From contig JACQDV010000066.1 of the NCBI GenBank assembly GCA_016200915.1, positions 1 to 64,000 of the forward strand: DNA of 64,000 bases, given 5' to 3'. The stretch is from Sphingobacteriales bacterium (GTDB taxonomy: Bacteria > Bacteroidota > Bacteroidia > Chitinophagales > Chitinophagaceae). Under the pieces are notes generated by a model. That model was given only the letters and a program-made list of their open reading frames with translations, was not told the origin of the DNA and made no database searches. Below, piece by piece: positions 1 to 64,000 of the stretch (positions within the stretch are counted from its first letter, which is position 1; every line of letters starts with the position of its first letter). Position numbers and translations under genes: made by a program.

Positions 1-84
1 CGATATGTAAAATATCAGGAAGAAGAAGAACGCAGAGAGGAGGAAGATCAAAATGATTTCAAGCAGCCTGAACTTGGGTTTTAG
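1..84 (+). CDS. C-terminal tail of a truncated unidentified protein
   Basis: Frame 1 is open from the left edge to a TAG at 82-84 and encodes 27 residues. The tail is very acidic and charged, with runs of Glu and Arg at about residues 7-17, and ends in QPELGF. This looks like a hydrophilic protein end, but no family can be named. Two small hairpins follow directly, which fits the end of a transcription unit. It may instead be chance reading. Confidence 0.5.
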   Translation, partial: RYVKYQEEEERREEEDQNDFKQPELGF

Positions 85-125
85 CCCTTTGGGCTACTTC
101 TTCAAGCCACCGCCTTTGGCGGTGG
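83..125 (+). terminator. two consecutive small hairpins after the first gene
   Basis: A 5-bp hairpin (83-87 with 91-95, loop TTT) is followed by a perfect 8-bp hairpin (107-114 CCACCGCC with 118-125 GGCGGTGG, loop TTT). The first overlaps the TAG stop of the truncated gene. No T-run follows, so intrinsic termination is only a guess. The GC-rich stem stands out in A+T-rich surroundings. Confidence 0.35.
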
Positions 126-211
126 TAATTGACTGCAAACGATCCTGCTACTGGCTTAAATGTTTATGAGTATTTTCCAATGATGGCTGTAGTTCCTCAA
201 AAATAAAACGC

Positions 212-673
212 ATGCAATCAAAAGCAGCAACAGTAGAAGAATACATGAAAGAACTTCCGGATGACCGGAAGAAAGCAATAACTGAGTTAAGAAAAGCAGT
301 AAAGAAAAATCTTCCCAAAGGATTTAAGGAATGCATGGGATATGGAATGATTGGTTACGTAGTGCCACACAGCATCTATGCTGAAGGTTATCATTGTAAT
401 CCCGAATTACCGCTTCCATTTATGAATATTGCTTCACAAAAAAATTTTATCGCTGTATATCACATGGGTGTATATGCTGATGCAAAATTGCTCAACTGGT
501 TTAAAGAAGAATATGCCAAAGCCGGGGGGGGGGGTAAATTAGATATGGGGAAAAGTTGTATCCGTTTTAAAAATGCAGGTAAAATCCCATTTCAATTAAT
601 TGGTGAATTAGCCGGTAAAATAACTGTGGAAGAATGGATTGCCGCTTACGAAAAATTCAAACCAAAGAAATAA
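212..673 (+). CDS. DUF1801 (YdhG-like) domain protein
   Basis: The 153-residue protein matches the DUF1801 family by its N-terminal helix (TVEEYMKELPDDRKKAI), the central hydrophobic core and the C-terminal LDMGKSCIRFK block. The fold is known from the frataxin-like YdhG group. The biochemical role is not established. It is a cytosolic single-domain protein with no signal peptide. Residues 104-108 are a Gly run encoded by an 11-G tract, where relatives usually have a shorter Gly/Lys turn, so length changes there would shift the frame. The ATG at 212 gives a family-typical start. A second DUF1801-containing protein lies at 11927-12538. Confidence 0.8.
   Translation: MQSKAATVEEYMKELPDDRKKAITELRKAVKKNLPKGFKECMGYGMIGYVVPHSIYAEGYHCNPELPLPFMNIASQKNFIAVYHMGVYADAKLLNWFKEEYAKAGGGGKLDMGKSCIRFKNAGKIPFQLIGELAGKITVEEWIAAYEKFKPKK
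524..534 (+). repeat. 11-G homopolymer inside the DUF1801 gene
   Basis: Eleven consecutive G bases lie in frame in the DUF1801 coding sequence, after the codons for Ala-Lys-Ala. Runs this long are rare in A+T-rich Bacteroidota genes and are prone to slippage. The reading frame is intact as given. Confidence 0.95.
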
Positions 674-774
674 ATCGTACAGTCTAAATCAATTGTTCCA
701 TTTTTACTTTAATCAGCATTAGTATAAAACTTTCTTTTTACCTTCCCGCTACTTTTAACTAAACGATTGTTTTT

Positions 775-3700
775 ATGAACTTCATTAAGCGCTTCGGCAA
801 CCTCTTCCTGTTGCTTTGTTTATCTGTTTCTGTTCTGGCCCAAAAAAAACCGGCACCGGCGAAGGAAGAACCAAAAGATGCCTTTCAATCATCTTTATTA
901 AGTAATTTAAAATTCCGCAGTGTTGGTCCTGCTATTACATCTGGACGTATTGCGGATATTGCCGTTAATCCAAACAATCATAATGAATATTATGTAGCAG
1001 CCGCAGCAGGTGGTGTTTGGAAAACATCCAACGCCGGTATCACCTTTAATCCAATTTTTGATGATGCGGGTTCTTTTTCTATTGGTTGCGTTGCTATTGA
1101 TCCTACAAATACTAATGTAGTGTGGGTAGGAACCGGTGAAAATAATAATCAGCGGGTAGTTGCTTATGGCGATGGCATATATAAAAGTGAAGATGGTGGC
1201 AAGAGTTTTAAAAATATGGGGCTGAAAGAATCACAACACATCGGTCGCATTGCTATTGACCCAACTAACAGTGATATTGTTTATGTGGCCGCATATGGTC
1301 CTTTGTGGAATGATGGTGGTGAAAGAGGAATTTATAAAACAACCGATGGTGGTAAAACATGGAAACAAATATTGAATGTAAGTGAGCATACCGGTTTTAA
1401 TGAAGTGATGGTTGACCCTCGTTATCCAAACATCGTTTATACTGCTGCTCATCAGCGTCAGCGCAAAGTGTTTACTTATATTGGCGGCGGACCTGAATCT
1501 GCTTTATATAAAAGTACCGATGGTGGCACTACCTGGAATAAAATGATGAATGGATTGCCAAGCGGTGATATTGGAAGAATTGGTTTAAATTATTCACCTG
1601 CAAATCCTGATGTGTTGTATTGTGTAGTGGAAGCAAATGATGGTAAAGGCGGTACATTTAAAAGTACAGACCGTGGCGCCAGCTGGGAAAAACAAAGTGG
1701 TTATTATTCATCCGGCAACTATTACAATAAAATTTTCTGCGATCCGAAAGATGTCAATAAAATCTTTGTAATAAACTCTTACATGGTAGTGAGTAAAGAT
1801 GGCGGTAAAAACTTCTCCAATGTTGGTGAAAAAAGTAAACACATCGATAACCATGTAATCTGGATTGATCCATCCAACACCGATCATTATTTAGTTGGTT
1901 GTGATGGGGGCGTATATGAAAGTGTTGATGGCGGTGAAGATTGGGACTTTAAACAAAATTTACCGGTAACACAGTTTTATAAAGTAGCAACAGACAATGG
2001 TTTTCCATTCTATCATATTCACGGAGGAACACAGGATAATTTTAGTATTGGGGGTCCGTCAAAAACATTAAGTGCGAATGGTATTATGAACAGTGACTGG
2101 TATTTCACCAGCATCGGTGATGGCTTTCAGAGTGTGGTTGACCAGGAAGACCCAAACATTGTTTATGCGGAATCGCAATATGGCGGCTTGAACCGTTATG
2201 ACAGGAAGAGCGGTGAATTCTTTTTTATTCAACCACAGGAACAGGAAGGTGAAGCAGCATACAGATGGAACTGGGATGCTCCATTGCAAATTTCAAAGTA
2301 TGATAATAAGCGTCTGTACTTTGGTGCCAATAAAGTTTTTCGCAGTGATGACCGTGGTAATACATGGAAAATTATCAGTGGTGATTTATCGAGACAGCTT
2401 GATAGAAATAAATTGCTGGTGATGGGTAAAGTATGGAGTGTGGATGCTATTGCTAAAAATCAAAGTACAGATATATACGGACAAACAACCACCATAGCTG
2501 AAAGTAAGTTTGATGAAAACACTTTATATGTTGGTACTGATGATGGATTAATTCAAATAACAACAGATGGTGGTAAATCATGGACAAAGGTTGATAATAT
2601 TCCCGGTGTGCCGGAAAGAACGTATGTGAACCAATTGGTAACCTCACAGCATGATAAAAACACAGCTTATGTAACTTTCAATCATCACCGCTACGGAGAT
2701 TTTCACCCTTATATCTACAAAACAATCGATGGAGGAAAAACGTGGAAAGCTATTCAGAATAATTTACCGGAAAGAGGAACGGCTTATTGCATTGCAGAAG
2801 ATCATGTAAATCCAAATTTATTATTTGCCGGTACTGAGTTTGGTGTGTATTGCAGTATTGATGGCGGGCAAAAATGGGTTCAGTTAAAAGGAGGTATGCC
2901 AACTATTGCAGTAAAAGATATCGCCATTCAAAAAAGAGAAAATGATTTATTATTAGCAACATTTGGCCGTGGCTTTTATGTGCTGGATGATTATACACCA
3001 CTGCGTAATTTGAAAAGAGAAGATTTAGATAGGCCTGCTGCTATTTATCCCATTAAAGATGCGTGGATGTATGTTCAGTCATTGCCATTAGGTGTAAGAG
3101 GTAAAGGTTTCCAGGGAGAAAATTTCTTTACCACTCCTAATCCAAAAGTAGGTGCCGTGTTTACTTATTACCTGAAGGATGATATTAAAACGATTAAAGA
3201 AAAACGTCGTGATGCTGAGAAAGAAAAAATTAAAAAAGGCGAAGCACCATATTATCCGTCTATTGATTCATTAAGAATGGAAGATGAACAACCGGCGCCA
3301 AATTTATTGTTTACGGTGATGGATGAGAATAATAATGTAGTGAGAAGAATTAAAGCTCCTGCAAAAAAAGGATTGAACCGGGTTGTTTGGGATTTCCGCT
3401 ATGCACCGTTTGGTCCGGTTGATTTAACTCCTTTTGATGAATCATTTGTATTTAGTTCACAGGAGACTGGCTATATGGCTTTACCCGGAAACTATAAAGT
3501 ATCACTCAGCAAGTTTGAAGACGGGGTATATACAGAATTAGTAGCACCGCAACCATTCAAATGTATGGCGTTGAATGCAGCTTCATTACCTGCAACCGAT
3601 AAAAAAGCATTGGATGATTTCAGTAAAAAAGTAGCTGAGTTAAGAAGAGTAACTGCAGCAGCAGATGAATACAGAAGTGAATTGGTAAACAAACTGAAAT

Positions 3701-4071
3701 ATATTAAGCAAGCGGTGATTGAAACACCGAAACTCACAACAGATATTTCGAAAACAATTGCTGCAATAGAAAATCGTTTAGCCTGGATAAATAAGGAAAT
3801 GAATGGTGATGCTACCTTAGCAAGAAGAGAATTTGAAACATCACCGGGTATCAATGGACGTATTGGTTATATCACCGGTGCTTTATGGTCCACCACTGCT
3901 GCACCATCTACTACGCAATTAAATAACTATAGCATTGCAGCAAAGCAGTTTACTCCTGTTTACAATGAATTAAAAGCCGTAGCTGAAGAAGTGAAAAAAT
4001 TAGAAGATACTTTAGAAAAAAGTAACGCACCTTATACGCCGGGAAGATTGCCTGAGTGGAAAGGGAATTAA
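775..4071 (+). CDS. secreted BNR / sortilin-type beta-propeller protein (paralog 1)
   Basis: The 1098-residue protein starts with a type I signal peptide (residues 1-22, ending VLAQ). Residues about 45-740 form propeller blades with many Asp-box (BNR) motifs such as SEDGGKSF, TDGGKTW and SIDGGQKW. This is the WD40/YVTN/BNR-like, VPS10/sortilin-related family, often labelled glycosyl hydrolase without proof of activity. Residues about 750-1098 form an additional domain with a charged linker (EKRRDAEKEKIKKGE) and a helical end (YTPGRLPEWKGN). No T9SS sorting domain is present. It is closely similar along its length to the protein at 7756-11040. The ATG at 775 opens directly on the signal peptide. 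Substrate unknown. Confidence 0.85.
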   Translation: MNFIKRFGNLFLLLCLSVSVLAQKKPAPAKEEPKDAFQSSLLSNLKFRSVGPAITSGRIADIAVNPNNHNEYYVAAAAGGVWKTSNAGITFNPIFDDAGSFSIGCVAIDPTNTNVVWVGTGENNNQRVVAYGDGIYKSEDGGKSFKNMGLKESQHIGRIAIDPTNSDIVYVAAYGPLWNDGGERGIYKTTDGGKTWKQILNVSEHTGFNEVMVDPRYPNIVYTAAHQRQRKVFTYIGGGPESALYKSTDGGTTWNKMMNGLPSGDIGRIGLNYSPANPDVLYCVVEANDGKGGTFKSTDRGASWEKQSGYYSSGNYYNKIFCDPKDVNKIFVINSYMVVSKDGGKNFSNVGEKSKHIDNHVIWIDPSNTDHYLVGCDGGVYESVDGGEDWDFKQNLPVTQFYKVATDNGFPFYHIHGGTQDNFSIGGPSKTLSANGIMNSDWYFTSIGDGFQSVVDQEDPNIVYAESQYGGLNRYDRKSGEFFFIQPQEQEGEAAYRWNWDAPLQISKYDNKRLYFGANKVFRSDDRGNTWKIISGDLSRQLDRNKLLVMGKVWSVDAIAKNQSTDIYGQTTTIAESKFDENTLYVGTDDGLIQITTDGGKSWTKVDNIPGVPERTYVNQLVTSQHDKNTAYVTFNHHRYGDFHPYIYKTIDGGKTWKAIQNNLPERGTAYCIAEDHVNPNLLFAGTEFGVYCSIDGGQKWVQLKGGMPTIAVKDIAIQKRENDLLLATFGRGFYVLDDYTPLRNLKREDLDRPAAIYPIKDAWMYVQSLPLGVRGKGFQGENFFTTPNPKVGAVFTYYLKDDIKTIKEKRRDAEKEKIKKGEAPYYPSIDSLRMEDEQPAPNLLFTVMDENNNVVRRIKAPAKKGLNRVVWDFRYAPFGPVDLTPFDESFVFSSQETGYMALPGNYKVSLSKFEDGVYTELVAPQPFKCMALNAASLPATDKKALDDFSKKVAELRRVTAAADEYRSELVNKLKYIKQAVIETPKLTTDISKTIAAIENRLAWINKEMNGDATLARREFETSPGINGRIGYITGALWSTTAAPSTTQLNNYSIAAKQFTPVYNELKAVAEEVKKLEDTLEKSNAPYTPGRLPEWKGN

Positions 4072-4080
4072 TCGATCTTA

Positions 4081-4115
4081 AAACCTAACAGGTCTTTAAG
4101 ACCTGTTAGGTTTTT
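4081..4115. terminator. bidirectional terminator, CCTAACAGGT family
   Basis: A perfect 15-bp stem (4081-4095 with 4099-4113, loop TTA) is followed by T5 on the plus strand and preceded by an A-run that serves the minus strand. It sits between the convergent BNR gene and pfkB, and the pfkB stop codon (4106-4108) lies inside the right arm. The same stem sequence recurs at 11059, 37732 and, with one base pair changed, 39476. Confidence 0.85.
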
Positions 4116-5023
4116 ATCAACTCATATAAATGCAGTGCATCTTCCCTCTTAAACAACTGCGTTCCTTCATTCATAGTTGCTGCACTTCCACAAGCTACTC
4201 CAAAAGATATTGCTTCTTTTAAAGAACGGTTTTGTTGCAGCATATACGTCATGCCGGCCACCATACTATCGCCGGCACCAACGGTACTTTTCTTTGGTAC
4301 GTCCGGTGCTGCTGCAAAATAACTTTCCTCTTTGCTTATAAGCCAGGCACCTTCGGCACCCATACTTACTGCTATTAATTCAGCATAGCCATCATTAATC
4401 GCTTGTCTGCAGGCAGTAACAATTTCATCTTTTTCAAGATGGTCAACTTCCAGCATTTTACATAATTCACTAATGTTTGGTTTTATAAGATAAGCGCCTT
4501 TATTTTTTAATGCCTGTAAAGCAGCACCACTTGTATCAACGATTGTTTTAGCACCAACAGATTTGGCTGTTTTTACAATCAATCCATAAAAATGATCCGG
4601 CAAACCCGGAGGCAAACTTCCACTCGCTACTACATAGGAAGGAGAAAAGCTACGGATATGATCAATCAAGGTAACAATTGTTTCTTCCTGTACGGCTTTA
4701 CCGGGAAAAGTAAACCGATATTGATTGTTTAGCGATTCTTCCAGCACCACCCAGTTCTCTCTTGTTTCAACTTTTGTATCTACCGCATGAAAAAGTATTC
4801 CCTGCTCTTTTAATAATGAACAAAGCATATTACCATTATGCCCGCCGGCAGGAAACAAAGCAACTGAAGGTGTTTCTAATTTTTGTAAGGCCTTGCTTAC
4901 ATTAATACCGCCACCACCGGGTTCATTCACCACTTCACTGCAACGAAGTTTGCTGTCGGGCTTTATCTTTTCTACTTTAGAACTTTTATCTATGCAGGGA
5001 TTTAATGTTACTGTAAGAATCAT
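4106..5023 (-). CDS. pfkB: PfkB-family 6-phosphofructokinase (isozyme II type)
   Basis: This 305-residue ribokinase-family kinase most likely phosphorylates fructose 6-phosphate, or a related phosphosugar such as tagatose 6-phosphate, with ATP. The GGGGIN motif at residues 36-41 and the nearby KLRC and NEPGG segments match E. coli PfkB closely. The C-terminal anion-hole/catalytic motif GAGDSM is at about residues 249-254, and CGSAATMNEGTQL matches the PfkB tail. Asp12 (NPCID) is the expected substrate ligand. Length equals PfkB (309). ATG at 5023. The stop is embedded in the shared bidirectional terminator. A 1-phosphofructokinase role is possible, but no fru genes are near. Confidence 0.8.
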   Translation of the reverse strand: MILTVTLNPCIDKSSKVEKIKPDSKLRCSEVVNEPGGGGINVSKALQKLETPSVALFPAGGHNGNMLCSLLKEQGILFHAVDTKVETRENWVVLEESLNNQYRFTFPGKAVQEETIVTLIDHIRSFSPSYVVASGSLPPGLPDHFYGLIVKTAKSVGAKTIVDTSGAALQALKNKGAYLIKPNISELCKMLEVDHLEKDEIVTACRQAINDGYAELIAVSMGAEGAWLISKEESYFAAAPDVPKKSTVGAGDSMVAGMTYMLQQNRSLKEAISFGVACGSAATMNEGTQLFKREDALHLYELIKT

Positions 5024-5044
5024 CGGTTTTGATTTTAATTATTT

Positions 5045-5153
5045 TCCCTGTGACCTTTGTGTAATTTCTTTGTGCACTTTGTGGTTATTCTTCGACAAGT
5101 ATAGAATGTCAAACCACAAGGGACACAAGGACAAGCACAAGGTTCACAAAGAG
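5045..5153. repeat. long imperfect inverted repeat of CTTTGTG/CACAAGG units
   Basis: The left arm (about 5045-5087) contains CTTTGTG three times. The right arm (about 5112-5153) contains its degenerate complement (CACAAGG, CACAAAG). The arms pair over roughly 42 nt with mismatches around a loop of about 24 nt. The outer end AACCACAA pairs with TTGTGGTT. It fills the intergenic space between pfkB and the amidohydrolase gene, and looks like a dispersed palindromic element, not a gene. Confidence 0.65.
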
Positions 5154-5244
5154 CAAATTTCATAAATTAAAAATGCAGTAACTAAAATACTGCATTCTCC
5201 TTTGCAAAATTATAAATGGATGAGTTAGTAATTTCTTTTATTAC

Positions 5245-6372
5245 TCATTCCGGAAACTGACTTTTATCAATACCCGGAATTATACGCAGAGCATTTTTAT
5301 AATACACTTTTTTCAGCACATCATCGGGCAAACCCATACCATACATTTTCCAGAATGCATGATATTTTTTGTGATAAGGAAAGTATTCATCATTTGTTTC
5401 CAGTACACGGAAATAGGTCTGGTATTCATCCGGCACCCAGCTGTCTTTACCAAACATGATGCGGTCCTGGTATTTAATAAAGAACTCTCTTGCCATTCTT
5501 GGTTGTCTGCCCAGCTCAGCAATGATGGCACCAAACTCCACATTTAAATTGGGCAATTCATCCAGCAAATGACCTAATGAATCTAAATTATTTCCTAACC
5601 AGCCAAAATGCGCTGCAATAAATTTCGTGTTCTTATGCTTGCGAAACATGTTATGTTGCTCTTCAATTAATTTGCTCCACGATACAAAGGCATTATCTCT
5701 TTGCCTGTCGGGATGTGTTTTTAATTCCAGCCAGCGTTCATTGTTTTTATCCATCGGTTGCCAGAAGGAAGAAGGGTCAGCAGAATGAATAATTACCGGT
5801 ATTCCTAACTGACCAGCTTTATCCCATACTGCATCCAGTCGTGGATCATCAATAGCAATGCGTTTTCCCTGCTGGTCTTTAAACTCCATGCCGAGGTCTT
5901 TATAAATTTTTAATCCACAGGCGCCGCTCTTTACATCTTTCTCTAATTCACTCACTGTTTTTTCTGTCCAGCCAGGTTTACCAAAACCAACAAAAGAAAT
6001 ATTGGTGAAGAAAACAATTCTGCCCGGCTTGTTATCTTTTACATTCTTTATTGAACGAACCAGGTAATCATTATCATTCACATCAAAATCTCCATTTACT
6101 TCACCTGGTGTATTTTTATATGACTTACCGCTTAAGTTTACCATTACACCCATGTGCAGTTTATCCATCTCACTTACCAGTTCATTTACATTTTGAGTAG
6201 GCATACTCCATTGATGATTGTGTACATCAATAAAAGGATATTTTGCTTTTATTACTTTATGTTGCGGAACTACTAATGTTGGTGGCGGATCGTACTCTTC
6301 AAAGTCCATTGTCTTTTGCTGACCACAGGCAGCAATCGGTAAAGCCAGGATGATAAAAAGCAGTTTTCTCAT
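5245..6372 (-). CDS. amidohydrolase-family lipoprotein
   Basis: The 375-residue protein has a lipoprotein signal peptide with lipobox IAAC (Cys16), so it is exported and lipid-anchored. The mature part is an amidohydrolase-2-like TIM barrel: HxH metal motif in DVHNHQW (His51/His53), a strand with VIIHSADP, a later AAHFGW and a C-terminal FGKDSW containing the expected catalytic Asp. The reaction is a metal-dependent hydrolysis or decarboxylation of unknown substrate. It lies 159 bp downstream of the truncated hemoglobin gene on the same strand, with a GC-rich hairpin between, so co-transcription is uncertain. ATG at 6372 opens the signal peptide. Confidence 0.75.
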   Translation of the reverse strand: MRKLLFIILALPIAACGQQKTMDFEEYDPPPTLVVPQHKVIKAKYPFIDVHNHQWSMPTQNVNELVSEMDKLHMGVMVNLSGKSYKNTPGEVNGDFDVNDNDYLVRSIKNVKDNKPGRIVFFTNISFVGFGKPGWTEKTVSELEKDVKSGACGLKIYKDLGMEFKDQQGKRIAIDDPRLDAVWDKAGQLGIPVIIHSADPSSFWQPMDKNNERWLELKTHPDRQRDNAFVSWSKLIEEQHNMFRKHKNTKFIAAHFGWLGNNLDSLGHLLDELPNLNVEFGAIIAELGRQPRMAREFFIKYQDRIMFGKDSWVPDEYQTYFRVLETNDEYFPYHKKYHAFWKMYGMGLPDDVLKKVYYKNALRIIPGIDKSQFPE

Positions 6373-6498
6373 TTCTTTAGTTATTTAAGCTGATAAAATA
6401 AATTCAATCATTACAGAGCAGCAAACCGTTGGGCAATATTAACAAGGCGTTTTATTTTACCCACCCCTTTTAAAATACTTTTATTGTAAAATACTCTA

Positions 6499-6514
6499 CC
6501 CCTCCAGGGAGGGG
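6499..6514. repeat. CCCCTCC-GGAGGGG hairpin, copy 1
   Basis: A 7-bp stem (6499-6505 CCCCTCC, 6508-6514 GGAGGGG) with a 2-nt loop lies just past the stop of the truncated hemoglobin gene on the minus strand. The same stem recurs at 27934-27949. No strong T-run follows, so a terminator role is only plausible. Confidence 0.7.
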
Positions 6515-6531
6515 ATTGGAAATTCTGAATT

Positions 6532-6909
6532 TTAAGAGTGTTGAATTGTTTTAATATGCATAACGGTAGCAATGCTTCTTGCTCTCTCTTTGGCAAGGAA
6601 TGCTTTCTCTCCTTCAAATAACTCATCCACTGTTGCTGTAAAGTAATTGAGCCAGGTATCAAAATGATGTTTTTGCAAAGGAGATTTTTGATGCAATACC
6701 ATATGTGGCTGCATGGCATTCTTCTGGTAAGTATTGGATTGAAATAAAATGCTGTCCCAAAAATCAACCAGTACAGGAAGATGATGAGCTAAATCTATTT
6801 TAGCAATATCAGTAAATAAATAACTGATGGAATTATCTGCGAGCAGTTTTTTATAAAACTCTGCCATCAGTATTAATAAATCCTCCCTGTTCGCAATATC
6901 TTTTTTCAT
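6532..6909 (-). CDS. group III truncated hemoglobin
   Basis: This 125-residue globin binds heme and probably O2 or another small ligand in the cytoplasm. Family marks are the FYKKLLAD A/B region, HLPVLVDFWDSIL (helix E region) and the block HMVLHQKSPLQKHHFDTWL. That block carries the proximal His region and the conserved HF..W of group III proteins. Length fits the family (about 120-140). ATG at 6907-6909. It lies 41 bp downstream of the DsbA-like gene on the same strand, with a hairpin between. A role in nitric oxide or oxygen chemistry is inferred from the family only. Confidence 0.85.
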   Translation of the reverse strand: MKKDIANREDLLILMAEFYKKLLADNSISYLFTDIAKIDLAHHLPVLVDFWDSILFQSNTYQKNAMQPHMVLHQKSPLQKHHFDTWLNYFTATVDELFEGEKAFLAKERARSIATVMHIKTIQHS

Positions 6910-6933
6910 ATTTGTCTTATGTAACGTTCAGAC

Positions 6934-6949
6934 CCCCGCAAAGGCGGGG
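6934..6949 (-). terminator. GC-rich hairpin after the DsbA-like gene
   Basis: A 6-bp CCCCGC/GCGGGG stem (6934-6939, 6944-6949) with an AAAG loop ends one base before the TGA of the DsbA-like gene (6951-6953). It separates that gene from the downstream hemoglobin gene. No clear U-run follows on the minus strand. Confidence 0.45.
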
Positions 6950-6950
6950 T

Positions 6951-7607
6951 TCAAACCGTTTGGGCATTTTCCAAAATAGTTTCTATCCTTTGCTTTACAT
7001 CTTCATAAGAAGTATATCCTCTTGCCACTAAATAAAATTTACTGTCACTCACCTGTAATAACACAGCGGGGAACCCTGTTACCTGTAATTGTGCACACAA
7101 AGCAAATTCATAACGGGCTTTCTCTTTGTATTCTTCGCTGTTGAGTTTTTTATAAAAATCTTCTGCAGGAATATTATACTTTTCCAGTAAATGACGATAC
7201 GCTTCATCATCCGTTAAATCTCTTCCCTCAAACTTCAACGCATATTGTAAGTCGGAAGCAAAAGCAACCTGCTGTTCGGGATAATATTCTTTAAAGATGC
7301 AAAGGGCTGCTGCTGATTTTTCTGAATGCATAAACCAATCACTCTTATCAGGGTTGTTAATATGCCATAAAAAATCATCGCCAAATTTTATTCCCGTCAT
7401 TTCTTCCACTCTTTTGTATGCACCTTTAATATAATCAGCTATTTTACTGATGTGTTGTGGGTTTTCTGCCGGCATCATTCCGCCGGATAAAACTTCGATA
7501 TCAATTTTGCCTGCATAATCAGCTGCTATTTGTTTCATCACCTTACTAAAACCATAACACCATCCGCAATAAGCATCGTAACAATAAAATAAAACCGGTT
7601 TTTCCAT
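6951..7607 (-). CDS. DsbA-family thioredoxin-fold protein (FrnE-like)
   Basis: The 218-residue protein has a CxxC redox motif (Cys14-Gly-Trp-Cys17) right after the first beta strand, a long helical insertion, and the cis-proline loop TGFPAVLL near residue 185. This is the DsbA-like/FrnE group of thiol-disulfide oxidoreductases. There is no signal peptide, so it is expected in the cytoplasm, unlike classical periplasmic DsbA. ATG at 7605-7607. The neighbour downstream is a truncated hemoglobin, so a joint redox or stress role is possible but unproven. Confidence 0.8.
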   Translation of the reverse strand: MEKPVLFYCYDAYCGWCYGFSKVMKQIAADYAGKIDIEVLSGGMMPAENPQHISKIADYIKGAYKRVEEMTGIKFGDDFLWHINNPDKSDWFMHSEKSAAALCIFKEYYPEQQVAFASDLQYALKFEGRDLTDDEAYRHLLEKYNIPAEDFYKKLNSEEYKEKARYEFALCAQLQVTGFPAVLLQVSDSKFYLVARGYTSYEDVKQRIETILENAQTV

Positions 7608-7664
7608 AATGGTCGCAAAACTACAGCAATTGAAATTCCCTTAGTTTCGAAAGCGGGTATTATA

Positions 7665-7681
7665 TCCCCCATTTGGGGGGA
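7665..7681. repeat. TCCCCC/GGGGGA hairpin upstream of BNR paralog 2
   Basis: A 6-bp C/G hairpin (7665-7670 with 7676-7681) in the 148-bp divergent gap between the DsbA-like gene and the BNR gene. It resembles, but does not match, the CCCCTCC family. No convincing Bacteroidota promoter with correct spacing was found in this gap. Confidence 0.5.
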
Positions 7682-7755
7682 GTTATTGTTATTTATTGAC
7701 GGCTGGTACTTTTAAGAGTGATTTCTTACCTAAATTCGGTTCTCAAATTTTTGAT

Positions 7756-10700
7756 ATGCATACCACCAAAACGATTGCAGCCGCATTGATGCTTTTTAGT
7801 GCTGTCATTTCTTCTGCACAAAAAACAACTGTCACTGCAGTTAAAGCAAGTCCGGATGATTCTTTAAAAAATATTTCGTTAAGCGGATTGAGTTTTCGCA
7901 GCATTGGTCCTGCTATTACCGGCGGACGTGTTATTGATATTGCTGTTAACCCAAGAAACAGTAGCGAATACTTTGTAGCATCTGGTCATGGTTCTTTATG
8001 GAAGACTTCAAACAACGGAACAACTTTTTCACCAGTGTTTGATGCACAACCTTCCTTTGCGATGGGTTCTGTTCGGTATGATCCATCTAATCCCAATAAT
8101 GTGTGGGTGGGAACAGGAGAAAACAATGGACAAGGCAATGCTATTTATGGCGATGGAATTTATAAAAGTGAAGATGGCGGGAAAGGCTGGAAAAATATGG
8201 GTTTGCAAAGTTCAGAACATATTGGTGGGATTGCTATTGACCCAACTAATTCCAATGTGGTGTATGCAGCGGCGTATGGCTCTTTACGAAAAGAAGGGGG
8301 TGACCGTGGTGTTTATAAAACAACTGATGGTGGCAAAACATGGAGACGTGTGTTATACATCAGTGAATATACCGGTTGTTATGAAGTGCATATGGACCCA
8401 CGCAATAACATGACCTTGTATGCAGTGTCACATGAACGTTTTCGTAAAGGTTATACCAATATACAGGGAGGACCTGAAAGTGCTATATACAGAAGTCTCG
8501 ATAGTGGTGCTACCTGGCAAAAAATCATGAAGGGAATGCCAACTGGTGATATTGGCAGAATGGGTATGTGTGTTTCCTCCGCCAACCCTGATGTGTTGTA
8601 TGCAATTGTACAAGCAAAAGAAGGTGCCGGAGTTTATAAAAGTACAAACCGTGGTGCCAGTTGGAATAAACAAAGTGGTGGCATTTCTGCTTATCCTTTT
8701 TATATGCAAAAATTATTTGCTGACCCTAAAGATGAAAACCGTGTGTACAGTATGGATTTACTGATACAGGTGAGTGCAGATGGTGGTAAAACATTTAAAC
8801 CGTTGGGAGAAAAACATAAACATGTAGATAATCATGTGTTATGGATTGATCCTTCTAATACCAAACATTTGATTAGTGGGAATGATGGCGGCGTATATGA
8901 AAGCTGGGATTTAGGACAGAGCTGGAGTTTCAAATCCAATATTCCTATTGCTGAAGTTTATAAAGTAAGTACTGATAATGCGTTGCCTTTTTACAATGTA
9001 TATATCGGCACACAGGATAATAATAGTTTGATGGGACCATCACGAACCATCAATTCATCTGGTATCACCAATCGTGAATGGACATTTACATTAGGTGGTG
9101 ATGGTTTTCAAACAAGGGCCGACTGGAAAGATGATAATATTCTTTATGTGCAATCACAAAACGGCGGATTGGTTCGCTATGATAAAAAGAATGGAGAGCA
9201 ATTATTTATTCAACCAGTAAATTTGATTGATAGTGGTTATCGTTTTGATTGGGATGCACCATTAATTATTTCCCGTCACGATAATAAGCGGTTGTATTTC
9301 GCTGCCAATAAATTATTCCGCACTAATGACCGTGGTAATACATGGGATATCATTAGTCCGGATTTAACAAGAGGTGTTCCGCAAAAGATGTTACGTCTGA
9401 TGAACAAAAGCTGGAGCATTGAAGAGTATGCTACGAAAGGTTCATTGGCAAACATCAGCAGTGTTGCTGAATCACCATTAGATGAAAACATAATTTATGC
9501 GGGTACGGGTGATGGCTTGATACAAGTAACAACAGATGGCGGAAAAACCTGGAGTAAAGCGACTTCATTGCCCGGCGTAACGGAGTTTACAAGAGTACAT
9601 CATATACTCGCTTCACAACATAATAAGTTAGTTGCCTACGCTTCCTGCTATGCATATAACGCTGGTGATTATAAACCATATTTATTAAAAACAAATGATG
9701 GCGGAAAAACATGGGTTTCCATCAATGCAAATCTCCCGGCAAAAGGAAGTACATATTGTATGGCAGAGGACCATGTAAAAGCTGATTTATTATTTGCGGG
9801 AACACAGTTTGGTTTATATGTAAGTGTGGATGGTGGAAAAGAATGGATCAAATTTATGAATGGGCTGCCAACCACCACTATAATGGATATGGAAATACAA
9901 AGAAAGGAGAATGATTTAGTGGTTTCAACTTTTGGAAGAGGTGTTTATATTTTGGATGATTATACCCCGCTTCGTTATTTAACAACAGAAACATTAAGAA
10001 AGAAAGCTGAGATATTCCCAATCAAAGAGGCGTGGATGTATATTGAAGGAAATCCTTTTGGTTTTGCTGGAAAAGGTTTCCAGGGAGCTAATTTTTATTC
10101 TGCAGCCAATCCTCCGGTTGGGGCAACCTTTACTTATTTTATAAAAGATGAAGTAAAGAGTTTAAAAGATAAAAGAAAAGAGGAAGAAAAGAAAAAGCAG
10201 GAGAAAGGAGAAGATGTTGATTATCCATCGTACGATGTATTATTCAAAGAAGGACAGCAACCCGACCCATATTTATTATTTACTGTTACCGATGAACAGG
10301 GTAATGTTATCCGTAAAATAAAAACCCAAATCAGCAAGGGTGTAAATCGTTTAACATGGGATTTCCGTTACCAGCCATTTACTCCTGTTACTTTTACTCC
10401 ATTTGATGATACGTATGCATGGAACACTCCTGATGTTGGTTATATGGTTACTCCGGGTACTTATAAAGTTTCACTGTCACAATTTGAAGATGGTAAGTTT
10501 ACTGAACTGGTTTCAGCACAATCATTCAAATGCGTTCCGTTAAACAATACATCATTGCCTCCTGCTGATAAAGCAACATTGGATGCATTTAATAAAAAGG
10601 TAGCGGACTTAACCAGGGCGATGAGCGGTGCAGATGCATACCGTGGTGAGTTGGTTGAAAAAATTCCTTACCTTAAACAGGCTGTATTAGATGCTGCTTC

Positions 10701-11040
10701 CGTTCCCACAGTTACTTATGAACAAATTTTAGCAATAGAAAATAAACTGAAAGAGATAAACCGCCAGATGAATGGAGATGGATTAAGAGCAAGATATGAA
10801 TCCGTAACACCCATTTCGCTAAAAGGAAGAGTAGACCAGATTGCCGGTTCATTATGGGTTACTACTTCAGCTCCAACAGAAACATTTAAGCAATCGTACA
10901 ATATAGCGGCTGATGGATTTGAAGCCATCTTAAATTCATTGAAAACCGTAACAGAAGAAATTAAACAGGTTGAAACTGTATTGGAAAAATATAAAGCTCC
11001 TTATACACCGGGAAGGTTACCTGACTGGAAGAAAAATTAG
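7756..11040 (+). CDS. secreted BNR / sortilin-type beta-propeller protein (paralog 2)
   Basis: From the ATG at 7756 the protein has 1094 residues and starts with a clean signal peptide (MHTTKTIAAALMLFSAV, ending SSAQ). An upstream TTG at 7696 is in frame but would add 20 non-signal residues, so I reject it. Asp-box motifs (SEDGGKGW, TDGGKTW, SVDGGKEW) mark a BNR/sortilin-type propeller over about residues 40-730. A conserved C-terminal domain follows, ending YTPGRLPDWKKN. It is co-linear with the protein at 775-4071, including the GKGFQG segment and the Lys-rich linker. No catalytic residues or sorting domain can be named. Both copies end at the same type of hairpin. Confidence 0.85.
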   Translation: MHTTKTIAAALMLFSAVISSAQKTTVTAVKASPDDSLKNISLSGLSFRSIGPAITGGRVIDIAVNPRNSSEYFVASGHGSLWKTSNNGTTFSPVFDAQPSFAMGSVRYDPSNPNNVWVGTGENNGQGNAIYGDGIYKSEDGGKGWKNMGLQSSEHIGGIAIDPTNSNVVYAAAYGSLRKEGGDRGVYKTTDGGKTWRRVLYISEYTGCYEVHMDPRNNMTLYAVSHERFRKGYTNIQGGPESAIYRSLDSGATWQKIMKGMPTGDIGRMGMCVSSANPDVLYAIVQAKEGAGVYKSTNRGASWNKQSGGISAYPFYMQKLFADPKDENRVYSMDLLIQVSADGGKTFKPLGEKHKHVDNHVLWIDPSNTKHLISGNDGGVYESWDLGQSWSFKSNIPIAEVYKVSTDNALPFYNVYIGTQDNNSLMGPSRTINSSGITNREWTFTLGGDGFQTRADWKDDNILYVQSQNGGLVRYDKKNGEQLFIQPVNLIDSGYRFDWDAPLIISRHDNKRLYFAANKLFRTNDRGNTWDIISPDLTRGVPQKMLRLMNKSWSIEEYATKGSLANISSVAESPLDENIIYAGTGDGLIQVTTDGGKTWSKATSLPGVTEFTRVHHILASQHNKLVAYASCYAYNAGDYKPYLLKTNDGGKTWVSINANLPAKGSTYCMAEDHVKADLLFAGTQFGLYVSVDGGKEWIKFMNGLPTTTIMDMEIQRKENDLVVSTFGRGVYILDDYTPLRYLTTETLRKKAEIFPIKEAWMYIEGNPFGFAGKGFQGANFYSAANPPVGATFTYFIKDEVKSLKDKRKEEEKKKQEKGEDVDYPSYDVLFKEGQQPDPYLLFTVTDEQGNVIRKIKTQISKGVNRLTWDFRYQPFTPVTFTPFDDTYAWNTPDVGYMVTPGTYKVSLSQFEDGKFTELVSAQSFKCVPLNNTSLPPADKATLDAFNKKVADLTRAMSGADAYRGELVEKIPYLKQAVLDAASVPTVTYEQILAIENKLKEINRQMNGDGLRARYESVTPISLKGRVDQIAGSLWVTTSAPTETFKQSYNIAADGFEAILNSLKTVTEEIKQVETVLEKYKAPYTPGRLPDWKKN

Positions 11041-11058
11041 TTGTCAGTCATTTTGTTT

Positions 11059-11095
11059 AAACCTAACAGGTTTTCAAAACCTGTTAGGTTTTTTA
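11059..11095. terminator. bidirectional terminator, CCTAACAGGT family
   Basis: A 16-bp perfect stem (11059-11074 with 11076-11091; in practice the AT-rich apex forms the loop) followed by a T-run to 11095. It lies between the convergent BNR gene and purU, and abuts the purU stop (11093-11095). It is the second copy of the hairpin seen at 4081. Confidence 0.85.
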
Positions 11096-11920
11096 TTCAA
11101 ATACCACTGTTTTATTTTCATGAACCAGCACCCTGTCTTCAAAAACAAGATGCAATGCTTTGGCTAAAACAGCCGTTTCAATTTCTTTACCTGCCCTTAC
11201 CATATCACTGGTTGTGAAGGAATGATTGACGGGAATAATTTGCTGACAAATAATAGGCCCTTCATCCAAATCATTCGTAACAAAATGAGAAGTGGCGCCA
11301 ATTAGTTTTACACCACGTTCATATGCTTGTTTGTATGGATTAGCACCAATAAAAGCCGGCAAGAAGGAATGATGAATATTGATGATACGCATCGGAAACT
11401 TTTCTACAAAAGCAGGTGAGAGGATACGCATAAATTTTGCCAATACTAAATAATCAGCATTATACTGGTTAATGACCAGTTGTATATCTGATTCAAACTT
11501 TTCTTTACTTATATTTTTATGTGATACGAAATGGAAAGGAATAGCAAACCGTTTGCAGATGTCATGCAACACCTCATGATTGCCAATGACACATTGTAAG
11601 GTTGCTCCTAAAGTTTTAAAATGATTGCGGATTAAAATATCACTCAGGCAGTGATGTTCTTTTGTAACCAATACAATTATTTTCTTTTCAGGAATAGGAT
11701 TGATATGTACTTCCGCATCTTGCGGTAATGCTTCTTTTAATTGTTTGGCTAAAGTATCAGTATTTTGTTCTCCTTCCGTTTGAATACGGAGAAAGAAACG
11801 TCCTTTATCTGTATCCACATGTTCCCGCATGGAAACAATGTTGATACCATTCTTCGCCAGCACATTACTGGTGGCGGCTACTAATCCAACTTTATCACTG
11901 CATTGAATTACTATTACCAT
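11093..11920 (-). CDS. purU: formyltetrahydrofolate deformylase
   Basis: This 275-residue enzyme hydrolyses 10-formyltetrahydrofolate to formate and tetrahydrofolate, balancing one-carbon pools and supplying formate to purine synthesis. Residues 1-80 form an ACT regulatory domain (VIVIQCSDKVGLVAATS). Residues about 85-275 are the formyltransferase fold, with NIHHSFLPAF carrying catalytic Asn and His, and TSHFVTNDLDEGPII carrying the catalytic Asp. Length matches PurU (about 280). ATG at 11918-11920. It lies 6 bp downstream of the ydeI-like gene, likely in one operon with polA. Confidence 0.92.
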   Translation of the reverse strand: MVIVIQCSDKVGLVAATSNVLAKNGINIVSMREHVDTDKGRFFLRIQTEGEQNTDTLAKQLKEALPQDAEVHINPIPEKKIIVLVTKEHHCLSDILIRNHFKTLGATLQCVIGNHEVLHDICKRFAIPFHFVSHKNISKEKFESDIQLVINQYNADYLVLAKFMRILSPAFVEKFPMRIINIHHSFLPAFIGANPYKQAYERGVKLIGATSHFVTNDLDEGPIICQQIIPVNHSFTTSDMVRAGKEIETAVLAKALHLVFEDRVLVHENKTVVFE

Positions 11921-11926
11921 CTCAAC

Positions 11927-12538
11927 TTATCTTTCATACTTCCAGTTACGGCGTTTACCTTCTGCCATCCATTCAATTGCCTGGGTTAATCTTTTCTCTT
12001 TTGTTTCTTCGGTTTTGGCTTCTGTTATCCATTCCACATAATCTTTTTTTGCAGATGGACTAAAGGCTTCAAATGTTGTCCAGGCTTTTTTATTCTTCTT
12101 AACTGCTTTAGTAAAATAATCAGGAACCACTAAACTTTTCTTTTCAGTTGGTTTTTTCTTAACCACTTTTACTCCATCTTCATTCAGCTTCATCGCTTCC
12201 TTTATCCAGGCAGTAATTTTTTTATCGGATGGTAAATCTTTTAGTGAAGTAATTCTTCCCAAATGTCCCATTGCGACTTCTGATTGAGCGGCTTCCATCA
12301 GCTCTTTATCTTTCATCAATGAAGCTTTCCAGAAACCAAAAGAACAATGTTGTTTGAATGCTGCCATACTGCACAGCATTTCACCCTTATAATCAAAATG
12401 CGGAAAACTCCATTTCATTTTTTCTTCTGTACCCGGACAGGTTTTATGAACCAGTTGTCGCAGACGAGTTAGTATCGGTTTTGCAAAGTCGGCTGATTTG
12501 GCAATGTATGCATCAACCCGTTTGTCTTTTGTGGCCAT
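11927..12538 (-). CDS. YdeI/OmdA-family protein with DUF1801-like N-domain
   Basis: From the ATG at 12538 the product is 203 residues. Residues about 8-115 are DUF1801-like (WSFPHFDYKGEMLCSMAAFKQH). Residues about 140-203 are the OmdA/YdeI domain (VVPDYFTKAVKKNKKAW, then the F-SPSAKKDYVEWI block and a KR-rich tail). A longer in-frame reading starts upstream but would run into polA, so the ATG after the polA stop is chosen. The gap to polA is 25 bp and to purU 6 bp. OmdA-type proteins were linked to bacteriocin tolerance in Enterobacteria. The role here is unknown. Confidence 0.8.
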   Translation of the reverse strand: MATKDKRVDAYIAKSADFAKPILTRLRQLVHKTCPGTEEKMKWSFPHFDYKGEMLCSMAAFKQHCSFGFWKASLMKDKELMEAAQSEVAMGHLGRITSLKDLPSDKKITAWIKEAMKLNEDGVKVVKKKPTEKKSLVVPDYFTKAVKKNKKAWTTFEAFSPSAKKDYVEWITEAKTEETKEKRLTQAIEWMAEGKRRNWKYER

Positions 12539-12563
12539 AAAATATATATCTAAGTAAAAATTT

Positions 12564-15389
12564 TTAATGTGCTTCCAACCAGTTCTCACCAGTCCCCACT
12601 TCAGCAATCACAGGTACATCATGCGGTAATAATAATGCTGACTGCATACATTCAATAATCACCGGTGTAATTGTTTTTACTTCGTCCTTCACTGCATCAA
12701 ATACCAATTCATCATGCACCTGTAACACCATGCGGCTTTCGAATTTGTGTTTTTTAAATGCTTCATGAATTTTTATCATCGCCAGTTTAATCATATCAGC
12801 AGCACTTCCCTGTATTGGTGAATTGATGGCATTTCGTTCAGCAAAACCACGAACGGTGAAGTTGGCAGAGTTAATATCTCTCAGCCAGCGTTTTCTTCCC
12901 ATTAAGGTTTGCACATAACCATGTTCACGGGCAAAGTTGATGGTGTCGTCCATGTATTTCTGGATACCGGCAAATTGTTTTTTATAATTATCAATGATTT
13001 CTTTTGCCTCTGTTCTGCTGATGCCCAAGTTATCTGCCAAACCAAATGCTCCTTGTCCATAGATGATACCAAAGTTTACACTCTTGGCTTTGTAACGCAT
13101 TTCTTTGGTCACCTCTTTTTCAGCCACGTTATAAACTTTAGCTGCAGTTGCGGTATGAATGTCTTTATTACTGCGGAAAGAATCACACATAGCCGGGTCT
13201 CCGCTGATGGCCGCTACAATGCGTAATTCAATTTGAGAATAATCAGCACTGATTAATGTATGTTTTTTATCTCTTGGTATAAATGCTTTACGAATTTCCT
13301 TTCCTCTCTCTGTACGAACAGGAATATTCTGTAGGTTAGGATTGTTGCTGCTTAATCTTCCTGTTACGGCGATGGCTTGTCCATAACTGGTATGCACTCT
13401 CCCTGTTTTTTTATTAATCATCAGTGGCAATGCATCTACATAGGTTGATTTTAGTTTGGTATATTCTCTAAAAACAAGAATATCATCCACAATCTTATTT
13501 TGCGAAGCTAATTTTAATAATACATCTTCACCCGTTGCATACTGACCGGTCTTTGTTTTCTTGGCTTTGGGGTCCAGCTGAAGTTTATCAAATAATACTT
13601 CACCTAATTGCTTTGGTGAAGCTAAGTTGAACCGAACTCCGGCTTGTTTGTACACACTTTCCTCAGCAGTCTTTGCTTCTTTTTCTAATTGCTTGGAGTA
13701 GTCATTTAAAAATCCTTCGTCTATTTTTATCCCTTCATATTCCATAGCCATCAGCACTTTTACTAATGGATTTTCTACTTCATTAAAAACTTTTTCTACT
13801 TCATTTGTTTTTAATAATGGAACAAAAGCATTTTTAAGCTGAAGTGTTATATCTGCATCTTCGGCAGCATAATCTTTTATTTTTTCCAGTTCCACGTCCC
13901 GCATTGTTCCCTGTGCTTTACCTTTCTTGCCTATCAGTTCATCAATATGCACCGGTTCATATCCAAGGTATTTAGCACTCAGTATGTCCATATTTCTTTT
14001 TCCTTCCGGTTCAATAACATAATGCGCCAGCATGGTATCAAAAATATTACCTGCCAACTCCACACCATACCATTTCAACATCAGCATATCATACTTCAGG
14101 TTCTGTCCAATCCATATTTTGGTTTTATCACTAAACAGCGGTTCAAATAATTTGAGAATGGCTTTTGTTTTATCCTGGTCAGCAGGGCAGGGGATATAAT
14201 AGGCTTCACCTGTTTTGTAAGAAAAACTCATACCTACCAGTTCTGCGTCGTTCGCATCAATACCGGTTGTTTCCGTATCAAAACAAATTTCTTTTTGTTT
14301 TAATAAATCAGTAACTAATTCTTTAATCTGCTTATCAGTAACTATAGCGGCATAAGTATGTGGCGTGTTATTGATATTTTTAGAAGCAATTAATCCTCCT
14401 TCATCACCATCACTAATTTCAGCAGGTTTCTTTTCTTCTTTTTTCTCCGGCTCAACAATATTTCCAAACAAATCAGTTTGTACAGCAACCGGTGCTGCAT
14501 TAAATACATTAAACTCATCTCCCAGCAATCGTTTACCAAGCGTTTTAAATTCCAGCTCAGCAAACACATCTTTCAATGCTTCTTTATTCCATTCTTTCAA
14601 TCTAAAATCTTCTTCATGAAATTCTGTTGGTACATTAGTAATAATGGTGGCGAGTTTTTTGCTCATGATGGCCAAATCTTTTCCATTACGAACCTTTTCA
14701 CCCAATGCACCTTTAATTTTATCTGCATTAGCCAATACATTTTCTAATGTATCATATTCAGCCAATAATTTAGCAGCTGTTTTTTCTCCCACACCGGATA
14801 TGCCGGGAATATTATCCACTGCATCTCCCATCAATCCTAAAACATCAATTACCTGGCTTACTTCTTTAATATTCCATTTTTCACACACTTCTTTTGGACC
14901 TAATATCTCTGCAGTATTTCCCTGGTAAGGTGGTTTATAAATTTTAATGTGTTTATCTACTAACTGCCCATAATCTTTATCCGGTGTTACCATTAATACA
15001 TCGTAACCGGATGCAGCCGCTTGTTTTGCCAGTGTGCCGATTACATCATCGGCTTCATATCCATCAATGGCAATAACAGGTATATTAAATCCTTCAATGA
15101 TTTTTTTAATATCGGGGACTGATGCTAATAAATCTTCCGGAGCTTCCTGGCGGTTAGCTTTATAGTCAGCAAAATCAGTGTGACGTTCTGTTGGAGCATG
15201 TGTATCAAAGCACACAGCCATATGAGTAGGCTTCTGGTTATTGATCAAATCAACCAGTGTATTGGTAAAACCAAATTGTGCATTGGTGTTTTTGCCTTTA
15301 GAAGTAACCCGTGGATTTCTTATCAGCGCATAATATGCCCTGAACACAAGGGCAAATGCATCGAGCAGGAACAATTTTTTATCACTCAT
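12564..15389 (-). CDS. polA: DNA polymerase I
   Basis: From the ATG at 15389 (MSDKKLFLLDAF) the enzyme has 941 residues. It performs gap filling, primer removal and repair synthesis. The 5'-3' exonuclease domain covers residues about 1-290 (CFDT, GYEADDVIG, TPDKDYGQLV). A 3'-5' proofreading domain follows with an intact Exo I motif CFDTETTGID near residue 375. The polymerase domain has motif A DYSQIELRIVA near 715, motif B with YGQGAFGL, and motif C QVHDELVFD near 890. An in-frame TTG- or ATG-type extension of 14 residues upstream is less likely than the conserved MSDKK start. It leads a probable polA-ydeI-purU operon. Confidence 0.95.
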   Translation of the reverse strand: MSDKKLFLLDAFALVFRAYYALIRNPRVTSKGKNTNAQFGFTNTLVDLINNQKPTHMAVCFDTHAPTERHTDFADYKANRQEAPEDLLASVPDIKKIIEGFNIPVIAIDGYEADDVIGTLAKQAAASGYDVLMVTPDKDYGQLVDKHIKIYKPPYQGNTAEILGPKEVCEKWNIKEVSQVIDVLGLMGDAVDNIPGISGVGEKTAAKLLAEYDTLENVLANADKIKGALGEKVRNGKDLAIMSKKLATIITNVPTEFHEEDFRLKEWNKEALKDVFAELEFKTLGKRLLGDEFNVFNAAPVAVQTDLFGNIVEPEKKEEKKPAEISDGDEGGLIASKNINNTPHTYAAIVTDKQIKELVTDLLKQKEICFDTETTGIDANDAELVGMSFSYKTGEAYYIPCPADQDKTKAILKLFEPLFSDKTKIWIGQNLKYDMLMLKWYGVELAGNIFDTMLAHYVIEPEGKRNMDILSAKYLGYEPVHIDELIGKKGKAQGTMRDVELEKIKDYAAEDADITLQLKNAFVPLLKTNEVEKVFNEVENPLVKVLMAMEYEGIKIDEGFLNDYSKQLEKEAKTAEESVYKQAGVRFNLASPKQLGEVLFDKLQLDPKAKKTKTGQYATGEDVLLKLASQNKIVDDILVFREYTKLKSTYVDALPLMINKKTGRVHTSYGQAIAVTGRLSSNNPNLQNIPVRTERGKEIRKAFIPRDKKHTLISADYSQIELRIVAAISGDPAMCDSFRSNKDIHTATAAKVYNVAEKEVTKEMRYKAKSVNFGIIYGQGAFGLADNLGISRTEAKEIIDNYKKQFAGIQKYMDDTINFAREHGYVQTLMGRKRWLRDINSANFTVRGFAERNAINSPIQGSAADMIKLAMIKIHEAFKKHKFESRMVLQVHDELVFDAVKDEVKTITPVIIECMQSALLLPHDVPVIAEVGTGENWLEAH

Positions 15390-15549
15390 AGCACTAAGGT
15401 AAGATTTGCCAAAATAAAAAAGCGATACCAAAACTGATACCGCTAATAAACTAACTACATGAGAAAATAAAAAGCCGCAGTAGAAACCACGGCCGGATTA
15501 ATCTTACATTATGAGAAAAGTCAAAAAAGTATAGACAATGGGTTAGTAC

Positions 15550-15567
15550 TTCGCAGTTTGCTGCGAA
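15550..15567 (-). terminator. small hairpin after the 78-residue protein gene
   Basis: A perfect 7-bp stem TTCGCAG/CTGCGAA (15550-15556, 15561-15567) with a TTTG loop, about 33 bp downstream of the stop at 15601 on the minus strand. No U-run follows, so termination is uncertain. The rest of 15390-15600 shows no gene. Confidence 0.35.
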
Positions 15568-15600
15568 TAAAATATGGTTCAGAGGTTCAAAAACGGGTTA

Positions 15601-15837
15601 TTACTTCTTATTCATTCCCTTTGCTGCCAGCTCGTCTTCCTTACGGGCAGACTCTTTCTGCACAGACGCAGTCTGGTCAGTAGAGCTGTTTACGTCCTGC
15701 TTAGCAGTTACTTCAGCACCATTAACTTTCTTCTGAACATAGTTAACAGGTTCAGTAGAATAAGTCTTAGCGAAAAAATTTAAGTAGAGGGAAAATGTAA
15801 AGAAGGCCAATGCCAACAGTGTGACTGGTTTTTTCAT
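15601..15837 (-). CDS. small membrane-anchored or exported protein, unknown function
   Basis: The 78-residue protein has an N-terminal hydrophobic segment (residues 4-22: VTLLALAFFTFSLYLNFFA after MKKP), then a polar, Lys/Glu/Ser-rich tail with a heptad-like stretch (VQKESARKEDELAAKGMNKK). It could be an anchored coiled-coil-like peptide or a short secreted protein. I recognise no family. A well-spaced Bacteroidota promoter lies 24 bp upstream of its ATG, and a hairpin follows the stop, so it looks like a free-standing expressed gene. Confidence 0.65.
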   Translation of the reverse strand: MKKPVTLLALAFFTFSLYLNFFAKTYSTEPVNYVQKKVNGAEVTAKQDVNSSTDQTASVQKESARKEDELAAKGMNKK

Positions 15838-15858
15838 GATTCTTGGATTTATGTACAG

Positions 15859-15888
15859 TAAAATTAAAAAGATTTTTTGCTAAAGCAA
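15859..15888 (-). promoter_or_regulatory. Bacteroidota sigma-A-type promoter
   Basis: On the minus strand TTG (complement of 15886-15888) is followed after 19 nt by TAATTTTA (complement of 15859-15866), matching seven of eight positions of TAnnTTTG. The leader to the ATG at 15837 would be about 20 nt. Spacing and position fit the known Bacteroidota consensus. Confidence 0.5.
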
Positions 15889-15973
15889 ATAACAACACAT
15901 ATTTATTTTATTGTGTAAAACAGCAAAAAAATTTTCCCCCATGAAGAAACAGGAACAATTAAAAGCCTGGTTT

Positions 15974-16705
15974 TTAAAACTTATTCTGAATAATATAAGG
16001 CAACATATTTCTCCACGTGGGCCAATCATGATGAATATCGTTACCCCACACATCTAAGTCGTGCCAGATGCCTTTATCCCATAATACTTTCGAAAATCTT
16101 TTGTTGGCTTCGGGATCTTCATAGTTACCGCTTCCGGTATAGATATGAATATTACTGCTGCGCTTGTAATTATCAAAGTACCATGCATCTTCTAAGTTAG
16201 GAATGTAATGAATAGGACTGTTATAATAAACCTGGTCGTCCCAATGCCCTTTGGTGTATTCAGTTAAATCATACACACCACTCATTGAGATAGCACCATT
16301 AATAATATCAGGTCTTTTTAAATACAGGTTCATTGCATGTAATGCACCAAAGGAAGCACCGCAGGTGATAATAGGAGTTTCGCTGCTGGTAGTTGATTTG
16401 ATATAAGGAACCACTTCATTAAATACATACTCATTAAACTGGTTATGACGGATGGCTTTATGCTCTGGCAGCATTTCATTATTGAGCCAGCTTTCCTTAT
16501 TGATGCTATCGATAGAAAAAACTTTCATTTTACCGGCGTCAACAAATGGCTGCAATGCCTCCATCATTTGAAAACGTTCATATTCTAAATAATCCGCCGC
16601 CGCAGTTGGAATTAACAACAAGGAAAAACCATAATGTCCGTAAGAAGCAATGGGCATATCTTTTCCTAATGAAGGACTATACCAACCAAATAATTCTCTG
16701 TTCAT
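15974..16705 (-). CDS. esterase-D-like alpha/beta hydrolase
   Basis: This 243-residue protein is of the putative esterase family (PF00756-like). The nucleophile elbow CGASFGALHAM carries Ser near residue 131. The C-terminal HHDWPTW carries the expected catalytic His, and an Asp/Glu in the IYTGSGNYEDP segment would complete the triad. There is no signal peptide, so it is likely cytosolic. ATG at 16703-16705. It lies 49 bp downstream of the WD40-caspase gene's strand neighbour start, in the same orientation but with no clear operon. Natural substrate unknown. Related proteins act on acyl esters or S-formylglutathione. Confidence 0.75.
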   Translation of the reverse strand: MNRELFGWYSPSLGKDMPIASYGHYGFSLLLIPTAAADYLEYERFQMMEALQPFVDAGKMKVFSIDSINKESWLNNEMLPEHKAIRHNQFNEYVFNEVVPYIKSTTSSETPIITCGASFGALHAMNLYLKRPDIINGAISMSGVYDLTEYTKGHWDDQVYYNSPIHYIPNLEDAWYFDNYKRSSNIHIYTGSGNYEDPEANKRFSKVLWDKGIWHDLDVWGNDIHHDWPTWRNMLPYIIQNKF

Positions 16706-16754
16706 AATAAATGAATTTCAGTTAAGATAGTAAAACAAACAAAATTACTGGTAT

Positions 16755-19700
16755 TTATTTGTTTGCTGAAAGCCACTCAATGGCCTTTGCTGTTACGTTT
16801 TGGGCAATAGCCTCTGGTTTATCGGTGGTACCTCTTACATCAAACTTGCAGAGGGTTTGATTGTTTTTGCGAATATTGACTTTTAGCAGAATGTCAGAGC
16901 CGGTTAAAGTGTAGCGTCCGCTCAAATTATAAGCATCCGTTGCTGAATAGGGCAGGTAAGAGATTTTGCTATCCACAGCACGAACTGATATATCGGAAAG
17001 TATATTATCCACCAGTTTATTCATACCTAAGTTATCCGCAGCAATATCTTCATCGCTGTTTTGAAAATTGCTGGCAGCAAACACAGGCTTTTCATTTGGT
17101 AAAACAATTTTATTTCGTACTTCATCATCCACAACACCAATCGAAAAATTCGTTGTACTTACCAATTGTGGTTGTTGCTGGCCACCGTTTACAGCTGCAA
17201 TATTGCTGACTGTTTTTTCTGCCGCATCAAACCAACGATATACGCTGAGATATTTTCTGTCCTCTAATACTTCCGGTTGTTCCTTTATGGCTTTCAACAA
17301 AGAGTAAGTGAGCAGTCCCTGTGAATATTTACCCATTTCATAAGCATATTGATTACTGGCCGAAGCAGAAAGAATAAATAATCCTGATTTATTATTCAGC
17401 TTTTCAACCGCTTTAATTTGTTCAGCTTTTTCATCATCACGTGCAACTAAATATTTCTGATCATCATTACCAATTTTTACCAGGTCTTTAATTGCCTGTC
17501 CGCTGTTACAGGCATCAAATACCAGTATTCTTTTTTGTGCTTTCATTTTAGATGGCTGAATCCAATCTGTTAACTCCTGCATACTGATGCCCACATCACT
17601 TATAGCAGAAGTAACTGTTTCTTTAGAAGCATCGGCCGTTAAAAAGAAAAACTGGTTTTTATCTTTATCCCATTTGCCATGACCTGCAAAGAAGATCAGC
17701 AAAATATCGTTGGGCTGTGCTTTCACTCCAATATCATTAATTATTTTTCTTATACTGTTCTTTTCCGGGAACAAATCGTGCCCTTCAGCCGTATGAAGCT
17801 TGTAAACAAACACATGATTTTTATCATCTGTATTCAATAATTTTTTTGCACTCATTTCTATAGCTCCGGCAATATCATTGGCATCTTTGGCAGCATAGCG
17901 CAAGTCAAGTTCTGTTCCCTTATAATCACTTACGCCAACAACCACTGCATATAAATTAGGGGCAGTTTTAATAGTCACAGGAACACCTTGTTCTTCCACA
18001 ACTGTTGAACGACTGCTGATATCGTTGGAGGCAGTTAGTGCTTTTACATTAATACTGTTAGTCTCTCCGGGAACAAAATATTTTTGAATAGCTTTTTTAT
18101 CTACTTTCAATAAATATTCGTTTCCATTTTTCTGCAAATCTTTACTTGTCAATCGTAATGACTCTATATTATTTACAGATATAATAACATCGCCCAGGCC
18201 ACCACGTCTTGAAGTAATTTGAAACTGGTAATTATCTTTAGTTTCTTCTTTTGTTTCTACCAGTGGAATTAAATTACAAACGTTTAATTCTGCCAGCGTA
18301 GGTGCATTAATGGTATCACCTTTCATGATTCTTTCTGCGAGGTTGGGCACCCAGAGCTGGTCCTTCACCTGGTCAAGATCAATTATTTCATCTCTGCATA
18401 CATAGTATAATTTTTTTCGGGCATCTTCTGTACCGTCATAACGACCATATTCATCTGTCAACAGATAGCTGCCATTTTCGAGAGCATAATAGGTATAAAG
18501 AATTTTACCGGTAACAGTACTCCAGATTTTTAATTGTTTGTCGGGTGCTTCAGTTAATATGTATTTACCATCTTCACTAAAATCAGCAAAACTTACAGCC
18601 CCGGGCAGAGTGAATAAAAGTTTATTGGAATAAGACTCATATAACGCAGAGCTGTTGTCACAAGAAATCAATACTTTTTGCCCGTCTGCACTTATGGCCC
18701 ATCCGGGTAACCAGTTAGTACAATTATTTTCTACGGAAATAACTTTACGAAAGGTTTTTGAATCCCAAATAGTAATAAATCCTGTTAATGCATCAAAATA
18801 TTTAAAGCTATCAGAAAAACCAGTTCGAATATAACTTCTGGGCAGAGTGGAGTCTTCCACTTCAAAAACCGGTTTACCTGTTGCTAAAGAAATAATATTA
18901 ATTAAACACGAGTTTCTTGCATTGCCTGTTTCAGCTACAACAGTATCTTCTTTAATAACATCTTTGTTAACAGCCGTATCAGTATTATCTAATTCTTTTT
19001 GCAGATCGTCCCACATTTTGTCTAATTGCTTTGAATTAATATAGGCATTTCCACTTCCCCAAATTAACAGACTGTCGTTCTTACCGAAGGCTACAGATTC
19101 AGGGCTGCCATATTTACAAAAAACCTGGTGAACTAAATCCCCGCCAGCGGCACTCCAAATACGTAACAGACTATCGCCAGTGCGGTAACCAGCTATAAAT
19201 TTTTTTGTATTTGAGATAGTTACGGTTGGGATATAATTCATTTTTCCCTTAAGTGAGACTGTGTCTTTTCCGGTAACGACTTTCCAAATACCGGTTAAGG
19301 TATCTAAAAAAGAATAAGGTTTTATTATATTACTTTCATCTTTACCTTTTTCTAAACCATAGCTTGTATCATACGAAGAAGTGAATTTACCCCCGGATAT
19401 ATCCCATGAATATTTTCCTGCATTACCTGATGTTGTGTAAATAAATTTACCATCGTTACTGAAATACTGGTTTGGCTCAAAGGAGATATTGCCTTTAATA
19501 AGATGGATCCGTTCCCCTTTTATATTATAAAGTGTTGCAACCCCTTCGGTAGTTTTTAATATATATCTTCCATCAGGGTCCGTATAAAATACCGGCACAT
19601 AATTGTAATTGTTTTCTTTTATTTGTCCTGTTTTGTTGTATTGATTTCCTGTAATGGTGTATATATAAAAGCCTGTTGAAGTTGAGACAAACAAATGATT

Positions 19701-20675
19701 ACCGGAATTATCAAATTCTACCTCTTTAATATTTCCATCAGGGACAGGCCCTTTAAGTAATGTAGTTTTATGAAGTAAAACTTCCGTTATTGCGGGAGCA
19801 AAGTTTTTATTATCATTTACATCAGTATTTAAACCTATTCCGCTTTCCCGCATAGGATCATATTTACTGGCGGTAAAAAGATAACGCATATTTGCGCTGA
19901 ACTTTGGTTTCATAAATAAGGAACCGTACAGAACCGATTCAAACTTTTTTTTCCCGTTTGATATGTCTAATATTTCAAATCCATGCTCTGTTAACAGGTA
20001 CAGGTATTTGTCATCTGGCGAAAATTTAATTGAATGTTTATAACCAATCCGTTCTATCAAAAATTTCCCTTTTAGCTTATGTGATGTAATATCCCAAACA
20101 AAAAGACTGTCGCCATAAGTTGTGATAGCAGCTACTGTTTTTTTATCGTTACTAACAGCCCCTTCATCAAATGGGTTAGCATCCGAATCTGTAGCTTTTT
20201 CGTTAACCGTATAGTCAAGTTTGCCTGTTTCAACTTCCCATACCTTTATACTTTCTCCATCCAGTATCATCATTTTCTTTTTAACAACAGACGCAAGCCA
20301 ATGGATATTTTTTGTAAAACGTTTTTCTGTATTATAATTTATTTTTTCTTCCCCGCTCTTTATATCCCAGATTTTAATATTACCATCTTCATAAGACGAG
20401 GTTATTAAATAATTACCGTTGTCAATAAACAAAAGCTGGGTAATTGCTGCTTTGTGGCCATATAAAGTTTGAAACAAGCGACCTGAGCTGATATCCCAAA
20501 TTTTGATTGTATTATCATCTGCAACCGTAACAAGCAGTTTGCCATTGGGGCTAAAACATGCATCAGCAATCTCTCCGGTATGCCCAACAGGAACTACTAA
20601 CCTCAGTTGCTGGGCAATTGAGCAAAATGTAATGTGTAGCAAAAAAATGATAATAAAGCATGATTTAAATCGCAT
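16755..20675 (-). CDS. exported WD40-repeat / caspase (peptidase C14) fusion protein
   Basis: From the ATG at 20675 the protein has 1306 residues with a signal peptide (MRFKSCFIIIFLLH, cleavage near SIAQ). An upstream in-frame start would bury the signal, so I reject it. Residues about 25-780 are WD40 propeller repeats (blades ending IKIWDI, LKIWST). Residues about 915-1170 are a caspase/metacaspase domain: VVVGVSDYKG strand 1, catalytic His in FFAGHGKW near 995 and catalytic Cys in VFDACNSGQ near 1053. A C-terminal domain of about 130 residues is unrecognised. Export implies action outside the cytoplasm. Such fusions have known relatives in Bacteroidota, but substrates are unknown. Confidence 0.85.
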   Translation of the reverse strand: MRFKSCFIIIFLLHITFCSIAQQLRLVVPVGHTGEIADACFSPNGKLLVTVADDNTIKIWDISSGRLFQTLYGHKAAITQLLFIDNGNYLITSSYEDGNIKIWDIKSGEEKINYNTEKRFTKNIHWLASVVKKKMMILDGESIKVWEVETGKLDYTVNEKATDSDANPFDEGAVSNDKKTVAAITTYGDSLFVWDITSHKLKGKFLIERIGYKHSIKFSPDDKYLYLLTEHGFEILDISNGKKKFESVLYGSLFMKPKFSANMRYLFTASKYDPMRESGIGLNTDVNDNKNFAPAITEVLLHKTTLLKGPVPDGNIKEVEFDNSGNHLFVSTSTGFYIYTITGNQYNKTGQIKENNYNYVPVFYTDPDGRYILKTTEGVATLYNIKGERIHLIKGNISFEPNQYFSNDGKFIYTTSGNAGKYSWDISGGKFTSSYDTSYGLEKGKDESNIIKPYSFLDTLTGIWKVVTGKDTVSLKGKMNYIPTVTISNTKKFIAGYRTGDSLLRIWSAAGGDLVHQVFCKYGSPESVAFGKNDSLLIWGSGNAYINSKQLDKMWDDLQKELDNTDTAVNKDVIKEDTVVAETGNARNSCLINIISLATGKPVFEVEDSTLPRSYIRTGFSDSFKYFDALTGFITIWDSKTFRKVISVENNCTNWLPGWAISADGQKVLISCDNSSALYESYSNKLLFTLPGAVSFADFSEDGKYILTEAPDKQLKIWSTVTGKILYTYYALENGSYLLTDEYGRYDGTEDARKKLYYVCRDEIIDLDQVKDQLWVPNLAERIMKGDTINAPTLAELNVCNLIPLVETKEETKDNYQFQITSRRGGLGDVIISVNNIESLRLTSKDLQKNGNEYLLKVDKKAIQKYFVPGETNSINVKALTASNDISSRSTVVEEQGVPVTIKTAPNLYAVVVGVSDYKGTELDLRYAAKDANDIAGAIEMSAKKLLNTDDKNHVFVYKLHTAEGHDLFPEKNSIRKIINDIGVKAQPNDILLIFFAGHGKWDKDKNQFFFLTADASKETVTSAISDVGISMQELTDWIQPSKMKAQKRILVFDACNSGQAIKDLVKIGNDDQKYLVARDDEKAEQIKAVEKLNNKSGLFILSASASNQYAYEMGKYSQGLLTYSLLKAIKEQPEVLEDRKYLSVYRWFDAAEKTVSNIAAVNGGQQQPQLVSTTNFSIGVVDDEVRNKIVLPNEKPVFAASNFQNSDEDIAADNLGMNKLVDNILSDISVRAVDSKISYLPYSATDAYNLSGRYTLTGSDILLKVNIRKNNQTLCKFDVRGTTDKPEAIAQNVTAKAIEWLSANK

Positions 20676-20737
20676 GCTTAAATTTTTCGTTAAGGTAGCA
20701 CAAGTAAACTGCAACTGCAATACCCTGTTATGGGTAG

Positions 20738-22771
20738 TTATTTTCGCATGTCATCTAATTTCTTCTGCATCAAAAACATTTCATCTCTTAATCTTGCCGC
20801 TTCCATAAAGTCTAAATCACGGGCAGCTTTCTCCATTTCTTTCTTTGCCTTATTGATTGCTTTTTCTAATTGGGGAATAGTAACATATTCTTCCTGTTCT
20901 TCTGCTGCAACTGTTACCATATCGCCTTCTACTAAATACGGAGATTTTTTATCATAGCCTTTAATATCTAACACAGAAGTTTGACCCAGGATTTGCTCAA
21001 TCGATTTCTTAACTGTAGTTGGAGTAATACCGTGTTCAATATTGTAAGCAATTTGTTTTTCCCGGCGGCGAATTGTTTCATCCATTGTCCGCTGCATACT
21101 GTAAGTGATCTTATCAGCATAAAATATTACCAGTCCGTCTGCATTTCTTGCAGCACGACCAGCGGTTTGCGTTAAAGATTTTTCATTACGTAAATAACCT
21201 TCCTTATCAGCATCGAGAATAGCAACTAATGATACTTCCGGTAAATCCAACCCTTCCCGCAATAAGTTTACTCCTACCAGTACATCTATTTCACCTAATC
21301 TTAATTGTCTTAATATCTCCACCCGATCCAATGTATCTACTTCACTATGGATATATTTTGATTTGATATTGATACGGTGCAAATATTTATCCATCTCTTC
21401 AGCCATGCGTTTAGTAAGTGTAGTTACTAATACACGATCGCCTTTCGTAACACGTTTATCAATTTCATCTAATAAATCATCAATCTGGTTTACACTGGGT
21501 CTTACTTCTATTGGAGGATCTAACAAACCGGTTGGTCTTACTACTTGTTCCACAACTACACCACCACATTTTTCTAATTCATAATGATCAGGAGTAGCAG
21601 AAACAAAAATGGTTTGATTGAGTAAGGTTTCAAACTCATGAAAATTAAGTGGACGGTTATCTAATGCACTGGGCAAACGAAAACCATAATCCACCAACAC
21701 CATCTTTCTGCTACGGTCTCCACCATACATACCACTCACCTGCGGAATGGTTTGATGGCTTTCATCTATCACACATAAAAAATCTTTTGGAAAATAATCC
21801 AGCAAACAGAAAGGTCTTGTACCCGGAGTTCTCCTGTCAAAGAATCTTGAATAATTTTCTACTCCATTACAGTAACCCAGCTCACGTATCATTTCAATAT
21901 CAAAATTCACCCGTTCACTCAATCGTTGTGCTTCAATATATTTTCCAACTGATTTAAAATAATCTACCTGCCTCGCACATTCATCCTGCATCTCGGCCAG
22001 GATTTGCTGCATCATATCTCTTGGAGCAATATATAAGTTGGCGGGAAAGATAGCAGCATTCTGCACTTCCATAATCCTTTTGCCAGTACTTAATTCTAAT
22101 GTCTCTATCGTTTCAATTTCATCACCAAAGAAAGCAATACGATATCCATAATCAACATAAGGAAGATTGATATCAATGGTATCTCCTTTCACCCTGAATG
22201 TTCCTCTTCCAAATTCTCCCTGGCTCCGGTTGTATAAAGCATTCACTAATGAATGAAGAAATCCTTGTCGTGATATAACCTGCCCTTTTTCAATACGGAT
22301 AACATTGTTTGCAAATTCAGTTGGATTTCCAATACCATAAATACAACTCACACTCGCCACTACAATAATATCTCTTCTGCCACTCAGCAATTCTGCTGTT
22401 GCCTGCAAACGAAGTTTATCTAACTCTGCATTAATGCTTAAATCTTTTTCTATATACACATCTCTCACGGGCATGTATGCCTCTGGTTGATAGTAATCAT
22501 AATAAGAAACAAAATAACCCACTGCATTCTCCGGAAAGAATTGTTTGAACTCACCATACAACTGCGCCACCAATGTTTTATTATGAGTAAGCACTAATGT
22601 TGGCTTCTGTACATTTTGAATAACATTGGCGATGGTAAATGTTTTACCACTGCCAGTAACACCCAATAATGTCTGGTACTTTTCATCATTCACTAAACCT
22701 TCCGTCAGTTGACGAATAGCTTCCGGCTGATCACCTGCCGGCGAATAAGGTGCATGTAATTTGAATGGCAT
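20738..22771 (-). CDS. uvrB: UvrABC excinuclease subunit B
   Basis: The 677-residue UvrB is the damage-verifying helicase-like subunit of nucleotide excision repair. Walker A GVTGSGKT is at residues 37-44. The beta-hairpin with YYDYYQPEAY follows near residue 90, then DESHQT (motif II), TAGRAARN (motif VI) and a C-terminal UVR domain (LEKAINKAKKEMEKAARDL). Length matches the family (about 670). ATG at 22769-22771 with the family-typical MPFKLHAPYSPAGDQP. An intrinsic terminator of the upstream gene lies directly before it, so uvrB has its own start of transcription. Confidence 0.96.
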   Translation of the reverse strand: MPFKLHAPYSPAGDQPEAIRQLTEGLVNDEKYQTLLGVTGSGKTFTIANVIQNVQKPTLVLTHNKTLVAQLYGEFKQFFPENAVGYFVSYYDYYQPEAYMPVRDVYIEKDLSINAELDKLRLQATAELLSGRRDIIVVASVSCIYGIGNPTEFANNVIRIEKGQVISRQGFLHSLVNALYNRSQGEFGRGTFRVKGDTIDINLPYVDYGYRIAFFGDEIETIETLELSTGKRIMEVQNAAIFPANLYIAPRDMMQQILAEMQDECARQVDYFKSVGKYIEAQRLSERVNFDIEMIRELGYCNGVENYSRFFDRRTPGTRPFCLLDYFPKDFLCVIDESHQTIPQVSGMYGGDRSRKMVLVDYGFRLPSALDNRPLNFHEFETLLNQTIFVSATPDHYELEKCGGVVVEQVVRPTGLLDPPIEVRPSVNQIDDLLDEIDKRVTKGDRVLVTTLTKRMAEEMDKYLHRINIKSKYIHSEVDTLDRVEILRQLRLGEIDVLVGVNLLREGLDLPEVSLVAILDADKEGYLRNEKSLTQTAGRAARNADGLVIFYADKITYSMQRTMDETIRRREKQIAYNIEHGITPTTVKKSIEQILGQTSVLDIKGYDKKSPYLVEGDMVTVAAEEQEEYVTIPQLEKAINKAKKEMEKAARDLDFMEAARLRDEMFLMQKKLDDMRK

Positions 22772-22775
22772 AAAT

Positions 22776-22810
22776 AATAAAAGGGGATATGCAATTTAGC
22801 AAATCCCCTT
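22776..22810 (-). terminator. intrinsic terminator of the M28 peptidase gene
   Basis: An 8-bp stem (22781-22788 AAGGGGAT with 22803-22810 ATCCCCTT) followed on the minus strand by a U-rich run. It lies between the M28 stop (22832) and the uvrB start (22771). Confidence 0.75.
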
Positions 22811-22831
22811 CATAATATAATTGAATAACTG

Positions 22832-25039
22832 TTATTTGATTGTTTGCAGGTAGCTGCTGAATTTATTAATGGCAGCAGCCGTTTGTTCAACCATATCCTG
22901 TGCTTCTTTCCAGTTGCGTTGTTCGATTGCTTCACGAATGCCCGGTAATGTTTTTACTCCATATCCCGTATAAAAACCAGGGGCATAAATTGAATGTTTG
23001 TACCAGCCTCTTCTTGGAAGTCCATCGGGTAATAATAAATTTTGCTCTGCCTGGTAAAGTTGTATGTTGATTTTATTTTTCTGATCCTGCGTTAATGCAG
23101 CGTTATCTAATTTTGAAGACAATGCTGCGGCAGCTTTTTCCAATAAATTAACAGCATTCTCTAATGGCGCAAAATTTAAATAGGGCACCTCATCTTTAGG
23201 TTTAGGTGCAACAAATATTTTGGTTGGATCCGCAGCTAATGTATAATACTTTTCATTCAGCAACTTATTTTCTACAAGGGTAGTTTCTCTCATTTCATTG
23301 GTTGTTTCTATTAATTCTTTTGCATACCCGGAAATTTTCTTTGCCACTGTTCTAAAATCAAAGGGTAATAATTCTGCATCGGCCATTCTTAGTGTAACAC
23401 GGCCTGTTGTTTTTGCCTGTACCACACCATATACCAATCCGGGGTCTTTAAATCTTGTGTACATATCATAAGAATCATAAATTGAGTGGTATTCGCCACC
23501 ATCACCTTCACCTCCATAACCAATATTTAAAGATGGTATGCCAAGATGCTGAATGAACGGTGAGTAATCAGAACCAGATCCCATCGCTCCCATTTCAATC
23601 ATCTTCTTTTCCATCAAATCCTTCTTTGCTTTCACTGAAGATGCGTCTGCAATATTATTCGCTATTGCTCTTTCTCTTACTGTAACATTTGTTTCAGGAT
23701 CAATAATTGTTCCTGTTAATTCGTTAAAGAAATTTTCCAAACCCTGCGAACCTTCTACTCCTACAAATCCTCTTTCTGTTCCATCTGAATTAATATACAA
23801 AACAACTTTTTGTTTCAGTTCATTGGCATGATATTCCACCCATTCTGTTGATCCGATCAAACTGGGTTCTTCACCATCCCAAGCTCCATAAACAATAGTA
23901 CGTTTAGGTTTCCATCCTGTTTTTGCAAGCTCACCAATTGCTCTTGCTTCTTCCATCATGGCAGACTGGCCGCTTAATGGATCGCCTGCACCATTAACCC
24001 ATGCATCATGATGATTTCCTCTCATCACCCACTGATCGGGGTATTCACTACCGGTGAGTTTGGCAATTACATCATAGCATGGAACAATTTTCCAATCGAA
24101 TTCTAATTTCAAGTGAACCTTTGCTTTTCCGGGACCAACATGGTAGGTAAGTGGTAAGGCGCCTCTCCAGTCTGGTGGAGCTACAGGACCGTCCAGCGAT
24201 TCTAATAATGGTTTCGCATCGGCATAACTGATGGGGATTACCGGTATCTTCAAAAGATTGGTTGCATCTTTTCTGTCTAAACGCTTTGCATCTTTGGTTG
24301 CGCCTTCATTTGGTGTTAATGGATCTCCGGGATAAATCGGCATATCTTCTACTGATCCCCTCTGTGCTCCATTTTCGTTTCTGAATGGGCCTTTAGGATA
24401 AACATCACCCTGGTAATAACCATCGTCTTTGGGATCAGAATAAATAATGCAACCCAATGCTCCATGTTCCTGCGCTACTTTTGGCTTTATACCTCTCCAG
24501 CTTCTTCCGTATTTTGCTATTACTATTTTACCTTTTACATCAATACCCATTTTTGCTAACTGATCATAATCTGCAGGTACACCATAATTCACAAAAACCA
24601 GATCACCTGCAACATCTCCATCTGCACTCCACGCATTATAAACCGGTAATTGTTCATTTACCTGTCCGGAAGTAGCATCTTCTTTCAATGCCGGTTCTTT
24701 TAATGATGCAGTAAATTTTTTTGGGCCGGTCATTTCAAGCAATCTTGTTTTGGGAGTTGGAAACAAAACATAAAATGTTTCTATCTCTGTTTGATATCCC
24801 CAACTCTTAAACTTGTCTGCAATGTATTCCGCCACTGCTTTACTGCCCGGTGAACCTAAATGATGCGGGCGGGAGGACATTTGTTTTAAATAGTCCTGTA
24901 CATTAGATGCTTTTAATTGGTCATCAAATTTTTTTTCTAATGTTAATTGATCCGCTGATGTTGTTGAAGAAAACCCTTTTAACTGAGATTGTGCGGTGAT
25001 GCTGATAAAACCGCATAACAATAATAGAAGAGATCGCAT
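22832..25039 (-). CDS. secreted M28 peptidase, glutamate carboxypeptidase II type
   Basis: The 735-residue metallopeptidase has a signal peptide (residues 1-18, ending TAQSQ), a PA domain inserted at about 115-320 (GDLVFVNYGVPADY, KGKIVIAKYG), the M28 zinc core and a C-terminal transferrin-receptor-like dimerisation domain. Zinc ligands are visible: His/Asp in GNHHDAWVNGAGDP, the bridging Asp, Glu-Glu in WDGEEPSLIG, Asp in YINSDGT and His in YHSIYDSYD. The domain order equals human PSMA-type carboxypeptidases. It probably trims C-terminal residues from periplasmic or extracellular peptides. It is third in a tight mgsA-GNAT-M28 run (11-bp gap). Confidence 0.88.
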   Translation of the reverse strand: MRSLLLLLCGFISITAQSQLKGFSSTTSADQLTLEKKFDDQLKASNVQDYLKQMSSRPHHLGSPGSKAVAEYIADKFKSWGYQTEIETFYVLFPTPKTRLLEMTGPKKFTASLKEPALKEDATSGQVNEQLPVYNAWSADGDVAGDLVFVNYGVPADYDQLAKMGIDVKGKIVIAKYGRSWRGIKPKVAQEHGALGCIIYSDPKDDGYYQGDVYPKGPFRNENGAQRGSVEDMPIYPGDPLTPNEGATKDAKRLDRKDATNLLKIPVIPISYADAKPLLESLDGPVAPPDWRGALPLTYHVGPGKAKVHLKLEFDWKIVPCYDVIAKLTGSEYPDQWVMRGNHHDAWVNGAGDPLSGQSAMMEEARAIGELAKTGWKPKRTIVYGAWDGEEPSLIGSTEWVEYHANELKQKVVLYINSDGTERGFVGVEGSQGLENFFNELTGTIIDPETNVTVRERAIANNIADASSVKAKKDLMEKKMIEMGAMGSGSDYSPFIQHLGIPSLNIGYGGEGDGGEYHSIYDSYDMYTRFKDPGLVYGVVQAKTTGRVTLRMADAELLPFDFRTVAKKISGYAKELIETTNEMRETTLVENKLLNEKYYTLAADPTKIFVAPKPKDEVPYLNFAPLENAVNLLEKAAAALSSKLDNAALTQDQKNKINIQLYQAEQNLLLPDGLPRRGWYKHSIYAPGFYTGYGVKTLPGIREAIEQRNWKEAQDMVEQTAAAINKFSSYLQTIK

Positions 25040-25050
25040 GAAGTTTATTT

Positions 25051-25557
25051 TTAATCAGCTCTCAATTTAACCCAAACATATTCATCCAGCAAAAGATTGT
25101 TTTTAATAACTGCTTTTTTGTGAATAGCCTCGAGGTGAAAACCATTTTTCTCCAATGCCTTCATTGAAGCTTTATTATATTCATAAACATCTGCATATAT
25201 TCTCACCACATCCGGATATTCTTTCCAAATAATTGATTCTAATAATGCGATGGCTTTAGTAGCGACGCCATTATTCCAGAAAGGCTCACCTATCCAGTAA
25301 CCTATTTCCATATTGCAGCGATATACATCTTCTTTGGGAACCATACCAATGCTGCCGGCAAATTTTCCGTCAACTTCAATCACATAATTTAATACAGGCT
25401 TAATCCCAACATTCAGCTTCAACCATTCATCCGCATCCTTATCAGTATAAGGATAGGGCAACCGGTCACGAACATTATACCATATTTTTTTATTATTAAC
25501 TAACTGGAGTAATGCTGCTTTATCTGCCTTCTTCCATTGCCTGATCTTTACAATCAT
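25051..25557 (-). CDS. GNAT-family N-acetyltransferase
   Basis: The 168-residue protein is a RimJ/RimL-type acetyltransferase. It shows the acetyl-CoA loop in a YWIGEPFWNNGVATKAI block (Gln/Asn-x-x-Gly-x-Ala signature), the IRIYADVYEYNKASMKALEKNGF segment typical of motif B, and a terminal EYVWVKL strand. It may acetylate an N-terminal amine or small molecule. Substrate unknown. It starts 3 bp after mgsA and ends 11 bp before the M28 gene, so the three are probably co-transcribed. ATG at 25555-25557. Confidence 0.82.
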   Translation of the reverse strand: MIVKIRQWKKADKAALLQLVNNKKIWYNVRDRLPYPYTDKDADEWLKLNVGIKPVLNYVIEVDGKFAGSIGMVPKEDVYRCNMEIGYWIGEPFWNNGVATKAIALLESIIWKEYPDVVRIYADVYEYNKASMKALEKNGFHLEAIHKKAVIKNNLLLDEYVWVKLRAD

Positions 25558-25560
25558 TCA

Positions 25561-26007
25561 TTATACTTTTCGGTTGAGATAAGTACTGTAGTCGGTGATG
25601 ATCGTTTCATATTCGGTATGCATTAACGGAGACGTTAAAAGGAAATCAGCAGTAGCCCGGTCGCAGGCAATTAAAATATTCCAGGTTACAGCAACTCTTA
25701 ATAATGCTTTAATATCCGGATCATGCGGTTGCGCTTCCATGGGATCCCAGAAGAAGATCAGTGCATCAATTTTTCCTTCAGCTATTTTGGCGCCAATCTG
25801 CTGATCGCCTCCCAAAGGGCCGCTTAATAATTTATTCACCGGCTGGTCTAAAGCATTTTCCAGCAGGGTGCCGGTTGTGCCCGTTGCATACAGTTGATGT
25901 TTGGCTAATGTTGTTTTGTTATACAGTGCCCACTCAATCAACTCCTGTTTTTTATGATCGTGTGCTACCAGGGCTATGCGTTTGCGTTTATTTAGTTTTC
26001 GGTTCAT
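25561..26007 (-). CDS. mgsA: methylglyoxal synthase
   Basis: This 148-residue enzyme converts dihydroxyacetone phosphate to methylglyoxal and phosphate, a bypass that relieves sugar-phosphate stress. ALVAHDHKK (start of the fold), YATGTTGTLL (phosphate loop), SGPLGGDQQIGA with catalytic Asp, and FFWDPMEAQPHDPDIKALLR match E. coli MgsA almost position by position. The ATG at 26005-26007 is chosen over a TTG one codon earlier. It heads a probable three-gene operon. Downstream sugar flux genes are absent, though pfkB lies elsewhere in the window. Confidence 0.93.
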   Translation of the reverse strand: MNRKLNKRKRIALVAHDHKKQELIEWALYNKTTLAKHQLYATGTTGTLLENALDQPVNKLLSGPLGGDQQIGAKIAEGKIDALIFFWDPMEAQPHDPDIKALLRVAVTWNILIACDRATADFLLTSPLMHTEYETIITDYSTYLNRKV

Positions 26008-26151
26008 CAAAAAAAATTTATTCTTTTATATGCTAAAACTAAACAACTAACCTGATAAAATTATTAAATATAATTTTTACTGTTATTGCTGGTCGCTGCT
26101 GATCGTCGCCTGACCGCAGGTGTTCGGAAGATTTGTAATTGCCTGATGCCG

Positions 26152-26173
26152 TTGTTGGTCGCCTGACCAACAA
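26152..26173. terminator. TTGTTGGTC/GACCAACAA hairpin
   Basis: A perfect 9-bp stem (26152-26160 with 26165-26173, loop GCCT) followed by TTTT on the plus strand. It lies about 30 bp beyond the HicA-like stop. On the minus strand the run after the stem is AACGGC, so as a terminator for the HicA-like gene it is weak. The rest of 26008-26205 contains further GC-rich imperfect repeats but no gene. Confidence 0.4.
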
Positions 26174-26205
26174 TTTTACCGGTAAGTTTGACCACGACAA
26201 AAAAA

Positions 26206-26439
26206 TTAATCAGCTAATTCTAATTCAGAATGTGAAGGCAAATCTGTAAGTAGTAATTTTTGATAATGTATATAAATTTCTTCGTAGTCTATTCTGTCAT
26301 GTTTTGATACGAATATATAATCTTTCATTGGCCCATTTTCAACTTTTATAACCCTTCCATCTTTTAATGGAGTAAGAGTACAACCGTACTTTGTTGTTAA
26401 TAATCTAAGGAATGATGAGCGTTTATAAAGTGTGGTCAT
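26206..26439 (-). CDS. small HicA-like partner of a HicB-type antitoxin
   Basis: From the ATG at 26439 the protein has 77 residues. A TTG five codons earlier is possible. The layout is a short helix (SSFLRLLTTKYG), then strands (CTLTPLKDGRVIKV, DYIFVSK), then a helix (YEEIYIHYQKLLL). This resembles the alpha-beta-beta-beta-alpha dsRBD fold of HicA toxins, but the catalytic His of classical HicA is not evident. It begins 22 bp after the HicB-like gene, which is the hicBA order. HicA is an mRNA interferase. Activity here is inference from fold and context, and the protein could be non-toxic or a different family. Confidence 0.5.
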   Translation of the reverse strand: MTTLYKRSSFLRLLTTKYGCTLTPLKDGRVIKVENGPMKDYIFVSKHDRIDYEEIYIHYQKLLLTDLPSHSELELAD

Positions 26440-26461
26440 TATCAGTGCGATCAACCGTAAA

Positions 26462-26716
26462 CTAAAACTTAGCTACAAACTTTTTTGGAACAACGTTATT
26501 TGGAAGTTTTAAGGTGGGCTTCTCGCTCTCCTCTTCTTCTTCGTGTTCCATTACCACCTTGTACATTTCTTTTAAATTTTTAAGTGCCTCTCTTTCATTC
26601 TCTCCACTTGCTACGATGTCTGTTCTGTGGTCATAAAAAGCGATGTATCTACCGGCTTGAGTTTTAAATGTAATGCCAGGATACTTTTGTTTTTTTCTTT
26701 TCTTTACTATTGACAT
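26462..26716 (-). CDS. HicB-like antitoxin protein
   Basis: The 84-residue protein contains the partial RNase H-like HicB fold: a GITFKTQAGRYIAFYDHRTD strand pair, then VASGENEREALKNLKEMYKVVMEH, which closely follows the HicB pattern of strand, D-G/E turn and long helix. The N-terminus is Lys/Arg-rich (MSIVKKRKKQKYP). The tail after a Glu run is disordered-looking and lacks a recognisable DNA-binding domain. ATG at 26714-26716. Probably paired with the next gene as a type II toxin-antitoxin module. Confidence 0.6.
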   Translation of the reverse strand: MSIVKKRKKQKYPGITFKTQAGRYIAFYDHRTDIVASGENEREALKNLKEMYKVVMEHEEEEESEKPTLKLPNNVVPKKFVAKF

Positions 26717-26844
26717 GGTTATATAATTGGGTCACTAAAGATATAATAATTAGGGCGAGAAGTCAAAATGTAATTTGTTATTATCTTCAATATCAATGAA
26801 AACATATAAGCCATTATAACCAGTACTATCAGATTATAAATAAG

Positions 26845-26892
26845 TTACAGGAACTCTTTTACATCAACATTCAAAGCGTCTGCTACAATCCT
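26845..26892 (-). pseudogene. remnant C-terminus of an XRE-type HTH regulator
   Basis: Read on the minus strand in a frame different from meaB, 15 codons before a TAA at 26845-26847 spell RIVADALNVDVKEFL. This is the typical final helix of Cro/CI-family (HTH_3) regulators, where an ALNV-D-KE-L ending follows the HTH. No upstream HTH is present: the segment runs into the end of meaB. It is best read as a deletion scar of a lost regulator. Chance cannot be ruled out over 15 codons. Confidence 0.45.
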
Positions 26893-27794
26893 GCAGGATA
26901 CTTCTTCTCCACATACTGATAAAGATTAAACGAAGCCTCCTTCATCTTCTCCCCAATATCTTCTTTCAATTTTTTCTTATCAACACCTTTCATTCTTTTG
27001 GTTTGTATTAACTGGTAAGCTTTCTCCGCCAGTAAATAAGCTTTTCTTTCGTTGCTGAGATGCAATTGCTGATGCTTTATAATTTTATTCAGCAATTCTT
27101 CCACACCTGTTTGTGAAGAAGCAATAGTTTTAATCACCGGTATTTCATAATTACGATTGCTGAATGATGGTGCCAGCATCTGCCTCAAATTTTTTACAAA
27201 CATATCTGCATCGGGCCGGTCACTTTTGTTCACAACAAATATGTCGGCAATTTCCATAAGCCCGGCTTTCATCGTTTGTATTTCATCACCTGCTTCGGGA
27301 ACCACTACCACCACAGTTGTATCAGCCAATCCGGCGATCTCTACTTCACTTTGTCCCACACCAACTGTTTCTACCATAATATAATCAACCGGTGCTGCTT
27401 TTAAAATATCCGTTATCTCAATGATCTTAGGATGTAATCCGCCTAATGAACCTCTTGTGGCTAATGAACGGATAAATACATTGGGATGATTGTACCAGTT
27501 ACTCATTCTTATTCTGTCGCCCAGCAAAGCACCTAAGTTGAAAGGAGATGAAGGGTCCACACATAACACTGCTACTTTTTTATTTTGCTTTACTATTTCG
27601 CCAATCAATCCCTCTACTAATGTACTCTTACCGGCACCGGGAGGTCCCGTAATACCAATTACAGGAATAGAAGAAGATGGTAATAATTGTAAAAAGTTTT
27701 CGTAACCCTCAAATTCATTTTCGATAAGCGTAATAGCTCTTGCCAATGCTTTTACATCGCCTTTCTTTATATCAACCAGTAATTGTTGCCACAT
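26883..27794 (-). CDS. meaB: methylmalonyl-CoA mutase-associated GTPase MeaB
   Basis: From the ATG at 27794 the protein is 303 residues. An in-frame start 16 codons upstream lacks family support. MeaB is a G3E GTPase that loads and protects the adenosylcobalamin cofactor of methylmalonyl-CoA mutase. Walker A GPPGAGKST is at 50-58. The DPSS motif follows (VDPSSPFNLGALLGDRIRM), then ETVGVGQSE (switch/base region), and NKSD for guanine specificity. Length fits (about 300-330). The mutase genes are not in this window. The stop codon abuts the XRE remnant. Confidence 0.93.
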   Translation of the reverse strand: MWQQLLVDIKKGDVKALARAITLIENEFEGYENFLQLLPSSSIPVIGITGPPGAGKSTLVEGLIGEIVKQNKKVAVLCVDPSSPFNLGALLGDRIRMSNWYNHPNVFIRSLATRGSLGGLHPKIIEITDILKAAPVDYIMVETVGVGQSEVEIAGLADTTVVVVVPEAGDEIQTMKAGLMEIADIFVVNKSDRPDADMFVKNLRQMLAPSFSNRNYEIPVIKTIASSQTGVEELLNKIIKHQQLHLSNERKAYLLAEKAYQLIQTKRMKGVDKKKLKEDIGEKMKEASFNLYQYVEKKYPAGL

Positions 27795-27933
27795 AATAAT
27801 TGAAGAGAGTCTGTATTTACCGATAAAACAAAAATAGAGCAAACCTTACAAAGTATCATTCAACGGGATCATTTCAAATTTTAGCATCCCGACCCACCCC
27901 TATTAAATAGTCTTTTATTTTAAACTGCTAAAG

Positions 27934-27949
27934 CCCCTCCCCGGAGGGG
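27934..27949. repeat. CCCCTCC-GGAGGGG hairpin, copy 2
   Basis: A 7-bp stem (27934-27940, 27943-27949) identical to that at 6499-6514, located between meaB and the O-antigen ligase gene, past the ligase stop on the minus strand. Interval 27795-28011 otherwise shows no gene. Confidence 0.7.
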
Positions 27950-28011
27950 GTAAAAAGGTTGAAAATTAGAATTAAAAGAACCTATGAAATGTAAAAATCT
28001 GAAATACATCC

Positions 28012-29190
28012 TCATTCAATTTTATTCTTCCATCCAAATGCAAAGCCAATAACCCATGCATGAAGGAATACGCCATACTGCATGTTCAATGTACTTTCAA
28101 CAACACAGGTTGCGGCTACTACCAGTGTCCAGCTGAGTAAAGCTTTGTTTTTTTCTTTAAAGAAGAGTAAAGCCGGGTAAAACAACCACAATGAAAATAA
28201 GATTAACCCAACTAATCCGGCACCCATCCACCAAAATAAAAACTGGTTAAAAGGCCAGCCATATTTAATAGTTGAACCCGGATAATTCAATTGAAATTCA
28301 TCCTGCAATACAGAAGGCACATTATTCCATCCAACATTGGTACGATGCTTTTTTTGAATTGTTTTCCAGGCAACATTATTGATTGAACAACGGGGGCCAT
28401 CTGAAAAATCGGGATTGTATTTATCAGCCGGGTATGCTTTCCAGTCGTAAATAGTATAGTTTACTTTTTGCTCAACAGTTGGAATAAGTCTATATGCAGC
28501 AAAAGCAAAGATCATCAGCAATAAAAATCCGCCGATCAATTGCTGCCACTTAAAATTGCCAATTGCATAAACGATTAGTAGAATGAGCAGAGCAACCCAT
28601 GCACTGCGTACAGATAAAAAAACAATTACCAACGAAAGAATTATGATAAGAATGTTTTGTGTTCTTTTCTCAAAAAGCTTTTCGTACAGCAATGGAATTA
28701 AACCACTGCATACAAATATTCCATACCGCACATGATCGCTGCTCATGAATGCAGGCAATGATTGTCCTTGCTTATAACGCTGATATGCTTCATTTATATG
28801 TGATACATACCAACCTAAAGGATAAAGCAAGCTTAATAAAATTGTAATTACCCAAATTATCCCTAACTGTTTTCGTTGTTCAGCATCAAGACTTAGATTG
28901 AACAGGATTAACGCCGGGTATGTAGTAAGCGTTAAAAGATAATCAAGGTCTTTTACTTCGTGAATGCCTGTTTGATAAATTCCTAAACCGAATAACACAA
29001 CTGGTATAAAACTCCATAAAACGAATGAAGATATTTTGTATCCACTTCTAAATAGTGAGATGATTCCATAAAGCGCAGCAACACCTTCTGCTATTGACAA
29101 CAAAGCACGGCTCCACATTAACCCTGATAAGATAAGCAGCCCAATAATTTGCGGAATTTTTTTTTGTATGATGTTGGGGGCACTGGTCAT
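28012..29190 (-). CDS. O-antigen ligase / Wzy-like polytopic membrane protein
   Basis: The 392-residue protein has about ten hydrophobic helices spread along its length and one long polar loop (about 245-320) rich in aromatic residues (NYTIYDWKAYPADKY, SINNVAWKTIQKKH). This matches the O-antigen ligase (WaaL)/polymerase superfamily. It would transfer or polymerise lipid-linked surface polysaccharide on the outer face of the inner membrane. An Arg-rich short loop (SVRSAW) is typical. It lies 31 bp downstream of two GT2 genes in one orientation, supporting a surface-glycan role. Exact glycan unknown. ATG at 29188-29190. Confidence 0.75.
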   Translation of the reverse strand: MTSAPNIIQKKIPQIIGLLILSGLMWSRALLSIAEGVAALYGIISLFRSGYKISSFVLWSFIPVVLFGLGIYQTGIHEVKDLDYLLTLTTYPALILFNLSLDAEQRKQLGIIWVITILLSLLYPLGWYVSHINEAYQRYKQGQSLPAFMSSDHVRYGIFVCSGLIPLLYEKLFEKRTQNILIIILSLVIVFLSVRSAWVALLILLIVYAIGNFKWQQLIGGFLLLMIFAFAAYRLIPTVEQKVNYTIYDWKAYPADKYNPDFSDGPRCSINNVAWKTIQKKHRTNVGWNNVPSVLQDEFQLNYPGSTIKYGWPFNQFLFWWMGAGLVGLILFSLWLFYPALLFFKEKNKALLSWTLVVAATCVVESTLNMQYGVFLHAWVIGFAFGWKNKIE

Positions 29191-29221
29191 TTAAAAGTAT
29201 ATTCAAATATTCTTAATGATC

Positions 29222-30121
29222 TTATCCTTTTATAGAAGCCAAAATTCGTTTATAAAAGTTTTTTAACTTAAGCCCTGCATTTAAGGGCAACATGCTTACC
29301 GGGCCATTATATTTATGACCGCTTTTTAAATAGTATTTAGTTAAGGTGCTGGAACTTATTTTCCATTTAGCAATAAAAGAATAATACCCTTTGTTTTTCT
29401 TTATTCTGCCAACAGATTTTGAACCGAAATGATATACCCTGCTTTTGGCTAAGCCTTTAAATATCTCTACACCGGATAATAAAAGTTTCATGGAAAAATC
29501 GGGATCTGAGTACATGCCCGGTGAAAACTCAATACTATAACCACCTACTAAATCCCACACATCACGATGCACAATGTTGGGCGGCCAGGTTGAACCTGAC
29601 CAGTCCTGCATTTGTAATGATTCAAATTGTTCTAATAACTCTTTCTCTTTAAAGTTTGATGGGTTTGTTCCAAAATCCTTTTGAATAGCACAACTGCTGG
29701 ACAGAATCGGTTCGATAGCTGTGGCGGAAAGAAAAAAGTATGGATGACCGATTAACTGTATTTCATCATACAATACTTTATCCCAGTTGGGACAAACATA
29801 CATGTCATCGTTAAGGTATAAAATATAATCTGTTGAAACTAATGTTCTGCAGGCATTTAAAGCGTAACAAACACCAATATTTGTTTTACTGTATGTATAA
29901 TCAATATCGTTTTGCTGAGTAATCCATTCCAGCGATCCATCACTACCTTCGTTTATATGAACAATAAGCTGGTGCTTGAAAAATGAATTTTTACGAATGC
30001 TTTCAATACAAAGCTTCAGGCAATCAATATTATTCCATGTTGGAACAAAAATGGAAAAAGTAAATTCTCCACTTGTTGTTTTATGTTTTCTGATGCCCGG
30101 TAGCTGCATGCCTTTATTCAT
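29222..30121 (-). CDS. family 2 glycosyltransferase
   Basis: From the ATG at 30121 (MNKGMQLPG) the product is 299 residues. A longer reading would overlap the upstream GT gene by 59 bp, so I reject it. GT-A features: FSIFVPTWNNIDCLKLCIESI strand and helix, donor-binding Asp in NEGSDGSLEW, and the DxD-like NDDMYV near residue 105. Later comes GGYSIEFSPGMYSDPDFSMKL, the acceptor-side ED-type motif. It probably adds a sugar to a surface glycan. The start lies 22 bp after the upstream GT2 gene, and the next gene downstream is the O-antigen ligase-like protein. Confidence 0.85.
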   Translation of the reverse strand: MNKGMQLPGIRKHKTTSGEFTFSIFVPTWNNIDCLKLCIESIRKNSFFKHQLIVHINEGSDGSLEWITQQNDIDYTYSKTNIGVCYALNACRTLVSTDYILYLNDDMYVCPNWDKVLYDEIQLIGHPYFFLSATAIEPILSSSCAIQKDFGTNPSNFKEKELLEQFESLQMQDWSGSTWPPNIVHRDVWDLVGGYSIEFSPGMYSDPDFSMKLLLSGVEIFKGLAKSRVYHFGSKSVGRIKKNKGYYSFIAKWKISSSTLTKYYLKSGHKYNGPVSMLPLNAGLKLKNFYKRILASIKG

Positions 30122-30143
30122 TGCTAAATACTCAAAAAAAAAA

Positions 30144-31016
30144 TTATTTAATAATTCTGTAATTACGAAAACTGAATAATCTTTTGCCTGTCTTTTTTTC
30201 AAACCAGTAAAGCATTCGGTTTTTAAATGAAAAATTCTTTTTCGTAATGTCCAGGTCTAATTTAAAATGATTCTTTATCCTGTTTTCCATTACTGCCGGA
30301 TGCTTGCCGGTAAATAATACTAATGAATCATAATCATCAAAACCAAACACATCTTCTGACTTTATAAAATTACGCCACTCATCGGTGTCTTCATTCCAGA
30401 AACGACTTACTTCTTTCATCTTCTTTTTCATCTGCGCCGGTGTTTTCACCCATCCATAGTGATAAATGTATGCATCAATCACTTTCACATTTATCTTTTT
30501 CCCATCACGGCGAAAACCCTGTGCATCCCTGTAAGCAGTAATGGTTTTATCATTTCTAATAATGCGTATTTCATGATCATACCATTTGCGGCTGTCGCCT
30601 ACATAATCGTAAGAACCATAAAAGTGCAGGTACTTAAACAACAAACCATCCACCCTTTTATCGTCTTTATATTTTTCTGCTGCTGCTCTTACTGCAGCAT
30701 GATATTGCTCCGGCAACACTTCATCACCCTGGATATAAAATGCCCAGTCCGCAGCTGGCGATATGTGCTGAAAGGCCTTATCGGTTTCCACAGCCAAAAT
30801 TTTACCGCCTTTGCGGAGAGATGGATCCCAAACAGAATGCACAATTTTTATTTTGGGAGAATTAATAGACTGAATCAATTGCTCCGTGGAATCTTCACTA
30901 TCGCCAATACTTACAACCATTTCATCCACCACGGGTAAAATGGATTGTATTGCTTCCACAATAGGATAATCATTAATAACCGCATTTTTGATGATGGTGA
31001 AACCACTAATTTTCAT
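30144..31016 (-). CDS. family 2 glycosyltransferase
   Basis: The 290-residue protein starts with a GT2 fold (ISGFTIIKNAVINDYPIVEAI, DEMVVSIGDSEDSTEQ). It has a DxD equivalent in YIQGDEVL and a His-rich region around YHYGWVK. Family members act on lipooligosaccharide or exopolysaccharide cores. The sequence ends in a basic segment (FRNYRIIK), which may contact the membrane. It is first in a GT2-GT2-ligase run. ATG at 31014-31016. Confidence 0.85.
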   Translation of the reverse strand: MKISGFTIIKNAVINDYPIVEAIQSILPVVDEMVVSIGDSEDSTEQLIQSINSPKIKIVHSVWDPSLRKGGKILAVETDKAFQHISPAADWAFYIQGDEVLPEQYHAAVRAAAEKYKDDKRVDGLLFKYLHFYGSYDYVGDSRKWYDHEIRIIRNDKTITAYRDAQGFRRDGKKINVKVIDAYIYHYGWVKTPAQMKKKMKEVSRFWNEDTDEWRNFIKSEDVFGFDDYDSLVLFTGKHPAVMENRIKNHFKLDLDITKKNFSFKNRMLYWFEKKTGKRLFSFRNYRIIK

Positions 31017-31089
31017 TCTTGCCTGTTGAGAGATGATGGCAGCAAAAGTAAACTAATTATTGCAAGTGAAAACTGTAATGAAGCGGTGT

Positions 31090-31923
31090 TTATTTGGTCA
31101 ACTTTATTCCTTCTTCGCTGATAGATATTTTTCTTTGCTTATATAAAGCCCCAATGGTCATTTTAAATGTTTTCTTACTCATGCCAAACACTTCATAAAT
31201 TTTTTCAGGATCGCTTTTATCGTGGTAGGGAAGAAAACCTTTGTTCTGTTGTAACAACCGCAGTATTTTAGTTGACTCATCTTCCACCCGTTCATAACCA
31301 GGCTTGCCCAATACCACATCAATGTTATTATTTTCAGGATTGATTTTTTTAATAAAGCCTTTGAGCTGGTCACCAACTTCCAGCTGGCGAAACACTTCAT
31401 TCAAATGTAATAAACCTGTGTGCTTATTATTGATGATCATAACATATCCTAAATCGCTTCTGCGGTAAACAGTGAGATTCACCACATCCATTTCTTTTAC
31501 CGTTAATTCATCATTGCTTAAAAAGAAATCAATTTTTTCTGATGCAGCAACTCTTCCTGTTTTTTCATCGAGATATATTTTAACCAGGTAATCTCCGTTT
31601 GGATACATGCGGTTTACCTGTTGCGAACGGGCAACAAATATATCTTTCATTAGACCCCAGTCGAGAAAAGCACCTTGCGGCGTAGTGCTTACACAACGCA
31701 GCAATACGATATCACCTAAAATGCCTTTTGGCTTTTGCGTGGTAGCGATAATTCTTCCTTCACTGTCGTGATAAACGAATACAGTCAGCTCATCACCGGG
31801 TTTAGTTCCCTTTAGTACAAAACGGCGGGGTAATAAGATGCCTTCTTTCCCATCTTCTAAATAAGCACCGGGTTCAACCAGCCTGCTAACGGTAAGTGTA
31901 TTATACTCGCCGGTTTTTATCAT
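31090..31923 (-). CDS. CvfB-like S1-domain RNA-binding protein
   Basis: The 277-residue protein has tandem S1-like OB folds (residues about 5-65, 70-135 and 145-210, with MIINNKHTGLLHLNE as a typical S1 core) and a C-terminal winged-helix-like domain ending MTIGALYKQRKISISEEG. This layout equals Staphylococcus CvfB (YitL), which influences virulence gene expression via RNA binding. Cytoplasmic. The role in Bacteroidota is unknown. ATG at 31921-31923. The gap to the upstream PAP2 gene is 70 bp. Confidence 0.85.
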   Translation of the reverse strand: MIKTGEYNTLTVSRLVEPGAYLEDGKEGILLPRRFVLKGTKPGDELTVFVYHDSEGRIIATTQKPKGILGDIVLLRCVSTTPQGAFLDWGLMKDIFVARSQQVNRMYPNGDYLVKIYLDEKTGRVAASEKIDFFLSNDELTVKEMDVVNLTVYRRSDLGYVMIINNKHTGLLHLNEVFRQLEVGDQLKGFIKKINPENNNIDVVLGKPGYERVEDESTKILRLLQQNKGFLPYHDKSDPEKIYEVFGMSKKTFKMTIGALYKQRKISISEEGIKLTK

Positions 31924-31993
31924 AATAAATTATTCAATAACGGTAAAGGTAGTGGAAATGTATTTTGCTGTTAATCAGAAAAGATAAACTACA

Positions 31994-32614
31994 TCAATTA
32001 AGCACTTGCTTTTTTTCTATTTTTTTATGGTGATTGGTTTCAATTATCTTTCGTAACCGGTAACATAGATAGGAGGAACCGGCACCAACGATTATCCCTC
32101 CCAATACATCACTTGGATAATGAACACCAAGATGCATTCTTGAATATCCAACCAACGCAGCCCATGTATAAGCAGGCACAACTACATACCATCTTTTATA
32201 TTGCAGACTTAAGGTGGTGGCAACAGCAAATGCCGCAGAGGTATGACCGCTTGGAAACGAATAAGTATTGTAATATTTATATGGCTGAATGAAAGAATAT
32301 TTTTGATAAGGCCGGTCCCGGTCAATTGTTCTTTTTAAAGCAAAAGTAACCAGCCAGTTGGTCATTCCGCTGGCATATAATTCCAGCGCATTATAAGTAA
32401 TCTTTTTATTATGAGATAATAAGCCGTCAATTATTATAAGTGATGGCAGCCCGGCGGCAAAAGGTATATAGCTGTTTGTTATCGTTTTCATTGTACCGTC
32501 TAACGAAGTATTTCTGTTTACATTGACAGCCTTTAATATGTTGATATCAATATTTTGGGCCCCTATGATTGATTGGTTAAACAGTATTACTATGATATAG
32601 AAATATTTTTTCAA
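31994..32614 (-). CDS. PAP2-family membrane phosphatase, exported
   Basis: The 206-residue protein begins with a signal-like segment after a TTG start (MKKYFYIIVILF, then IIGAQ). The next ATG lies at codon 42, past the signal, so TTG at 32612-32614 is most likely the real start, 4 nt after the pnuC stop. The PAP2 motifs are present in order: KRTIDRDRP, FPSGHTSAAF and SRMHLGVHYPSDVLGG, holding the two catalytic His and the Arg/Lys phosphate ligands. It hydrolyses a lipid or small phosphate, probably undecaprenyl or phosphatidate type. Confidence 0.83.
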   Translation of the reverse strand: MKKYFYIIVILFNQSIIGAQNIDINILKAVNVNRNTSLDGTMKTITNSYIPFAAGLPSLIIIDGLLSHNKKITYNALELYASGMTNWLVTFALKRTIDRDRPYQKYSFIQPYKYYNTYSFPSGHTSAAFAVATTLSLQYKRWYVVVPAYTWAALVGYSRMHLGVHYPSDVLGGIIVGAGSSYLCYRLRKIIETNHHKKIEKKQVLN

Positions 32615-32618
32615 AAAA

Positions 32619-33251
32619 TTATTTTAATGAGTTTACAGAAGCTCTTCTCATCCATTCAAGTAAACCAAAAACAGCCATAATAAGCAACACAACATAATAC
32701 ACACTGGTAAAAACATAATGCTTTACAAAATACAATGGAACAGAAGCAATATTGGTAGCAATCCACCACCACCAGCTTTCCACTTTCTTTTTAGCCATTA
32801 ACCACATTCCTGTAAAAGCAGTAGCGGAAGCGAATGCATCAGCCCAGGGTATTGCACCCGGCGCAAATGATTTTTTAAGATAAGTAAGAGAAAAATAGAT
32901 TGCAATATAAAACGCAGCAAAGAACAATAACTGGTAAGTCCACCATTGTTTATTGGAATAGCTGATGTTTACTACATGATGTTGCTCCTTATCTTTCTTT
33001 ACCCACAATATCCAGCCATATATACTCATGATGGTGTAATAAAGATTGACGGAAGCTTCACCGATCAACTGTCCTTTTAAACTTAACCAGATATAGATTA
33101 CCGTATTGATAATACCTACGGGATAAACCCATATATTTTCAATACGGCTGAACCACACACTCGCAATACCGGCAAATACAGCAAAGTATTCGATCCAGGT
33201 AGTTTGTTTCATTCCTTCAATAAACTGCTCGTAAATTTCCTGTAAACTCAA
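32619..33251 (-). CDS. pnuC: PnuC-type vitamin/nucleoside transporter
   Basis: The 210-residue membrane protein has about seven helices and the PnuC signatures IENIWVYPVGIINTVIYI and the aromatic cluster WWWWIATNIASVPLYF, which bind substrate in this family. It facilitates uptake of nicotinamide riboside (or thiamine in some Bacteroidota). The start is TTG at 33249-33251. The preceding residues EIYEQFIEGMKQTTW agree with other members, although an ATG 13 codons later is possible. It sits between the M23 lipoprotein (22-bp gap) and the PAP2 gene (4-nt gap). No TPP riboswitch-like sequence is apparent upstream. Confidence 0.85.
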   Translation of the reverse strand: MSLQEIYEQFIEGMKQTTWIEYFAVFAGIASVWFSRIENIWVYPVGIINTVIYIWLSLKGQLIGEASVNLYYTIMSIYGWILWVKKDKEQHHVVNISYSNKQWWTYQLLFFAAFYIAIYFSLTYLKKSFAPGAIPWADAFASATAFTGMWLMAKKKVESWWWWIATNIASVPLYFVKHYVFTSVYYVVLLIMAVFGLLEWMRRASVNSLK

Positions 33252-33273
33252 AACGGATTTTTTTCAAATGTAA

Positions 33274-33873
33274 CTATTCACCGTCATTTCTGTAAGAATG
33301 AAAAGGACGCAGGTAAGTAATGCCATTGTTTGTTTTAAAACGGGTGGGCACCTGTATCCATTGATTACCGGCAGAAAATTTCCAAACGATAAAATGTAAA
33401 TGAGGAAACATAGTATAACCGGTTTTACCACAAAGAGCAATCACCTGTCCCTGCTTAACGGTATCACCTGCATTCACCAATGCACCATTTTGTTTTAAAT
33501 GCCAGTAACCGGCAAAGCTTCCATCATCATGACGGATAACGACCTGATTGGTGTATTTTCTAAATTTCTTTTTGAGTCCGCCTCTGTTTCCATCTTCTTT
33601 TACTCTTACTACCACACCACCACGGGCAGCACAAATATTGGTGCCTCTTTTCATTTTAAAATCCAGTGCTGCTCTTTCCTTATGTGTTAAACGTGTAAAA
33701 TAACCCTGCACCAGTAAATGCTTTTTATTGACTTCGTAAGGAAGTGAATAAACATAACTGGTATCTTCTTTAATAATTCCTTTTTGCAGCTTTCGTATTG
33801 GAATACGCTGAGGGTTGTTGCTAACAGTACAACCGGTGAGAATTACTACTGCAAAAAGGGAAAGGATTTTCAT
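33274..33873 (-). CDS. M23 peptidase-like lipoprotein
   Basis: The 199-residue protein carries a lipobox LTGC (Cys15) and is lipid-anchored. The LytM/M23 domain spans about 60-185: RGTNICAARGGVVVRV strand, the KYTNQVVIRHDDGS loop, GDTVKQGQVIALCGKTGYT and PHLHFIVW, which holds the HxH zinc motif. A first-motif zinc ligand pair is seen as HKERAALDF. It probably cleaves peptidoglycan cross-bridges, or is a regulator if the zinc site is incomplete. It is first in an M23-pnuC-PAP2 run. ATG at 33871-33873. Confidence 0.8.
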   Translation of the reverse strand: MKILSLFAVVILTGCTVSNNPQRIPIRKLQKGIIKEDTSYVYSLPYEVNKKHLLVQGYFTRLTHKERAALDFKMKRGTNICAARGGVVVRVKEDGNRGGLKKKFRKYTNQVVIRHDDGSFAGYWHLKQNGALVNAGDTVKQGQVIALCGKTGYTMFPHLHFIVWKFSAGNQWIQVPTRFKTNNGITYLRPFHSYRNDGE

Positions 33874-34221
33874 TGTTTAACAGTGAAAAATAATTTAATG
33901 AAACAAATTAATTGTTTTTATAAAAAAGTTATTCTCTCCCAACTTAAAAAGTTGGAATTGCTTTTTAATACGTTTGGCAGATATGTTTTTACATTAATTA
34001 TTTTCAATTGCAGTTTTATAAAGTTTAGTTTATTAGTTTAATAAATAAAGCTTAGCTAAAATAATCAGATTTTATTTTTTATAAAAACCCATACGTATAA
34101 TTACATACATGTGTATTTAACAATTAAAAAATTAACTGGCCTTTTTTTAAATGCAAAACGAATTAAACATTTTTTAATTTTTTTTTATACTAATAGTGTA
34201 ATTTAACTGTAAACTTTTTTT
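33874..34221. other. 348-bp A+T-rich divergent intergenic region
   Basis: The region separates the minus-strand M23 gene from the plus-strand T9SS BNR gene, so it must hold both promoters. It is extremely A+T-rich. One perfect 7-bp hairpin (33939-33945 CCAACTT, 33949-33955 AAGTTGG) lies about 65 bp before the M23 start. I found no TTG/TAnnTTTG pair with good spacing, and no gene. Confidence 0.6.
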
Positions 34222-37110
34222 ATGAAAAAACTGCTTAAACAAACAACATTACACTTTCTTGCTTTTCTCCTCTTAATTATTCTGGTTTATAAATACAGCG
34301 AACACAAATCAGATTGCAGCAGTCCGTCCGAGGAACTTTCCTTTAATGAGAAAGAATCAGCAGCAGATAAACAAATGGCTATGTGGTTTCAGGCAAGGGC
34401 TTACCCAAATCCCGGTAATCTTAATGAAAAATATAACAGTGCATGGAAACAGTTTCAACAATTCAAAAATATTAATAACAGCACGGCTTTAAGAGGTGCC
34501 GGGTTAGCATCCGCCGCCAACTGGGTTTCTCTGGGTCCAAGTGTTACCATTGGTGGTAGAATTCTCTGCATAGCAATTGACCCCGGCAACAGTAATAATT
34601 TATGGGCCGGCTCTGCAAGTGGTGGTATATGGAAATCTGTTAATGCCGGTTCCAGTTGGGTGCCGGTAATATCAAACCTTCCTGTGCTTGGGGTTTCTTC
34701 AATTATCATTAATCCTTCCAATTCTAATATCATTTATGCAGGAACCGGTGAAGTTTACAGGGTAGATACATCTAATACCGGTTTTAATGTATGGAAAACC
34801 AGAGGCACTTACGGTATTGGTATTATTAAAAGCACAGATGGCGGAGTTACATGGTCGCAGGTGTTAAATAAAAACACTTCTGAAATGTTTGGAATACAAA
34901 TGCTTGAATTTGATCCCTCTGATAATAATATCATTTATGCCTGTGCAACAGATGGTTTATACAGAAGTGCGGATGCGGGTTCAAGCTGGAGTAAGATATT
35001 GAGTAAAACATATGTAACAGATATAGCTATTAATCCTTCTAATACCAACCAAATTGTAGTTGGGGTAGGTAATATGGTAAATGCCGATAAAGGAATTTAC
35101 AGATGTGTTGACGGCAGCAGTGCAACTCCTAGCTGGACGAAGATAACATCTGGTTTACCCGCTTCATTTAATGGTTTCATCCGTTTGGATAATGTGGGTT
35201 CCACCCGCCTGGTAGCCAGCATTGGAAGAAATGATAATTCTGCACTAAACGAAATATACATGTCCACAAATTTTGGATCATCGTGGATTGAAAAAAGTTC
35301 ATCACATCATTGTCAGTACCAATACTGGTTTTCTCATGATGTTGCCATCAATCCATCCAACCTGAATCAGTTTGTAATGGGAGGTGTTTCGTTATACCGG
35401 TACACTTCCAGTTCCACAACATCCGGCAAAGGAACAAAGACCACAATAGGCAGTAATGTACATTCTGATATACATGATGTGGAGTTTGATCCCCGTAATA
35501 ATAATGTCATTTACATTGCCTGCGATGGTGGTGTTTATAAAAGTACGAACGGAGGCACTTCTTTTAGCAGCATAAATAATGGGCTGGCAGCAACTCAGTT
35601 TTATGCATCTTTTGCTACTCATCCAACAGATCCTACTATTATGATTGGCGGTTTACAGGATAATGGCGTAATACGTTATAATGGAAGTACCTGGTCAACC
35701 GTTTTTGGAGGTGATGGCGGACCCTGCTTTATTTCGCCTAACGGTACTACGGTTTTAGCATCTAATGATGCAAAAACTGTGAGACGTTCTACTACAGGCG
35801 TTACCGGATCTTTTAGTACTGTTATGAGCAGTTGGGCTTTTGTTGCCGATGACCGAACAGCGTTTATGGCGCCTGTTGCCATTAGTAAATCCAACCCTAA
35901 TTATATGTATTGTGCCAGCGATAATATACATATATCCACCAATGCAGGTGCTACCTGGACAAATACTTCCTATACCTCTGCAACAAGTTATATTGAGCAA
36001 CAACATAAAACAGGGATTGCGTTGGCTGTTTCCCCTTTAGATCAAAATAAAATTTATGTTTCCACTTCACCATTTGCACAAAATACTACCAACGATTATT
36101 TGTGGGTTAACGGACAACCTAATGTTTTTAAAAGCACCAATCCATCTTCTGTACCTTACCCCAGTATTAAGGGAACATTGCCAGACAGGTTTGTAATGGA
36201 TTTTGCCATAAGCCCTGCTAATGATGATAGTGTGTTTGTAGTATTGGGAGGTTTTGGAACTTCGCATATTTATGTAACAGGTGATGGTGGCAGTAATTGG
36301 ACAAATATAGGTGCGGGTCTTCCGGATGTTCCATTCAATGCTATATTGATTGATCCTGTTGATCCCCAGGTATTATATGCAGGCTGCGATTTTGGCGTAT
36401 ATGTAAGCCCAGACAGAGGGAATACCTGGATCGATTATAACAACGGATTTTGGGATGCAACATTAGTTATGGACTTACAGGCAACAGCAGATAATAAAAT
36501 AATAGCTGCTACCCACGGTAAGGGTGTTTTTAAAAGTGACCGGTACAGTGGTTTAACTGCACCCGTAGTGGTAACCTTTACAGGGTTTAATGCCAATGGA
36601 ATAAATACACTTGAACTAACATCCCAACACGAAACTGACCTGAAGTATTATGAGTTAGAAAAGAGTACTGATGGTGTTCATTTTACAACCATTGCCAGAG
36701 ATGCTGCATCTAACCACGGCTACATAAACAGATATACACACCTGGACAATACAGTTATTAATAACAGCACTACTTATTATTACTACCGAACCAAAATAGT
36801 AAATAAAAACGGATCTTCACATTACACCCAGGTTGTTGCACTTGAAGTACCCGGTCAAAAACCTGTCAGAGTAATTACTAATCCATTCCATCAGCAGATA
36901 AAACTGGAAGTAAATCTCGCCACTGCGGGTAATATAGAGCTGGCATTGTATAATAATATGGGCCAGCTAATTAAGAAGCAATCTTTCAGAGGCTCAGATG
37001 GATTGAATATTCTTAGCCTGGATGGATTAAATGATCTTTCAAAAGGTATTTATATCCTCGAATCTTTGATAGACAAAAAACGAAGTTCGCAGCAGGTGAT
37101 GAAAAATTAA
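34222..37110 (+). CDS. BNR beta-propeller protein with T9SS type A sorting domain
   Basis: The 962-residue protein begins with a signal segment (MKKLLKQTTLHFLAFLLLII). Residues about 90-780 form the propeller with Asp-box motifs STDGGVTW, SADAGSSW, STNGGTSF, SPDRGNTW and others. The segment about 795-875 is an Fn3-like domain (ELTSQHETDLKYYELEKS). The last about 80 residues form the T9SS type A sorting domain (VRVITNPFHQQIKLEV, then YNNMGQLIKKQSF and KGIYILES). So the protein is secreted and probably released or anchored via A-LPS. It is distantly related to the two larger BNR paralogs. Ligand unknown. A strong terminator follows. Confidence 0.88.
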   Translation: MKKLLKQTTLHFLAFLLLIILVYKYSEHKSDCSSPSEELSFNEKESAADKQMAMWFQARAYPNPGNLNEKYNSAWKQFQQFKNINNSTALRGAGLASAANWVSLGPSVTIGGRILCIAIDPGNSNNLWAGSASGGIWKSVNAGSSWVPVISNLPVLGVSSIIINPSNSNIIYAGTGEVYRVDTSNTGFNVWKTRGTYGIGIIKSTDGGVTWSQVLNKNTSEMFGIQMLEFDPSDNNIIYACATDGLYRSADAGSSWSKILSKTYVTDIAINPSNTNQIVVGVGNMVNADKGIYRCVDGSSATPSWTKITSGLPASFNGFIRLDNVGSTRLVASIGRNDNSALNEIYMSTNFGSSWIEKSSSHHCQYQYWFSHDVAINPSNLNQFVMGGVSLYRYTSSSTTSGKGTKTTIGSNVHSDIHDVEFDPRNNNVIYIACDGGVYKSTNGGTSFSSINNGLAATQFYASFATHPTDPTIMIGGLQDNGVIRYNGSTWSTVFGGDGGPCFISPNGTTVLASNDAKTVRRSTTGVTGSFSTVMSSWAFVADDRTAFMAPVAISKSNPNYMYCASDNIHISTNAGATWTNTSYTSATSYIEQQHKTGIALAVSPLDQNKIYVSTSPFAQNTTNDYLWVNGQPNVFKSTNPSSVPYPSIKGTLPDRFVMDFAISPANDDSVFVVLGGFGTSHIYVTGDGGSNWTNIGAGLPDVPFNAILIDPVDPQVLYAGCDFGVYVSPDRGNTWIDYNNGFWDATLVMDLQATADNKIIAATHGKGVFKSDRYSGLTAPVVVTFTGFNANGINTLELTSQHETDLKYYELEKSTDGVHFTTIARDAASNHGYINRYTHLDNTVINNSTTYYYYRTKIVNKNGSSHYTQVVALEVPGQKPVRVITNPFHQQIKLEVNLATAGNIELALYNNMGQLIKKQSFRGSDGLNILSLDGLNDLSKGIYILESLIDKKRSSQQVMKN

Positions 37111-37114
37111 ATAC

Positions 37115-37151
37115 AAATCCCCTTCCTGTTAAAAAGGAAGGGGATTTTTTT
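37115..37151 (+). terminator. strong intrinsic terminator of the T9SS BNR gene
   Basis: A perfect 13-bp stem (37115-37127 with 37135-37147), 7-nt loop GTTAAAA, then a run of seven T. It lies 5 bp after the stop at 37110. Confidence 0.92.
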
Positions 37152-37266
37152 CTCAGTGAGGTTGTTAATAAAAATCTCACAGGTAAAAACAACAATTATA
37201 AATCCTGTTTTGTCAATTTATAATATGGGTTTTATCAAAAATTAATCGCCACTTAACACAAATATT

Positions 37267-37297
37267 TTGAAACGGGTATCAAATCGTCTTACCTTTT
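37267..37297 (+). promoter_or_regulatory. Bacteroidota sigma-A-type promoter
   Basis: TTG at 37267-37269 and TACCTTTT at 37290-37297 (seven of eight positions of TAnnTTTG) are separated by 20 nt. The leader to the ATG at 37333 is 35 nt and ends in an A-rich stretch. This would drive the SnoaL-like gene. Confidence 0.45.
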
Positions 37298-37332
37298 ATC
37301 TCCTTTTTTAAAAACACTAAAAATTTACAATT

Positions 37333-37707
37333 ATGATTGCTGAACAAGTAAGAACTACACAGGAAGTAGCCAATCGTATGAATGAACTTTTTAAAGAAAA
37401 CAAGTGGATGGAAGTACAGCAGGAATTGTTTGCCGATGATGTGGTAAGTATTGAACCCGAACATGCACAGGGTTTAAAAACTGTAACAGGAAAAGATGCA
37501 TTAAGACAGAAAGCAGAACAATTTAATGCGATGGTGGAAGAAATGCATGGTGGCTGGTGCAGTGAACCATTAGTCGGAGGAAACCATATTTCTTTTGCTA
37601 TGGGAATGGATGTAACCATGAAAGGAGTGGGCAGAACAAAGATGGAAGAAGTATGTGTGTATGAAGTTAAAGATGGTAAAGTGGTGAAGGAACAGTTTTT
37701 CTATTAA
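37333..37707 (+). CDS. SnoaL-like / NTF2-fold protein
   Basis: This 124-residue protein has the SnoaL-like cone-shaped fold. The N-terminal helix TTQEVANRMNELFKENKW is followed by LFADDVVSIEPEH and strands HISFAMGMDV and EEVCVYEVKDGKVVKEQFFY. Such domains occur as polyketide cyclases or small stress-linked proteins. No catalytic residue can be assigned. Cytosolic. The ATG at 37333 is preceded by a promoter. It converges on the Ada zinc-domain gene, with a shared terminator between. Confidence 0.78.
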   Translation: MIAEQVRTTQEVANRMNELFKENKWMEVQQELFADDVVSIEPEHAQGLKTVTGKDALRQKAEQFNAMVEEMHGGWCSEPLVGGNHISFAMGMDVTMKGVGRTKMEEVCVYEVKDGKVVKEQFFY

Positions 37708-37731
37708 AAGTAATGCGGGTTAGTAAATGGT

Positions 37732-37770
37732 AAACCTAACAGGTTTTGAAACCTGTTAGGTTTAATTTTT
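37732..37770. terminator. bidirectional terminator, CCTAACAGGT family
   Basis: A perfect 15-bp stem (37732-37746 with 37749-37763), loop TG, A/T runs on both sides. It separates the convergent SnoaL-like gene and the Ada zinc-domain gene. Third copy of the hairpin of 4081 and 11059. The right arm reaches one or two bases into the stop of the zinc-domain gene. Confidence 0.85.
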
Positions 37771-37998
37771 CCATTTTAAATAGGCTTGTTTCATGCAATG
37801 TCCGCAGGGACGATAACCATTGCTGATAGCTTCTTTTTCTGATGAAAAGAAAACCCGATTCTCCTTTTTCATTCGTTTACCGCTTTTACAATGGAGTGTT
37901 CCATAAATTTTCAGCCGGGTATTGCCGCCCAGCTGAATCTTTTTTTGCCTCAGCTGTTTATGTAATTCCTGCCTGTTGATATCATTATGCCTGATCAT
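37762..37998 (-). CDS. stand-alone Ada-type zinc-binding domain protein
   Basis: The 78-residue protein matches the metal-binding N-domain of Ada, with YGTLHC, then a basic RMKKENRVFF segment and the SNGYRPCGHC end. Ada uses four Cys (C-x3-C then C-x2-C). Here Cys at HC and CGHC are visible, but the second position is Lys (CKSGK), so only three of four ligands are Cys. In Ada this domain repairs methylphosphotriesters by methyl transfer to the first Cys. Whether this one does so is unknown. It begins 4 bp after the 2OG oxygenase gene on the minus strand, so the two are probably co-transcribed. ATG at 37996-37998. Confidence 0.75.
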   Translation of the reverse strand: MIRHNDINRQELHKQLRQKKIQLGGNTRLKIYGTLHCKSGKRMKKENRVFFSSEKEAISNGYRPCGHCMKQAYLKWKN

Positions 37999-38002
37999 AG
38001 TA

Positions 38003-38716
38003 TTAACTTAATGCATCATGAAAAATAATACCCAGTGTATGTCTTTGCCCGCCGTGTACTTCACTTACACCGTGTTTCATATTTACCCGGTAATAACCTT
38101 TGCTGCCTTTCATTGGACGAAAATTAGTGGTAAAGATGAGCATATCTCCTTTACGTGGTTTTAGTACAATGACTTTTGACTGAGCTCTTGGTATTTGTTG
38201 TGTCAATACAAATTCACCGCCTTCATATTCTTCACCCGGTTCATTTAAAAATAAAACTACCTGCATAGGAAAGAAAATATCGCCATACAAATCCTGGTGT
38301 AAAGTATTATGACCACCTTTTCCATATTTTAAAATCAATACGGTTGGATACTGCTGGTTATTCAAATGACAAAGTGATTGTAACTCAGAAAACTTATCAG
38401 GGAATTTTTTATCGATTGATAACACCTTCATCCATTCATTGGCAATTATTGCTAATTGGGGATATACTGTTTCTCTTATGGATTGAATCAAATTAGGCAA
38501 AGGATATTTGAAATACTTGTATTCGCCCAATCCAAAACGATAGCGTTCCATAGTAATTGTTTTCCGGTAGAGTTCCGGTTGATGATAGGATTGAATCAAT
38601 TGCTCACATTCATTACCGGTGAGCAATTGATTAATCAATGCAAACCCTTTTTCATGAAGCGATGTGCCGGATGATTCCCAGTTAACAGCTGCTAATCTTT
38701 CCTGTATGCCTTTCAT
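38003..38716 (-). CDS. 2OG-Fe(II) oxygenase
   Basis: This 237-residue protein carries the double-stranded beta-helix of 2-oxoglutarate dioxygenases. HxD is in LHQDLYGDIFF near residue 140. Strands EGGEFVLTQQ and KVIVLKPRKGDMLIF follow, and a distal His plus 2OG-binding Arg are in HGGQRHTLGIIFHD. It is of the prolyl-hydroxylase-like (P4Hc) branch rather than classical AlkB. Its placement 4 bp before a free Ada zinc domain, and near an AraC-OGT gene, suggests an alkylation-repair role, which is inference. ATG at 38714-38716. Confidence 0.82.
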   Translation of the reverse strand: MKGIQERLAAVNWESSGTSLHEKGFALINQLLTGNECEQLIQSYHQPELYRKTITMERYRFGLGEYKYFKYPLPNLIQSIRETVYPQLAIIANEWMKVLSIDKKFPDKFSELQSLCHLNNQQYPTVLILKYGKGGHNTLHQDLYGDIFFPMQVVLFLNEPGEEYEGGEFVLTQQIPRAQSKVIVLKPRKGDMLIFTTNFRPMKGSKGYYRVNMKHGVSEVHGGQRHTLGIIFHDALS

Positions 38717-38728
38717 TGGTTGATTTAT

Positions 38729-39442
38729 TTAAATGGAACAAAGAATATCTACCAGCTCTTTTGGTTTGCTAAAAAACGGTGAATGACTGGTGGCCATGCT
38801 GTACACTTTTTCGCAAGGCGTTTCGGTGTACATCTTTCGCTGAATAAATGATGTTACTGCCCGGTCCTCTGTACATTCAATATAATATCTGGGAATGCTT
38901 CCAAACCTTTCTTCGGTAAGCTGAAGTGGTGTAATACCAGAAACAAAAGGTTCATGACTCAGCAATACTTTTGCAAGTTCAGTAATATCATCATCACAAT
39001 CATGATACAATCCTTATTTATAAATTTCAGGACGGAGTGTAGTGGATTGAGTAGTCTCATAAAAATTTACATAAGGTTTTAATACACCTTCTGTATCCTG
39101 CATGGAATATTCTCTTTGTGTTTTGCCATTGGGAATTAAATAAGCAGCGAGATAAATTAACTTCTCAATTTTTTCCGGACGATATTCCGCTGCCTGCGAG
39201 ATCATAATCCCATTTTTGCTGTGACCAACTAATATTGCTTTACCATCAATACTATCTAACACTTCACAAATTTTAGCAACATCGGTTTGCAGGGTTACTT
39301 CTTCAATGGGAGTTTTATCTCTTCCCATACCGGGCAAATCAATAGCCATCGCTTTATGTCCTGCTTTTTCTAATAAAGGAACAACCTTATGCCAGTTCCA
39401 GGCACTGTGCCACGAACCATGAATTAATACAAATGTTTTCAT
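38729..39442 (-). pseudogene. alpha/beta hydrolase split by an in-frame TAA
   Basis: Two halves lie in one frame. Codons from the ATG at 39442 to a TAA at 39014-39016 encode the N-terminal half (142 residues). After GGA, the frame continues from 39010 to a stop at 38729-38731. The joined product would be about 237 residues. The nucleophile GHSKNG lies in the first half. The catalytic His (ATSHSPFF) and likely the acid (TEDRAV) lie in the second. The family is alpha/beta hydrolase of the EstC/MenH-like type. One nonsense change, from a sense codon to TAA, explains everything. A sequencing error cannot be excluded. It precedes the 2OG oxygenase by 12 bp. Confidence 0.8.
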
Positions 39443-39475
39443 TGATATTATTTACTGATGTGAAATTGCTGTAAT

Positions 39476-39508
39476 AAACCTCACAGGTTTTAAAAACCTG
39501 TGAGGTTT
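39476..39508. terminator. CCTCACAGGT-type terminator after the AraC-OGT gene
   Basis: A perfect 15-bp stem (39476-39490 with 39494-39508), loop of 3 nt, with T/A runs. It differs from the CCTAACAGGT family in one base pair per arm (C-G for A-T). It separates the AraC-OGT gene from the hydrolase gene on the same strand, so the two are probably separate transcripts. Confidence 0.78.
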
Positions 39509-39512
39509 TGAA

Positions 39513-40343
39513 TTAATTCTCCGGAAAAACTTTAGCAGCTTCCCAGCCAATAATGGCGGTTTTTCTTGTACTTCCCCAATGATACTGACCAAACACACCG
39601 GTTGATTTAATTACCCGGTGACAGGGAATCAGGAAAGCGACGGGATTATCACCTACTGCAGAGCCAACAGCCCTTGAAGCTTTTTCATTACCAACCGTAG
39701 CAGCAATATCAGCGTAGGTAGTTAACTGTCCTAATGGAACTTTTAATAATGCTTCCCAAACTTTTAATTGAAAAGCTGTTCCTTTTAAATGGAGTTTTAT
39801 TTTATCTAAATTTTCCCAGTCTTGGGTAAAGATGAATAATGCATTTTGCTGAATGGTATCTACTACTTGTTTGAATGTTGCTTTGGGGAAGATTGCTTTT
39901 AATTCCTTCAATGCTTTTTGTTCATCATCAGCAAAAGCTAAATGACAAATTCCTTTTGTGGTAGAAGCAACGATAATATTTCCAAAAGGTGTTTCAGCAA
40001 AACTGTAGTTGATGTGTAACTGTTCCCCACCATTTTTATATTCACCCGGTGTCATCCCTTCAATACTAATGAATAAATCATGCAAACGGCTGGTGCCTGA
40101 TAAACCCATTTCAAACGTAACATCACTCAGTGATAAATCCTGTTTTAATAAAGTCTTTGCATGTTCTACATTGATGTATTGTAAAAATTTTTTTGGCGTT
40201 ACTCCTGCCCATTCTTTAAACATTCGTTGAAAATGAAACGGACTTACATGCACTTGTTTGGCCACCTCATCCAAATCCGGTTGACGGGTATAATTTTCAT
40301 TGATGTATTCAATTGCTTTTGCTACTCGTTCGTAATTGTTCAT
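39513..40343 (-). CDS. AraC-family regulator / methylated-DNA-cysteine methyltransferase fusion (Ada without zinc domain)
   Basis: From the ATG at 40343 the product is 276 residues. Residues about 1-100 are an AraC-type HTH pair (DLDEVAKQVHVSPFHFQRMFKEW, then a second HTH up to MTPGEYKNGG). Residues about 110-276 are O6-alkylguanine-DNA alkyltransferase: IPCHRV with the acceptor Cys and the flanking ASRAVGSAVGDNPVA helix. It repairs O6-methylguanine by suicidal transfer and likely regulates repair genes. The N-terminal zinc domain of E. coli Ada is missing here but is found as a separate gene at 37762-37998. The region upstream, 40344-40472, holds a palindrome. Confidence 0.88.
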   Translation of the reverse strand: MNNYERVAKAIEYINENYTRQPDLDEVAKQVHVSPFHFQRMFKEWAGVTPKKFLQYINVEHAKTLLKQDLSLSDVTFEMGLSGTSRLHDLFISIEGMTPGEYKNGGEQLHINYSFAETPFGNIIVASTTKGICHLAFADDEQKALKELKAIFPKATFKQVVDTIQQNALFIFTQDWENLDKIKLHLKGTAFQLKVWEALLKVPLGQLTTYADIAATVGNEKASRAVGSAVGDNPVAFLIPCHRVIKSTGVFGQYHWGSTRKTAIIGWEAAKVFPEN

Positions 40344-40425
40344 TGTATTAAATTTACAACACAAAATTCTATTCTTTTAACTCTTTATACAACCCGAAAC
40401 TTGCGGTTATTAGCCGGCTTAACCG

Positions 40426-40450
40426 CCGACAGGGTTGCAACCGCTGTCGG
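40426..40450. promoter_or_regulatory. palindrome in the divergent ada-cupin region
   Basis: Seven-base arms (40426-40432 CCGACAG, 40444-40450 CTGTCGG) enclose a perfect inner palindrome (GGTTGCAACC, 40433-40442) with one unpaired G at 40443. It lies between the divergent AraC-OGT and cupin genes, so a terminator role is unlikely and an operator is possible. A weak -7-like TAACTTTA follows at 40461-40468, just before the cupin ATG. Confidence 0.35.
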
Positions 40451-40472
40451 GGTTTATAACTAACTTTATCAA

Positions 40473-40832
40473 ATGGAAAAAGTAAATCTTAAAGAAAAGT
40501 TTGCCCTTTTTAATGAATGTTGGAGTCCTAAGATTGCCGGTGAACTAAATGGCCAGCAGGTAAAGCTTGTAAAATTTAAAGGACCGTTCACCTGGCATCA
40601 TCATGATCATGAAGATGAATTATTTTATGTAGTGAAAGGAAGTTTTGATATGGAATTTCGGGATAAGACTGTTGCAATCAACGAAGGGGAATTTATTATT
40701 GTACCAAGAGGCGTGGAGCATCGGCCCAATGCTAAAGAAGAAGTGGAAGTGATGTTGTTTGAACCGGCTTCTACTTTAAATACCGGCGACACAGAAAACG
40801 AGTTTACTAAAAAGAATTTGGATAGTATTTAA
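40473..40832 (+). CDS. cupin-domain protein
   Basis: The 119-residue protein holds a single cupin barrel. Motif 1 is FTWHHHDHEDELFYVVKG, with clustered His ligands and Glu. Motif 2 is EGEFIIVPRGVEHRPNA, with the last His. So it is a metal-binding small barrel, possibly an isomerase or dioxygenase, or sensor-like. It is divergent from the AraC-OGT gene and 13 bp upstream of the DUF4126 gene, suggesting co-transcription with the latter. ATG at 40473. Confidence 0.85.
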   Translation: MEKVNLKEKFALFNECWSPKIAGELNGQQVKLVKFKGPFTWHHHDHEDELFYVVKGSFDMEFRDKTVAINEGEFIIVPRGVEHRPNAKEEVEVMLFEPASTLNTGDTENEFTKKNLDSI

Positions 40833-40845
40833 CCAGCAAAATAAA

Positions 40846-41418
40846 ATGCCACTAAATACAGAAACAATTACAGCAATTGCACTGGGCATTTCACTAAGTG
40901 CATCAGCAGGATTCAGGGTTTTTGTACCGATGCTGGCATTATCTATAGCCGGTTATTTTCATTGGGTGCAATTGCCAGCTGATATGCATTGGCTTGTTTC
41001 TATTCCTTCAATCGCATGTTTTTCAGTTGCTACTATTTTAGAGATAGCGGCTTACTACATTCCTTTTATTGATAATTTACTGGATAGTATTTCAACACCG
41101 CTGGCAGTTATTGCCGGTACTATATTAGCGTATGCTCTTTTTCCCGGTGGTAGTAATACAACATTAATTAAATGGGTTCTAAGTCTTTTAAGTGGTGGAA
41201 CAGCTGCAGGAACTATCCAGGTAGGAACGGGGATATTGAGATTATTTTCTTCTAAAACAACAGCAGGAACAGGCAATGCGGTACTGGCCACAGGTGAAAA
41301 CGCCGCAGCTATTAGCAGTGCTGCATTAAGTTTTGTGATACCGCTGATAGTAGCTTCTATTTTAATCGTGATAATTTTATGGGTACTGGTAAAAATTATT
41401 TCCCGTGGCTTTAAGTAA
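40846..41418 (+). CDS. DUF4126 membrane protein
   Basis: The 190-residue protein has five or six hydrophobic segments (IALGISLSASAGFRVFVPML, then PLAVIAGTILAYALF and a C-terminal LIVASILIVIILWVLVKII helix). The pattern and the Gly/Ala-rich central part fit DUF4126. Function unknown. It follows the cupin gene by 13 bp and is probably the second gene of a two-gene unit. No clear terminator follows in the 143 bp to the next ATG. Confidence 0.7.
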   Translation: MPLNTETITAIALGISLSASAGFRVFVPMLALSIAGYFHWVQLPADMHWLVSIPSIACFSVATILEIAAYYIPFIDNLLDSISTPLAVIAGTILAYALFPGGSNTTLIKWVLSLLSGGTAAGTIQVGTGILRLFSSKTTAGTGNAVLATGENAAAISSAALSFVIPLIVASILIVIILWVLVKIISRGFK

Positions 41419-41561
41419 ACTTTAGCAATTCTACTTTTTTCTTTTCCCTGATTTAAGCATCTATTATATACAGTTCACCAAACTGAAAACGCAGCTCACC
41501 CGTATATACTTGGAAAAGCACAGTTGGTGGAACTAACTTTAAACTATTAAAACGAAGAATT

Positions 41562-41654
41562 ATGAAACAGGTATTTGAACTGATCATTGCCGTAACACAG
41601 GGAGCACCACAGGTAATTGTGATTACTACCCAGTCAAACCCCGTATGGAATTAA
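41562..41654 (+). CDS. possible 30-residue small protein
   Basis: The ATG at 41562 is preceded by an A-rich leader (ATTAAAACGAAGAATT), typical of translated Bacteroidota genes. It opens a 30-codon frame (MKQVFELIIAVTQGAPQVIV then a TTQSNPVWN end). The stop at 41652-41654 overlaps the stop of the convergent cytochrome gene. The product has a short hydrophobic N-terminal half and a polar tail. No family is recognisable. It could be a small regulatory or secreted peptide, or a chance frame. Confidence 0.35.
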   Translation: MKQVFELIIAVTQGAPQVIVITTQSNPVWN

Positions 41655-43798
41655 TTGATGAATACCTCATCAATAAATATCCATCCTTTATCGCCCTTGC
41701 CGGGATGCCAGGCAGGAAGTTTGGCCACAGGCACAGCAATAATTTTTATTGCCTTAACTGTTACCGGAGCAAAAGTCATTTCAAATCCTTTTAAATAAGC
41801 AGGGCTTACTGCAGTTGGTTGCGCCGGACTCAACGAATTTAATTTTCTGTATTTACCATCTTTACCAGCTCCCCATACTTGAATAGAAACAGGAGGCATA
41901 ATATAACTACCAATATCAATCAATGTACTGAGTGTAACACTCGAAACAGTTTGAGAAGTATTAAATCCGATAATAGATTCCATTTTTTTTCCATGATAAC
42001 CTACCCATTTCCCATTTCCGAAATTAGTAGTCTCTCCTTTCACCAGGTCAATAATGGTTCTGCTGCCATTACCTCTGAAGGCACTATCTGCAGGTAAAAT
42101 ATTAATAACGGTATCTCCTTTAATTTTTGCAGCATAGAAATAGGTTTCCAGTATATCACTGCTTATCCAACCCGGTTTAAATGCTTTAGTTTTTACCAGT
42201 ACATTTTTAGTGAGCATCACATTTTTATCATATACAGGAGAATGAAGACTATCCGGCTCTGTTCCATCTAATGTGTACCTTACCACAACTCCATGAACAA
42301 AGTGTTTTAACTGAAGATGGACAGGCGTATCAATTACAAAACTTTCATTTTCCAGCATCGGTGCATTGAGTTTTATAATATCAGTATCCCCTTTATAACC
42401 GGTTTCAATTATTAATGTCTTGTTAGCTGCTAAAAGCGTTTTTATTTCCTCATCTTTAACATTGGTATTCCATAAATCTAAATGCGTTAATTTTTTTAGG
42501 CTGTTTAATTGAGAAACATCGCTGAGTTTAACAGTTGTTCCTGATAATGATAAATGTTTAAGTTCTTTAAGCTTTAATAATTCACCGATTGTTTTACCTG
42601 TGATACCACTGAAAGAAAGGTTGAGTTTACGAAGATTAGTAAACTGAGCAATGGTTTTCAGCTCCTCATCTTTAACAGGCATTTTATTGAGGTTGAGCGT
42701 AACTACCTGCTCTTTTACTTTTAATAATTCTTCTAATTGTTTGGGCTGATAAAATTGTACTCCGTAAAAATCAACTCCTAATGCCGGTGATTCCTGTGCC
42801 AGAGGATAAACAACCCTGTAATTGTTGTTTAATGATTTAATTATTTTTTCATCGGCCGCTGCAAAAGAATAATCATCAGTTTCAATGGTATTAAAAATAG
42901 ATGCTGCCAGTATTCTTAATGTATCCTGCTCCGGCAAATCCATTACTTTCTTTTTAAAATCAGCGCCGCCTTTAACCCAATAATAAATCACCTGCAGCTC
43001 TTCTTCGCTTAATTGCGGTTTGCCTTTGGGCGGCATATGTTTTTTGGCATCTTCCGGTAAATGCAAGCGGTGCAGCATCAATCCAAATTCTGCTTCATTC
43101 AAATCCCACAGTTTTCCATTCTTTCCTCCTTTTAATAATAAAGCTTCTGTCTCCATTATTAAATTTCCTTTTGCTTTCTGACTGTTATGGCAACTAATAC
43201 ATTTACTTTGAATAATAGGTTTCACCATATCATTAAAAACATAAGCATCTTCTAATAAAACTTTAGGTGCTGTTTTCTCCGGAGTGATGGGTGCTAATAA
43301 AAAATTTTCACCATGTGTAATATTGGCTCCCTGGTGACCGGTGATAAGAATTAAAATAAATCCAACTACAGCAGTACTAATGTTCAGTGATTTGCTTTGA
43401 CGTAATTTATTACGATACGCATACCATACGGCAGTAATGATTGAAGTAAAGATACCACTCCATTTATGCCAGAGTATTTTATCCGCTTCGTATCCATTCT
43501 CTTTGGAAAGAAATAAACCCATCAATGCAGTTATGGCTGCTGTAACAGACGTAAGCAGTAACAACCAATCACCAATTTTTTCGGCAGATTCATTTTCAAT
43601 TCTGTTTTCAGCAAATAGAAACCAGGCAATACAAAGAATGAGTAATGTTATGGGCAAATGCAATATTAATGGATGCATGCGACCTGCTACCTGTAACCAT
43701 GAAGGAATACTGATTTTACTTTCAACCAGTACTAAGAATACCAGCAAACAGTTTAACAGGAATGAAATATTGAATATGATATTCTTTGTTTTACCCAT
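41651..43798 (-). CDS. membrane c-type cytochrome with leucine-rich repeats and chitobiase-C-like domain
   Basis: The 715-residue protein starts with four or more membrane helices in a DUF2231-like region (HPLILHLPITLLI). A planctomycete-type cytochrome domain follows, with one heme motif CISCH near residue 200 and MPPKGKPQLS as likely distal Met region. Leucine-rich repeats are at about 385-480 (LRKLNLSFSGITG), then an Fn3-associated/CHB_HEX_C-like domain (VRYTLDGTEPDS) and a C-terminal discoidin-like strand block ending WHPGKGDKGWIFIDEV. The last block is shared with the neighbour at 43801. It is the last gene of a five-gene cluster and a likely electron-transfer partner. Start ATG at 43798. 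Confidence 0.82.
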   Translation of the reverse strand: MGKTKNIIFNISFLLNCLLVFLVLVESKISIPSWLQVAGRMHPLILHLPITLLILCIAWFLFAENRIENESAEKIGDWLLLLTSVTAAITALMGLFLSKENGYEADKILWHKWSGIFTSIITAVWYAYRNKLRQSKSLNISTAVVGFILILITGHQGANITHGENFLLAPITPEKTAPKVLLEDAYVFNDMVKPIIQSKCISCHNSQKAKGNLIMETEALLLKGGKNGKLWDLNEAEFGLMLHRLHLPEDAKKHMPPKGKPQLSEEELQVIYYWVKGGADFKKKVMDLPEQDTLRILAASIFNTIETDDYSFAAADEKIIKSLNNNYRVVYPLAQESPALGVDFYGVQFYQPKQLEELLKVKEQVVTLNLNKMPVKDEELKTIAQFTNLRKLNLSFSGITGKTIGELLKLKELKHLSLSGTTVKLSDVSQLNSLKKLTHLDLWNTNVKDEEIKTLLAANKTLIIETGYKGDTDIIKLNAPMLENESFVIDTPVHLQLKHFVHGVVVRYTLDGTEPDSLHSPVYDKNVMLTKNVLVKTKAFKPGWISSDILETYFYAAKIKGDTVINILPADSAFRGNGSRTIIDLVKGETTNFGNGKWVGYHGKKMESIIGFNTSQTVSSVTLSTLIDIGSYIMPPVSIQVWGAGKDGKYRKLNSLSPAQPTAVSPAYLKGFEMTFAPVTVKAIKIIAVPVAKLPAWHPGKGDKGWIFIDEVFIN

Positions 43799-43800
43799 GC

Positions 43801-44592
43801 TTAATACACTTTTACTTCATCTATAAACATCCACGCATGATTACCCTTACCGGGATGCCAGGATGGAATTGATTTCTTTACTAAAATATGAATGCGAATC
43901 TTATCTGTTTTAATTTTTTGCGCAGATGATAATAACCGGTAAACACAACTGCTTCCAGCGGTTTCTTTTTCACTACTGATATTTTCTGTAGCTAATAATT
44001 GATAGGAGTTAGTTTTTTTATTATACCATTCAGCGGTTATTTGTTCAGGAAGAAAAATCCAGCCCGGTTCATTTTGTAAAAAATTAAGCAGTACCGACTG
44101 AATTAGTTTTTCTTTTTTTAAGGTAAGAGAAATAGTTACGGTATCACAATCATATCCTAACCATGTATTGTTGTTTGCGGCTGGATTTCCACCTTTGTTA
44201 TCAAATAAGGTATTGCTTCCGCTGCCGGGATATTTGTCGTTAGGTTTTGTAAACTCAACATTTTTTATTGGAAGCCCGTCTTTAATAAATGAAACACTCT
44301 CCGTCGATGAAGGAGTGAAATTATTGCCAATTGCTTTTGCTTTAATTGTAGTAAAGTTTTTGCTGATGGTAACTGGCTTTACATAAACATTGCTCTGTTC
44401 AGTGGGTTCCTCATTGTTTGTTGTATAATATACTTTCGCACCTGGTTGTATAAACTTTATGGTTAAGCTTGTTTGTTTGCTGAAAAATATGGATGAATAT
44501 TTTAATAAAGGCGGAGCCAGCTGAAAGCTATCCTGTGCTGACAGAGAAACAATTAACGGTAAGCAATAAAAACTCAACAACAATTTTCTCAT
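43801..44592 (-). CDS. exported chitobiase-C/Fn3-associated domain protein
   Basis: The 263-residue protein has a signal peptide (residues 1-20, ending SLSAQ). Residues about 35-105 resemble the chitobiase/beta-hexosaminidase C-terminal or Fn3-associated domain (AKVYYTTNNEEPTEQS). The rest is a jelly-roll block with the ending SWHPGKGNHAWMFIDEVKVY, nearly identical to the C-terminus of the 41651 gene. There is no catalytic core. The start codon overlaps the upstream stop by one base (ATTAA on the plus strand), implying translational coupling. It is probably a binding or scaffolding component of the cluster. Confidence 0.75.
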   Translation of the reverse strand: MRKLLLSFYCLPLIVSLSAQDSFQLAPPLLKYSSIFFSKQTSLTIKFIQPGAKVYYTTNNEEPTEQSNVYVKPVTISKNFTTIKAKAIGNNFTPSSTESVSFIKDGLPIKNVEFTKPNDKYPGSGSNTLFDNKGGNPAANNNTWLGYDCDTVTISLTLKKEKLIQSVLLNFLQNEPGWIFLPEQITAEWYNKKTNSYQLLATENISSEKETAGSSCVYRLLSSAQKIKTDKIRIHILVKKSIPSWHPGKGNHAWMFIDEVKVY

Positions 44593-45629
44593 TAAACAAC
44601 AGGCGTTAATTTATAAGGATACACATGACCGGAATTCCATTGGGCTAAATACAAATTCTCTTCATCATCAATACATACATCATGCGGATACTGAAATGCT
44701 TTGATGGTTTGATAAAGTTCATCCAGCTTACCATCAACATACAATGGTTCATTACCTGCTAAGTTGGAAACTACTTTATTGTTTTTATCTAATATAGTGA
44801 TAAAACCGGATTGCTGCCATAAATGCGACTGGCTTTGTAAAACCGCAGCATATAAATACTCTCCATGAATTACTGGTCTGCATACCCATGCTCCCGGCAA
44901 ATGAATGGTATCAATAAAGTTCCCATCCATAGTATAGCGTTTAAACGCATTTTGTTCTCTCGATGTAACGATGATAACAGGATTGTTTTTATCTCTTGCA
45001 TCTATACAAACACCGTGTGCATTCTGCAAATGCTTTTCTTCTTTTCCTCTTCCGCCCCAGTGACGAATATATTCTCCTTTATGATTGTACTGCATCACAA
45101 AATCTTTTCCATAACCATCAGCCACATATATATCACCATTCGGCGCAATCGCCGTTTCAGTTGGTATATATTCTTCTGCTTTGGTGTATTCACCAGTTTC
45201 TTTAGGATAATCTAAAGTCATCAATACTCTTCCATCCAATGTAGTTTTAATTACCTGGTGACGGTTGTTATCGCAGATGAATAATACTTCTTCTCCATTT
45301 TCATTAAACAAAGTAAGTCCGTGTGCACCGGGATATTCATTGCCCCAGGTAGTAAGCAACTTTCCTTTTTTATCGTAGATAATGACATTGTTTTTTGTTT
45401 CATTGGTGAGCAGGATGATGCGTCCCTTACTATCCTGCACCATTTCATGACAATCTTTTACAGGATATCGTTCAAAGTCGAGCTTGCCCCAATTTGTATC
45501 TAAGCGATAACGTTTATTGTTATGACCAAAGATGATTTCTTCTTTTTGTTTGGTAGAAAGCAAAGAAGGCATGCAAGCAAAACCTGTAGCAGCTATGGCT
45601 GATTGCTGAATAAAACTTCTTCTTTTCAT
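44592..45629 (-). CDS. Tat-exported NHL / six-bladed beta-propeller protein
   Basis: The 345-residue protein begins with a twin-arginine-like signal (KRRSFIQQSAIAATG). The rest has propeller blades with NHL-like motifs (EYIRHWGGRGKEEKHLQNAHGV, PNGDIYVADGYG, YPHDVCIDDEENLYLAQWNSG). It would bind a ligand or act as a lactonase-like protein. No catalytic metal residues are obvious. It overlaps the next gene by one base. The Tat signal suggests folding in the cytoplasm before export. ATG at 45627-45629. Confidence 0.8.
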   Translation of the reverse strand: MKRRSFIQQSAIAATGFACMPSLLSTKQKEEIIFGHNNKRYRLDTNWGKLDFERYPVKDCHEMVQDSKGRIILLTNETKNNVIIYDKKGKLLTTWGNEYPGAHGLTLFNENGEEVLFICDNNRHQVIKTTLDGRVLMTLDYPKETGEYTKAEEYIPTETAIAPNGDIYVADGYGKDFVMQYNHKGEYIRHWGGRGKEEKHLQNAHGVCIDARDKNNPVIIVTSREQNAFKRYTMDGNFIDTIHLPGAWVCRPVIHGEYLYAAVLQSQSHLWQQSGFITILDKNNKVVSNLAGNEPLYVDGKLDELYQTIKAFQYPHDVCIDDEENLYLAQWNSGHVYPYKLTPVV

Positions 45630-45799
45630 GCGCCTTTTTGTTTTATATTTTTAATATATGTTATTCCCGATATAAATATTCATTACAGGTTAGATTTGAA
45701 ATGAATATTTTATAGTTCATCTTTGTCAAGTTTACCTCTTTGCTGATATTTGTGATTTCTCAATCAGCATAGCAGAAAATCAAATGTTAACTGTAGTTT

Positions 45800-46417
45800 T
45801 TAGTCCGTCAATTTGTATTTATCTCTATACTCAAATAGCGTTGATTTCATATTGTTAAAAGTGTATTTGTCTTGTTTAAGTTTATCATACTCCAATTGTG
45901 CTTTGTCAAACTGTTTGTACTCTCCAAAAATAATAAGCCTGGTAAACTTGTCAAGATTAACGTTTTGATCTTGCAATAACCGTAATACGTCAGATTTAGT
46001 TTTGGTTCTTTCGAAATAGGGAACAATGAAGTTGAGAACATTGTCTGTTGTTTCTCTCTTTAATTCAGAGATGTCAGTATCTAAATCTATGTCAAACCAT
46101 TTGTCAATATTATATTTTAGTTTACCGATTCTTTGTCTGATTGCACAAATTGGTTCTGTAGGATAATTTGGAATTGTTCCATTATGGTACGGATAAAAAG
46201 TCAGACAATATTCAGGGATGAAAAGCCCTGTGTTAATAGTAAAAGAAATATGGTCTTTTGAATAGAACGAACTTTTCTGAATATTAATAATTTGCCCAAG
46301 GTCTTGAAGTTGTCGATAAAAGTTATTCCCTTTCTTTTTAAAACCCAATGGTTTTAAAATTGTTTGAAAACAATCCTTAATTATAATGTCAAATTTTTGT
46401 TCCGTAACCGTCTTCAT
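45800..46417 (-). CDS. DUF4304 protein, insertion in the cluster
   Basis: The 205-residue cytosolic protein matches DUF4304 by its N-terminal block FDIIIKDCFQTILKPLGFKKKGNNFYRQL and the later NTGLFIPEYC strand. DUF4304 proteins have no known function. It sits inside the DUF1501 cluster with 170 bp downstream and 25 bp upstream, has no signal peptide and is functionally unlike its neighbours. It may be a later insertion. ATG at 46415-46417. Confidence 0.75.
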   Translation of the reverse strand: MKTVTEQKFDIIIKDCFQTILKPLGFKKKGNNFYRQLQDLGQIINIQKSSFYSKDHISFTINTGLFIPEYCLTFYPYHNGTIPNYPTEPICAIRQRIGKLKYNIDKWFDIDLDTDISELKRETTDNVLNFIVPYFERTKTKSDVLRLLQDQNVNLDKFTRLIIFGEYKQFDKAQLEYDKLKQDKYTFNNMKSTLFEYRDKYKLTD

Positions 46418-46442
46418 AAAATAAAGCTATCATAACAATTAA

Positions 46443-47891
46443 TTAGGCAATTAATCCTTTCATCACTTCACCTGACACATCAGTTAAACGATATCTTCTT
46501 CCTAAATGTTTAAATGTAAGTTTTTCATGATCCAGCCCCATTAAGTTTAAAATGGTAGCATGAAAATCGTGTACATGCACCGGGTCTTTCGCAATATTAT
46601 AACCAAACTCATCTGTTTCACCATACACACCGGGCTTTACACCACCACCAGCCATCCACACCGTAAAGCAACGGGGATGATGATCTCTCCCATAATTATC
46701 TTTAGTCAATGTTCCCTGGCAATAATTAGTTCTGCCAAACTCACCGCCCCATATCACTAACGTTTCATCTAATAAACCTCTTTGCTTTAAGTCTGTTATT
46801 AATGCAGCGCTGGCCTGGTCCACATCTTTACATTGTCCACGAATTTCTCCCGGCAAATTATTGTGTCCATCCCATCCCTGGTGATATAGCTGAACAAAAC
46901 GAACACCATTTTCTGAAAGTTTACGGGCCAGCAAACAGTTGGCAGCATATGTTCCCGGTATCAAACATTCTGGTCCGTATAATTTTACAATGCTTTCCGG
47001 TTCTTTACTCATGTCAGTTATTTCCGGTACAGCAGTTTGCATACGAAAAGCCATTTCGTATTGCTGAATTTTTGTTTTAATCTCAGGATCACCAAATTCT
47101 TTATAAGCTTCATCATTTAATGCATTGATATTATCCAGCATCTTCCTTCTGTCATCTTTAGAAATGCTTTCAGGATTATTTAAGTACAATACCGGATTTT
47201 CACTGCTGCTGAATTGCACACCCTGGTGAACGGAATCTAAAAATCCATTCGTCCACAACTTTGAATAAACACCTTGTCCATTTCCCTTCCCTTTGGAGAG
47301 CAATACACAAAACGCCGGTAAATTTTTATTCTCGCTTCCCAAACCATAACTCAACCATGCACCCATGCTGGGACGATTACCAACCTGTGCACCTGTTTGA
47401 AAGAACGTCAAAGCCGGATCATGGTTGATGGCTTCGGTATATAAAGTATGAATTATACAAAGATCATCTGCAATAGAAGATGTATGCGGCAACAACTCAC
47501 TAAACCATGCACCAGCACGACCATATTGTTTGAAATTAAATACAGAACCTGCCAATGGAAATTTTTTCTGGTCGGCCGTCATACCTGTTAAGCGCTGACC
47601 CATGCGTACAGATGCAGGAAGGTCTTGCCCAAACATTTCCTGCAACTTAGGTTTGTAATCAAACAAGTCTAATTGCGATGGTGCACCATTCTGAAATAAA
47701 TAGATAATGCGTTTTGCTTTTGGTGCAAAATGCGGTAAGCCTGTCATCATTGTTTCTTCGTCCCTGAAACTGCTGAACAAATCAGGAATAAGCAACGAAC
47801 CCAATGCCACACTGCCCACACCAAGACTAAGTCTTGATAAAAACTTGCGGCGGTTAATATTCAACTGGTGTTCCAGGAATTCTTTTTCCAT
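46443..47891 (-). CDS. DUF1501 protein, Tat-exported
   Basis: The 482-residue protein has a Tat signal (NRRKFLSRLSLGVGS). The fold is related to alkaline phosphatase/sulfatase superfamily members. DUF1501 hallmarks are visible: IYLFQNGAPSQLDLFDYKP near the start, GPECLIPGTYAANCLLARKL in the centre, and WGGEFGRTNYCQG with DHHPRCFTVWMAGGGVKPG near the end. Possible metal ligands are in those His/Asp clusters. It follows the DUF1549/DUF1553 gene by only 3 bp, the standard pairing known from Planctomycetes and Bacteroidota. Substrate unknown. Confidence 0.88.
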   Translation of the reverse strand: MEKEFLEHQLNINRRKFLSRLSLGVGSVALGSLLIPDLFSSFRDEETMMTGLPHFAPKAKRIIYLFQNGAPSQLDLFDYKPKLQEMFGQDLPASVRMGQRLTGMTADQKKFPLAGSVFNFKQYGRAGAWFSELLPHTSSIADDLCIIHTLYTEAINHDPALTFFQTGAQVGNRPSMGAWLSYGLGSENKNLPAFCVLLSKGKGNGQGVYSKLWTNGFLDSVHQGVQFSSSENPVLYLNNPESISKDDRRKMLDNINALNDEAYKEFGDPEIKTKIQQYEMAFRMQTAVPEITDMSKEPESIVKLYGPECLIPGTYAANCLLARKLSENGVRFVQLYHQGWDGHNNLPGEIRGQCKDVDQASAALITDLKQRGLLDETLVIWGGEFGRTNYCQGTLTKDNYGRDHHPRCFTVWMAGGGVKPGVYGETDEFGYNIAKDPVHVHDFHATILNLMGLDHEKLTFKHLGRRYRLTDVSGEVMKGLIA

Positions 47892-47894
47892 GCG

Positions 47895-50213
47895 CTATGT
47901 TTTAGTGATGGTTTCTTCCAGGTTATAAATTATACTGATGACTTTCATTAAGGCAGCAGCAGTTTTTTTATCTGTTTTTTCATCTGAAGGATATTCGCCA
48001 ATCTTTAATGTTAATGATGCATCTAATTTATTTTGCCGAAACTGCTGCAGCTGGTCATCATAATATTTTTTCAGCATATCCATTTCTTTTGAATTGGCTT
48101 TACGGCAAACAATTAAACGAAATGCTTTATTGATTTTTTCTTCAGCAGAAGATTGTTCTGAAATTAATTTTTGTGCCAATACTCTTGAGGCTTCCAGTAC
48201 AGTTGGATCATTCAGCATTATTAAAGCCTGCAATGGGGTATTGGTTTTTAAGCGGCGTACTTCACACTGGTCACGATTGCTGGCATCAAACATTATCATA
48301 GACGGAGGCGGAACCGTAAGTTTTATAAACGTGTACATGCCTCTGCGATATAAATCTTCACCTTTATCTTGCTTGTAAGTATTTAATGCACCACGGCCAG
48401 AGGTTGCCGCTTCCCATAATCCTTTGGGCTGATATGGTTTTACACTGGGACCGCCAATGGTTTTATTTAATAGCCCACTACTGGCTAATACTTCATCACG
48501 AACAAACTCTGCGCTCAATCTTGTTCGGGGTGCATGTGATAAATAAATATTTTCAGGATCAAGTTTTCTTTTTTCACCAGTAATTTTTGCCGATTGGCGA
48601 TAAGTTGCCGATGATACAATTTGTTTTACTAATCGTTTAATGTTCCACCCATTATCCATAAAATCAACAGCTAACCAATCGAGTAATTCAGGATGAGAAG
48701 GTAATTCGCCCTGCATACCAAAATCACCGGAAGTTTTTACAATACCTCTTCCAAATATTTCCTGCCAAAGCTGATTAACAAATACTCTTGCTGTTAATGG
48801 ATTGTTTCTGTCAACGGTCCACATAGCTAAACCCAAACGGTTACGGGGAAATTTCTTTTCTTCAAATTTCATTACCGCCGGTATTGGGTTTGGTTCTACT
48901 TCATAAGATGGTTTATCATATACGCCACGGATTAATACATATGTTTTGCGCAGCGTATCTCTTTCACCCATTACAGAAACCGTTAGTGTATTTGTATCTT
49001 TTTGATTGATGTATGACATCATATTCTGAATATCATCTTTTGTAATTGACAGAATAGGGTTTTTTGCCGGCCTGGATTTCATTACATCACCCTCAAAGCC
49101 GAGTTCTTTTGTATTATTGAAGAAAGCTAAAGTAGCGTAATAATCTTTTTGTGTGAAAGGATCATATTTATGATCATGACATTGGGCACATTCTAACGTA
49201 ATACCCAGTATGCCTTTTGCATAGGTTTTAGTTTTATCAACTAAATATTCAATTCTATATTCTTCGGGAATAACGCCACCTTCTTCGGTGTATTTATGGT
49301 TACGGAAAAAACCAGTGGCTAATATTTGTTCTTTATTCGCATCGGGTAACATATCACCAGCCATTTGCCAGGTAAGAAATTCATTGTAAGGGATATTTTT
49401 ATTGAAGGCATGAATTACCCAATCTCTCCACGGCCACTGTGTACGGACATTGTCATCCTGGTAACCATAACTGTCTGCATAACGGGCAACATCTAACCAA
49501 TGCACGGCCATCTTTTCTCCGTATTGAGGAGTATTAATTAGTTCATCTACTAACTTTTCATAAGCCTTATCACTTTTATCATTTAAAAAGCGGTCCATCA
49601 TTTCAATAGTGGGTGGTAAACCAGTTAAGTCAAAACAAACACGTTTTAATAAATGTTCTTTATCCGCTTCTTCATTAGGCGAAAGATTTTTTTCATCTAA
49701 TTTATTTAAGATGAAATAATCAATTTCATTTTTTTCCCAGCTTTTATCACTTACTTCTGGAAGCGATGTTTTTTTAGGAGCAACAAATGCCCAGTGTGGT
49801 TCATACTTGGCACCTTGTTCAATCCATTTTTTTACTAAAGCAATTTCATGAGCTGATAGCAAACCAAGATGAGATTCAGGAACAGGCATTTGATAACTGC
49901 TGTCGGTAGAAGAAACTCTTTTGTATAATTCTGATTCTTCCGGTTTACCCGGAACAATTGCAAAAGCTCCTTTGGTTTCAGTAAGCGGAGCAAAAGCACT
50001 ATCGGCAATATCCAATCTTAAATGTGCTTCTCTTTTATTGGCATCAGGCCCATGACATTTAAAACATTTATCAGAAAAGATGGGGCGTATATGAAAATTA
50101 TAACTGACTGTTTTTGGCAGATTACTTTGTTCGTTGCCTTTGTTAAGACAAGAAATGACAACTGTAACTGTTGCCAGTAACAGCATAGCAATCGTGATTG
50201 AGTTTTTTTTCAT
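47895..50213 (-). CDS. DUF1549/DUF1553 planctomycete-type cytochrome lipoprotein
   Basis: The 772-residue protein has a signal peptide with a lipobox-like VISC (Cys22). Residues about 40-120 are the PSCyt1 domain with one heme motif CFKCH and Met-rich PVPES region. DUF1549 (PSCyt2) follows at about 160-370 (WLDVARYADSYGYQ, ECAQCHDHKYDPFTQKDYY). This second region holds another CxxCH (CAQCH) near residue 345, so two heme sites are possible. DUF1553 (PSD1) is at about 480-740 (NPLTARVFVNQLWQEIFGRG). It is the first gene of the cluster and likely an extracytoplasmic redox component. ATG at 50211-50213. Confidence 0.88.
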   Translation of the reverse strand: MKKNSITIAMLLLATVTVVISCLNKGNEQSNLPKTVSYNFHIRPIFSDKCFKCHGPDANKREAHLRLDIADSAFAPLTETKGAFAIVPGKPEESELYKRVSSTDSSYQMPVPESHLGLLSAHEIALVKKWIEQGAKYEPHWAFVAPKKTSLPEVSDKSWEKNEIDYFILNKLDEKNLSPNEEADKEHLLKRVCFDLTGLPPTIEMMDRFLNDKSDKAYEKLVDELINTPQYGEKMAVHWLDVARYADSYGYQDDNVRTQWPWRDWVIHAFNKNIPYNEFLTWQMAGDMLPDANKEQILATGFFRNHKYTEEGGVIPEEYRIEYLVDKTKTYAKGILGITLECAQCHDHKYDPFTQKDYYATLAFFNNTKELGFEGDVMKSRPAKNPILSITKDDIQNMMSYINQKDTNTLTVSVMGERDTLRKTYVLIRGVYDKPSYEVEPNPIPAVMKFEEKKFPRNRLGLAMWTVDRNNPLTARVFVNQLWQEIFGRGIVKTSGDFGMQGELPSHPELLDWLAVDFMDNGWNIKRLVKQIVSSATYRQSAKITGEKRKLDPENIYLSHAPRTRLSAEFVRDEVLASSGLLNKTIGGPSVKPYQPKGLWEAATSGRGALNTYKQDKGEDLYRRGMYTFIKLTVPPPSMIMFDASNRDQCEVRRLKTNTPLQALIMLNDPTVLEASRVLAQKLISEQSSAEEKINKAFRLIVCRKANSKEMDMLKKYYDDQLQQFRQNKLDASLTLKIGEYPSDEKTDKKTAAALMKVISIIYNLEETITKT

Positions 50214-50511
50214 TTACCGCAATGGCAGTGATTATAAAGTTAAGTATCTATTGGCACAGATTTGTAACCATTTTTAACGAATGAGAGTAAAAACTTACCC
50301 GGGCAGCGGTTCTTTTACAATATAACTCATGAAAACACATCCTGTTTAAACCAACAGCATTGATGCCAATACCACATTAAGAATAATGTGATGATAGAAA
50401 TATGACTTTTTTCAAGTGAAATAAACACACATGTGGAAGTTATCTACTGTTTAATATAAAAATTTATGATAAACAAAAGGCGAGCGTTAATGCTACCCTT
50501 TTTTATTGTAG
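50214..50511. other. 298-bp intergenic region before the DUF1549 cluster
   Basis: Same-strand gap between the TonB receptor (stop at 50512) and the DUF1549 cluster (start at 50213). A perfect 7-bp hairpin (50373-50379 CACATTA with 50384-50390 TAATGTG) lies about 160 bp upstream of the cluster start and could be an operator. A -7-like TAACTTTA (complement of 50235-50242) lacks a -33 TTG. The TonB terminator is at its right end. No gene. Confidence 0.5.
50475..50505 (-). terminator. intrinsic terminator of the TonB receptor gene
   Basis: On the minus strand an 11-bp imperfect stem (50475-50485 with 50492-50502) is followed by a U-rich run. It begins 7-10 bp past the TonB receptor stop (50512). 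Confidence 0.6.
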
Positions 50512-52998
50512 TTAGAATGTGTATTTCAAATTAACACCACCAAAATAATTTGCTTCACGTGGGCCGGGTATATAGGAATCCGGTAACTGGTTGGCAAAAA
50601 TCATGAGGTAGTATTTTGTGCCGGTAATATTTTGTGCGGATGCATATACATCAATATCAAAATGTTTACCAAGGTTTTGCCTGTAACCAATTTTTGCATT
50701 CAGCAAATTGCAGGATGTTGCCCATGTATAATTACCTGGTTGCTCAGTACTGGTAGTAGTGGGAATAAACCCAATAGGTGCTTTATCTCTGTGGTTAAAA
50801 GTTATATTACCGTAAAGACCCGGCTTTGTAACTACATCCAATCCAATGTTAGCTACATTTTTTGGAACGCCTGCTACATTTAAATTACTATAATCTTCCT
50901 TGCCCTGCGCTACTACCGATTTGTAAATAATAAATCCATTATCATACTTAAAGTTGTTGATGGTGAGGTTAGCAAACGGCCGTACTAAAGTGAAGAAACT
51001 TTTGGTTGACTGAACTGCAGTGAATTTTACCAATACTTCGAAGCCATTATGTGTCTGTTCACCACCATTTACTACATAAGAATATAAAGTAGTATTAGGA
51101 TTAGCCGGAGAAACAACAGAAATAGCTGTCATCTTATTTTTATACCTGGTGTTGAAATAAGCCAGTTCATAATTCAGTTTGTCATGAAGTAAATTTCCTT
51201 TGGTACCAATTTCAAACTGGTTTCCTTCTTCAGGTTTTAATGTTTCATTTACACGTCCTGTTGCAGGTGTTGCCGGTGTAGTTACAGCCGGAGTGGTAAT
51301 AAAGAAATAAGAACTTACCGGTGCTTTATACGCTTTGCTGTAAGAAGCATAAACAGAAACGTTCTTGCTGATTACTTTATTAATAGCAACGGTAGGTGAT
51401 ATCATGTTGTCATAATTCCTTTGATAGCGGTTAGGTCTGGTAGTAGTGGGTAAGTTGAACCGGTCGTTCAAATCAATTTTCATATTGCTTGTACCTATAC
51501 CTGCAGTAATAGATAAATCATGCGGTAAAGACAATGTCCATTGCGTAAACAGGGAAGTAGTTCTGCTATTATAAAACACATTGGAGGTAGCGGCATTAAT
51601 TACCCAATATGGATAAACACCATTTTTGTAACTGTCAACAGTAATATAAGATGCTGTTGGATTTACAGCAGTATCAAAAGGACTTGCTTTCATACTGTAA
51701 CCAACCTGCTCTGCATCCTGGCGTTGTGTTTCAATACCCGTAAGTCCACTCAGGCTAATGCCATCTTTCAGGTCAAACTTTGTGGTAAATACAGAACGAA
51801 GACCATAGTTAATGGTGTTCTTATCTGTCCATCCACCGGCACTGCTTACATCACTTTGAAAACCTGTACCAAAAACAGTAGCGTTGTTACTGATATTATT
51901 GGTGAAGTTGTAAGTATGTCCAACACCCAAACGGAATGTACGAACAGCGCTGTGAGCATTTCTCCTGATATAATCAACATTACCACTATAATCATCATTA
52001 GCCCATTGGGTGAGTGTTAACTCTCCAATACGTTCATCATAACTGTTGCTGTAACCGGCATAAGTCATGATGCTTTGTTTTTCATTGGGAGTAAACTCAG
52101 CAATAAAGTTTACAAAATCTTTCTTTGAACTGTTGTGCCAGGAATAACCATCTGTTTTTTGATGACCATAGTTAATGAGTACAGATGATTTATCTCTGCC
52201 AATAGCAGCAGTAGTGGTGTAACGTTGCAAACCATAGCTACCCAGCATTACTTCCTGTCCGATAGTTGTTTTTCCTTTTGGTGCTTTTACAGTACTCAGG
52301 TTTACTGCACCGGCAATAGCCAAACCATAAAGCGTTCCTGCAGGGCCTTTTGCTACTTCTACATTACCGATAGAAGCAAAATCAATATCATCAAAGGTGG
52401 TAATACCTTCTGCATCCGTAACAGGGATACCGTTGAGGTAAAGTTTATAACCTTGCCCGTCGAAATTGCTGCTGGCCCCTCTGGTGCCTCTTGTACCATT
52501 ACCATAACCACGAATATTGAATTGTTGTCCGCCGGCTACTGACCTGCGGTTCATAATAACACCTGTTACATTGGTTTGAATGGCATCATCTAAAAACAAA
52601 CCATTTCCTCTTTTTAATTCAACAGAAGAAAGTTTACTGATAGAGGATGGCTGATATAATATATTTTTATTGTTAGTAGAGATAGCTGTTATCTCCACTT
52701 CTTCCAGGTAACCGGCAGCATGTTCCAGCTTAACAGTTACTTCTTCATCGCAATTTTTAATATTTACTTTATAAGATTCGTAGCCAATAAAAGAAACTGT
52801 AAAAGATTTTACTTTATCACAGTCAACGGAAAAACTTCCGTCTTTATCAGTGGTCGTACCGCCTTTTCCGGCAAAACTGATAGTGGCGCCACTTAACGGA
52901 TTATTGTTCGAAGCATCAAGAACTTTTCCTTTAAATGTTTTTTGTGCAAATGATGTAATAGTCAGCAATAAGGCAATAGCCAATAATTTGTACTTCAT
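50512..52998 (-). CDS. TonB-dependent outer membrane receptor
   Basis: From the ATG at 52998 the protein is 828 residues. A longer reading of 11 residues breaks the signal peptide. After the signal (ITSFAQ), residues about 22-105 form a carboxypeptidase-like regulatory domain (KGKVLDASNNNPLSGATISF, KDGSFSV). Residues about 115-230 are the plug (VTGVIMNRRSVAGGQQFNIRGYG). A 22-strand barrel ends in the OmpA-type signature ...GGVNLKYTF with a terminal Phe. It imports a ferric-siderophore-like or other ligand by TonB energy. No specificity can be given. It lies 82 bp after a small membrane protein gene on the same strand. Confidence 0.9.
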   Translation of the reverse strand: MKYKLLAIALLLTITSFAQKTFKGKVLDASNNNPLSGATISFAGKGGTTTDKDGSFSVDCDKVKSFTVSFIGYESYKVNIKNCDEEVTVKLEHAAGYLEEVEITAISTNNKNILYQPSSISKLSSVELKRGNGLFLDDAIQTNVTGVIMNRRSVAGGQQFNIRGYGNGTRGTRGASSNFDGQGYKLYLNGIPVTDAEGITTFDDIDFASIGNVEVAKGPAGTLYGLAIAGAVNLSTVKAPKGKTTIGQEVMLGSYGLQRYTTTAAIGRDKSSVLINYGHQKTDGYSWHNSSKKDFVNFIAEFTPNEKQSIMTYAGYSNSYDERIGELTLTQWANDDYSGNVDYIRRNAHSAVRTFRLGVGHTYNFTNNISNNATVFGTGFQSDVSSAGGWTDKNTINYGLRSVFTTKFDLKDGISLSGLTGIETQRQDAEQVGYSMKASPFDTAVNPTASYITVDSYKNGVYPYWVINAATSNVFYNSRTTSLFTQWTLSLPHDLSITAGIGTSNMKIDLNDRFNLPTTTRPNRYQRNYDNMISPTVAINKVISKNVSVYASYSKAYKAPVSSYFFITTPAVTTPATPATGRVNETLKPEEGNQFEIGTKGNLLHDKLNYELAYFNTRYKNKMTAISVVSPANPNTTLYSYVVNGGEQTHNGFEVLVKFTAVQSTKSFFTLVRPFANLTINNFKYDNGFIIYKSVVAQGKEDYSNLNVAGVPKNVANIGLDVVTKPGLYGNITFNHRDKAPIGFIPTTTSTEQPGNYTWATSCNLLNAKIGYRQNLGKHFDIDVYASAQNITGTKYYLMIFANQLPDSYIPGPREANYFGGVNLKYTF

Positions 52999-53080
52999 AA
53001 ATTGTTTAGAATTGATAATAAATAACATCAATGCCTGCTCTGTTTAAAAAGCAAACATTATCCTTTAATAAAAAAATCGT

Positions 53081-53647
53081 TTAAATCTGCGGGGGAGGAA
53101 TAAAAATATCACCACTGCGGTTAAGTAAGCGAAACTGATAGGCACTTACCGGTAAATGAGATGATATATTAAAAGAAGGTATTAAATAAGCTTCGGGAGA
53201 AACAAATACTAAAGAAAGAATGAGCTGCATACCCGAACTGGTATTACCGGGTTTATTGTTTTCTTTTTTGGCGATGTCGATATTGTGCTCAATAAGTTCC
53301 TCTTCTTTATCATCGTTAATGCAATTAATGAATAGTTTATCGCCGATAATCTTTTTACTGATTACATCATACATCCTGTCCTGGTAATGGAACTCATCTT
53401 CGTTTTCCCAATAGAAGCCTTCCTCAACAGGATTTCCGTTTTGCACCGTAAAAACTAATTGCTTGGTTTCGTTAACAGGCAGGCTGGTCTTTATTTTTGC
53501 CTCCATTTCTTCTTTTATAACATGTTGCTGGTATTGGCCAAGCAACCAATAACCGCCCATGTAAACAAACAGGCACCCAAGGAGTAGTATAACAACTGTT
53601 TTTCTCAATGCTGTATAGAAGCCTGCAAGGTAAAAAAATATTGTCAT
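53081..53647 (-). CDS. small membrane-anchored protein preceding a TonB receptor
   Basis: The 188-residue protein has one N-terminal membrane helix (TVVILLLGCLFVYMGGYWLLG). A periplasmic alpha/beta domain contains a charged region (EEGFYWENEDEFHYQDRMYDVISKK). The C-terminal part ends FIPPPQI. Comparable proteins sit beside TonB receptors in other Bacteroidota in my recollection, with an unknown role. A partner or accessory function is inferred. It starts 40 bp downstream of the transposase gene. ATG at 53645-53647. Confidence 0.6.
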   Translation of the reverse strand: MTIFFYLAGFYTALRKTVVILLLGCLFVYMGGYWLLGQYQQHVIKEEMEAKIKTSLPVNETKQLVFTVQNGNPVEEGFYWENEDEFHYQDRMYDVISKKIIGDKLFINCINDDKEEELIEHNIDIAKKENNKPGNTSSGMQLILSLVFVSPEAYLIPSFNISSHLPVSAYQFRLLNRSGDIFIPPPQI

Positions 53648-53686
53648 CAGCTACAACCGCTTAAACAATACCAGAAGGACTTAAAA

Positions 53687-54220
53687 TTAGTTGGAAATAT
53701 ATTTCCCAAAGAAGTTATCATGTACTGTTTCAGAAACAGATAAATATTGCTCCACCAACGGCAACACACTCACTTTTACAAGGCCCGACATACCTGCATA
53801 ATCACGGGCGGAGCAATATAAATAATCTTCCGGCGCTGAGACGATACGATCCCTTACCGGATTTTTATGAACATATTCAACATGCTCAGCCAGGGACCTT
53901 GCTTTGCGCATGTCTATATATATAGGATTACTGCTGCTTTGCCATAGTTGATATTTTCTCAGCAGGCCAAGCGGGTGTTTATTTTTTTCAAACCGCTCCA
54001 GTATCCACTTTTTTCGCACTTCCGGCTCGGTATAAATAAACTCAAGGATTTTCTTTTCAGTAAACGATTTAAACTCTTTTTCAAATTCACCAACACTACT
54101 ATTCCTGCCCGGTTTAAGTACCAGGTGCAAATGATTACTCATCAAACACCAGCCAAATACAGTTAAATCTTTGTGTTCAATTAAATGGTTTAATGTATGG
54201 ATGATGATTTGTTTGTACAC
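53687..54220 (-). CDS. REP-associated Y1 (HUH) transposase-like protein, start unclear
   Basis: From a GTG at 54218-54220 the product is 177 residues. The Y1/TnpA_REP core is present: FGWCLMSNHLHLVLKP with the HUH motif, a catalytic Tyr candidate in SLAEHVEYVHKNPV and the PEDYLYCSARDYAG end. Upstream, the same frame remains open to a TAG at 54356-54358 and reads REATGCYFITFNVTDW, which matches the expected N-terminus, but no ATG, GTG or TTG lies there. So the gene either uses a rare start (CTG) or has lost its start. Such enzymes act on REP palindromes in the chromosome. No flanking REP copies are visible nearby. Confidence 0.7.
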   Translation of the reverse strand: MYKQIIIHTLNHLIEHKDLTVFGWCLMSNHLHLVLKPGRNSSVGEFEKEFKSFTEKKILEFIYTEPEVRKKWILERFEKNKHPLGLLRKYQLWQSSSNPIYIDMRKARSLAEHVEYVHKNPVRDRIVSAPEDYLYCSARDYAGMSGLVKVSVLPLVEQYLSVSETVHDNFFGKYISN

Positions 54221-54518
54221 CGGCTTGATAAAAATATCTACCCAGTCGGTAACATTAAAGGTGATAAAGTAGCAGCCTGTGGCTTCTCTTAAATGGATAA
54301 CGTTTTTCGAACAGGTATTGTCGAAGTGCAGGAAATAGAATTCCGACCGCCCCGGCTAACTGATGCTGAGTAAAGATAAAAAGATGATGATATATTCTAC
54401 AGCTAAATTTTTAACGTCAAGCTGGATATGTAGCCCAATAGAATTACAACAGTTGAAACACGGCTTCCATCTGCCGGCATTTTGGCAATACTTTTGTTGT
54501 AAGCTGCCCTTCTATCTT

Positions 54519-54560
54519 TTAAAAAAGAGAAGGCAAGTTTTTTTCCTTGCCTTCTCTTTT
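54519..54560 (-). terminator. strong intrinsic terminator of the serine protease gene
   Basis: A perfect 15-bp stem (54523-54537 with 54546-54560) with an 8-nt loop, followed on the minus strand by a U-run. It lies directly past the stop at 54564. Interval 54359-54518 shows no gene. Confidence 0.88.
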
Positions 54561-54563
54561 ACT

Positions 54564-56573
54564 TTATTGAACAACGACTTTAGTCGTTATAGTTTTACCA
54601 TTTCTTTCCGTTGTCAATACATAAACACCCGCTTTTAAGCCTCTGATGTCCAAATTGTAGTTCATCAGTTTAGATTCATTAAATGTCCATCTTTTAAGCA
54701 CTTGACTAGTATTAATGTCGCTTATTGTAAAGTTTGTTTTGCCACTTGATATTATCTTGTTGAGTTCTTTACTGAGCGTAGTTTCGGAGTCGGTTGTTTC
54801 TTTACTAATCGAAACATTCAATATGTCTTTTGTCGGATTTGGACTCACAGCTACTCTACCAAAACCACCTATTGATACAACGTTAAATGAATAAGTTCTA
54901 CGGAAAGTCCCACAGTTATTTCCAACATCTAAGTAAATGTTCTTATATACGCTTCCATATCCAAAAGGAGAAGATTGGAAACCTGCTGTGAAGTTCAGCC
55001 CATTTGCTGTAATATTTTCAAAAGTCCATCTGTTAATAGGGAATGTTTGAGTGGAAATAGTAAACACAATTGAAACCCAAGAATTACGTGGTACGTACAA
55101 ATTTTGATAAGTATCGTTTGTTATTGAGTATTGCGTTGTACCCCCATTGACCGTATAATGACCGATTACATTTCCTACTGGAGTTATTGAATTAGGTAAA
55201 GCTGATACATTTGTTGTATTTGTTGTCATTGCACCGGTATTATTGGGGTCAAGCCAATCTCTTAATCTTGTGGCAGGAGTCCCACCTCCCTCCCAGGAAA
55301 CATTGAATCTTCCATAATTTGTTCCGCCCGTTGGTTGATTACAAGGTGGATTTGTTGGTTGAGTATTTGAAAATAGTTGTCCAACAACTCTATGGTCATT
55401 CATGTCAAATAACGGAGACCCCGACGAACCTCCTTCTACTGTCCCTTGGTCCCATACAACCCTCCATGCAGTATTGGGGAAATTTCTAACGTTTCCAATT
55501 GCAGCCTGATTATTTTCAATGCTTATTTTCATTATGTCACCCATTGGATGATGAATACCCATTGAATTGTTTGGAGGATTCGTTGAACGAGACCAGCCAA
55601 GAAAAGTCAGGGTAGAATTTTGTGGAATAGTTTGATTTAACTTTAATAACGCAAAATCTGATTGTTCCCATCTCGCTTGGATTGAAGCTCCATTAAACAA
55701 TAATGTTGATGAGGTATTTGTTGTTGGGGTACAAGTGGGGCTAAACCATAAAAATTCAAACGTCGAATTACTCGTATTAATTGGATTTCCATTTCCATCT
55801 ACAACGCAGTGATTCGCTGTGAGAACGTATGGAATATTTGTATTGCAGGTATTCATTATTAAGGAGGCTGAACACCAACCACCATTTCCATGAACCACTT
55901 GTGCAATGGCCCGGCGTTCTTGCTCCCAGCCAGCTATACAAATTGCATTAATATTGCAAGAACTTGAAAGCCCAAAACCAGGCCCTGTTGTGGAATCTTT
56001 ATTTGAATAAGGCAATTTAATTTTAGGATTAATGCCGTATAAAATCTTTTGAATGTGCAATTTATTTGAGTCGGTTTCTGATATAGGAGTTTTCAACTCA
56101 AGAATTACTGATGTACCACTAAATACATTTGAACCCCACATTTTATTACTATTGATGTTTTCTTCCTCAGTAATTGGGCCGGTGATAATAGTTCCATCGG
56201 AACTATAGATATATAATTCAGCGTTTGGTGAGAGAAATAGCTTGTCAAAATAAACAGCAATTGAACTTGCTTTTTTTGCTGTAATTTTTATTCTAATTAC
56301 GTTAAAACTGTCAACCGTTTCCCAAGACCCTTGGTCATAGATTGAGATATCAACATCAACAGGTTCTGCAAACTTTGATACTTTCTGGCTTTCCCATTTT
56401 TTGTAAATAGCATCAATGTCCATTTCGGGTATTATTATTTCTTTATCCAATGTTTTTTTGCCCCATAATCCGTTTGAAGAAACTTGACTTGTGGTATAAC
56501 GGTTAATTTTAACCTGCGCCACTGATAAATGTGTGAGTAGAAAGCAGCCTGTGATTAAGATAAGGGTCTTCAT
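54564..56573 (-). CDS. trypsin-like serine protease with T9SS type A sorting domain
   Basis: The 669-residue protein has a signal peptide (residues 1-19, ending LSVAQ). The propeptide-like region covers about 20-200. The protease domain spans about 205-435 with catalytic His in LTANHCV near 254, Asp in QSDFALLK near 304 and Ser in GGSSGSPLF near 383. The triad is complete, similar to lysyl endopeptidase-type S1 enzymes. A beta-sandwich domain follows. The last about 80 residues are a T9SS type A sorting domain (VAVSPNPTKDILNVSI, KAGVYVLTTERNGK). It is secreted. ATG at 56571-56573. The upstream gene is an outer-membrane protein 11 bp away. Confidence 0.88.
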   Translation of the reverse strand: MKTLILITGCFLLTHLSVAQVKINRYTTSQVSSNGLWGKKTLDKEIIIPEMDIDAIYKKWESQKVSKFAEPVDVDISIYDQGSWETVDSFNVIRIKITAKKASSIAVYFDKLFLSPNAELYIYSSDGTIITGPITEEENINSNKMWGSNVFSGTSVILELKTPISETDSNKLHIQKILYGINPKIKLPYSNKDSTTGPGFGLSSSCNINAICIAGWEQERRAIAQVVHGNGGWCSASLIMNTCNTNIPYVLTANHCVVDGNGNPINTSNSTFEFLWFSPTCTPTTNTSSTLLFNGASIQARWEQSDFALLKLNQTIPQNSTLTFLGWSRSTNPPNNSMGIHHPMGDIMKISIENNQAAIGNVRNFPNTAWRVVWDQGTVEGGSSGSPLFDMNDHRVVGQLFSNTQPTNPPCNQPTGGTNYGRFNVSWEGGGTPATRLRDWLDPNNTGAMTTNTTNVSALPNSITPVGNVIGHYTVNGGTTQYSITNDTYQNLYVPRNSWVSIVFTISTQTFPINRWTFENITANGLNFTAGFQSSPFGYGSVYKNIYLDVGNNCGTFRRTYSFNVVSIGGFGRVAVSPNPTKDILNVSISKETTDSETTLSKELNKIISSGKTNFTISDINTSQVLKRWTFNESKLMNYNLDIRGLKAGVYVLTTERNGKTITTKVVVQ

Positions 56574-56584
56574 GGTTTAAATTT

Positions 56585-57277
56585 TTAAAGTGTGAATGAA
56601 TATTTGAAACTAATTCCAAAGGCATCAAAATTTCTTGATATACTTTCATTTTCTTTTTCATTGAAGAATCTGTCTTTATGATATCTGTTATGGATACGAA
56701 TGAATGGTTCAAGAGAAATTGTTTTTTTAGAAATAGTTTTTGATGCAGAAATAAAAACATGCAAAGAGTTTCCAAAATTGGTAAAACCCTTGTATGTGGT
56801 GTTGGCGCCTGTAAAGGGAATAGCGCCGTTATATTTTCTCCGAAAAGAGAAGTTGAATAGATATTCTGCACCAATATCCAAAGAGAGTTTTTTGTTTTGC
56901 ATAACTTGATATCCTATACCGATTGGCAGTCTTAAAATTGAATAAATGTAATTATTAGTCTCCGTTCCAATAGGTAGGCTATCTCTGCCTAGATTTAAAG
57001 CTTGATGGTCGTATCCTCTCTTTATGTTAAATCTGTTCCTAAAAAAACCGATACCTGAATAAAGCATAAAATTTCTGGTATTATAACTCATCAAGGCATC
57101 TACTCCAAAGTTTATTGTAGTTGATTTTTGTACTTGTGTTCCCCATGAATAAAGTATTTCTGCTTTTTGTCTATCAAGTTGAAGCGGTACTCTTACTTGA
57201 AATTGAATCTTATTTGTTTGGGAATAAACCCGATTAAAGAAGCTGACAATTAGAAATACTAATAATAATTTTTTCAT
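56585..57277 (-). CDS. outer membrane beta-barrel protein
   Basis: From the ATG at 57277 (MKKLLLVFLIVSF) the product is 230 residues. A TTG two codons earlier is rejected. A signal peptide (ending RVYSQ) is followed by alternating amphipathic strands (QFQVRVPLQLD, NFMLYSGIGFFRNRFN, LRLPIGIGYQV, KKLSLDIGAEYLFNFSF) ending in SFKYSFTL. This fits the OmpW/porin-like barrel group of Bacteroidota. It lies 11 bp before the serine protease gene and is probably co-transcribed. Function unknown; it might anchor or assist the protease. Confidence 0.7.
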   Translation of the reverse strand: MKKLLLVFLIVSFFNRVYSQTNKIQFQVRVPLQLDRQKAEILYSWGTQVQKSTTINFGVDALMSYNTRNFMLYSGIGFFRNRFNIKRGYDHQALNLGRDSLPIGTETNNYIYSILRLPIGIGYQVMQNKKLSLDIGAEYLFNFSFRRKYNGAIPFTGANTTYKGFTNFGNSLHVFISASKTISKKTISLEPFIRIHNRYHKDRFFNEKENESISRNFDAFGISFKYSFTL

Positions 57278-57551
57278 AAACAAGTGTTTTAAGAATAAAG
57301 CAATACTGTTGCTTTACGATTAATGGGAGGAGGAAGGCCAAAAATTCTCATATTTACGTTGTAAGTAATTTTTTCTGTGTCAAACCCGCAATACCACACA
57401 CTGGTATTTCTTTGCAGAGTTTGTCCACAGGGTGCTTACAACATGCGACAGATTTTTATATCTGTTTCAGTACAAGTATTATACCCGTTAAGAAAAATGT
57501 GAATAACTCAACAGGGAAATAAACAACTATTAGTTGTATTAAATAATCCAT
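57278..57551. other. 274-bp intergenic region
   Basis: Between the helicase gene (stop at 57552) and the barrel protein start (57277), both on the minus strand. It contains a perfect 7-bp hairpin ACAACTA/TAGTTGT (57523-57537) close to the helicase stop, possibly a weak terminator. No gene or clear promoter. Confidence 0.5.
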
Positions 57552-59906
57552 TTAATTAATAATGCGGAGCTTTGCGTAGTTGAGCATGATCTTCTTTTTT
57601 CCATTTAACTCAAACTTCACAGTAGCAATTGGATTATGTGCAGCGCCTTCCAGTTTTATCACTTCACCAAACCCAAATTTCTGGTGTTCTACTTTTTGTC
57701 CTACTTCTAAAGTACTGGTATCGCTGGCAACAAAATCTTCGCTTGGTTTGTGCTCCACAACTTTGGGTGCAGTTGGTTTAGGAGCTAAATAAGATGGTTG
57801 CTGGTTTTTGGTTGCTGGTTTTTCGTTAAAATATTTTCTTGTTTCCCTTTGCGGTGCTGATGACTCACTATTCCATCCCCGCATGCGATCAAATGCTGAG
57901 CCACCAGCAAAACCGGATCCCTGATTTTTAACACCACCACCGGCATAACTTTTATCAATATGCGATTCAGGAATTTCTCCAATAAAACGACTGGGTTCAT
58001 TTTGTACTAATGAACCAAAACGATAGCGGCTGTTGGCATAAGTGATCCAGAGTTTTTTCTTAGCTCTTGTGATAACTACATAAAATAAGCGACGCTCTTC
58101 TTCTAATTCTTCTCTTGTGTTAATGCTCATCGCATTGGGGAAAAGCATTTCTTCCAGCCCGGCAGCAAACACACATTCAAACTCCAAACCTTTGGCAGCA
58201 TGTATCGTCATTAGCTTAACGGTATCTGCATTCGGGTCTTTTTCATCAGCGTCGGTAAGTAAAGTGATCTGCTGTAAGTAACCACCTAATGATTTATCTA
58301 CTACTTCACCATCTTCATTATCCGGACTCTCGATCCATTCTTTTATAGAGTTGAGTAATTCCTGTATATTTTCATACCGCTGAACACCCTCTGTGCTCTT
58401 ATCGTTAAATAACTCTTTAACAAGATTGGTTTGTTTACCAACATGTGTTGCTACTTCATAGGCGTTTTTGGTTTGCAGCATGCTGGCGAAACTTTTTATC
58501 ATCAGCACAAAACTTTCAATTGATTCCAGCGTACCTCCTTTAAAACCAAACTGTGTTGCCCTTTCCAATACTTCCCACATGGAAATATTATTTTCATTAG
58601 CAAACAATACCATTTTATCAATAGATGTTTTACCAATGCCACGTATAGGGTAGTTGATAATGCGTTTTAATGATTCCTCATCTTTAGCATTAACGATAAT
58701 GCGCAGGTAAGCCAGTAAATCTTTAATCTCTTTACGTTGATAGAAGCTGATGCCACCATAAATAGTATAAGGAATACCCATTCTTCTCAACGCTTCTTCA
58801 AAAGCACGGCTTTGTGCATTGGTACGATAGAGAATAGCAAAATCTTTATTATAAAAATGATTGCGGAGTTTTTGTTCCTGTATCGCATCGGCAACAAATT
58901 TTCCTTCTTCATTGTCCGACATGGTACGAACCAGTTTGATCTTTTCTCCTTCACCATTTTCTGTAAACAATACTTTTTCAATCTGGCCTTTGTTATTAGC
59001 AATAACTTCATTGGCAACATGCAGAATGTTTTTTGTACTGCGGTAATTCTGTTCCAGCTTTACCACCTTTACATCATCATAATCTTTTTGAAACTGTAAG
59101 ATGTTTTGAATGGTAGCGCCACGGAAACTGTAAATACTCTGTGCATCATCACCTACCACACATACATTCTCATGCATGGCGCCTAACAGTTTGATGATCT
59201 CGTATTGTGCAGGATTGGTATCCTGGTACTCATCAATTAAAATGTATTTAAACTTGTGCTGGAACTTACTGAGTGATTCCGGAAATGTTTTCAGCAATTC
59301 ATAAAACTTCAGCAGCAGGTCATCAAAATCCATTGCCCCGTTTTTAAAACAACGTTTTACATATGCATCATATATCTGTGCAATAGCGGGACGATTGGCC
59401 CGCATATCTTCCTGCTGAATATAATAATCAGTTGCATACTCCTGTGCAGTCACTAAAGCATTCTTGGCAGAAGAGATACGATTATAAACTACATTCGGTT
59501 TATAATGTTTATCATCTAAGTTCAGTTCGTTGATAACTGTTTTCACCACACTTTTTGCATCATCTGTATCATAAATGGTGAATTGGTTGGGATAGCCGAG
59601 TTTATGCGCTTCGCCTCTCAGTATCCTGGCAAATACACTGTGAAAAGTGCCAATATATAAATTACGGGCATCGCTGTTACCTAAAATTCTTTCCACCCTT
59701 TCCTTCATTTCTTTCGCCGCCTTGTTGGTAAAGGTGAGGGCTAATATGTTGAAAGCATCCACACCGTTTGCCATTAAATGGGCAATGCGGGTGGTGAGCA
59801 CTTTGGTTTTACCACTGCCGGCACCGGCCACAATCATCAACGGCCCGTTTATATGTGTTGCGGCTTCAATTTGCCGCTCGTTTAATCCACTTAAGTAATT
59901 CGTCAT
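57552..59906 (-). CDS. PcrA/UvrD-type DNA helicase
   Basis: The 784-residue SF1A helicase unwinds DNA 3'-5' in repair and replication. Walker A AGAGSGKT is at residues 27-34, the GTFHSVFARIL motif follows, Walker B is in LIDEYQDTN, motif IV/V region in TIHAAKGLEFECVFAAG, and motif VI in VVITRAKKKLWI. The C-terminal 120 residues are a linker and a Tudor-like element (GQKVEHQKFGFGEVIKLEG) typical of PcrA. ATG at 59904-59906. It diverges from the T9SS giant gene. Confidence 0.93.
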   Translation of the reverse strand: MTNYLSGLNERQIEAATHINGPLMIVAGAGSGKTKVLTTRIAHLMANGVDAFNILALTFTNKAAKEMKERVERILGNSDARNLYIGTFHSVFARILRGEAHKLGYPNQFTIYDTDDAKSVVKTVINELNLDDKHYKPNVVYNRISSAKNALVTAQEYATDYYIQQEDMRANRPAIAQIYDAYVKRCFKNGAMDFDDLLLKFYELLKTFPESLSKFQHKFKYILIDEYQDTNPAQYEIIKLLGAMHENVCVVGDDAQSIYSFRGATIQNILQFQKDYDDVKVVKLEQNYRSTKNILHVANEVIANNKGQIEKVLFTENGEGEKIKLVRTMSDNEEGKFVADAIQEQKLRNHFYNKDFAILYRTNAQSRAFEEALRRMGIPYTIYGGISFYQRKEIKDLLAYLRIIVNAKDEESLKRIINYPIRGIGKTSIDKMVLFANENNISMWEVLERATQFGFKGGTLESIESFVLMIKSFASMLQTKNAYEVATHVGKQTNLVKELFNDKSTEGVQRYENIQELLNSIKEWIESPDNEDGEVVDKSLGGYLQQITLLTDADEKDPNADTVKLMTIHAAKGLEFECVFAAGLEEMLFPNAMSINTREELEEERRLFYVVITRAKKKLWITYANSRYRFGSLVQNEPSRFIGEIPESHIDKSYAGGGVKNQGSGFAGGSAFDRMRGWNSESSAPQRETRKYFNEKPATKNQQPSYLAPKPTAPKVVEHKPSEDFVASDTSTLEVGQKVEHQKFGFGEVIKLEGAAHNPIATVKFELNGKKKIMLNYAKLRIIN

Positions 59907-59918
59907 TTCCTTTTTGTT

Positions 59919-59940
59919 ACCCTGAGTTTATCGAAGGGCT
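59919..59940. repeat. REP-like palindrome CCCTGAG...AAGGG
   Basis: The segment ACCCTGAGTTTATCGAAGGG is an imperfect palindrome (CCCT ... AGGG) of a kind that I recall as a widely dispersed short repeat (CCCTTCGACAAGCTCAGGG-like). It sits 13 bp upstream of the helicase start in the divergent gap 59907-60071. Here only one copy is visible. Confidence 0.45.
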
Positions 59941-60071
59941 GTATGGGTGCAAGTTACTTTCTATTTTGTTTTTCATTTCAAAAAGTATCCTTGTTTATAT
60001 TTCTTATCTTAAAACTCTTTTATTACTTTTATTTTGTGTACAGTTTATAGTAGCTGCTAAACATATAGTCA

Positions 60072-63000
60072 ATGTATTTTAAACCGATTTATATATTTTT
60101 TCTGCTCTCTATTTTTACTTGCATCAGTGGTTTTTCTCAGAGATCAAGTTACGCAAGCAGCTTAAGAGGGTTAGATTCGTTGAGTTTAATATCTCAGCTA
60201 CATAACAAGTCAAAGTCAAACTTCATATCTGATTTTTCATCACCGGGTCATTCGCTTCAGCAGTATTTGAAAAAAAGGGTTCAACCTGGCTCTTTGTTGA
60301 GAACAGAAAAAATTTGTTTCGATACTGCGGAAAGGTTTTTTATCAAGAATGATACTATTACATACTATCCCCGAACACCTGTTCATACCAGGGATGGAAA
60401 TTTTCTGTTGGTTGGTGAATACGCAACTTATTCTGTTGCAAACGGGTTACATTCTGGTGGTTCTTTAATGAAAGTGGACGAAAAGGGAACTATACTATGG
60501 AGTAAGCTTTATGATAGCGTTGGAGTACAAACACCATGGTATTTATATTATTATAAAGTAATAGAACTAGCTGATGGATCAATAATAATGGCAGGGGGAG
60601 TAAATAATACTATAGCCAATAATGATGACTTTATTGTAACCAAAACAAATAGCAACGGACAAATTATATGGAGTAAAACATTTACCTCCCGTTTTTGGGT
60701 TAGCGGCCATGGAAGTGCAGACTTTTACCGTTTACAACAGATGAAACAAGATCCATTTACCGGGGATATATATTTATGCGGTACTTATTGGACAACCGGT
60801 AAAGGAATTCTAAAACTTAACAGTATAGACGGCTCAATTATTTGGAGTAAATCTTATCAACTATCCCAATCGGCTGCTTTTGATGAGGCATTTGGTATGG
60901 ATATTAGGTCTAATGACATTGTTTATTTTGGAAGAAGCCTCGGCATCAAAAATTTGACATCAGTATTTGTTATCGATAAAAACACCGGGGTTCCAATTCA
61001 GACTAAGTTTTTTCAATCAGTCCCGTCAGTAACTGTTAACCAGGATATTCTGAAACCGGAAGAATTGTCAGTTTTGAACAATGGTCATTATATTATAAGT
61101 GGAAGTTGCTATGGACAGTTTATCTATAATTGGAACGGTATTGATACATTTTACCAGGCTTCTGTGATTGAATATGACAATTCATTAAATTTTGTAAAAG
61201 CATATACATTCCGGAATGCGATTCAAAATAATATGGGCAATACAAAAGTGACTGTTTATCCTGACGGATCCGGGATGTTCAGCATGCTTGAGTTCTTTAG
61301 TGGATATACTGCCAATGTTTATTATATACAATTCAATAATGGAATAATTGTTAAACAACGAAAGAGGTTTTATAACGGAGAAGGAATGCCATGGGAAAAT
61401 AATGCTGTTAAAGCAAAAGACGGAGGCGATTTAATGGTCAAACTTCTGGGTGATAGTGCAACAAATATTAATAAAATCGAATTTCTAAAACTGCACACAT
61501 CCGATACCTCTTCTGCCTGTATTGGTTATAATGATAGTCGAACGTTTGTTGAGCCTTTTGATGTTGAAACAGTACCAGCATCTCTCGATTCTGTACGAGA
61601 TAAGGCTTTCCGGGAAAGTATAAATCAAACAATAACAGTTATAGATAATCAATTGGAAAAAACTCCCGCTTGTTTCCAGGTATCTTATTGCGACACACTA
61701 AAAATTATTCCATCAGATACTGTCTTGTGTTTTCGGCAACCATTAACTATAACTATCCATAAAAACAAGGCATGCGGAACAATTGTTCCTTTAAGTTTTG
61801 ATACCACAGCAACAAATGTTACACAGCTTAATGACGCTACTTTTCTTTTTTTATTCCGAAAACCATGGACTGGTTATATAAGCGGAAGTTTGCAGGGTTG
61901 CACATTAATGAAGGATTCAGTTCTTATTAAAGTATTACAAGCACCAGGACCTGTTTCTCTTGGCCCTGATTCATCCATCTGCCCATTTAACACCATCTTA
62001 TTAAATGCACATTCCGGCTATGCCTCTTATAAATGGCAGGACGGTAAAACAGATTCAACATACAACGCTACTTCACCGGGTAAGTATTATGTAACAGTTA
62101 ATGATGCCTGCGGTGAAATATATTCCGATACCATCAATATCACAGCAGCCCCGCCGGTTCCTTTATCCATAGGCCCCGACAGAACAAAATGTAATAACGA
62201 TACCTTAAGGCTGAGTGCACCATCCGGCTTCTTAAATTATTCCTGGTCACCTGTATATAATATTAACTCCACCACTGCACAGGATGTAATTATCAATCCG
62301 GCAAAAGACACAACGTATTACATTAAAGCAGAAAAAACTCCCGGCTGTTTTGGGTTTGATACTATTCGCATCAAAGTAAATACTTCACCAATAATCAATC
62401 TTGGTAAAGACACTTCTTTCTGCAGCGGCGACAGCATCATCTTAAACGCAGGAACTGGTTTTTCCAATTATACATGGAATGGAAATAATGGTACGCAGCA
62501 ATTAGTAGCAAAGCAAAAAGGTGATTATATCATTAAGGCAACTACCGCACAGGATTGTTCATCGGCCGATACATTATCGGTACTAAATGTTTTTGAAAAC
62601 CCGGTAGTACAACTCAACCAGGATACAGCTATATGCACCGGCAGCAGTAAAACATTAGATGCCGGAATCTTTGCTTTTTATTTATGGAATACAGGAAGTA
62701 TATCAAAAACAATTACGGTCAATTCTATTGGAATATATGCGGTATCAGTAACTGATAACAACGGTTGTAAAGGAGCGGACACTTCTTATCTGAAAACAAT
62801 ATTGCCACTGCCTCAACAGTTTTTGCCCGGTGATACCACTATCTGTTCTTATGGTGATATCACACTGCAAACTCTGCAGAATTATAATGCATACCTGTGG
62901 AGTAATAACAGTAAAGCACCAGTTTTAAAAATCACTAAACCCGGTACTTACTGGTTACAGGTAACAGATAAATACAACTGCACCGGCAAAGATTCAATTG

Positions 63001-63299
63001 AAGTTCTATTGAAAGACTGTATGCTGGGATTCTATATTCCCAACACCTTTACACCTAACAGCGACCAGCGTAATGATATTTTCCGTCCATTATTGTTTGG
63101 TAATATCATACAATATAAATTCACCGTATATAACCGCTGGGGTCAAATGATTTATCAAAGCACCACACCCGGCGAAGGTTGGGATGGTTTTGTAAAAGGA
63201 ATGGAAGAAAAAACAGGCATATATATGTGGACTTGTATGTATCAGCTGGAAGGAGAAACACCCATTAATAAAAAAGGAACGGTAACATTGATCAAATAA
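60072..63299 (+). CDS. giant secreted protein with five Ig/PKD-like repeats and T9SS type B domain
   Basis: The 1075-residue protein has a signal peptide (residues 1-21, ending GFSQ). Residues about 100-480 resemble a propeller or delta-60-like repeat region (DGSIIMAGGVNN, PFTGDIYLCGTYW). Residues about 620-980 contain five related segments, each starting G-D-x-x-C/IC (SICPFN, TKCNND, SFCSGD, AICTGS, TICSYG) with YxW in the middle; these are PKD/Ig-like units. The last about 90 residues are the gliding-motility-type C-terminal domain (IPNTFTPNSDQRNDIF, YNRWGQMIYQS, GIYMWTC), the T9SS type B signal. It is exported to the surface, perhaps adhesin-like. ATG at 60072. Confidence 0.85.
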   Translation: MYFKPIYIFFLLSIFTCISGFSQRSSYASSLRGLDSLSLISQLHNKSKSNFISDFSSPGHSLQQYLKKRVQPGSLLRTEKICFDTAERFFIKNDTITYYPRTPVHTRDGNFLLVGEYATYSVANGLHSGGSLMKVDEKGTILWSKLYDSVGVQTPWYLYYYKVIELADGSIIMAGGVNNTIANNDDFIVTKTNSNGQIIWSKTFTSRFWVSGHGSADFYRLQQMKQDPFTGDIYLCGTYWTTGKGILKLNSIDGSIIWSKSYQLSQSAAFDEAFGMDIRSNDIVYFGRSLGIKNLTSVFVIDKNTGVPIQTKFFQSVPSVTVNQDILKPEELSVLNNGHYIISGSCYGQFIYNWNGIDTFYQASVIEYDNSLNFVKAYTFRNAIQNNMGNTKVTVYPDGSGMFSMLEFFSGYTANVYYIQFNNGIIVKQRKRFYNGEGMPWENNAVKAKDGGDLMVKLLGDSATNINKIEFLKLHTSDTSSACIGYNDSRTFVEPFDVETVPASLDSVRDKAFRESINQTITVIDNQLEKTPACFQVSYCDTLKIIPSDTVLCFRQPLTITIHKNKACGTIVPLSFDTTATNVTQLNDATFLFLFRKPWTGYISGSLQGCTLMKDSVLIKVLQAPGPVSLGPDSSICPFNTILLNAHSGYASYKWQDGKTDSTYNATSPGKYYVTVNDACGEIYSDTINITAAPPVPLSIGPDRTKCNNDTLRLSAPSGFLNYSWSPVYNINSTTAQDVIINPAKDTTYYIKAEKTPGCFGFDTIRIKVNTSPIINLGKDTSFCSGDSIILNAGTGFSNYTWNGNNGTQQLVAKQKGDYIIKATTAQDCSSADTLSVLNVFENPVVQLNQDTAICTGSSKTLDAGIFAFYLWNTGSISKTITVNSIGIYAVSVTDNNGCKGADTSYLKTILPLPQQFLPGDTTICSYGDITLQTLQNYNAYLWSNNSKAPVLKITKPGTYWLQVTDKYNCTGKDSIEVLLKDCMLGFYIPNTFTPNSDQRNDIFRPLLFGNIIQYKFTVYNRWGQMIYQSTTPGEGWDGFVKGMEEKTGIYMWTCMYQLEGETPINKKGTVTLIK

Positions 63300-63428
63300 A
63301 ACATACAGGCGTTTGCTTTTGTCAATGAAAACTGCTGCCTAATTAAAGTCATACCCATAATTGATTCTTAACATCCGTAACTAAATACTTCTGTATAATC
63401 TTTGTGCAGCAGAAGAAAATCTTTCTTA

Positions 63429-63458
63429 TTGCCCATTTGATTGCTCGCCGTATTTTTA
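63429..63458 (+). promoter_or_regulatory. Bacteroidota sigma-A-type promoter of pckG
   Basis: TTG at 63429-63431 and TATTTTTA at 63451-63458 (seven of eight positions of TAnnTTTG) have 19-nt spacing. The leader to the ATG at 63487 is 28 nt, and A/T-rich. Confidence 0.45.
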
Positions 63459-63486
63459 ATAATCCTGGAATTTTAAATGATATTTT

Positions 63487-64000
63487 ATGTTACTACAATC
63501 TAACTCTTTTACTTTAGAAACAACTCCGGCCAAAGCAGAGCTGGAAACATGGGTAAAACAAATTGCTTCTTTGTGCGATGCAAAATCTGTTCATTGGTGT
63601 GATGGTTCACAGGAGGAATATGATGGACTTTGCCAGTTATTAGTAAAGAAAGGAACGTTTATTCCCTTAAATCCCGAAAAACGTCCAAATAGTTTTGCCT
63701 GCTTCAGTGACCCCAGCGATGTAGCAAGGGTAGAAGACAAAACATTTATCTGCAGCCGCCGTAAAGAAGATGCCGGGCCAACCAATAACTGGATGCAGCC
63801 CGATCAGATGAAAAAGAAACTAAATGATCTGCTTCATGGCAGCATGGCTGGCAGAACACTGTATGTAATTCCTTTCTGTATGGGTCCTTTGGGTTCTCCC
63901 TATTCAAGATATGGTGTACAAATTACCGACTCAGAATATGTAGTAGTGAATATGCGCATTATGACCCGCATGGGCGAAAAAGTATTGCCTTACATAAAAC
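63487..64000 (+). CDS. pckG: GTP-type phosphoenolpyruvate carboxykinase, N-terminal part
   Basis: The open frame (171 residues to the window edge) matches the N-terminal third of [48 protein letters not shown] and [28 protein letters not shown]. The enzyme converts oxaloacetate and GTP to phosphoenolpyruvate, CO2 and GDP, the first committed step of gluconeogenesis. Substrate Arg in the VARVEDK region is present. The catalytic GTP-binding and metal sites would lie beyond the edge. The ATG at 63487 follows a promoter. Confidence 0.95.

What the first reader, a model, noticed from the sequence alone, without database searches (positions are those of the whole stretch)
16755..20675. Exported WD40-caspase fusion with complete His-Cys dyad
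A signal peptide, a long WD40 region and a C14 domain with intact FFAGHG and DACNSG are joined in one chain of 1306 residues, plus an unrecognised C-terminal domain of about 130 residues. Most bacterial caspase homologs act in the cytoplasm; an exported one raises the question of substrate and of activation. The neighbours are housekeeping, so this is a lone effector, not a visible defense cassette.
Basis: partly seen in the sequence, partly recalled or inferred. Interest (0 to 1): 0.55.

Follow-up and report, generated by a model that had tools for sequence, protein, structure and literature searches.

The report
Exported caspase with swappable sensors
The window encodes a large protein that carries an export signal, a long recognition region, a caspase-type protease with intact active-site residues and a small end domain shaped like part of the envelope protein TolB; relatives occur in many Bacteroidota, often side by side, and some have kept the same protease while exchanging the parts around it.

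Summary
ORF 16755-20675(-) encodes 1306 aa: signal peptide (SIA|QQ), ~745 aa of WD40 repeats, a beta-rich linker, a caspase (C14) domain with His999 and Cys1056, and a 130-aa C-terminal domain. Four additions. (1) The C-terminal domain is predicted to have the TolB N-terminal fold (4pwz, Z 11.6, 102 residues, rmsd 2.7), without sequence similarity or a Pfam family. (2) The architecture is a Bacteroidota-wide family; export and catalytic residues are conserved. (3) Relatives often sit beside other caspase homologs (45 of 87 genes); this copy is solitary, in a conserved uvrB-polA position. (4) Three tandem pairs are mosaics: linker plus caspase are recent (dS 0.54-0.74), WD40 and C-terminal core saturated or nearly so. 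Best reading: a periplasmic metacaspase-like protease, probably cutting after Arg/Lys, gated by a WD40 sensor that lineages exchange. Fold, export signal and mosaicism rest on computation; activity, ligand and substrate are inferred.

The parts
20613..20675 (-). Signal peptide, residues 1-21 (MRFKSCFIIIFLLHITFCSIA | QQ...), predicted SPI cleavage with Gln at +1 (Bacteroidetes Q-rule)
   Evidence: sequence; strict test and family counts; Q-rule from abstracts of PMC5837995 (start, listing) and PMC10653852
18381..20612 (-). WD40 region, residues 22-765; fastest-evolving part apart from the signal peptide, at background identity to every close relative but the sister species
   Evidence: Pfam WD40; dN/dS 0.18; identity 69% to L037, 25-31% to the next 13 relatives by C14 identity
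17982..18380 (-). Beta-rich linker domain, residues 766-898, moves with the caspase core in relatives
   Evidence: model secondary structure; shared block in tandem pairs
17151..17981 (-). Caspase (Peptidase_C14) domain, residues 899-1175
   Evidence: PF00656; metacaspase-4 6w8r Z 19.2, 214 aligned, rmsd 3.0
17883..17885 (-). Asp931, at the start of caspase helix alpha-1; proposed S1-pocket acid
   Evidence: invariant in 92 of 92; equivalence to TbMCA2 Asp95 inferred from position on alpha-1 (passages)
17679..17681 (-). Catalytic His999 (FFAGHG)
   Evidence: 92 of 92 aligned family sequences
17514..17516 (-). Asp1054, two residues before Cys1056; proposed second S1-pocket acid (TbMCA2 Asp211 analogue)
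   Evidence: 91 of 91 with a residue
17508..17510 (-). Catalytic Cys1056 (DACNSG)
   Evidence: 91 of 91 with a residue (one gap, L097)
17385..17492 (-). Loop between large- and small-subunit parts, residues 1062-1097; possible self-processing site (Arg1079, Lys1088)
   Evidence: pLDDT <50 over model 294-345; K/R in 74% and 96% of sequences at 1079 and 1088; processing itself is inference
16758..17150 (-). C-terminal domain, residues 1176-1306, predicted TolB-N-like fold
   Evidence: model pLDDT 80.6; Foldseek E 1e-4; VIA Z 11.6; no credible Pfam family

Best explanation
It is a periplasmic, metacaspase-like cysteine protease kept latent in a multi-domain chain. Sec and signal peptidase I export it, leaving an N-terminal Gln expected to become pyroglutamate. 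The WD40 region acts as sensor; ligand binding releases or rearranges the caspase domain, probably with self-cleavage in the basic loop 1062-1097; the active enzyme cuts after Arg/Lys, because both expected S1-pocket acids are invariant. The C-terminal TolB-N-like domain docks the protein on an envelope partner or gates the protease. Across the family, the linker-caspase cassette is retained and homogenised between neighbouring genes while WD40 and C-terminal parts differ, so different lineages couple the same enzyme to different ligands. Shown by computation: architecture, export signal, predicted folds, conservation, mosaicism in relatives. Inferred: latency, activation, cleavage specificity, ligand, substrate, and that the ligand is a foreign or misplaced envelope protein.
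For: Domains. Export: strict signal test passed by P0001 and 60 of 83 family members vs 1 of 830 internal pseudo-starts; no T9SS sorting domain (NCBIfam TIGR04183 only 11.8 bits against cut-off 23, at residues 49-100). Catalysis: His 92/92, Cys 91/91, Asp931 92/92, Asp1054 91/91; caspase dN/dS 0.063 vs 0.18 in WD40 and 0.10 in the C-terminal domain against the sister species, with dS near 1.0 in both WD40 and caspase. Fold: metacaspase-4 Z 19.2; C-terminal domain TolB Z 11.6 and other envelope proteins (FlgT, CsgG, LptE, PqiC, PelC, TraT). Sensor exchange: tandem pairs L110, L085, L115 have linker+caspase dS 0.63, 0.74, 0.54 but WD40 dS 2.38, saturated, 2.31 and a saturated C-terminal core, with one long blastn block each that ends about 30 residues into the C-terminal domain (L085 has a second short block). 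Of 48 pairs with caspase identity of 80% or more, 24 have WD40 identity of 20-30%, the background being 28.3 +/- 5.1%.
Against: No activity, ligand, substrate or processing was tested. The mosaic evidence comes from relatives: against its sister species the window's own gene diverged evenly at synonymous sites in WD40 and caspase, so no exchange is shown for this copy. Of the 12 gene pairs (two with truncated WD40) only three are sharply mosaic. Pairs are not independent. TolB-N-like similarity is by predicted fold only; hhalign against E. coli TolB gives probability 0.2 per cent, and the same fold group includes ribosome hibernation factors. The scan that fetched 78 of the loci used the patterns [FL]DACNSGQ and L[KRN][YF]A[AGS]KDAx[DK], which inflates conservation of Cys1056, Asp1054 and Asp931; His999 and the 13 relatives found through one search are free of this. 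WD40 and C-terminal identities are not positively correlated at fixed caspase identity, which speaks against the two parts forming one co-evolving sensor.
Confidence: 0.5

Rival explanations
1. Envelope housekeeping protease: a regulated periplasmic protease whose WD40 region binds self proteins (envelope quality control or signalling), with no role in conflict; WD40 divergence reflects co-evolution with self partners.
For: Purifying selection in every module (dN/dS 0.04-0.35); this copy is solitary in a stable uvrB-polA position shared with L072 and L088; periplasmic WD40 proteins with structural roles exist in Bacteroidota (PG1058/PorE, passages of PMC5053529).
Against: Tandem arrays, different WD40 regions around a shared caspase and patchy presence of the C-terminal domain (7 of 392 phylum genomes) are unusual for housekeeping.
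Confidence: 0.25
2. Envelope-side death or defence executioner: on sensing a phage or competitor component in the periplasm, the caspase destroys essential envelope proteins and kills the cell.
For: Caspase effectors in bacterial conflict systems are described (eLife 2020, PMC7159879, passages); tandem copies with different sensors.
Against: No defence neighbours recognised in the window; PADLOC match is only the generic caspase model (43 bits); the conflict caspases in the passages read mostly work with NTPases.
Confidence: 0.14
3. Released protease acting outside the cell, e.g. in nutrition, with WD40 as a targeting module.
For: Signal peptide; some Bacteroidota secrete caspase-fold proteases such as gingipains (RgpB passage).
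Against: No T9SS sorting domain found; the C-terminal domain resembles periplasmic envelope domains.
Confidence: 0.06
4. Non-exported or catalytically idle scaffold that uses the caspase fold for binding.
For: One relative, L097, lacks the segment with the Cys, so the family tolerates at least one such copy (or it is an assembly error).
Against: His, Cys and both acids invariant elsewhere; signal-peptide statistics.
Confidence: 0.05

Closest known systems
Prokaryotic metacaspases/orthocaspases (Peptidase C14, PF00656)
   Same: Caspase fold, His-Cys dyad, acidic S1 residues, frequent WD40 partners (73 of 671 in PMC3501461; passages read); N-terminal helices there judged likely signal peptides
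   Different: Here a defined Bacteroidota-centred family with signal peptide, WD40 first, beta-rich linker and a TolB-N-like C-terminal domain; the 2012 passages read do not describe this combination or domain exchange
TolB (Tol-Pal system)
   Same: Periplasmic; a beta-propeller combined with an alpha/beta domain of the fold predicted here
   Different: Opposite domain order with a caspase in between, no sequence similarity seen, no Tol genes noticed nearby except one proton-channel-like gene beside L155
Conflict systems with caspase effectors (EACC1-caspase, VMAP ternary systems)
   Same: Caspase domain kept, attached domains varied (passages of PMC7159879)
   Different: NCBIfam EACC1-type caspase model scores 61.1 bits against a cut-off of 140; here exported and without NTPase
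PG1058/PorE, periplasmic WD40 lipoprotein of T9SS
   Same: Exported beta-propeller protein of Bacteroidota (passages of PMC5053529)
   Different: No protease domain; TPR and OmpA-like parts; lipoprotein
Gingipains (C25)
   Same: Exported caspase-fold cysteine proteases of Bacteroidota with basic P1 (RgpB passage)
   Different: Different peptidase family; secreted by T9SS

Membership tests
Peptidase_C14 (PF00656) | Match above curated cut-off | tested here: met
   61.1 bits vs 21.4
Peptidase_C14 (PF00656) | His-Cys dyad | tested here: met
   His999, Cys1056; 92/92 and 91/91 in the family
Peptidase_C14 (PF00656) | Caspase fold | tested here: met
   Model of 765-1306: metacaspase-4 6w8r Z 19.2, 214 aligned, rmsd 3.0
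Metacaspase/orthocaspase (basic P1) | Two acidic S1-pocket residues | tested here: inconclusive
   Asp1054 two before Cys; Asp931 on alpha-1; both invariant; equivalence to TbMCA2 Asp95 not checked by superposition
Metacaspase/orthocaspase (basic P1) | Cleavage after Arg/Lys | not testable with these tools
   needs assay
Sec/SPI-exported Bacteroidota protein | Signal peptide with Gln at +1 | tested here: met
   P0001 scored SPI-Q by a home-made test; no trained predictor available
T9SS substrate | C-terminal sorting domain | tested here: not met
   Only TIGR04183 at 11.8 bits (cut-off 23), residues 49-100, not C-terminal
EACC1-associated caspase (NF047832) | Match above cut-off of 140 bits | tested here: not met
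   61.1 bits
Known anti-phage defence caspase systems | Caspase plus system partner genes | tested here: inconclusive
   PDLC02987 43 bits; only two window proteins were scanned in PADLOC, no partner model hit
TolB | Sequence homology to the TolB N-terminal domain | tested here: inconclusive
   Fold Z 11.6 but hhalign against one E. coli sequence gives probability 0.2 per cent

The most novel reading that the evidence does not exclude
Bacteroidota keep an envelope-side recognition repertoire built like a modular immune receptor: one conserved exported caspase cassette (linker + C14) that is spread between neighbouring genes and joined by recombination to different WD40 sensors and TolB-N-like docking domains, so that the same executioner protease is armed against different periplasmic intruders.
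Probability: 0.3. Interest if true: 0.78.

Novelty: new variant of a known kind. Interest (0 to 1): 0.52.

Why it matters
Prokaryotic caspase homologs are mostly discussed as factors of cell death or defence inside the cell. A widespread exported family with an invariant active site, an undescribed envelope-type C-terminal domain and demonstrable exchange around its protease core offers a tractable way to ask what caspases do outside the cytoplasm, and gives a defined cassette, a candidate specificity and a candidate self-processing site to assay.

Tried and rejected
Rejected: 'one-off fusion' (78 loci from one scan; 101 ORFs with caspase and C-terminal module, duplicates between the two sources included). 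Rejected: T9SS cargo. Rejected: EACC1 caspase. Rejected as support: a first, lenient signal-peptide test passed 240 of 398 control ORFs and was replaced by the strict one. Rejected: the idea that WD40 and C-terminal domain form one co-exchanged TolB-like sensor; their identities are uncorrelated or negatively correlated within caspase-identity bands 60-70, 70-80, 80-90 (rho -0.10, -0.32, 0.00). Left open: non-tandem pairs such as L077/L073 have WD40 at 25% but caspase dS is itself near saturation (2.48), so exchange there is not shown. A tree-incongruence test was not run; nearest neighbours by caspase and by WD40 agree in 23 of 75, by caspase and C-terminal domain in 41 of 75. The WD40 region was not folded (the two folding jobs went to 765-1306 and to the C-terminal domain), so the number of propellers is not known. 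Sequence searches of the C-terminal profile against PDB found nothing credible. The list re-ranks Foldseek hits; absent families are not excluded. Literature: eight of ten searches used; none of the listed papers was seen to describe this family or the domain exchange, but I saw only listings, abstracts or passages, and the figures and tables of PMC3501461 were not seen. Rows dropped: C-terminal alignment A3 used 72 of the 86 references listed; locus statistics used 79 of 89 loci after removing duplicates; module comparisons used 75 sequences, complete and over 1000 aa; one search aligned 92 distinct sequences, the window's included.
Full report
Observation. The window's minus strand at 16755-20675 encodes 1306 residues. 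Pfam finds WD40 repeats from near the mature N-terminus on and a Peptidase_C14 domain at 909-1175. The active-site motifs FFAGHG and DACNSG are intact. The N-terminus reads as a Sec signal peptide with SIA|QQ; the Gln after the cleavage site fits the Bacteroidetes Q-rule (abstract of PMC10653852; start of the abstract of PMC5837995 in the listing). A strict home-made test scores P0001 as SPI with Gln at +1. It passes 60 of 83 five-prime-complete family members, against 1 of 830 internal pseudo-starts. Of the 23 that failed, most show by eye a hydrophobic stretch ending in AQ or similar, while a few are truncated.

The family. In 294 genomes drawn from the window's family, 93 have a match to the whole protein, many of them to WD40 only. 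Twelve genomes, the window's included, match across caspase and C-terminal domain at 38% identity or more (counted from the rows). A genome-collection scan gave 463 related stretches from 526 candidates, of which 78 loci were kept; by title they are mostly Bacteroidota, with some Gemmataceae, Acidobacteria, Chlorobiota and Ignavibacteria. Further exported WD40-C14 proteins lack the C-terminal domain (for example the DACQSA group). In 392 genomes drawn from the phylum, 7 have the C-terminal domain, and all 8 matches sit on a C14 protein. So the combination is widespread but patchy.

Catalytic residues. In 92 aligned sequences His999 and Asp931 are invariant, and Cys1056 and Asp1054 are invariant in the 91 with a residue there. 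The scan patterns favour Cys1056, Asp1054 and Asp931, not His999. Two acids in the substrate pocket of the metacaspase TbMCA2 (Asp95 on helix 1, and Asp211) accommodate basic residues (passages of PMC4357240 and PMC6426788). By position the two acids here are their likely counterparts, which predicts cleavage after Arg/Lys; this is inference. The loop between the two caspase halves is of low confidence in the model and carries a basic residue at 1088 in 96% of sequences, a possible self-processing site.

Structure. Residues 765-1306 were folded with 14 sequences (pLDDT 74.2); the caspase part matches metacaspase-4 at Z 19.2, with legumain, MALT1 and caspases below. The C-terminal domain was folded alone with 72 sequences (pLDDT 80.6). 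Foldseek ranks TolB first (E 1e-4); VIA-align gives TolB Z 11.6 over 102 residues at 2.7 A, then FlgT, CsgG, LptE, PelC and TraT among others. I regard no Pfam match among the 72 members as credible (most frequent DUF5640, 11 members, best E 0.0002), and hhalign against one TolB sequence shows nothing. I call it TolB-N-like in fold, not a TolB homolog.

Surroundings. In the window the gene lies between uvrB and a putative esterase followed by polA. The same order is found in L072; L088 has uvrB, the family gene and polA without the esterase. Elsewhere, 45 of 87 family genes with a visible neighbour have a caspase homolog next to them, and 38 of 79 loci hold a second one. A recurrent neighbour is an exported C14 protein, often with DUF4384. 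All five C14 proteins found in the window's genome have an export-type N-terminus.

Modules evolve differently. Against its sister species (L037) the window's protein is 90% identical in the caspase domain, 69% in WD40 and 74% in the C-terminal domain; dS is about 1.0 in both WD40 and caspase, so this pair diverged by ordinary descent with looser constraint on WD40. In three tandem pairs this is not so. In L110, L085 and L115 the linker and caspase are 95% identical (dS 0.63, 0.74, 0.54), whereas WD40 is 22-30% identical with dS above 2.3 or saturated, and the C-terminal core is saturated. Blastn finds one long shared block per pair, starting 5-50 residues before the linker and ending about 30 residues into the C-terminal domain; L085 has a second, weaker block at the end. 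Three of four orthologous pairs used as controls have broadly similar dS in WD40 and caspase; the fourth is saturated throughout. A pair from two different genomes, L129/L142, shows the break at WD40 only (linker+caspase dS 0.23, WD40 saturated). Gene conversion of the core or exchange of the ends would both explain this. The other nine pairs are not sharply mosaic: L096 drops mainly in the C-terminal domain, and L142 (first against third gene) and L043 show graded changes.

Reading. The evidence supports an exported, probably latent, metacaspase-like protease with an exchangeable sensor. Ligand, trigger, substrate and biological role remain open; conflict, quality control and cell death are all possible. 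WD40-caspase combinations and probable signal peptides in prokaryotic caspase homologs were reported in 2012 (passages of PMC3501461), so the kind is known. What is added is the defined family, the C-terminal fold and the mosaicism.

Noticed in passing
L110:1645-9513, L085:141-7608, L115:2-7593: Tandem paralogs share a linker-caspase block of ~1.3-1.5 kb at 86-89% DNA identity while WD40 and C-terminal parts are unrelated or distant.
   Followed up: yes
L097:3835-7494: Family member whose caspase domain lacks the segment with the catalytic Cys while the C-terminal domain is present; natural dead copy or assembly error.
   Followed up: no
L044:12753-14804, L084:7657-9639, L103:7607-9646: Recurrent C14 protein directly downstream of family genes, with DUF4384 (two above, one just below the Pfam cut-off); possible partner.
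   Followed up: partly
window 15974-16705: Alpha/beta-hydrolase (esterase-like) gene directly downstream, without an evident signal peptide; caspases of VMAP conflict systems are also paired with alpha/beta-hydrolase genes (passage of PMC7159879), but its relatives lie near family genes in only two of the fetched loci (L072, L089).
   Followed up: partly
L155: A proton-channel protein of the MotA/TolQ/ExbB type (named by eye from its sequence) is encoded on the same strand as the family gene.
   Followed up: no
L106, L119, L120, L144: Contigs titled as Caenarcaniphilales, Actinomyces, Planktophila and Rickettsiales carry family members; probably misbinned Bacteroidota contigs.
   Followed up: no
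L075:1481-2884: CHAT-domain protein (another caspase-fold protease family, PF12770, 159 bits) near a family gene.
   Followed up: no
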